Source of the DNA: Mycteria americana
Taxonomy: Eukaryota > Chordata > Aves > Ciconiiformes > Ciconiidae
Assembly (NCBI RefSeq): GCF_035582795.1
Contig: NC_134374.1
Coordinates: 24,939,798 to 25,003,797 of the forward strand
DNA: 64,000 nt
Reading direction: 5' to 3'
Shown here: positions 1 to 64,000 of the stretch, piece by piece
Position numbering within the stretch: the first letter of the stretch is position 1
Layout: each line of letters starts with the position of its first letter
The notes under the pieces: model-generated
Told to the model about the DNA's origin: nothing
The model's database searches: none
The model's input: only the letters and a program-made list of their open reading frames with translations
Made by a program: the position numbers and the translations under genes

Positions 1-565
1 AAAATATTTTACACAGAAGCTGAACAGTAGTTACTTCACTTAATCTGTAACAGTTGAAAACATGAGGCATTCACAATGCAAGCCAGACATTGAGACAGTG
101 AAAAGAGTGTAAGGTTCATAAAACTTTTGGATTAATCAAAGACTAAAGTCCCTGACTTAGTTTCTTTTGCTGAGATTCCCGGTTTAAAGAGAATCTGCTT
201 CTAGGCCTAAAGGTAGAAGAAAGCACCTAAAATGGTTTCAAGATGCATTTCTTCTATGCAGCCATCCTGAAAGAATTTTGAACTCAAGCTTATTTTATAC
301 TTTCTAGCTTGGGCATCCGTAATAGATTTGCCACAGCAGCCTGATACTCAAAGGGTAATTTACCTTTTAAGGAGCAGATTTAACTAGAATCCCTCAAAGG
401 CTACAAGACAGAAGCATGGTGTTTTTCTACAGAGAAAAAAGCACCTATTTCCAGTCCTCCAAACTGCTCTTAACAAGTTTCTGCATATCCTATTACAACC
501 TCCAGCCACACTTTGCAGACCTTTAGGAACTGATCAGGAGTTTCTAGCAGATATTGGCTCCTTAC

Positions 566-11768
<11,203 letters not shown>

Positions 11769-12279
11769 CTTCGGTCGCCGTGGCCGCCCTGGGGGGGGGG
11801 ATCGGAGCCGGGTGAGGCCTCGCAGAGCAGGGCCTGCAGCGGCCGGGAGGCACCGCCCTGGCGGGGCCCGGCGCCGCGGCCCGCGACCCCCGCCTGGGAC
11901 CCCGGGGCCTAGTCCGGAGAGGCGCGCGGACCCCGCTAGCGACCTCCCGGCCCGGCCCGGTCCCGACGCGCCGCGCCCAGCGGCAGACCGGGCCCGCCGG
12001 GCTCCCCGCGACGCCCGGGCCCCTCCGGGCGAAGGGGCGCGGCGGCCACCAGCCCGGCAGCGGCCTTGCCTGAGGGGAGCGGCGCGGCCCCGAGCCTCCC
12101 GCCACGGCGGCGGCCGGACCCACCTGGAGCCGCCGCTGCCCGTTAGCGATGGCGGCGCCGCAACCGCCAACATTCAAACCGGGGCCGCGCGCCGCAGCGG
12201 CCAATCGCGGGGCTGCGCGGCGGGGCGCGCGGCGGGGCGGGGCGAGGGGCGGGGCGGTCCCGTCAGGCGGCGGGGCAGC
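11769..12279. promoter_or_regulatory. Divergent CpG-island promoter of KIF4A and PDZD11, with KIF4A 5' UTR exon
   Basis: The two start codons lie 511 bp apart in opposite directions inside a very GC- and CpG-rich block. On the minus strand a donor (CAG|GTGGGT, exon side from 12124) and an acceptor after a C tract (exon side to 11788) define a KIF4A 5' UTR intron, 11789-12123, so the KIF4A start lies near 12160. Directly upstream on the minus strand is TTTGAA (12173-12178), a cell-cycle homology region (CHR) core. An inverted CCAAT box lies at 12201-12205 and GC boxes at about 12235-12262. CHR plus NF-Y is the known layout of G2/M genes repressed by DREAM and activated by MuvB-FOXM1, which suits KIF4A. 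Factor binding is inferred. Confidence 0.7.
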
Positions 12280-14744
12280 ATGGAGGGCCGGCTGCCCTAC
12301 GACGACTTCCCGGTGGTCTTCCTGCCGCCCTACGAGAGCCCGCCCGCCTGGGTGCCGCCGCATGAGGTGAGGGGACGGGGTTGGGGACGGCGGCGGCCCG
12401 GGCTGGTGGCAGGCGAGCGGCGGGCGCCGCGGCCCGGCCCGGCCCGGGGGTGCGCGGCGGGTCCCGGCGCCTGACGGCCGCCGGCGCGTTGCTTTGCAGA
12501 GGGTGTACCACCCCGACTACAACAACGAGCTCACCCAGTTCCTGCCCCGCACCATCGTCCTGAAGAAGCCGCCCGGGGCGCAGGTGAGACCCCGCTTCCC
12601 CCCCAACCCCCGGGCTCCGTGGGGAGGCGCGGGTCCTGCCCGGCCCTTTCCTCGGCGCGGTGTTTTCCGTGTTGGACTCACGCTCGTCTTTCCTGGCAAA
12701 ACTCAGGTGATGCAGAGGCCGAGCTGCGGGGTGATGATAATCCCCGGTTGGCAGCAGCCTCGTAGCAACACAAGCGGTGAGGGCAACCAGGGGAGGCCGG
12801 GCAGGGTCCCTGGCACTTCCCTCACCCGGGGGCTTGGTGGGAGGGCTGGGGCATTGCTCCTGCCCTGCTGGGAAGGGCCGTGCCACAGAGGGAGGAGAGA
12901 GCTTGTGGGTGAAGTCCAGTATGTTGTGATGTGGAGCTGATAAAGGACCGGGAGCAGAGAGCCCCTCGGGTGTTCAAGGTGAGCTTGCCACGGGAGTCAG
13001 GAGAGGGGGACTGGTGCTTGCTGCTGCCTGGCTGAACGCTGCAGCACCAACGCCTTTGCTCCACCTGGAAGAGACACGTATCCAGTGGGAAGGGTCCTGG
13101 GCCAAAAGGTGACTGCATTTCACTGCTGGTTTCTCTCACAGCTGGGCTTCAACATCCGGGGAGGAAAAGCTTCGCAGCTGGGGATCTTCATCTCTAAGGT
13201 GTGTCTGTCCTTCTGCCATTCCTTCCCCATGTTCTGTCTGTTCCCTTGGGTGTTGCTGAGCCAGCTGGGTGTGCGTGGAGACTGTCATATGCTTTATATG
13301 CATCTCTGAACTCATAGCTGTAATTTGCCACGCACCAAGCAGCAGTCAGACGGTCCTGCACCATTTCCTGATCTCTCCCCAGCCCACGGAGCGTCGCTGG
13401 TGTGCTGCAGTCCCCACTCTGCATCCTCCCCAGTCCTGTGTGACGCCCTGGACGGGCACCGTGGGGAGGCTCTGGGGCTGGGCTGTCCTGGCTGAGTGGG
13501 AGGGAGGCCACAGTACTGGAGGTGCGGGGAGTCACTGCTGCTGCCTCTGCGCTTCCCTTTACAGGTGATCCCTGACTCGGACGCGCACAGAGCTGGGCTG
13601 CAGGAAGGGGACCAGGTGCTCTCGGTGAACGATGTGGATTTCCAGGACATTGAGCACAGCAAGGTGAGCATTCCTGCGGCCCAGCTGCTGGAGCAGGGAC
13701 AGGATGGGGAGTCCGTACATACACCATCTCCTTCTGGCCTCCCAGCCTGCACCAACTCAGCTGGTGGCACCACATAACCGATGCATTCCTCTTTCCTATC
13801 CTCCAGTCTGGTCACTGAGCAACTCTTTCTTCTTTCAGGCTGTGGAGATCCTGAAGACAGCCCGTGAAATCACCATGCGCGTGCGTTACTTCCCCTACAG
13901 TAAGTGCCCGCTAGCTCCGAGTCCAGTCACCTAGCAGCATTTCTCCTTGGGAAGCAGACTGCCGTGCATCCCTGCCGATTCCACCTCAGCTTAGCTGTTA
14001 TGGTGGTGTTAAGCTAGCAGCCTGCAGATCAGAAAGAACATTGGGCTTTGATTTGGGGATCAGGACAGCTACCAAGTCAAAACAGTAAGGACTGGCTTCA
14101 GCTGCCCACATAGAAAAACTTACAGAGCAGGGCTTAGCAACACAGTGCTGAAAGGTGGGATGATTGTTGAATGGAAACATTCATTTTAGAGCTGTAGAAG
14201 CAGCTAGTTATCCTTGAATAACACAGGAATTAGTTCTGTCACTAGTGGACCTATGCTGATGGTGGATGCTGCTTTGTGGTTTTTATCCCTTCCTAAGGAT
14301 GTTTAAATTCTGAGTGAGGGAAAAGACTGTATTAACTCTCGGTTTCTGCACCCATAGAGTTCATAGATATAAGGGGGGGAAAAATAGAGGTCAAGTCAAG
14401 CCAAACAAGGATTCCTCATAAAATGGAAACTGACCCTTAAGTGAAGAACGAAGAAGAATATGGAGCAGGGGAAGAGAGGACTTTAAACAGACTTTTGTTC
14501 TAAATGCCCTGGAATAACTTGAAATGACTGGCTAGGGTGTGAATGTGCTATTTTAAAGCCAGCTGCTACCCAAGAGGGTAGCAAACACTGCCTCTGCTTA
14601 GCGAGGTATAAACAGAATATGTTTTCCTTTAACATTTTTGCTAATTCCCCCTTGCCATCAGTGACTGCCTCTCCTGCCCTTTCAGCCTTGCCTTCTCTTT
14701 CCCTTCCAGATTACCAGAGACAGAAGGAAAGAACTGTTCACTAG
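12280..14744 (+). CDS. PDZD11: PDZD11, single-PDZ-domain protein (complete, 140 aa)
   Basis: Small cytoplasmic PDZ adaptor (AIPP1/PISP). The family binds C-termini of plasma-membrane Ca-ATPases, the Menkes copper ATPase and the multivitamin transporter, and interacts with PLEKHA7 at junctions. Exons: 12280-12366, 12500-12583, 13142-13198, 13565-13663, 13839-13899, 14710-14744. The sum is 423 nt, 140 codons plus TAG, the same length as human. The N-terminus reads PYDDFPVVFLPPYE. The PDZ carboxylate-binding loop LGFNIRGG starts at about residue 58, followed by KASQLGIFISK and QEGDQVLSVNDVDFQDIEH. The C-terminus is YQRQKERTVH. The start is the first ATG after the shared promoter and matches the family N-terminus. 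No defect is seen. Confidence 0.96.
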
Positions 14745-15755
14745 TAGGCAGCTGTCTGCTGGGTCTCCAGAGTGGCCGTCCTGCAAAAAACTCTCCACTA
14801 CTCTTCCTCAACATCCAAGATGACACATCAAGTTTCAGCTGTCACTGGAGGTACAACTGTCCTGTTGGCTGCACAGGCACCAGCTCTGCTTCCTGCGTGG
14901 AGGGACACCAACGGAATTTTATTTAGCTGGAAGATGGATGGGGCTTTAGTCTGTACTCCTTGAACTGGGTGTTGAAACAAGCTGATGGTGCTGATGTGGA
15001 AGTGGGTACTGGAGGGCAGCTTCTCCGGCAAGATCTGTGCTTCTGTTCTAGCGGGACTTAAATTAAATGAGTGCTCTGCTGGTTCTGGATCCAACCCTTA
15101 TTGCTAGATGTAAGGCCAAGAGGGTCTCGGTGTGCTCGAGCAGAGCATGGCCTTTGTCCTTCAAGAGATCAACCTGCTCACTACTCTGGTGACATGAAAT
15201 TCTTTCCTTCTCCACTGTCCTACCTCTGCTCTACACTACTGGGTTTGGTTGGGACTCAAGGAACACGAGTAAAATCCACTCAAACTCGGTGCGCATCTCT
15301 AGCTGCACTAGTCTGCCCGGGCATGTTTGTACCTCTTTGCTGCTTAACAGCCCCCACAATACAGGACCGAGGCGCTTGGACCATGTTTCCGAACTGCTGC
15401 AGGCACTCGGCCAGGCTCCCTCAAGTGTGGTGCTTGCATGGTTAAGGGTTTCACTCGCTGAACCTTCTTCCTTCACTTGGCACAGCCCTGTCCCTGTCAC
15501 GTGCTTCCATCAGAACTCCCCGCCGCTTTAAGGTAAACTTCTCCCCTTCCCTCTTCTCAAATAAAGGGGAGGAAGCTGTGCCCTGCACTGGGAGAGCACA
15601 GGTGAAAACGTGCTAGTTATCGGCAAATCTGGGCGCAAATGCACGATAGTATCACATTGTAAACAGCATCAGGACAGCCCTTGCTCTGGCCTTCTGGGCG
15701 GTGTTTTCCGCTTATCTGTAATAACTGAAATAATAAAATGAGTACAGCAACCAGA
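14745..15755 (+). other. PDZD11: PDZD11 3' UTR
   Basis: About 1 kb of non-coding sequence follows the TAG. It holds two AATAAA hexamers, at 15559-15564 and 15732-15737. The second is followed by a T/G-rich stretch, so the main transcript end is probably near 15755. The first could give a shorter form. Confidence 0.6.
15732..15737 (+). terminator. PDZD11 poly(A) signal AATAAA
   Basis: Canonical hexamer about 1 kb after the stop codon, with GT-rich sequence (GGTTGTTTGTC) about 55 bp downstream. An upstream alternative is AATAAA at 15559-15564. Confidence 0.6.
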
Positions 15756-17639
15756 ATTCGTCTTATTCCCACTCAGGAAGTCTCCGTGGAGGGTTGTTTG
15801 TCACCACCCTCAGCACTACCCCGAGGAAATGCCGGGCGGACAGCTGGGATAAGGGTTGGCTCCAGTTGCCCTTGCAGCCTGTAGGAGGAAAGTGTGGGAC
15901 CCGCACGAGGCGCAGCTCTGTTTTAAGGGCGTTTTTCCACTGGTTGTGATGGCAGTCAGCCCTTGATTAGCCTGGAGCCGCGTTTCAGCACTGCTGCAAT
16001 GGAGGATTTTGTCTGTGGTGGCACTAATGCAACTTGCTTGAGACAGCCAAGAGCAGCAGCCCTGACACAACTTCAGCACTGCCAGCCAGGTTGCTCTTAG
16101 CGCAACCGCTGGGCAGAAAGCTGAGCCAGGCTGAAGCAGAATAAAATACACTAGAAAAGAGACTTTCACTCAGAATAAAAAAAATTAGCGTTTCTACCAG
16201 GGAAATAAGCATCCTGGAAGCCCCACTGTAACACCCTGAGAAGGTAAGATAAGAGCTCTTCTGTGGAGACAGGCCTGTGTCCCATGGGACATTTGCCTCT
16301 CCAGTCTCACACCAGTTTCCCAGCACTGACATATTCCTTGGGGAAGGAGGACGCTCACGTTACAGCAAGGCAATGTTTCATACTGCTCTGTCTTCCCTTC
16401 TCCCCCTGTTGTGCTTAGACATGCCAGAGTGAAGGTTCTGTGGGCAGTCCCTGGCCCCAAAGCCACCCCTGTGCTCTGCCTGGTGGAAAACAGCCATGGA
16501 ATGTGCGCATCAGGCTTTTGGCACACAACCCAACTGCCGAGGAGCCGAGAGGCGCCTTGAACTCTCCACAGGGGACTGCAAATACAACCCCAATGTTCAA
16601 TCTTAATCCTGCTTCAGAGCAGTCCCTCGCAGGAGCTCCAGGAAGATCTCCCCTGCCCAGGGCAGCTTCCTCCCTGCCATTACTCAGAGGTAATTACTCA
16701 GGTGCTTTCGCAGCCATCACGCTGACCCCGTGACTGGCTGTGGGCTAACAGGAAAGAGTGGATTCTTTCCCAAGACACATTCATGTCTTAGGTATCTTAA
16801 TTGACAAAGCAGTAATAGGGTTTGTGCTGGCCACCACAATCCATTTCATCCTCCAGAACCTGGGGGACAAATGGGTAGTTACTGATTCCTGCTGGGAAAA
16901 CAACAGGTCCAGCAACATTGGATTTTTTTTTTAGCAACTTGCAAAGTAGAGGCCAAGAGTCACGAGCATTGGAGCAGCTTTAGTTTGTCAATGAATAACT
17001 CCCTGGCCAGGGAAGCAGACTAGCAGAGGTATTGCAGGTAACTTGGCCTTTTGGAGCAACAGTCACAGCCCCAGAACAAGCCGTGTTGTGTGAAGGTAGG
17101 GCAGGTTACACCCGAGAAACGTGCTGTACAGCTCCTCTCCCTGAGCATAACTCAGCCAGGTCGGTACAGGCAGCCCGTGTGCTCCTGGCCCCGTTCAGTC
17201 TCGGTGCTGAGCCGAGCTGAGGAAGGGGATCGTGAGGGCGTGGGGGGGGAAATCCCATCACACCTCCTCAAGTAAGAAAGGAGCTGGGGCCACCAGTGCT
17301 CCCACGGTGTCCCCGGGTCAGTGACACCCCCCTCAGCCCTCCAGGACAGGGGGGACACCGCTGAGGAAGGCAGGTGCTGAGGGGAGGTGGCACAGCACAG
17401 CCCCCCGTCACCCTCAGGGCCCTCCCAGGCCGGACGCCCCAGTGCTGCCACCCACCTTGAGGCAGTGCACGCCGCACCCCGGGGCAGTTTAAAGCCCCTC
17501 TCTTCTCCCTCCACTCCCACAGCCGGTAAGCTCGTCCTTCTCCCACCGTCCCCTTCCTGGGACAGACTTGTTAGACCTAGGAGTAAAATAAGCAGAGGCA
17601 GCAGAAGACCCCTCTCCGGCAGCAGGACAGCAAAGGTGT
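15756..17639. other. Intergenic gap between the converging PDZD11 and RAB41 3' ends
   Basis: About 1.9 kb with no exon-like frame, RNA gene or repeat family that I recognise. PDZD11 transcription enters from the left and RAB41 transcription from the right, so this is a tail-to-tail interval. Confidence 0.5.
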
Positions 17640-19908
17640 TGGTGAAATAACTTTATTTAGTGTGATACACGGCTGTGGTCAGACAGTCCATACTCATATT
17701 AATAGTCACACGTACTTGGCTAACAGCTAGGAGACAGCAGGGCCAGACACACACTCAATATTATACACATCCATAGAGAAGACAGCGGGAAGTGAACTAT
17801 TTTATTTCACTAGTTACCCCCCCGTTACTTAGGGTCTCCCCCCTCCCTCCCCCCAGGTCCGTGACTCAGAACAACACGACAGCAGAGCAGCGCACACCTG
17901 CCTGTGAGAAGGGGACAGCAAAACCTGTTCTACGGCAGACACGGACACACCGACAAACATCAGCAATTCCCACACAACAGGGGTATGTACAGAGGAGGGG
18001 GCTGAGCTTCCTGCCGGCGCTGGGACCCGGCTACGTCAGCTGGGACAGTGGGTACAGGGGGACACTCCAGAGTGCAATGGGAAACAACATCCCAGCTTCC
18101 TCCTGCAGGCCAGCTCACCTGGAGGGGAAGGGACAGGGCTCTGGGCAACAACAGGTCAGTCACCGGCAGCGAGGTGACTTGCCGCCAGTAAGCCAACGTG
18201 GGGACTGCCAGCTCCCGGTCCGAGGCTGCCCCTTCCCCTCCCTCGACGGCCCGCAGGCTTCAGAGTGTGCACGCTGTGTCAGTGACCGGCAGGCATCCTG
18301 CTAGGGGAGTGTCACTAGCCACCAAACGCTGCTGTCCCCACCCGTCACACTGCGGTCAGTCGCCCTCCTGCCCGCTAGCATCCCTCCTGTCAGCATGACA
18401 TAGGCCGGGTGATGAAAAGAATGGCTTCAAGCCGTCCAACTGCTTTGTTCTCCTCTCTGTCAACAGACAAACCTACTGACTTCTGGTTAGGACAGATGGA
18501 CAAAAAAACCCCAGTAAAAGTCTCTGAAGAGCTCTGTTAGCATAGTTATACACTAGAGGGAGGGGACAAGGGGAAGAGGAGGCATTTCCCAGCCTCCAAG
18601 GTCGAGAAGTGACACTAAAATTCACTTCAGCAGCATACGCTCCTCCATTCCTCTACCTAGGTCTGACAATAAATCCCTGCCACTGCTCATCTCAACTTTG
18701 GCAATGTTACAGCTTAGCAGTATTCCAAAAGTGAAATGGCTACTAGCCCCATCCCCCAGGGTCTACTACAAAGGCAGCAGCAGCTGTGTTATGACTTCAT
18801 CAAGCAGCAACCTAGGTATGAGAGTAGAACAGCTACCACTGGCCTTCTGTCTGCTGTGGCCCTCCTGCTCCGCATGAAGAAGCTCCCAGTCTATGGGATG
18901 ATGAACAGGAGGAGACTAGGAAAGGAGCCCGAACAGCATCCATGACTCCCAGGGCAGGTGTTGCCCCTGTAGTGATGGATTTCGGGTAACTGTTTGCTTT
19001 CGCTGTTAACAGACAGGACCCAGGTCTCTACAAACCACCCTGAGGATCTCTCCCCACCCAGCCTCATACTGCAAAGCCTCTGTACCCTCTTCCTTCCCCA
19101 CATCTGACAGCCAACACTCACCGAGCACCAACGTTCTCTGGATGGGAAGATATTCCAACCGAGGAGAGCGGTCTGTGGGATGTGTCTGCTACACAAACGG
19201 GAGCGACAAGGCCAAAGCTATCAGAGTTTGGGGGTTTCCAGTGCTGTGTGTTAACACGAGGGGCAAAACTCAGAAGTCGTGAGCAAGAGTTAGCCAAGAT
19301 CATCCACAGAAAGGAGAAACTGAGGAGCTACTATTGCGTGTGCCCTGCAGGAAGCAAAAGCCTAGAAACAGATAACCTGTATTGTCCAAAAAGGCAAGGC
19401 CAAGTCAAACTGACTGGTTTAAAAGGAGCAGCCTTTCAACAGAGGAAGTGGGGATGCAGGACAGAGACAGGGCTGGAGTGGACAGGGAACTAGTTAAGAT
19501 GCAAGGCAGTAAGGAAGGTGGAAAGCCCACCCCCAAGCTTTATTTTTGTCTTCCCTAAGTTGGTGGCTTTTCCATTGCATTTCACAAGATACATCTGAGC
19601 AGACAGGCTCAAGGTGGGGAAGAGGGGGAGAAGGAGAGGAAGAGAGAGAGAGTGTAAAGGGCACCACAGTGCCAAAGTGCAACAACATAAGAAAATAAAA
19701 TAAAAGACAGGACACTCATTCTGCACTCAGGGCTCATACCATGCAGTAAGAGGGGCGGCCGGGGCTGCTCCCCACCAGTAAACAGGGAGTTCGCTCGCTT
19801 AGTAGATTGGTTTTTCAGCCCACAAAGTAGGGTTGCCTAGCCAATGAGCAGTGATGTTCTTCAGTGAGACTGGCCGGTTGGGGAATGTGCTGCTACAGAA
19901 CGGGCCTG
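17640..19908 (-). other. RAB41: RAB41 3' UTR (long form)
   Basis: Non-coding sequence after the TAA at 19909-19911, running to the distal poly(A) signal. It contains a purine-rich GA tract at about 19621-19652 on the plus strand (pyrimidine-rich in the transcript) and an internal poly(A) hexamer at 19539-19544. No frame in it resembles a known protein. Confidence 0.5.
17652..17657 (-). terminator. RAB41 distal poly(A) signal
   Basis: TTTATT on the plus strand gives AATAAA on the minus strand, about 2.25 kb after the RAB41 stop. A second minus-strand AATAAA lies at 19539-19544 and could give a short 3' UTR of about 370 nt. Confidence 0.55.
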
Positions 19909-35811
<15,903 letters not shown>

Positions 35812-36180
35812 GGCGGCGCGGGGAGGCCGAGCCGGAGCCGTGACTGAGGAGAAGGAGACACCGCCGAGCGCACACCGCCGCCGCCGCCCCGCCCGCCGCG
35901 CTACACGTCACTTCCGCTGGCGTCACCGACACGTCACTCCGCCCCACCCCCGGGGCGGGCGGTTGCCATGGCGCCGGGCCGCCCTCCGGGGGCGGTGCCG
36001 GTCGCGGCCGCCGCTGCGGCCTGTGGCGGGGGGCCGGGCCGGGAGCGGCCGCCGCCGGGCTGTCCGGCGCCTCGCCCTCCCGCCTCGGCCCGCGGCAGCC
36101 TGCCCGGGCCGGCAGAGGCACCGGCTGCCCGCTTCGGGCTGTCCCGCGGTGGGCCCCGCGCCCCGGCACCACGACACGGA
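35812..36180 (-). promoter_or_regulatory. RAB41: RAB41 CpG-island promoter with repeated TGACGTG motifs
   Basis: CpG-dense sequence upstream of the RAB41 ATG; the island continues into intron 1 down to about 35090. Between 35905 and 35937 the minus strand carries TGACGTGT twice, a TGACGCCA between them, and an ETS-type GCGGAAGTG. TGACGTG is the core bound by ATF6/XBP1 and CREB3-type bZIP factors, which would suit a secretory-pathway gene. No TATA box is seen. Factor assignment is inferred from motifs only. Confidence 0.55.
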
Positions 36181-36205
36181 GCCTGCACCGGGCCACTGGG
36201 GCGGG

Positions 36206-36211
36206 TTTATT
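36206..36211 (-). terminator. ARR3 poly(A) signal
   Basis: TTTATT on the plus strand, AATAAA in the ARR3 transcript, about 385 nt after the stop codon. It lies about 395 bp upstream of the RAB41 start codon, so ARR3 ends almost at the RAB41 promoter. Confidence 0.65.
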
Positions 36212-36594
36212 TATAACGGTGTCACGGAGCATTGCATAACGCAGGCAAACGACGAACACGCTGGTGACGGCGCTCGGGCGGGCTCCGGTGCACCCTCCCT
36301 GTCCCTGTCCCCTCGCTGGCACCCATGGGTGCAAGGAGGTGGGAGCACCGCCCTGCGCACAGTCAGGCTTTCCAGCGTGGCGGTGCCGGGTGGCTCCCGC
36401 CACCGCAACCAGGGCGTCGAGTCGGTGCGAGGAGGCCGGGGGAGGAGGGGGCACTTAGGGGAACACATCGCACCGCGCCGCGAGGGCTGAGGTGTCTGCA
36501 CCGCGTGCGGTACAGCGGGGAACGCGCTACGGGCATCTACGTCCCAAACCGGGGCGTGTGGGACCGGTGGCTCTCCGTGCGAGCGGGCAGCAGT

Positions 36595-39500
36595 TTAGCT
36601 TTCCTCTTTGTCAGCCTCCTCCTTCTCATCTTCGTCGTCTTTCTCCCCCTTGAGTTTTTGGCGAGCGAATTCCTCTATGACGATGTCCTCCTCGCTGGAA
36701 GGGAGAGCAGAGCGTGGTGAGCCCGGGGAAGGCGGCCACGGGGAGCCCACCGTCCGGCTGCCCGGGATGCACCGCAGCGAAGAGGGAGAAATCCCTGCTG
36801 GCACCCAAACCCTGCTCCTACTAGGGGAGAATGTGGTGCTCGCCCCGGCCCCGTCACCCCCCACACTGCAGGGAACAGTCACTGTGAGCCACGGCCTGAC
36901 CCGAGCACACAAATCCAGGACAGATTGCTGGCTCGACTGCGAGCGTGCGTGACCGGAGGAGCTGGGCTCTCGCCTGCAACTTTTGGTGTTTTTTAAGACA
37001 ATATTTTGCATTGTCAAGGGAAAAAAGGGAAGGAAAAGAAATTAAAGTGGAGACAAAGAGATTAGTTACCTCCTTGCGAAAGGCGAGCGGCAGATGACAT
37101 CAAGGGAGAGCCGCAAAATGAAAAGTGGGGGAAGAAAACGGAAAAAAAGAGTCAGCAAAACCAATTCCAAGAGCTTGCGAATGTGAAACGACTTGGCAAA
37201 ATCTACAGGGAGCGATGGTGGGGACAGGCCAAGAGATTTCCTCCTCTGCAAGTTTAAATATCCTCGCTGAGCTGGGAAACTGATTGGCTTTGGTGTGAAA
37301 GCCTTGCAGTTGCAGCCCGAGTTTCCAGGCTCCAAATCCCTGTGCTCGTGTCCCGTTGCAGGGTGTAACCAGACACAAAAACAGCCTTTTGGGGCTTTGC
37401 AAGCCAGGGCCGGCTGCGGGGCTGGTTGGTGGCCGTGGCTGCCAGGCACGGCTGCCAGGAATGGGTTTGGCACGCTGCGGCTTCCCGGAGGGAAGCAACC
37501 CCAGCTGTGGCTTCAGCTGGAGTAAGCTCATGCTGTGGGAGGAGAAGAGGGCTCTGGCATTGGGGACCGTGCGGGGGCACGGGGCTGTGACCGGCGCCGC
37601 TTCCAGCAGCCAAGGGACCTCAGCGCAGGGCGGATGGGGACTGAGGCCATAGGGGACGTTATGTCCAGTGGTGACACTTGTGACTGGGAGACGCGGCACT
37701 GCCGGCTGCTTCCGAGGGACAAGGCGAAGGCTGGGCTTGCAGCAGGAGAGGCTGCTGTGTTTGCAGCAAGGGGAGTCGTAAAATAAGCCCTGGAAATTTG
37801 CAGAACATGTGCCGAGCCCAGCATTTGAATCCTCCCAGCCTGTGACAACGCTCCTGCTGCCTGTGCCACCATGGAGGGTGTCATGCTGTCTGCTGTGACA
37901 CAGGGGCTCAGGACGTGGAGGCCTGGATTATTTAATCCAAGGATGTAATCTCAAACTGGAATGGGGCATCGCATCCATCTGCGATGGATCTGTATGGTTT
38001 ATGTGTTAGAGGAAATATTGGCTTGAGGTATAAGGAAACATCTCTTTACCTTGGCTTATCTGTAGTCCATTGATAAGCAAAGCACAGGGAGGCAAGGATT
38101 GAGAGAGACACACATGCAGGTTAATAGAGAAAGGACATTTCAACTAACATCTCTTCTTAATGCTCAGGTGTTTTTCTCGAAAGCGAGACGTTGAGATGGG
38201 TGGCAGCCGGGGCACTGTGGGGAGCAGAGCTGCTCCCACGGCTGGTCCCAGACAGAGGGTGGCTGTCGCGCAGCCGGAGCAGCTCTGTCCGTCCCGCAGC
38301 CGGGGATGCTGGGCAGAGCAGGGCCCTTTGCACGGAGGCGGCTGCATCGGTGTTGCTTTAACCATTTCCCCTCTGAACGGGGACTGCCTCTTCCTCCCCC
38401 GCGTTTCAGCAGCATCCCAGGTGCTACTTACCGTCCGCAGGCTTCTGGTGCATGAGGATGACAGGCAGCTCAACACCAACGTCGCTGGAAGGAAAAGCAC
38501 TTCTTTCAATAAACCCGCCCAGCACCGCACCGTGCTTGGCCCCGCAGGCAGCTCCCTCCTTACCTGGAAGTGAGATCCCCCAGGATGCTGCAGCAGCGGG
38601 AGAGAAGGGACAGAAATCAGCCGAGGCAGAGGAGGGGAAGTGTTAGGCTTTGCTTTATAATAAGGTAGAAGATGATTTCTAATAGGGGTGAAGGGCAACG
38701 GCGATGGGGATGGAGGTGTGGGAGTCAGAGAGCAGCCCAGCGCCCGGCTGCCCCATGGCCCGGGGGAGAGGGCAGGGACAAGGGGATCCATGGCATGAGT
38801 CCCTTCGTCATCTGCCTGGTGGTATAAGATCCCGCAGCACAGCCCAAGGGGACAGTCCCGGCCCCCCGCGCCCGCAGAGCCTCACCCTCCTCGGGACACC
38901 ACCAGGTTGACCTTCACTTTGTAGGACACCAGGATGCCCAGCACCTCCTTGTCCATGCCGGGTCTCAGGCTAGGAGAAAGGCAGAGCGAGGCGGTGAGGT
39001 GGGCAGTGCTCCTCGCAGACCCCGTCCGCTCCCCCCGCAGCAGCTCCCGGGGCTGTCTCCGTGCCCCATTTCATGTGGGGTGCACCGGGGTGTCGCAGGA
39101 GAGGACAACACGCCGTGGCAGTAAAAGAGAGGGGAGGGCAGGTCACTTGGCTGAAGCCACAGAGCTCTTTCTGGAGGCCACTTGAGCTGCCTGAGCTGGG
39201 ATTTACTCCTGAGACAAGCCCTGATGCAGCTCTGCAGAGGGATACAGGGGCTTTGGACGATGGCTGGGACTGGGAGGCTACGTCTCCTGTGAGATGGAGA
39301 GGTGGGTCTGTGGCCATGTCACAAAACCCCTACATTTTCTAGCTGGATGGGGTGGGCTCAGGCACAGGAGGTGTGGGGGACCCTTGGTGGGAGCCCAGAG
39401 CATCCCGAGGAGCGGGAAGCTGTTGGAGGAGGGGAAGGCATGGGTCCAGCATGGGTCCAGCCATGGCGGGCAGCACGGGGAGCCCACCCGGCTCTTACAT

Positions 39501-42500
39501 GGTGGTGGAGGCCAGGTTGGTGTCCTCATGCTTGAGCTTGCCGTCGAGAGCGAGGCCTCGCTTCTCACGGTTGGCCGAGAGCGTGGGGGTGACGGAGTAC
39601 GTTTTGGAGAAGGTGGAGTTGGCTGCCACGTTCTCGCTGGAAGGGGTGGGAGAGGAGAGCTCAGAGCCAGCACCAGCCTGGCGGGTCCTCAGCACCCACC
39701 AGGGATGCTCAGCGTTGTGCCAGGCACCTGGGCAGAGCCAGACCCCCCCGCCGTGCCCTCCCCACGCAGCTGCCTGCACCCGTTTCCTCCTTTCGTTCCC
39801 TTATTCAACCACTTCTTTTTTCTACCCCCCCGCCTTTGCTGCAGCCCTCCTCCTTCTCAGGGGCGCCGAGGCTGTGGCTGGCCTCAGAGATGCAAAGCGA
39901 GGAGAGGAAGCAGCCGGGGAGCAGCTGCGCACCTTCCCCAGGGACCTCCCCAGCCGACACAGCTTGGGCTGAGAGGCACGGTTGTCCACAGCCTTCCCTC
40001 TCCTCTGCTTCCTCTGCATCTGCTCTTCTAAACCCGGTATTTTTGCTGCCTGGTGTAAAACCGTCTTCCCCACCCCCTCTCCCCATCTCTCTCCCCTCCT
40101 CCTCCTCCTTTCTCTTCCTCCCTCTGGCCGCGACGCCACGCCACCCCCAGCCCCTTTTTACTTACTTTATCTCCTCGGTGCACACAGTCTTCGTGTATTT
40201 ATCCAGCGAATAGAGGACCACGTCTGTGATCTGATCAACTGAGGAGAGACAAGAGGGCGCAGCGTTGGTGATGCGGCAGAGGCACGGGCGCCCAGTCCCC
40301 ATCTCCGACGGGGAGGCCAGGATGCGGTGGGTGCCGGGACGTGCCCCTCCTGCCCCCTCTCACCCGAGATCTTAATTTTTTTCACAATCTTGCTGGTAGT
40401 GTTGTTGATGTTGACGGTCACGTTGATGGGGTCTCCGTGGTAGTAGACCTGCGGTGGGAAGAGGCTCGGTTATGTGACCGGGCATCCCGGTCCCTGTCCC
40501 TGGGGACGCACGTGGTGGCACGAGCCAGGGGACAGCCCCTGTACTGACCTCCTTATCCAGGGAGGCTTCGAGGTGCAGGGGCTTGTCGGACATCATGAAC
40601 TGCCGGGTGGTCTCCGACTTCGGGGGTGGCCCCATCTTCAGGGGTGCAAACTGGATCTTGCGGATGATGAGGCGCACCGAGTTCCTGCGGGGCGAGAAGC
40701 CGTCACCCCCAGTCCCCCTGGCAGGGATGAGGTGACACGGCCTTCGAGGGGGACACGTCGGCTGTCTTCAGGGACATCACAGTGTCTCTAGCCGAAGGAT
40801 GCAAGCTGCAGCCTGCTCTTAGGACGTGGTGGGCGCTGACATGGGGACCACTGCCCCTCCTTTGGGCAAAGTACCCCATCCAAGCGTGGCACAGGCTGAC
40901 AGCAGGTCCTTGGCCTGACCCCTAAGCTGGCCACCCCAAAACGATCTGGTGGTTTGGTTCTAGGGCCATGGGGCAGGAAAGGGATCCCCTGCAAATACCT
41001 CTTGTGAATTTTCTCCTCCAGATTTTCAGCACAAAATCCTTTGACCTCGAAATCCACGCCGCAGGCCTGGGGGGACACGTATGTTCACTAAGCAGGAGGG
41101 CTCAGAGCTGCCTGAGGTTTACGTTCATTCCCCTTCTTCCTCCACTGCATCTCCAGACATCCTGGCCCCTACTCCAGACATCCTGGTCCCTACTCCAGAC
41201 ATCCTTCCTCCCCAGCCCTCACCCCACGGGCCACATCCCCATGAAAGAGAAGCAGCTCCCACAACTTAATGCCCTGCCAGAGAGAAGGGGTCCAGGGGAC
41301 ACGGGTTGGGGACAGCAGCTCACCTTTCCCACATCATCTGGTCCCGGCTGGAGGGTGACCGAGCAGGGCAGGTTGGTGGCAATCTGGGCAGAATAGGGAA
41401 AGAGAGAAAAAAGTAAACAAAGAGCGTGCCCAGAGATGAGCCCTGGTGCACACCATGGAGGTGTGCGGTCAGGAAGGGCTGAGCAGCCCCTACCTCGAAG
41501 GTGAAGGGGTAAGCGTTCTCCCCGAGCTTCTTCATCAGCTTCTCCTGCAAAGGAGTGAGGGTTTTGGGTGTCTGGTCCGGCACGGGTGGGAAGATCTGGG
41601 TGGTCAGGACATAGAGGTCCTTCCTGAAGGTCAACCCGATAACATCGAGGTCATCTCGGCCGTAGCGAAACGCGCAAGTCAGCGTCACGTACACTGAAGC
41701 CGGATGGAAACGGAGAGGAGCGGAGTTAGGGGAAGGGTGAGATAAAGGGAAGGCATGGGGGAAAGGGGGTGAGAAAAGAGGAAAGAAAGAAAAACTACTT
41801 TAGTAACTCTTTAGGAGAAATACGACCCTGTTATCAGCACCCAGACCTCAAACACCAAGTTAACAAGATTCATCACATCTTTCTGCGAGGCATGGGTAGC
41901 TTCAGGGCCGGTGCCCCAGGCAGAAAAGACGAGAAGAAAGAGGCAGCTTTCCTCTCCGGGCCAGCTACCATGGCACTGATGTACGATGAGCTGTAGACAA
42001 CCCGTTGCAGTTTTAACCTGATTACGGTCCCAGGTTGCTTGTGAGCTTTGGACCAGTTTCCATCCCTTCCCCTTAAAACGTGGGGGTTTGTGTCTTAATA
42101 CCTTTTCTGTCCTTTAGGTACTCTGGGTCGATCAGGCAGACGCCATCTGCAAACAAGCAGAGAAGAAGGGCCAGTAAGCTCGGCCGCCCAGGAAGATCCT
42201 TGCAAAAATACAGCGCTTTTTAAAGTCAAATAATCTGCTCGTCAGCTGGGAAGGTGACCGAGGGGAGCTGCCGGTCAGGGGGACGGCTGTGCCTCCTCCA
42301 GCATCTCCACCCGCAGCGTGGCTGGGTTGTTTTGCAAAGGGACTTTGTCCCTTTCCCCACCATTTTTCTGTGAGGGTATTTGCAGGAAAACAGGACGTTT
42401 GCTCCTCTGGAGCTGCCCTTGCTCCTCCTGCTCCAGTGGGAAGCAGAAGCGAGCAGCCACCGGCACAGGGACCGGTCTTCCTGGCCGCTCACTGCCCGAG

Positions 42501-43562
42501 CTTCCCCCTCCATGGCAGGCACGGCCCCACTCACCTACGGAGTCCACCGACTCCACGTGATCCACAAAGTCTCTCTTCCCCAGGTAGATGGATAGCTGGA
42601 GGCAGCACACGGTGAAAGGAGAGAAGGAAACGGGTTAGTGTTTGCCATGGAACTGGCTGAAATTTTGAAGCCCTGGGTGGTGTGGGAGGGCTCGTTAACC
42701 CTGCCGTTAGCGCGTTGGACCAGGCATGGCACGTAAGGATTCATATAGGGGTTTTTTTTTAATTTCTATTTTGAAAAGCAAGCCCTGCAGGTGACATCAT
42801 GGGAGGGATAGCAGGAATCAGTCAGATTTCAAAGGGAAGGGAAATCCAGCCCGCGTCCCACCGCACGGGCAGAGCCACCCCGGAGGAACCCCGCAGCCCC
42901 TCCACACCAGCACCTTGGGCTGACCCGCACCCAGGGACGGGGCGCACGGTCCCGTCTCTGCGTGCATGGACTCACCTTGCTGTTGGGGCTGGTCTTCTTG
43001 AACACCCTATGGAGGAAACACAGACGGGTTGGGAATGATCTCATCTCACCCTGGATGAGACTGGATGCAGCACAGCCCACGCCTGGGGCAGGCAGGGAGG
43101 GGGGGGCTGTTCATCTGCCCGGGACGAGGAGGGAGAGGGCTTCCCTGCAAGCTTGGTGCATCTCCGAGAGCTACGCCAGAGTGCATGGGATGTCCTGGCC
43201 TTGGGGAATTTGGTGTCCTGCAGATTCAGAGCCAAACCCGCCCTGTCTGCCTGCCCCGGGGGGTTGTCATGCTCCTGAGCTCAGCGTGTGACCATCGAGG
43301 AGGGGGTGCATTGGCTGGCTGTGGCTTACGGGCAAGTGAGAAAGCACCAACACGCAGAAGAAAAGATAAGGTGCTTTGCTGGCCCTGCGACGGCTTGCTC
43401 CATCTCGCTATGGCGAGCTCACGTACCCATCCATGGGGACAGCGGGTAAGGGGAGCCGGGGGGCTCGCTTTCTCCCTCTGCTCCTGCCCTGCAGCACCCT
43501 GCTCCATCCCAATAAAAAAAAAAAAAAGAAAAAAAAGACACTTACTTTGCTCCTTCTGCCAT
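36595..43562 (-). CDS. ARR3: ARR3, cone arrestin (arrestin-C), complete, 394 aa
   Basis: Binds light-activated phosphorylated cone opsins and ends signalling. Coding exons: 43546-43562, 42976-43006, 42535-42595, 42102-42146, 41494-41693, 41324-41383, 40999-41066, 40549-40684, 40364-40448, 40166-40238, 39499-39636, 38886-38969, 38564-38587, 38432-38484, 38050-38059, 36595-36694. The sum is 1185 nt, 394 codons plus TAA. The ATG follows a UTR acceptor (exon to 43591); the noncoding first exon is near 45047-45115. Seen: [14 protein letters not shown]; finger loop [14 protein letters not shown] at about residues 61-74; [31 protein letters not shown]; and the acidic tail [16 protein letters not shown]. 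The sequence is nearer ARR3 than SAG or beta-arrestins, and the order ARR3-RAB41-PDZD11-KIF4A equals human Xq13. Confidence 0.94.
38050..38059 (-). CDS. ARR3: ARR3 10-nt microexon
   Basis: The exon at 38432-38484 ends in phase 1 (GCGGACG), while the last exon (from 36694 down) must be entered in phase 2 to read [10 protein letters not shown] short exon with length 1 modulo 3 is therefore needed. The minus strand has ACTACAG, then ATAAGCCAAG, then GTAAAG at this place. Inserting it gives [17 protein letters not shown], which aligns with the family. Retinal S-antigen is known to have a 10-bp exon near its 3' end, so this architecture is expected. Confidence 0.85.
41152..41214 (+). repeat. Three 21-bp tandem repeats in an ARR3 intron
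   Basis: About three copies of TCCAGACATCCTGGYCCCTAC in a row, the last one diverged, in the intron between the ARR3 exons at 41324-41383 and 40999-41066. Confidence 0.8.
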
Positions 43563-45046
43563 TTTAAGTCAGTGGCTGCGCAGGCGGGGATCTGCAGGGA
43601 GAGATGGAGGGGAAGTGCTGGGTGAGGTGGTGGGGAAAGGGCAGCCGCTGGCCGTCGCCAGCCAGCGGGACGGAACCGGTCACGTCCCAATGAACTGCGG
43701 GGCTACGGCGCTGCTGGGCCTTTCGCCTTTGCAGAGCGCGGATGCTCGGGGTTCAGCCGGGGCTGCCCAGCTTCGCGGCGGTGCACAAGGCACGTGCTGG
43801 TGGTGGCTGGAGACCTCGCGAGCCCCTCGCCCCCGGCCAAAAAGGCAGTGAAGAGGAGGTGGAAGAGAAAAAGGGAGAGCGATGCCCCAGGCAGGGTAGG
43901 CTTCAGAAAATAGGAAGCACAGGGGTGACTCCCAAGGGAGCAAGTTCAAGGCTGGGAAAGGCAAGAAAATGAACAGAAGGGCTTATGCAGTTTCAATTTT
44001 ACAGATTTTTCTTGTCTGCAGGAACTTGGCTGTCATGGCTTAACAGCAGGAACGGGCTCGTTTTGTCCCGTCACTCACGGGAGAGCGAGGAAACCACAGG
44101 CAGAAAGGTCGAGGGCAGCTTAACCGCCCCGTGGGCAGGGGGTTCTCGGGGCGCACGGCCCCGACCCACGGCCCCTCGGTCCCCATCCCTGGCCGGCAGT
44201 GCCAGAGCCAGCTCTGGGAGGGCAGCGCTGGCAGCCCTGCCTTCGCACCGGGAGCCCAGCCAGGGCTGCCCAGCCCTGCCCGACTGCTGCCTGCATTTTC
44301 CTTGCTCAAGCCTGGTGTCCAGAATTAAACCGTAAATATCGCACTGATCACTAGCTGATTCGCCGGGAGATTAGATGGGATGAGCTCAGCTTCTTAAAGT
44401 TAGGCAGCTCTGACATTAGCAGAGCTTAAGCCCAGGCAGGATTTTAAGCCCCAGGGGTGTGTGGGCAGAGTCACCTCTTTATGCAGCCACGGGCATGCTG
44501 GAGAGAAAGAAGAAATTGATATGTGGGGGAAGGAGGTGATCTTCTTCCCCATGGGAAAACAAGGGATTAGTCCCAACCACAGGATCTCTGATGCCCTCAG
44601 GTGCTGCGGGATGCAAAGCTCCGGCATCCTCGCCTGCAGGGTTTCTTGGGCAGCAGCAAGAGAAGGTGCGAAGGGAGCGGGAGCAGAGCGGTGCTGCGGG
44701 CTCGGCCCTCTCCAGAGCCCGGGAATTGGGGACAAGGCGAGGAAAGGTGGAGGAGAGAAGAGCTGAACTCCTCCTCTGCATCTCCCAAGCCCCAGAGAGG
44801 GGAACTCGGACGCCTCCTGGCTTGGCTAAGCTCTCCCACGCTGCTACCGGACCCCTCCACCCCTGCCCTCTGGCTCAGCCACGCTGAAATCCTTTTGGCC
44901 ACATTTTTCCCCTTTCAGCCCCAAACCACCCTCCTTCCAGCCACGCTCCGGCAGCAATGTCCCTGCCCCCAGGTGTTTTACAAAACAGCAGAATCCGTGC
45001 CCCAAAGCACTGGCAGGGCCCAGGCAGCAGAGCAGGCAACACTCAC

Positions 45047-45150
45047 CTGGTGGGCGGACGGACAGACAGATGCTCTCCTCTTCCTCTCCCAGCACGTCCC
45101 ACTGCCACCCAGTCACTATGGGCTGCTCCCAGTCCTGCAGCTTCTTATAC
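45047..45150 (-). promoter_or_regulatory. ARR3: ARR3 TATA-box promoter and noncoding first exon
   Basis: On the minus strand TATAAGAA (45142-45149) lies in GGGTATAAGAAGC. A start about 30 nt further on, near 45115, would give a short noncoding exon ending at the donor CCAG|GTGAGT (exon side from 45047). The next acceptor is CTGCAG at 43592-43597, just before the coding exon. A TATA-driven, non-CpG start suits a photoreceptor-specific gene. An AT-rich element at 45261-45281 upstream holds homeodomain-like cores. Confidence 0.6.
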
Positions 45151-48100
45151 CCGCCCGGCGGTCCCTCCCCTGGCATCTGATCTCGCCCGCTCGGCTTTGG
45201 CTGGAGGTGCGTAGTGTGTGTGCGTGTGTGTTTGCACCGTGGGAGAGGTACTTTCAGGAAGAATCCTATTAGTTTATTAACTGGGGAGACGCTTCGCGAG
45301 TAAGAGTGGGCTATAAATACAGCTGCTGCTGGAGCCCTGAGAAAGCAGCTTACGGAGATTGGCAAAGCAGGCTTAGGGGCAAGGTGATGGTGATTGAGGT
45401 GGAAGCTCTGCTCCCGGTGGGCAGGGGTGCAGGCAGGGGCACGGGCAGGGGCGCAGATTCCCACGGGGGGGTCTCTACAGCTGCTCCCATGGCAAGTGGA
45501 GCTGGGCCAGCCCTGGGCACGAGGGTGGATGGAGATGGTAGAGGGGAGGGAGGAACCTGCCTGGTTTTATCCCTCCCTTACACACTTTGCTGAATGGCTA
45601 ACAGATGGACGGGAGGTGCAGGCAGCTTCTCGCATGGCCAACGTGCCCGTCTGGCTGGTCACCTAGAGGTGACCTGCTGTGGTCCAGGGCACACAGGACA
45701 CACTTGCCACAGGGATGCTGATGGACAAGATGACGGGGCAAGGCTCGGGGCTGCGGCGGCAGCTCCCACGCCAGGCTTCGTTCCCCGCGAAGCGGCAGGG
45801 AAGGGCTGGCCACCCCTCGGAGGTGGGACACAGACCTGCCACCGTCCCCCAGCACCCCTGGGCAACCTGCTCAGCCCCCCGCCATTTCATAACGCCGTGG
45901 GCTGGCCTCGCCTGGCGTGATTAGCACATCATTAATTGAAGGTTTGCTGCTGCAAATAGAAAACTGTTGAAAACGCAGAGTGGATTGGCCTTATGGCCGG
46001 CCAGGAGAGAAGCGCTCCCCACTACCGTCCTTCCTCGGCCGCTGCGGGCGTGCAGCATCCCCCTCCCGCAGGGGCGGCTGCCGGGTGCTCACGTGGATGC
46101 TGCCCCCGGGTTGGCCCTGGGGCCAGGGCACAGACCCCAAGGACGGCCCAGGGCAGCCTGCAAACTGCTCCAGCAAGGCCACACTCACCTTCCTCCCCTC
46201 CAACATCCCTCAAGCCCTTGCTTGCTTGGCCAGAGCTTGCTTGCCTGGCTTTGCTTTGAGCACGCGCTTAACCGGAGCTGAGCACCGAGGTTGGGCTGTC
46301 CCTGCTCGCCGCTGTGCCTCCATCCCAGTGCTGCCAGCAGCCTCCTCCCAGCACCCTGGATCAGCTCAACGACCTTCATCACCTGGGTACCAACCCCTCC
46401 CAAACGCAGCCCACCTGTGCCCCGGGCTCTGTGGGCCACCAGGAGCCACTGGGAGCCACCACGAGCCACCATGGCACGCCAGCCCTGCCAGGCACACCAG
46501 CCCAGGGCTTTAGCTGTCAGCACACGTTGCCCGGGGCCGGGACTTGTGATCTCTTTAATTGGACACAGGAGAGCTGCTTAGTTTGCAGATTAGCGGGCGC
46601 TATTTCTGCCAAGGTCGGGGGGACACGTGAACTGTGACCTTCCCGCTGGCCGGTGGAAGAGGAGAGGGAGGGGGCAGCCCCACCTGGACACCCACTGCCC
46701 GGCCGGGGGGGTCATGGAGTGGCCGCCTCCAGCGCCATGCCCGGGGCACCTAATCCCGAGCTCTCTGTTTGCAGCTCTTCGTTAGCTCTTAATAAGGCCT
46801 CTGAGACCGGTGCGGTTCAACAAGGGCCGTGGCCGTAGGGTCTGCAGAGCGTGGCGAGGATTTCATTATGGGTGGCTTCAGCTTGGTTTAATCCTGACTG
46901 GGTGGATTCAGCCAGGGAGACCTTGCCCAGGTGGGGGGACAGATATTCCCTCCCCCCAAATGGCGGTGAGACGGACAGACCACATCCCTTCCTGCGCTCA
47001 TGCCATGCTCTGAACCAAGCACCGGGGAAGGAAGCTGGGGGATGCAGCACTGTGTGAAAAATAATAGGGAAATGAGAGAGGGCTCCTTCCTTTTTCCTGT
47101 TTAATAAATGGCCAAAGGCTCCTCTCATCTGCCTCGTCCCACCCGTCCCTCCAGGTCTATGTGCTGTGTGAAGCACAGCTCAGTCGGCCCCTTCCAGCGG
47201 GGCAGGATGCCGGTGGACGTGGGGCTGGTGGAGCGCGTGGGGGCCCGGCTTCATCCCTGGCTCCCAAGAGAACGCGCCCTGCCGTGTCCTGCCTCCCCGG
47301 GGAACGTCCGGGGGGCTTCTTCGTGCTCCTGCTTTGGTGCCCTCGCCCGCAGGGTCTGCCCTCCAAAGGGGGCCCAGGTGGAGCCAGAGCCAGCCAGCAA
47401 GCTGGCACCGGTGAACCCACATTGCCTTCCAAAATACAACTGTCCCCCGGTGCTGGCAGAGCTCCCCGGGGTGCTGGTGCCGGTGCATCTGGCAAAGTCC
47501 CGGCTCAGCCTCCGGCACTGTGCGCCGCAGCCACCTTACGTAAATGCCCGCAGCCGGCGCTGCTGATTTCTCAAAGCCCCTCAGAGCTCCAGGTCTTCCT
47601 CCCCTGATCCGGATTAAGCGGCGTGGATGGCATTAATCTGAAGCCAGGCACCTCCGTGGCTGCGGGGAATTATTGCCATGCTGTTAAGTAACGGGAGGGA
47701 GCAGCGCTGGCGGGAGCGGGTCTCTGGCAGGACGGAGGTCTCCCGCAGGATGACCTCCAGCAGGATGGTCCTTCAGCCACTGTCCCTGTACAGACCCGCC
47801 GTCGCTGCGTGTCCCCGTGGTGGGTGCTGGTGAGAGATGCAACCGCTGCCATGTGGCCCGGAGCCACCAGCGCAAAATCAAGCGGGCTGCCCGACTTCTC
47901 GGTAGCCCCGACCACAGGTTCCTCTCGAGGATGGGAGCCCAGGAGGAAGCCTTGGCAGGGGCTTTTGGCACGTCCGCACCAGTGGGCTGGGGCAGGCGGT
48001 GGTGGGGTCGGTCCCTTTGCGTTGGCCTCATGGCTGCAGAGGACAGCTCGTGATGCCAAGGGCGGCAGACAGCCGGGAGCACGGCTCGGTATGGCTCTCT

Positions 48101-48800
48101 ATCCTCATCGTCCTCCGGCAGGAATCCTCTGTCCCATCTTCCCCCAGAGCAGCCCCGGTGCTCCCGGGCACCCTGGCAGCAGCCGGTGGCTGTAGTTAAT
48201 CGGTGCTAATCACCCTAGTGCAGCTCCAGCCAGCCGCTTGCCCAGGAGGCCACCGGCACGGGCATAGCCCACTCTCTGCTTGCCACGAGGAGCAAAACCT
48301 TGGGGTCTGCGCCTGGGAGCTGTGAGGACCCTGGTGCTGTTTGCAGCCAGGAAAAGGACCCAGGGGGTCCTTCCCGACCCCCTCCCGGGAGCCCCTGAAC
48401 CCCGCTTCCCTTCTGCCCGGAGGCAGGGCACCCACAGATGGGGTGACACGAATGTGATTACGGGCACCCGGCTCGCTCGGCCGCCCAATGCCTGCAGCAT
48501 CTCCGTCTCCGCGCGGCCGGCAGCAAACGGCAAAGCCCCGGTGCAGGCAGCAAGCTCCCCGGGAGCAGACAGCTTGGCTGCTGCCCGCAAGCTGCCCACC
48601 TACCCACCGCCCCAAACACATTCCAGGGGCTTGCTGCCGTCCCACACCGCTGGCAGTCCCCTCTCCTGGGGTCCTGCCCGAGGGATGGGGCTCTCCCCCC
48701 GCCATCACCCCTCGCCCCCGGGGAAGATGAACAGCGGGGAGCGGGGTGGAAGCAGAGCCCCCGCTCCAGGACTGCTCCTGCCTGCACCCTGCCATGCTCA
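45151..48800. other. Intergenic, GC-rich, with scattered TAATC/GATTA motifs; no gene recognised
   Basis: No frame here resembles a known protein, although the high GC content leaves long chance frames on both strands. The stretch contains ten TAATC or GATTA motifs between 45919 and 48460. Three have the full CRX/OTX core TAATCC or GGATTA (46751, 46889, 47611). It also holds a short GT-rich run at 45211-45234 and an imperfect GAGCCAC tandem near 46429-46477. Confidence 0.45.
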
Positions 48801-48819
48801 GCCGCAGGCTTCCCCCCGT

Positions 48820-49691
48820 AGCGGGGCCAGAGCGGGAGGAGGAGCGAGGAGGCTGGTCCTGGCGCTGGGGAGAGCAGAGCGCAGAGAAGGAGGAAGAGCA
48901 CGGCGGCCGCGGTGGTGCCGAGCGAGCGGCACGGGGCACCGAGCGGGTGGGCCTGGCCGGTGGGGCCAGGGAGCGGGGGCACCGGGGCGGGTGCTGCCTG
49001 ACCCCACACTGCCGCCCTGACGGGCAGCGTGTGCCAGGCAGGGCCGCCGGCACGCCCCACCGGAGGAAGCCGAGAGCGGCCGGTGCAGCATCGCGGCTCC
49101 GCTCTGCTCGGCTGCACCCCGAAAGCTCGGCTCGCTGCCCCCAGCACCCCGCAAGAGCTGCAGGAGCCCCGCACCGTGTCTGCGAGGGACGGTGAGTGTG
49201 TCGGGTGAGGTCCGGGCCTCCGCGTGCTGCTGGGATGCCAGCATGGCCTGTCCTCGCCGTGCACCGGGGCAGGATGGTGGCCCCGGGGCTGGGGCAGCAG
49301 CACGGGGTGATCCCCCCCGCGGGAAAGATCCATTCACTGATCTGCCCCTCTCTGTCCCCGTGCACCCCGCAGGCTGGAGCCCCCGGCGATGAGGAGTGTC
49401 CGGACCCCCAGCCTCCCCCAGCCGCCCCCCCGGTCCTGCTCCTGCCACGCTGCCTGCCTGCGGGGCACCCCGTCCCCATGAGCATCACCTCGGTGGCTGC
49501 ACATCACCCGCTGGGACCTCCAGCCACCGGCTCGCTCGGGTACCGGGGGGCTGGTCCCCCCCCACACTACCCCCGCCTTCGCCTTCCTCAACCGACTCCG
49601 TGGGCCAGCTAATGGCCAGCATCCGCCGCTGAGCCCCGATGTGGGGCTGGGACGGGGACACAGCGCAGCCGGTGTCCCACCACTTCAGAGG
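48820..49691 (+). promoter_or_regulatory. Probable CpG-island promoter and 5' UTR of the SHIP2-like gene
   Basis: A CpG-dense stretch (about 48820-49190) ends in a donor-like GACG|GTGAGTG at 49191. A strong acceptor (pyrimidine tract, CCCCGCAG) at 49372 opens a second stretch that can run unspliced into the coding start at 49692. Neither piece codes anything recognisable, so both are probably 5' UTR. Boundaries are a by-eye estimate. Confidence 0.4.
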
Positions 49692-52600
49692 ATGGCGGCA
49701 GCAAGCTGGTACCACCGGGACATCAGTCGGGTGGTGGCGGAGGAGCTGCTGGCCAAGGCCGGGCGGGATGGCTGCTTCCTGGTGCGGGACAGCGAGTCGG
49801 TCTCGGGGGCATATGCCCTCTGCCTCCTGTGAGTCACCTGCCTGCTGCTGCTCGCCGCTTCTCTCTCTTGTCCCTTGCCGGGGCCGCTCTGTCCCTCTCC
49901 CCGCTCCAGGCTCCAGGCACAGCAATCCCGGCACTGCCCCTCAGGCTGGCACTGCCAAACCCTTGTGGAAAATCCTTCTTTTCCACAGGGGATGTGGAAA
50001 GGGATGCCGGTGGGGCGCGCAGGGTGCCAGCTCTCTGGCACAGGGGTTTTCGGGTGATCCCCAAGTTGGACCAGGGGAAAAGCCTGTGTCCTTGGGAGCA
50101 GGCAGAAGCCTGGGCCAGCAGCCCTGCCCGGCACCAGGGCTGCTGAAGGGAGAACCCGAAATCCAGGGCGTGCCAAGCCCTTTCGGGCTGCCCGCCATCC
50201 CGGCCCCGGTGCGTGGGAGCGGGAGAGGCTGGCTCGTATTGCCCTCCCTCTGCAAAAACAAACATCCCCTCTCCCTCCAACCCCCAGCGCGGCCGCATCC
50301 GGGCCGTGACGCCCGCTGTTAACATCTCAGATGCCGGGACTTCAGGGCTGCATCCCCCGCAGCCCACGGGGCCCCCCGCCATCTCCACACTTGGGACCGG
50401 GCTTACAGCCCCTGAGAGCATTGCTGCTGGGGCTGCCTGCACCCTTCCTGCTGCCTGCACCCTTCCTGCAGCCCAGCGACACATCTGCGGCGGGGAGCGC
50501 GCGGGGCGGCGCCTCGGCGGCTTTGGCGGGATGCCACCCCCTTTCCTACGGCTGGCCTGGCCCGGCGCACGGGACAAATTGCAAACACATGGTGCTGAGG
50601 GGCGTCGGGGGGGTGCGGGGCATGCTGGGGGTTCAGCCGGCAGCCGCCCCAGCTCTGCCAGCATCCCGGCGCCGAGTCAGAGGTCGGGCCGATGCCAGAC
50701 GGGATGGTGGCACGGGCAGGGACGTGCAGTGGCCTCGGAGCAAGTACGACTGTGGTGTCGCAGCCACGGGGAGGGCAGCGCCGGGCTCTGTCTGGCCAAA
50801 ACCCCTCGGTGCCGTGCAGAGCCACGGGGCCGTAGGTACCGCAGCGAATACTGGCAGAGATGTGGCTGAGCGCCCTGCGTGCCGTGGCCGTGCCGTGGCC
50901 GTGCCCGCTGCAGGCAGGGTGCTGTTTGGAGGCAGGGGGACACCGCGCATCCTCCCCTGCAAACGGGTACAGACCCAGAGCTGAGGGTGATGCTTTTATT
51001 TCCAGAAATGAGAGCTCAGTTCCTCTCTCTGCAGAGGGGACGGGGCGTTTGCATCAGGGCTGGGTGCCAGGCACCCCCCACCGCAGCCACGCGTGTCGTG
51101 GGGGGCGCGATGGGGGACCCTCGTCTGCTCTCTCCCAGGTTCCAGCGGCACGTCCACACCTACCGCATCCTCCCTGATGACGAGGGGCTGCTCTCTGTCC
51201 AGGTGGGTGCAGCGGCGGGTGCCCAGAGGCTGGGTGCCGCTGGAGCGCGCTCCCTGCCCTGGCTAACAGCTCTGGGCGCTGTGCTGGGGTGGCCACCGGC
51301 TGCAAGCGGGGGCACGGGCAGGATGCAGGTGCGAGGGGGCCGGGGTGCTCAACTCCCCCGCCAGCCTCCGTGCAGCGCCCGGAGAGGTGGCGTCTGCCTG
51401 CCCTCCCCGGCACGCCAGCGCTGCGAGCAAGCGGTGCGGTTTGCTTTTTGCACGAGCTGCCTGCAACACCCAGCACGGCAGGATGCGAGCACTTTGCAGC
51501 CACCCCGTCGGCACGGGGCCGTCCGGGAAGGCTGCCTCCCCGCTGGCTCCACGGCTGCTGCCAGCCTGCCGAGGCAGCGCAGCAAAACGCTTGTCCCCTT
51601 CCTGCCACTGTCCCCTGCCCTGGCCTGGCCACACAGGACTGATCGCCACGGCATCTGTCCCCACAATGTCTGTCCTGGCCGCTGGCTCGGCCTCGCTTCC
51701 TCTCTTTGGTGTCACTTCACAGTTTCTCCTGGTACCTGGCTCTCTGCAGCCACCCCTTCTAACACCCTAAAAAGAGCATCCCGAGGGTCCCTAGGGAGCA
51801 GCCCTGTCTGCTGCCTGAGGCAGATGTCTCCGCACTCCTCTCCTTGCTCTGCTGCCCTGCCAGGGGCCGGGGTGAGCTCCCCATGGGGCCGGCGTCCAGC
51901 TGGCACCTACAGCTCATTTGGGCACATTTTGGGGGACAGACCCGCTCGACATGGCAAGCTGGTCCGCAGCCTGGCGAGGGGCTGCCCTGGCACGCGGAGC
52001 TGGTGAAGAGGGGGACATGATGGTGTTTGTTCCCTATCTGCCTCCCCAGACCATCCAGGGCATCCAGGCCAAGTGCTTCCGCACCCTCCCCGACCTGATC
52101 GGCGCCTACCAGCAGCCCAACAACGGGCTGGTGACGCCCCTGCTCTACCCCGTGCACCGGGCGAGGCAGGCGGCCGACGAGGACTCGGGTGAGCCGGGGA
52201 GGGGGCGGTGGGGACCGTGCCAGGCTGCGAGCGGGGAGGGGGTCCCGCTGAGCCGGCTGTCCTCTGCCCGCAGACGGGGAGGACGGCCGAGGCGGCGGGC
52301 ACGCGGCGAGCGCGGGCCCGGCTGGAGGAGCCGGGGCGGGCGCGTGGCTCAGCGCTCCCATCGCCGGCCGGACCCACATCTCGCAGCAGCTGCACCAGAG
52401 GCTGCAGGAGCAGGTGCACAGCAGGTAACGAGCCCCTGCCCACCCCAGGCTGCTGGAGGCGACGGGGTGGGCACGGCCACCCCTCCCTTGCCACGCTGGC
52501 ACCCTGGCGGGAGATCTTTCCAAAGATGCTCACCCGCCTTTGCAGCCCGGCCAGCGACTTCATGGGCTTCATGGCCGAGTACCTGAACCACCACCTGCAG

Positions 52601-55600
52601 CTGGACCTGGAGGCGCTCCGCCACGGGCACCCGCAGCTGCGCCATCTCAGCACCGCGCTCGTCACCGCCTGCCGGGCGCTGCACAGGCGAGTGTCCCGGC
52701 GGGGACCAGCCCCCGGGGTCACCTACCTCATCCCCGTCCCCTTCATGGTGCTTCATGGTGGCGGAGCATCTCCGCCGAGGCTCAGGAGATGTCCGTGCTG
52801 GCTCTCACCTGCTCCTCTCCTCCGCAGTGAGATCGACTTCACGCTGGCGGGTCTGGAGACGCTGGCCAGGGTGTTCGACCCCCCTGCGTCCCCTCGCAGC
52901 CCAGCCAGGGAGCAGGTGAGCCCCCCTCGGGCCGCCGCAGCCCCCCGCTGCCCGCAGGTGCCTTGTCGCATGTGACTGGGTGCAGCTGGTCTGCGGGGGA
53001 GGTGGTCGGGGTGGTTTTAGTGCCTGTTGGCACCCAAAGGTGCTGCACACCCCGTGGCGCTGCCGGTGGTCCCTGGGTGCTGTGTGTGCCGGGGTTCCCG
53101 CAGCTGGCAGAGGGGACCTGGCTCCCCGTGGCCTGGGACAAGCAGGGACTTGTTCCTGCACCTGGTCCAGGACGCGGCAGGGGGGAAGCTGCTTCCCCTG
53201 CCAGACCCCAGGGATGCCCACGTCTCAGGGTGCAGCCCGGACCCACAGGGAGGAATCCACCGGTCCAGTGCCACCGCGCTGCTCCAAAAATGTCCGTCCT
53301 TCCCCTCAGGGTCTCCTGACCAGCGATCCAGACCTGGAGCTGCTCCTCAACAAGATATCTACCGTCAACCATCTCCTCTCTTCGCTGGAGAAGAAGGTGC
53401 CTGCCCGCCCCGCGATGCCAGGCTGGGGAAGCCTGGATGGGCGCAGGGGGAGCACGGCCACTGCTGACCACGGCCACTGCTGACCACGGCCACCGCCCGG
53501 CTCCGCCGGTGCCCCGGGCTGGGGAACCTCACTCTGCTCCAGCAAACCCCTCACCTAAATTAAACCCTCCAGCAAAGCAAGCTGCCGGCGGTGGCACGGC
53601 CCCGGGGTTCCCCTCGGGGCAGGACAGGCTGGGTGACCAGGGCTCCCAGTTAGCCCAGTGTCCCCAGACCAGTGCCTGTCTCTCCCGCAGGTGCTGAAGT
53701 CGCTGCAGGAGACGGTGTCGAGGCACAACCTGGCGCTGCCCAGTGTGGTGGCAGTCCCCCCGCCAGCCGCCAAGCCCCTGGCCGTGCAGAGCTTCGAGGT
53801 GAGGGACGCGGTGGGGCCCCGGCGTCTCTGCTTGGGCAGGGCAGGCGCGGGGCCGCCCTGGGAACCGTGTCCCTGTCTGCAGGTGAAGGTGGGCAAGTCG
53901 CAGCGGGCAGCCCTGACGGTGGACGTGGAGTCGGGCACGGTGGCCATCACCAAGGCAGGCAGTGGGTCCCCGGAGGAGACCATCCCGCAGGACAAAAGTA
54001 AGGGGCTGCTGAGCTGACCCCCCACCGGCCACCGATGGGGTGCTGCGGGGCCGTGGGATTCCCTGGCACAGGCCTGATGCCAGAGTGATGGGCTGCAGAC
54101 CCAGTTGCACCCCAAGCCCCCGTCCCACACTGCCTGCTGCCCCCACGGCAGGAGGTGGGGGACCACCATTGCCCCCCTCACGCCTGGCGTTCAGTCCTGC
54201 AGCTGATCAAATACCAGAGCGTGCAGAGCAAGGTGAGGCTGGTGTACGACCGGGAGCCACAGAGGAGCCTGAGCAGAGACTTTGTCTTCCCCAGCGCCCG
54301 GGTAAGCGGCGCCGGCTGCGCTCACGGGGTGTCCTGGGGGAATGCGGAGCCGTCATGTAGCAATGCAGGAAATGAGTGGTCTCAGGGTTGAGACCACCCC
54401 TGCAAGCCGGCTCCTACGCCTGGGGGTGACGTCCCCCTGACCCCGGCACCTTCTGGGGTGCTGCAGCTCCTGGCTCCCCTTTGGGACCCTAAGACACCCG
54501 TATCGTCCCACAGAAGCGAGAGGCCTTTTGCCAGCTGCTGCAGCTGATGAAGATCCAGCACTCCAACCTGGACGAGCCTGACCTCATCTCGGTGTACGTC
54601 GGGACATGGAACATGGGTAAGGGGCCAGGATAAGGTCGCATTGTCCTTGGGAGGCTGTCATGGCTCGTCGTGAGCCCGGGTGGGTTTTGGGAGGTGAGGG
54701 CTTCAGGGAGCTGCCCCAGGAAACCTGAGGTCCAAGCTGGTCCTCAGTGGGAGGAGGAGGCCGGAGAAGACCCCAACTTGGCCGCTTTCGGGTTTGCCCG
54801 TCCCGTCGTGATCCACTTGGCCGGTGGCTGTCAGGGAAATGGAGGAGCTGGGGTACTGGGAGAGTTCTGAGTGGTAGCAGTAAATCCCAGCGTCAGTCTG
54901 GGACATGCATGGGTGAACCATGGGGCTGGCACGATGCTTCCCGTCCCCGGTGGCTCCTGGAGACGCGTAGGGTCTGGGGTTGGAGAGGAGCTCGGCGAGC
55001 CAGGCATGCTGTCCCCCCCGGTGACCCGCTGTCCCCTGCCCGCAGGCAGCACGCCGCCGCCCCGCTCCCTCGCCTCCTGGCTGACCTCGAGGGGCTTGGG
55101 GCGCACGCAGGACGAGACCACTGCCTGCATCCCCCACGACATCTACGTTATCGGCACCCAGGAGAACTCCCTGGGCGACCGCGAGTGGGTCGAGTTCCTC
55201 CGCGCATCTCTGAAGACCCTGATGACCATCGACTACCGAGTGGTAACGTCAGGACGCAGCCTGGACCCCTCCGGCCGTGCCTGGGGAGGCACCCGGTGCC
55301 GAGCAGGCTAAAGACATCCCCCGGCAGTCTCGGGGAGCTGGTTGCCAGCAGCCATCGCCCCAGGGCTCTTACCCCCGAACCCAGGGTCCTCTCCCACCCT
55401 AAATGCAGCCCAGGGAACCTCCTATGCCCCACGGCCTCCGTGCAGGGAGTGCCCTCCCCAGGAGCCACCTTTCAGGGATGGGTTGGCTCACCTTGCTGCT
55501 TCTCCACCCGCGTTGCCCCTCCGCAGGTCGCCCTGCAATGCCTCTGGAGCATCAAGATCGTGGTGCTGGTGAAGCCCGAGCACGAGCGGCGCATCAGCCA

Positions 55601-58600
55601 CGTCCACACCTCCAGCGTGAAAACTGGGATCGCCAACACGCTGGGTAGGGATGGGGACGGGGTGGCGGGGATGCCCCGGAGGGAGGGGGCAGTCTGGGGG
55701 CCATCCCAGGACCTCGGGGCCCCCCCCAGAGCTCAGTGCCTGGCACATCCCTGCAGGGAACAAGGGAGCCGTGGGCGTCTCCTTCCTCTTCAACGGGACC
55801 TCCTTTGGCTTCGTCAACTGCCACCTGGCCTCTGGCAGCGAGAAGACCCACAGGTGACGGAGGGGCGTGGGGGGACGGGGCTGCCCCGGGGCAGGTGGGT
55901 GTCTCAGGGGGCTGGAGGAGCCCTGAGGGGCTGTGGGGCTGTCCCTGTCCCCCTCCTGTCCCCACCTGGCAGGGGCAGGATGAGGATGAGGTGTCCCTGG
56001 GGTGGCTCACACGGTGCTGCTGTCCCCCCCACAGGCGTAACCAGAACTACAGTGACATCCTGCGTTCCCTGGTCCTGGGCGACAAGCGGCTCAGCGCCTT
56101 CGACCTCACCCTGCGCTTCACCCACCTCTTCTGGTTCGGGGACCTCAACTACCGCCTGGACATGGACGTGCAGGTGGGACCCTGCAGGCACTGCGGCTGG
56201 GGACGGTGGCACACTGGTGGCAGCACTGGTGCAGCCGCAGTGGTGAGAGGAGCTGGGGCTCACCACGCCTTCCTCTCCCGGCGCAGGACATCCTTGCCCA
56301 TATAACCAAGAAGGAGTTTGAAGCCCTCCTGGCTGTCGACCAGCTCAACTTGGAACGGGAGAAGAACAAGGTGTTCCTGCGATTCAGTGAGTGCAGGGGC
56401 AAGCCTGGGGAACACCAACGTGCACCATGCAAGCCCCTCGGGGCAGGTCCCTGGGCTCTGCGTCCCGAGAGCACGCAAGCATGGGGACAGCCAGAGGGGC
56501 CAGGGGTGCCAGCCATCGGTGTGAGCCCCAGATGGGGACCACGACACCCCATGGGGACTCTCCCTGGCTGGTTGCAGCTGTGGGGACAGGCAGGGATGCT
56601 GGCCCTGTGCCACTTCTGTGTCTTGGTTCCCAGGCGAGGGTGACATCTCCTTCCCGCCCACGTACCGGTACGAGCGGGGCTCCCGGGACAGCTACATGTG
56701 GCAGAAGTTCAAGCCCACGGGGGTGAGCTGCTGGAGCGTCCCACCAAGCTGCAGGACATCACCGGGGGACAGGGACGGCAGGCTCGGACTGTGCCGGGCG
56801 GGCTGCGTGGTGATGTGCAGCCCTCACGCCTCCGCCAGCCCGTTCCCTCCCCAAGGGGGTCCGGGCAGGAGGGAGCTCACTTTCTGGGCTGCTTTTCTGG
56901 GCTGGGGGGAGCCAGACCCGAGGGGGCACTGAAGCCAGCTGCTTTCCCCATTTGTAGATGAGGATCAATGTCCCCTCGTGGTGCGACCGCATCCTGTGGA
57001 AGTCGCACCCGGAGACCCACGTCGTCTGTAACTCCTACGGTGAGTGAGACCCCGGGGCCGGGGGGACTCTGGGGTGGCCAGCGCTGCCCGGGACCCCGGG
57101 GCTCAGGAACCGTCACCCAGCTGCCCCCTCCCGCCATCCAGGCTGCACCGATGACATCGTGACCAGCGACCACTCGCCCGTCTTCGCCACCTTCGAGGTG
57201 GGAGTGACCTCGCAGTTTGTGCCCAAGAAGGGTAAGGGGTTTGGGGTCTGTCACCCCCCGTGCCCGGTTTGGGGTGAGCCCTGGCTGCGGGTGCTCGGCT
57301 GGCACACGCCGACCCGCCAGTTCCTGCCTGCAGCTCCCGGATCCGGCCCCGAGCCCCTGGCCTGCATCGAGTGGGAGAGCATCGAGGTGATCGTGAAAAC
57401 GGCCAGCCGCAGCAAGTGCTACATCGAGTTTCACTCCTACTGCCTGGAGGGTGAGGTGGCCCCGCGGGGCGGGGGTGCCGGGGTGCCGGGGCTGTGCTGC
57501 GGGGGCGAGCCGGCCCCGGCTGGAGCTGTGTCCCCTGCTCTTCCCCGGCAGAGGCCCAGCGGAGCGGGGAGAACACCTCCCAGAGCTGCGACATCCCCGG
57601 CTTCCTCAAGCTGGGCTGGTCCGCAAAGCATCTGCCCGTGGTACGCACCGGGGCGGGTGGGCAGACGCTGGCCCCCCCCAGCCCTCGAGCATCCTCCTCC
57701 CTCCTCTTCCCCATCCCTCCCGCTGGCTCCGTACCCTGAGCCCCAAAGGGTGCCGGGGGCTGTCACCGTCCCCCCCAGGACAGAGCCGCCCCTGTGCCAC
57801 CCTACCCTGCGACACCCCTCCCCGAGCACCCCTCTCTCTGCGTGCAGCTGAACCCCATCCTGCCCGACCTGGAGTACCTGGGGGACCAGCACTTGCTCCT
57901 CAGCATCAAGGGTGTGGAGAGCTGCGAGTCCTACGGTGCGTGCAGGACGGTGGCGTGGGGGCCGCCATGGTGGCATGGGGGGTGCCAAGCATAGCCCCCG
58001 CAGGGCTCAGCTAACAGCCTGCTGGGTGGAAGGTTTTGCAGCTGAAGCTCGGCAGGAGGGACCCCGGCACCCACCCCGCTCCGGGGTGCCGCTGCGTACG
58101 GGGGGGCTTGCCTGCCCGCCGAGCTGCCCGGAGCGGGGGGTAACGCAGGCGTGCGCTGTGCCTGCAGGCGAGTGCTGCATCGCAATGAGGTCAATGATCG
58201 GCAGCATGGCCCAGCAGTTCGAGACCTTCCTCTTCCACCGCGGCGAGGAGACGGGCTCCATGCGCGGCTGGATGAAGGTCCGGGTCCCCAAGGACAGGCG
58301 CAGCACCCGCGAGAGGCTCTATGGTAAAGGCGGCCACGCACCAGCCCCCTCCCCTCGCCCTGGGCATGGGGACTCAGGGCCACGCTCGGGCACGGCATGG
58401 CTGAGAGCTGCCCATGCCCACGCTGCCCTGCTGGACCCCGGCCGCGGGCAGGGGCCATGCAGTGCCCGGTGGAGAGAGGCCAGACTTCGGTGCCTTTGCA
58501 GAGTGGATCAGCTTCGAGGAGGAGGATGCCGAGCCGGCGGCAGATGCCCCAACGTGCCCCAAGCCACCCCTGCAGCGCCTCAGGTACCCAGCTGGGCTCA

Positions 58601-59968
58601 GCCCCACCACGAGCCCTGGCCGTGGGGCGATGCTGAGCCCTCTCCCGCTGTGCTTCGCAGGAGCCGGCCCCGCAGCCTCCCGGAGTCGGCTGCTGGCTAC
58701 ACCAACCCAGCCTACTTCATCTTCGAGGGGGTCCCCAACGCATGGGCGCCGGCCCCCAGTGCGGGCAAAGCCCACAAGCAGCAGGCGGAGAGCCTGGGCG
58801 AGGGCCAGCGGCGCCGGAGCCCCCTCAGGGCACGGGTCCCTTCGCCCTCAGAGGAGGAGCGGTGGGGCGGCCGGCCCCGCTGTGTGCCAGGGGCCCCATC
58901 CCGTGGGCACCCGCTCAGCCCCCCGGGCGTGGGCCAGCAGAAGAGACCCAAATCGGCTGTGCTGGTGAGGGACGCACCGGGGCTGGGCGACTGCTCGCTG
59001 ACGGCGCTGCACATGGCCACCTGCCTGAGCCAGCTGGACCGGGCGTCCCCTGAGCGCAGAGGGGACAGCCAGAAGACCCTGCTGCACCAGACCCACAGCG
59101 CCCTGGAGCCGCCGCCGCGGCCCTGCCGGGAGGTGCCGAGGTGCATGCCGGATGCTCGCCAGCACGGCCGCCCTGGAGAGGTACTGCTGTGGTTCCCGTG
59201 GGGCTCTGGAGCTCAGCCGGGGGGCTTGGGAAGCTCAGGGAGGGGAGGGGACCTGCTTTTGGCCGTGGGGCCCCCAGCAGATGCTAGGTCCCATCCCCAT
59301 GGTGGTGCTCTGCCTGGTGGAGCCACCATGGCGCAGGCAGTGGGATGCGGTGGAAGGTGGAGGAGCAGCAATGTACCTGGTTCATGCACATGGGGTGAGG
59401 ACGGGAAGGTGGGGACTTCGTGGCCCTGGTGTGACACTGCTGGCGTGTGTCCTTGTTCTTCTTTCCCCAGTGGCCCTGCGACAGGGGCGAGCGGTCCCGC
59501 AGCGTTGGCGGGTGCCTGGGCCACCTTGGCTTGCAACAGGATGTGGAAGGGCTGCAGGAGCGTGGCTGGAACCACCTGGAGATCTTCAGGTACCCCCAGG
59601 CCCTGGAGCTCAGAAAGGGGGGCACGGTGCGGGCCAGCTCCTCTGGCCCTGGGATCCCTGGCAGAGCCCCATGCCCTGAGGGGGAGGAGAGATGAGCCTC
59701 GGGGTGGGGATGCACCAGGGCAGGGGCAGGAGGATATCAAGTCCCCACATCTCCGCGGATGCCTGGGGCCGTGCGGGCTCCCCGCTCCCTCTCGGGGGCT
59801 GCCCCAGCTCTTGCTCTCCCTCGCCGTGTGCGCAGAGATGTCACGGAGCGGGACCTGCTGGAGGCCGGGCTGCTCAGCCCGACCCATCCCCAGCTCGTCC
59901 ACGGCAAGCTCGGCGAGAGCACTGCGGTGAGCCTGCCGTGGAGACCTGACCTCGGACCCAGCGACTAG
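49692..59968 (+). CDS. INPPL1-like: SHIP2-type SH2-domain inositol polyphosphate 5-phosphatase (INPPL1 paralogue), 1151 aa
   Basis: Should remove the 5-phosphate of PI(3,4,5)P3 at the plasma membrane, damping PI3K signalling. Exons: 49692-49828, 51139-51202, 52050-52188, 52274-52424, 52546-52686, 52828-52915, 53310-53396, 53691-53798, 53883-53997, 54195-54301, 54514-54616, 55046-55242, 55527-55644, 55757-55853, 56035-56173, 56287-56386, 56634-56722, 56958-57039, 57142-57231, 57334-57450, 57552-57640, 57848-57935, 58168-58323, 58502-58583, 58661-59180, 59471-59589, 59836-59968. The sum is 3456 nt. Seen: SH2 with FLVRDS (Arg32); 5-phosphatase from GTWNMG (about 409) through FGDLNYRLD (585-593), PSWCDRILWKS (666-676) and SDHSPVF (696-702); C2-like region; TNPAYFIFEGVP (909-920); C-terminal SAM from about 1079. 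SAM marks SHIP2 (INPPL1), not SHIP1. The proline-rich region is shorter than in human SHIP2 (1258 aa). Introns are very short and GC-rich. The place beside ARR3 suggests a paralogue of INPPL1. Confidence 0.92.
53451..53498 (+). repeat. 16-bp tandem repeat in a SHIP2-like intron
   Basis: Three copies of roughly ACCACGGCCACTGCTG in the intron after the exon at 53310-53396. A similar two-copy 18-bp repeat (CTGCCTGCACCCTTCCTG) lies at 50433-50468 in the first coding intron. Confidence 0.7.
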
Positions 59969-60575
59969 AACACCCATCCCCACCCCAGCACCCGCCTGCG
60001 CTCTCCTCTGTGGAGCTCCCGGGATGGCAGAGAGCTGCCAAGGAGGACCGGGCAGGCAGGCACCCAGGGCTGGACCTATTGGCCACGCTCCCAACTTGCC
60101 TGGCCTCACCAGCAAGCAACTGGTGTTTCTCAGTTGGAAAGTCTCAGAAGGCTCCTGTGGCCATTGGGACGGACACTTTCCAGGTCTCGCCGCCTGTCTC
60201 CATCCTCCCTCCCCAAAGCGATGGAAGGACCATGCTGAGCCCCACCAGCAAGGAGGGACGGGGGACAGGGCAGATATTGAGGCCACTTGGGAAGCGGGGA
60301 CTGCTGGGTGCTTTGGACCTCGAGGCTCAGCCTCTCCGGGTGGCCGAAGTGCAGCCGGCAAGGGCACAGCAGCATGTGTGGCCAGCCCAGCCCCGCACAC
60401 CCTCATGCCTTCAGCCTCAGCGGCTGCTCCCTCCTCCCCGGGCTCAGCCCCGGTCGGACAGCGTTCCCAGAGGACTTCTCCTACAGCAGCCGCTCCTGAG
60501 GCTGCGGTGCCATTTCCTTACGAGATGCCCCTTGCTACCCCCATCCAGAATAAAGTCTCAGGGACACTGGGGTGC
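59969..60575 (+). other. 3' UTR and poly(A) signal of the SHIP2-like gene
   Basis: About 600 nt after the TAG at 59966-59968, ending with AATAAA at 60549-60554 followed by a GTGTGTG-type GT-rich element at about 60571-60590. Cleavage is expected near 60570. Confidence 0.65.
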
Positions 60576-61790
60576 GTGTGTGCAACGCCTGGTTCTGTGC
60601 AGGGGCAAGGAGTGAGGCTGCCAAGCCGAGGCAAGCCAAGTGGGGAGAGTACTGGCTCCCGGTGCCTCGGCTACTCCAGGAGCATTGCCCCCTGCCTCCC
60701 ACTGTTTAACTTGGGACCCCGCAAACCCCAGCCCTCGAGACTGCCCTTGCTTGGTGTCCCATGGGGCTCCCGCCCAGGGCTGGGCTGGCTCTGCCCTCGG
60801 CGGGTGCTTGCGGTGGCACGGTTCCCCCTGGAACACGCCGGCTCTGCCTGCTCAGCCCTGCACGCCGGCGGTCCCCCGCGCTCTGCCTCTGTGGCCGAGC
60901 ATCCCCGGGCTGCCCCTTGCACCTCTGCTCACCCAAGCCGGCCCACTCGTGGCCACGGTCCCCCGCGTCTCAGGGTGCACCCGTTCACCCCCACCGTGCC
61001 TCGTTCATCGCGACGCTGACGTGTTTGCGTGGCACCCACCCTTCGCCCACCTGCACGCTCGCAAAGGAGTTAAATCCCCCGGACCGGGAACGGCTCTGCA
61101 GGCAGCGGGGGCACACGCTTCCCCCAAAACACAGGGACAACCCGACCCGGCAGGGCCCCGGCTGCTGCAACACCTGAGGTGGCCCCGTTTTTGGGGACAC
61201 TATGCCCAGGCTGGCCTCAAGGTGGCAGTGGCCACCTACGTCCCCAGGATTGCCCCACAGGGCTGGGGTGCCAGCAGGGCAGCACCCCGGGGCGCGGGCA
61301 CTGCCGGGAGCCCTGTGGCCCCAGTGGGGCAGGGAGGCTGCCCTGGGGTGGGCAAGGGGCCGTGGTCCCCACGGGCAGGGGGCTGCGGTCCCCACGGACG
61401 CGGGGCTATGGCGCCCGTGGTTGAGGAGCCGTGGTCCCCATGAGCGAGGGCCCGTGGTCCCCATGGCCAAGGGTCCTTGTCCCCCACTGGGAAAGGGCTG
61501 CGACCCCATGGGTGAGGCCCACACGTCCCATGTCTGGGGGGCTGCTGCGGGGGCTGCAGATGGCCCAAAGCCCGCGAGGGCGATGGATGGGACGGGAGCG
61601 CAGTAGGGTGAGCCCTGCAGGCAGCCCCTGGGGCGGGCAGGGGTGCGGGCAGGGACACTGCGGGCTCCTGCCCCCGCCTCCGCCCGCCTCCAGCCCTGCC
61701 TCTCCCGGGCACTTTGCTCCCAGCGGCGGGCGAGCGGGAGCGGGCACGGACGGCACAGCGCAGCGACGGGCAGCCCGCGGCCCCGCCAGC
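60576..61790. other. Intergenic, GC-rich; no gene recognised
   Basis: No frame matches a known family. Long open frames on both strands are explained by GC content. The stretch contains the minisatellite at 61308-61513. Confidence 0.45.
61308..61513 (+). repeat. GC-rich minisatellite
   Basis: About six to eight imperfect copies of a unit around GGCCGTGGTCCCCACGGGCA, some 20-30 bp long and variable in spacing. Examples start near 61359, 61381, 61428 and 61451. Confidence 0.65.
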
Positions 61791-61867
61791 ATGGCCCCCG
61801 GCCCCGCGGGGCACAGGCGCTCCCCGGGGGAGCCCCGCTCCTGAGAGCTGCCCAGCCCAGGACCGCA
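61640..61867 (+). other. Possible first exon and promoter of a further gene (weak)
   Basis: A CpG-dense block ends in CCGCAG|GTGAGCCGG, a good donor at 61867-61868. It holds ATGGCCCCCGG at 61791, but that frame stops after 18 codons, so the block would be a 5' UTR exon. No downstream exon could be identified in the rest of the window. Confidence 0.22.
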
Positions 61868-63459
61868 GGTGAGCCGGGGCAGCCCGTGCCTGGTGGAGGG
61901 CAGCAGCCAGGACAGCCCCACCACGGCCATGACATGGCCACGCACACCCAGCCGGGCTCTGGGGGGCCCTGTGGGGAGCAGCTTTGGCCCCACGAGGGAC
62001 AGAGGTGGGATCCCCCGGGCTGGATGGGTGTGGGGTGGGGGTCAGCCAGTTCTCTCCAGCCCTCCGCCATCCCCAAATCCCTCCGTGCATCCTCCTCCCT
62101 AACATGCTACTGCCTTCCTCCCTCCCCAAGGGCCTTCATCCTTCCTGGTGCAGCCACCTCCTCTCCTTCATCTTCCTTGCCATCCCCCAAATCACTGCCT
62201 CCTTGCAGGGCGAAGCTGCCCCTTGGGCTGCTGCAGCGTCAGGCTCCTGCCCTTCCCTGGGGAGGCGGAGGGACAGGGACAGGGACAGCCCACCCAAGGG
62301 CAAAAGGAAACCCTCACCTCCCACCCCGCTGAGAAAGGGGGTCACCTCAGAGCAGGGGACGTGGTGGACAGCGAGGGAAGCACCCGGCCCCGCTGGCATC
62401 CGCGGTGCCCGAGCAGCGCAGGCAGATCGTGCTTTGCCTGCTCTTGCAGCCGAAAGGAAGGATCGAAAAGAAATTAGGTCATGCTCAACTTGTGCCGGGG
62501 CTTTGGCTGCACAAACCACGTGACGATTAGGGACAAGGGTCCTTCTGCAGGATGTTTTGCATAATTTCCCCTTGTTTTGCAATTTCCAAGAGCTTAGGTG
62601 AGAAGAAAAGCCCTGTTTTTCCCGTGCTCCTGCGGCAGCCGGTCCCAGGCTCGCCCAGCCCCGTATCCCTCGGCGGCTGCTCGCTCCCCTCCAAAATCCA
62701 CTCTCCTGTCCCCTCTCCAAAGCTCCTGCCCGCTACACCACCATCCCCGACCCCCCGTCCCATCCTGCCAGCGGGCAGGACTTTGTCTCTAAGGCAGAGT
62801 CTGCCTTTGGTGCTGCCCCACTCATTCATTTTATTGGTGCCTTTCCAACGCCCCCATAAATCCCCAGGGCAGGCAGCCTGAGCCAGCTGCTGGGGCACCC
62901 CGGGCCGGGGGTGGCTGCCGGCTCCCACCGGGACCGGTGCTGCCCGTGGGGCTGAAGGATGGCTTCAGGCTGGGCACAGCCGCAGGGCTGGGAGCCAAGG
63001 CAGAGCTCCCGTTCCTGCGGCAAAGGGCCAAGGGCAGCACGTGCCCCCCGACACACGGCCCCGTGGCCGGCCCCTGCCCCTTCCCGCTGGCGGATGGCTG
63101 TGCGGGTGTTTTACAGGACCTCTCGCTGCTTCCCGGGGCACGTGCGGGGGCCAGCTTGCAGGGAGATGTGCTTGCCATGGGCAAGGGCTCCCCAGCGTCG
63201 CAGCCCTCGTGCATCCACAAAACAAGCAGGGCAGGAGCAGGCATCGCCTTCCCAGCTCCACGTCCTTTCCCGGCAGTGCTTCCCACCTCCCGCTCCAGCA
63301 GCGAGCCCGAACGCTTGGCTCAGACCCTACCACGGCTGCGGTCGGCTCCTCCTTGAAAAGCCGACACTGGGGAGGCTGTGGCCAGGGAGAGCCTTGCTGG
63401 GGACGTCAGCGAGGAGTAGGAACGGGTCTGGCGGTGACGTGTCCTCAGGGTGGACTGAT
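61868..63459. other. GC-rich stretch without a recognised gene
   Basis: It contains a short GGGACA triplet repeat at 62269-62287. No exon set with matching phases, and no protein family, was recognised on either strand. Confidence 0.4.
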
Positions 63460-63860
63460 GTGAATCAGTAATTTAAACCACTGATTTTGATCATGACTAA
63501 GATGAGGAAGCAGGAAACCTGTTGAGATAAAGCTTGCCAAATGTCGTCTTCTTTCGCATTGTTATTTTTTAGTGGTTATCCCCAAAGGAAGCTTGCTTAG
63601 GAATGGTTAAATCACACTGCTGAGTGCTGACCCTGACCGTGCTCGGGCTTTATCAGCTGGCAGAAGCCACGTACCTGCGCTCTCCTCCAAGCAGCTCGGC
63701 ACCACGCATCTACTCAGGCTCTTTTTCCTTATGTGTTTCTTACACCAGATTATTATTTTTCTATTTATTGGCTTCTTCATCTTAGTTGTTTGTCGACCTA
63801 TGTCATGGGCATTGGCTTTGGTCACTGAACCCTGCGCCACCTCCGGTCTGGTCGGGCTCA
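63460..63860. other. AT-rich block of unknown nature
   Basis: It stands out from GC-rich surroundings, with AT-rich words such as CAGTAATTTAAACCACTG and TTGTTATTTTTTAGTGG. It could be an old interspersed repeat or a conserved non-coding element; I cannot name a family. An 84-codon frame on the minus strand (63607-63861) resembles nothing known. Confidence 0.3.
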
Positions 63861-64000
63861 AGGCTTCATGCTCACTTGCACTCAGAAGTTAGAAGAGGAA
63901 AACAAATCTCCTGGTACCTCGTGTCCTCGGCAGTGTCGCGGCTTGGGGAGACGCAGCCGCTGGGCTGGGACCGGTACAACCAGCACAACGTTCCCTTTGG

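Follow-up and report, generated by a model that had tools for sequence, protein, structure and literature searches.

The window analysed here, a stretch of 64,000 nucleotides from the genome of Mycteria americana, carries on its forward strand a SHIP2-like inositol 5-phosphatase gene at positions 49692-59968. The neighbouring genes were searched for by tblastn with human probes, and the joined arrestin and RAB exons were in addition matched to solved structures:

7352..11765, minus strand: KIF4A, motor-domain exons (tblastn)
12280..14741, plus strand: PDZD11 (tblastn)
19912..35799, minus strand: RAB6-like gene at the RAB41 position (tblastn and structure match)
36652..43008, minus strand: cone arrestin (ARR3), divergently oriented with respect to the SHIP2-like gene (tblastn and structure match)

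The joined arrestin exons have cone arrestin as their best solved structure (1suj, 549.9 bits), followed by beta-arrestin-1 (511.7 bits). For the joined RAB exons, RAB6A is the best match and RAB6B is also found, RAB41 being absent among the solved structures listed, and the naming of this gene as RAB41 and not another RAB6 rests on its position. The gene order on human Xq13 is ARR3-RAB41-PDZD11-KIF4A; that region is not known to hold a SHIP gene, and no mammalian counterpart of the SHIP2-like gene is known beside ARR3. Human INPPL1, the gene for SHIP2, sits with RAB6A and ARRB1 on 11q13, and human INPP5D, the gene for SHIP1, with SAG on 2q37. In place of the RAB6A and ARRB1 neighbours to be expected of an INPPL1 orthologue, the window holds cone arrestin, the RAB6-like gene, PDZD11 and KIF4A, in agreement with a sequence-only reading of this DNA that had named ARR3 and RAB41 as the neighbours.

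The same reading had described 27 exons joining in phase, and this is borne out. A script-checked join of the exons gives a single open frame of 1151 codons followed by a stop; 25 of the 26 introns have GT-AG splice sites and intron 5 has GC-AG. The coding exons, defined by the in-frame join and the splice sites, are as follows:

Exons 1-9, plus strand: 49692-49828, 51139-51202, 52050-52188, 52274-52424, 52546-52686, 52828-52915, 53310-53396, 53691-53798, 53883-53997
Exons 10-18, plus strand: 54195-54301, 54514-54616, 55046-55242, 55527-55644, 55757-55853, 56035-56173, 56287-56386, 56634-56722, 56958-57039
Exons 19-27, plus strand: 57142-57231, 57334-57450, 57552-57640, 57848-57935, 58168-58323, 58502-58583, 58661-59180, 59471-59589, 59836-59968
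Alternative 3' end, 59590..59695, plus strand: retention of intron 26 would give a SAM-less form of 1142 residues with its stop at 59693-59695, an ending of the type found in stork models

The read-through form is identical to a Ciconia boyciana model at 1126 of 1142 residues (98.6%), and 461 of 462 residues of the phosphatase-C2 region are shared with one stork model. The SHIP2-like gene beside cone arrestin is a real gene.

The encoded protein contains the following domains and motifs:

49707..52109, plus strand: SH2 domain, residues 6-87, exons 1-3, with the FLVR arginine R32 (Pfam)
53781..54289, plus strand: first C2 or PH-related domain, residues 300-375, exons 8-10 (Pfam, SHIP first C2)
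54601..57188, plus strand: 5-phosphatase domain, residues 409-703, exons 11-19, with the catalytic base D587, equivalent to D607 of human SHIP2 (Pfam and alignment)
57408..58271, plus strand: second C2 domain, residues 743-850, exons 20-23 (Pfam, SHIP second C2)
58704..58715, plus strand: NPAY motif, residues 910-913, exon 25 (alignment)
59495..59899, plus strand: degenerate SAM remnant, residues 1077-1129, exons 26-27 (score against an INPPL1-SAM model)

These are the characters of the SHIP family: an SH2 domain with its FLVR arginine, a 5-phosphatase with the catalytic base and the contacts to the 3- and 4-phosphates, SHIP-specific C2 domains on both sides (Pfam PF24150 and PF24147) and an NPXY motif. 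In the L4 loop of the phosphatase, R662 and N664 are retained and I663 takes the place of T683 in human SHIP2. Among solved structures, chains of the SHIP2 phosphatase-C2 unit match best (E 1.9e-235), with SHIP1 next. The NPAY motif and the catalytic signatures are unchanged across all 20 rows of an alignment that includes INPPL1, and NPAY is present in 119 of 121 proteins of the SHIP2-like kind (the window protein and the best 120 of 863 matches). The order of SH2, 5-phosphatase, C2, NPAY and SAM with intact catalytic motifs, as first read from the letters, was thus recovered by Pfam and alignment in every part except the SAM.

Pfam finds no SAM domain in the full protein, nor in its last 85 residues at E-values up to 10. 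The same C-terminal stretch is matched by the Pfam SAM model in the ostrich (4.8e-12) and tuatara (2e-09) orthologues, and that of the curlew (0.028) falls below the cut-off. With a model built from INPPL1 SAM domains only, the window protein scores 30.8 bits, against 65.4-69.9 bits in seven intact members of the clade. When this model was applied to the same 121 proteins, at least 60 bits was reached by seven, from ostrich, kiwi, emu, three turtles and tuatara; ten, including the window protein, lie between 20 and 60 bits, 34 lie between 0 and 20, and 70 have no positive match near the end. Many of these gene models are partial or end early, so that an absent SAM in a given row is no proof of loss. 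Judged by these scores, the SAM of the window protein is a remnant, and the domain has decayed in neognath birds while ostrich, kiwi, emu, the three turtles and tuatara keep it. The decay could reflect relaxed constraint on the neognath C-terminus.

Used as a query, the window protein had 863 matches, of which the best 120 come, by name, from birds, turtles, a crocodile and tuatara; no fish, amphibian, squamate or mammalian member of the SHIP2-like kind is among these 120. Many are called '5-phosphatase 2-like', others 'phosphatase 2', 'SHIP2 phosphatase' or 'SHP2A phosphatase', and no automatic name in this set marks a third SHIP gene. The NCBI prediction 'phosphatidylinositol 3,4,5-trisphosphate 5-phosphatase 2-like' of birds and turtles is the identical gene, its names being automatic. 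A search with the SHIP2 phosphatase-C2 region gave 2157 matches, the best 120 being INPPL1 of mammals, sauropsids, amphibians and coelacanth together with unnamed rows. Comparison of the two sets of 120, by the representative names shown, reveals both genes in at least 16 sauropsid species: the birds Harpia, Numenius, Struthio, Apteryx mantelli, Dromaius, Columba livia, Lonchura striata, Chamaea, Taeniopygia, Ficedula and Sapayoa, the turtles Emydura, Natator, Caretta and Platysternon, and the tuatara Sphenodon. The two genes lie on contigs of differing size in all 13 species for which both sizes are given, some of which may come from different assemblies; examples are Struthio (29.8 Mb for the SHIP2-like gene versus 225.6 Mb for INPPL1) and Natator (101.9 versus 349.2 Mb). 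The coexistence is an observation on sauropsids other than Mycteria americana. A search with the tuatara SAM stretch considered 16 candidates and matched eight of them, from tuatara, three turtles, kiwi (two records), emu and ostrich; since it missed INPPL1 as well, it carries little information on fish or mammals.

For phylogenetic analysis, the window protein and 15 of the best 120 SHIP2-like proteins were combined with 22 of the best 120 INPPL1 matches, picked for species spread, and the sole outgroup was one human SHIP1 fragment on a long branch. In the full-length tree (39 rows, 1323 of 1645 columns, LG+G4), the 16 SHIP2-like rows form a clade with support of 100/99 and the 22 INPPL1 rows one with 95/97. 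In the phosphatase-C2 tree (37 rows, 462 columns, LG+C20), from which the INPPL1 sequences of Geotrypetes and Columba were left out because the cutting motif was not found, the clades of 16 and 20 rows both have 100/99. On either alignment the tree gives a separate SHIP2-like clade, the outcome that the sequence-only reading had named as support for its claim, and in both free trees it lies outside all INPPL1 rows, coelacanth included. Its separateness from INPPL1 is a firm result of these comparisons. Forcing the clade together with sauropsid INPPL1 gives p 0.044 on the full length (14 INPPL1 rows) and p 0.23 on phosphatase-C2 (13 rows), and forcing it together with amniote INPPL1 on the full length gives p 0.019; both full-length rejections are weak, that of the sauropsid grouping being borderline, and phosphatase-C2 gives no rejection.

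The phosphatase-C2 region of the window protein is identical to human SHIP2 at 335 of 459 positions (73%), compared with 419 of 459 (91%) for ostrich INPPL1, 408 of 459 for coelacanth INPPL1 and 265 of 453 for human SHIP1. Its identity to human SHIP1, 257 of 453, is lower than that to SHIP2. Within the clade, identity to ostrich is 93 of 98 residues in the SH2 domain, 300 of 313 in the phosphatase and 105 of 108 in the second C2; the corresponding values for tuatara are 91 of 98, 279 of 313 and 96 of 108, and the C-terminal part gives 84 of 194. Such conservation of the SH2, phosphatase and C2 domains between bird and tuatara is as expected of a working paralogue.

A study of SHIP2 (PMC5550278) places H674, T683 and N684 of the L4 loop in a hydrogen-bond network, with R682 docking on D613/D615 or contacting the 3-phosphate and N684 contacting the 4-phosphate. 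In this numbering, D607 and N684 are retained in all eight clade members compared and R682 in seven, tuatara having lysine as in SHIP1. Q676 is replaced in all eight (by F in seven and C in one) and T683 is isoleucine in all eight; H674 is likewise Q throughout, as it is in coelacanth INPPL1. In C2, S827 is changed to G and V838 to C in all eight, SHIP1 also having C at 838. Residues that in SHIP2 hold L4 open or link it to C2 vary, with D613 changed in three of the eight, D615 in two and R649 in two. The substitutions common to all eight members lead us to predict an enzyme with the same substrate and an altered motion or gating of the L4 loop.

The resemblance to SHIP2 extends to the order SH2, first C2, 5-phosphatase, second C2, NPAY and SAM position. 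The differences, besides the separate clade, the other locus, the L4 and C2 substitutions and the decayed neognath SAM, are a first C2 ten residues shorter directly after FEV and the absence of PPLPPR, PPPDFPPPPLP and the acidic stretch that precedes the SAM in INPPL1, which we take to be a UIM. The two proline motifs occur in none of the 121 SHIP2-like proteins and in all nine INPPL1 rows. SHIP1 shares the arrangement SH2, C2, phosphatase, C2 and NPXY; it is less similar than SHIP2 and, according to a 2024 review, has no SAM (PMC11121230), unlike the ostrich, kiwi, emu, three turtle and tuatara members of the clade.

Could this be simply the bird's sole SHIP2, INPPL1 relocated next to ARR3? 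That is the outcome by which the sequence-only reading said it would be refuted. One source does name the chicken copy 'phosphatase 2'. Nevertheless, when the question was put to the relatives, the SHIP2-like and INPPL1 clades were separate in both trees, 16 species, Struthio, Apteryx and Sphenodon among them, had both genes, and the 73% identity to human SHIP2 stood against 91% for ostrich INPPL1. For the relatives we reject relocation on these three grounds, and we regard it as extremely improbable overall. Ongoing decay into a pseudogene in birds is also very improbable. The neognath SAM decay and the varied C-terminal ends are what such a process might leave; the 27 in-frame exons with their splice sites, together with the near identity to ostrich and stork described above, argue against it for the gene body, the SAM part excepted.

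Another possibility is a later duplication, with a copy of INPPL1 arising on the stem of sauropsids or amniotes, inserting next to ARR3 and diverging rapidly thereafter. It would suit a set of best 120 matches confined by name to birds, turtles, a crocodile and tuatara, and phosphatase-C2 does not reject a grouping with sauropsid INPPL1. We nonetheless consider it unlikely. The free trees put the clade outside even coelacanth INPPL1, the full-length tests speak against both the sauropsid and the amniote grouping, the 26 introns rule out an intronless retrocopy, and a landing next to paralogues of ARRB1 and RAB6A would be a coincidence. The gene is likely to be a third inositol 5-phosphatase of the SHIP family, separate from INPP5D and INPPL1, and most probably an ohnolog that stayed with ARR3, RAB41, PDZD11 and KIF4A. 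We favour an origin in the genome duplications of vertebrates and consider it likely, because ARR3 and RAB41 are paralogues of the ARRB1 and RAB6A genes near INPPL1; for the date of the split, these gene neighbourhoods weigh more than the trees. An ancestral SHIP-arrestin-RAB6 segment would have been multiplied in the early duplications, the third SHIP staying beside ARR3.

The gene thus appears to be an intact third SHIP of birds, turtles, a crocodile and tuatara, present besides the usual SHIP2. The proposal of an intact paralogue kept in sauropsids and lost or moved in mammals stands as regards the separate clade and the conserved SH2, phosphatase and C2 domains; the SAM is degenerate, and the mammalian loss is presumptive. 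Enzyme activity, partners, date of origin and loss in mammals are all things that we infer. From its parts, the SH2 domain would dock on phosphotyrosine of activated receptors, the phosphatase-C2 unit would seat on the inner membrane leaflet through its C2 domains, and the NPAY tyrosine may recruit PTB-domain proteins. The predicted reaction is removal of the 5-phosphate from PI(3,4,5)P3 to give PI(3,4)P2, damping AKT signalling. Given the missing proline stretches and acidic pre-SAM stretch and the decayed neognath SAM, access to targets should depend mainly on SH2 and NPAY rather than on SH3 or SAM partners.

Among the papers listed by literature searches, judged by title and start of abstract, none is about a third SHIP gene. 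The 2024 review refers to 'the two SHIP paralogs' (PMC11121230), and PMC12154601 treats INPPL1 interactions and zebrafish inppl1a. One table row of PMC3628982 labels a newt transcript with an Anolis '5-phosphatase 2-like' name, which by itself does not identify the gene. We conclude that the third gene has already been annotated automatically by NCBI, often as '5-phosphatase 2-like', and is undescribed in the literature searched.

A third intact sauropsid SHIP could confuse naming, the chicken copy being called phosphatase 2, and could compensate for perturbation of INPPL1 or INPP5D in chicken experiments. It also offers a natural comparison for the purpose of the SHIP2 SAM and proline-rich parts. 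As a tentative picture, which we hold to be somewhat less than probable as a whole, jawed vertebrates may have inherited three SHIPs, the third being kept in turtles, crocodiles, tuatara and birds and not in mammals; it would have shed the proline-rich and pre-SAM docking parts of SHIP2 and, in neognaths, its SAM, and would have a differently gated active site. If this is true, PI3K signalling in sauropsids would be subject to an additional brake with different wiring, one omitted from mammal-based models.

Read-through of intron 26 of the SHIP gene (window 59590-59695) is open and leads to an end that lacks SAM. This end resembles those of predicted stork proteins; judged from the sequence, it is a putative alternative 3′ end of the gene. 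The read-through form of the protein encoded at 49692-59968 is 98-99% identical to the stork models from Ciconia and Mycteria, which makes a stork the probable source of the window. Further upstream, the donor of intron 5 is GC rather than GT (52687-52688, CAG/GCGAGT).

Among the 120 listed of 863 matches, the predicted crocodile protein P0094 stops ahead of the SAM exons, as do 16 turtle models from sea turtles and Pelodiscus, with the C-terminus KYH (P0074-P0084, P0088, P0092, P0093, P0095 and P0100). These ends may reflect an isoform, an annotation error or independent loss.

In the window sequence, the neighbouring RAB6-like gene (35799-19912, minus strand) contains two alternative exon pairs that look spliceable:
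30045-29938 / 26219-26112, minus strand, pair 1
23123-23025 / 22521-22423, minus strand, pair 2

No report of these exons was found in the literature searched, and we know of no counterpart of pair 2 from RAB6A. The members of pair 1 carry I/V and A/T differences, which we take to be the signature of human RAB6A′/RAB6A; an alternative exon of this type may therefore be older than the RAB6A-RAB41 split.
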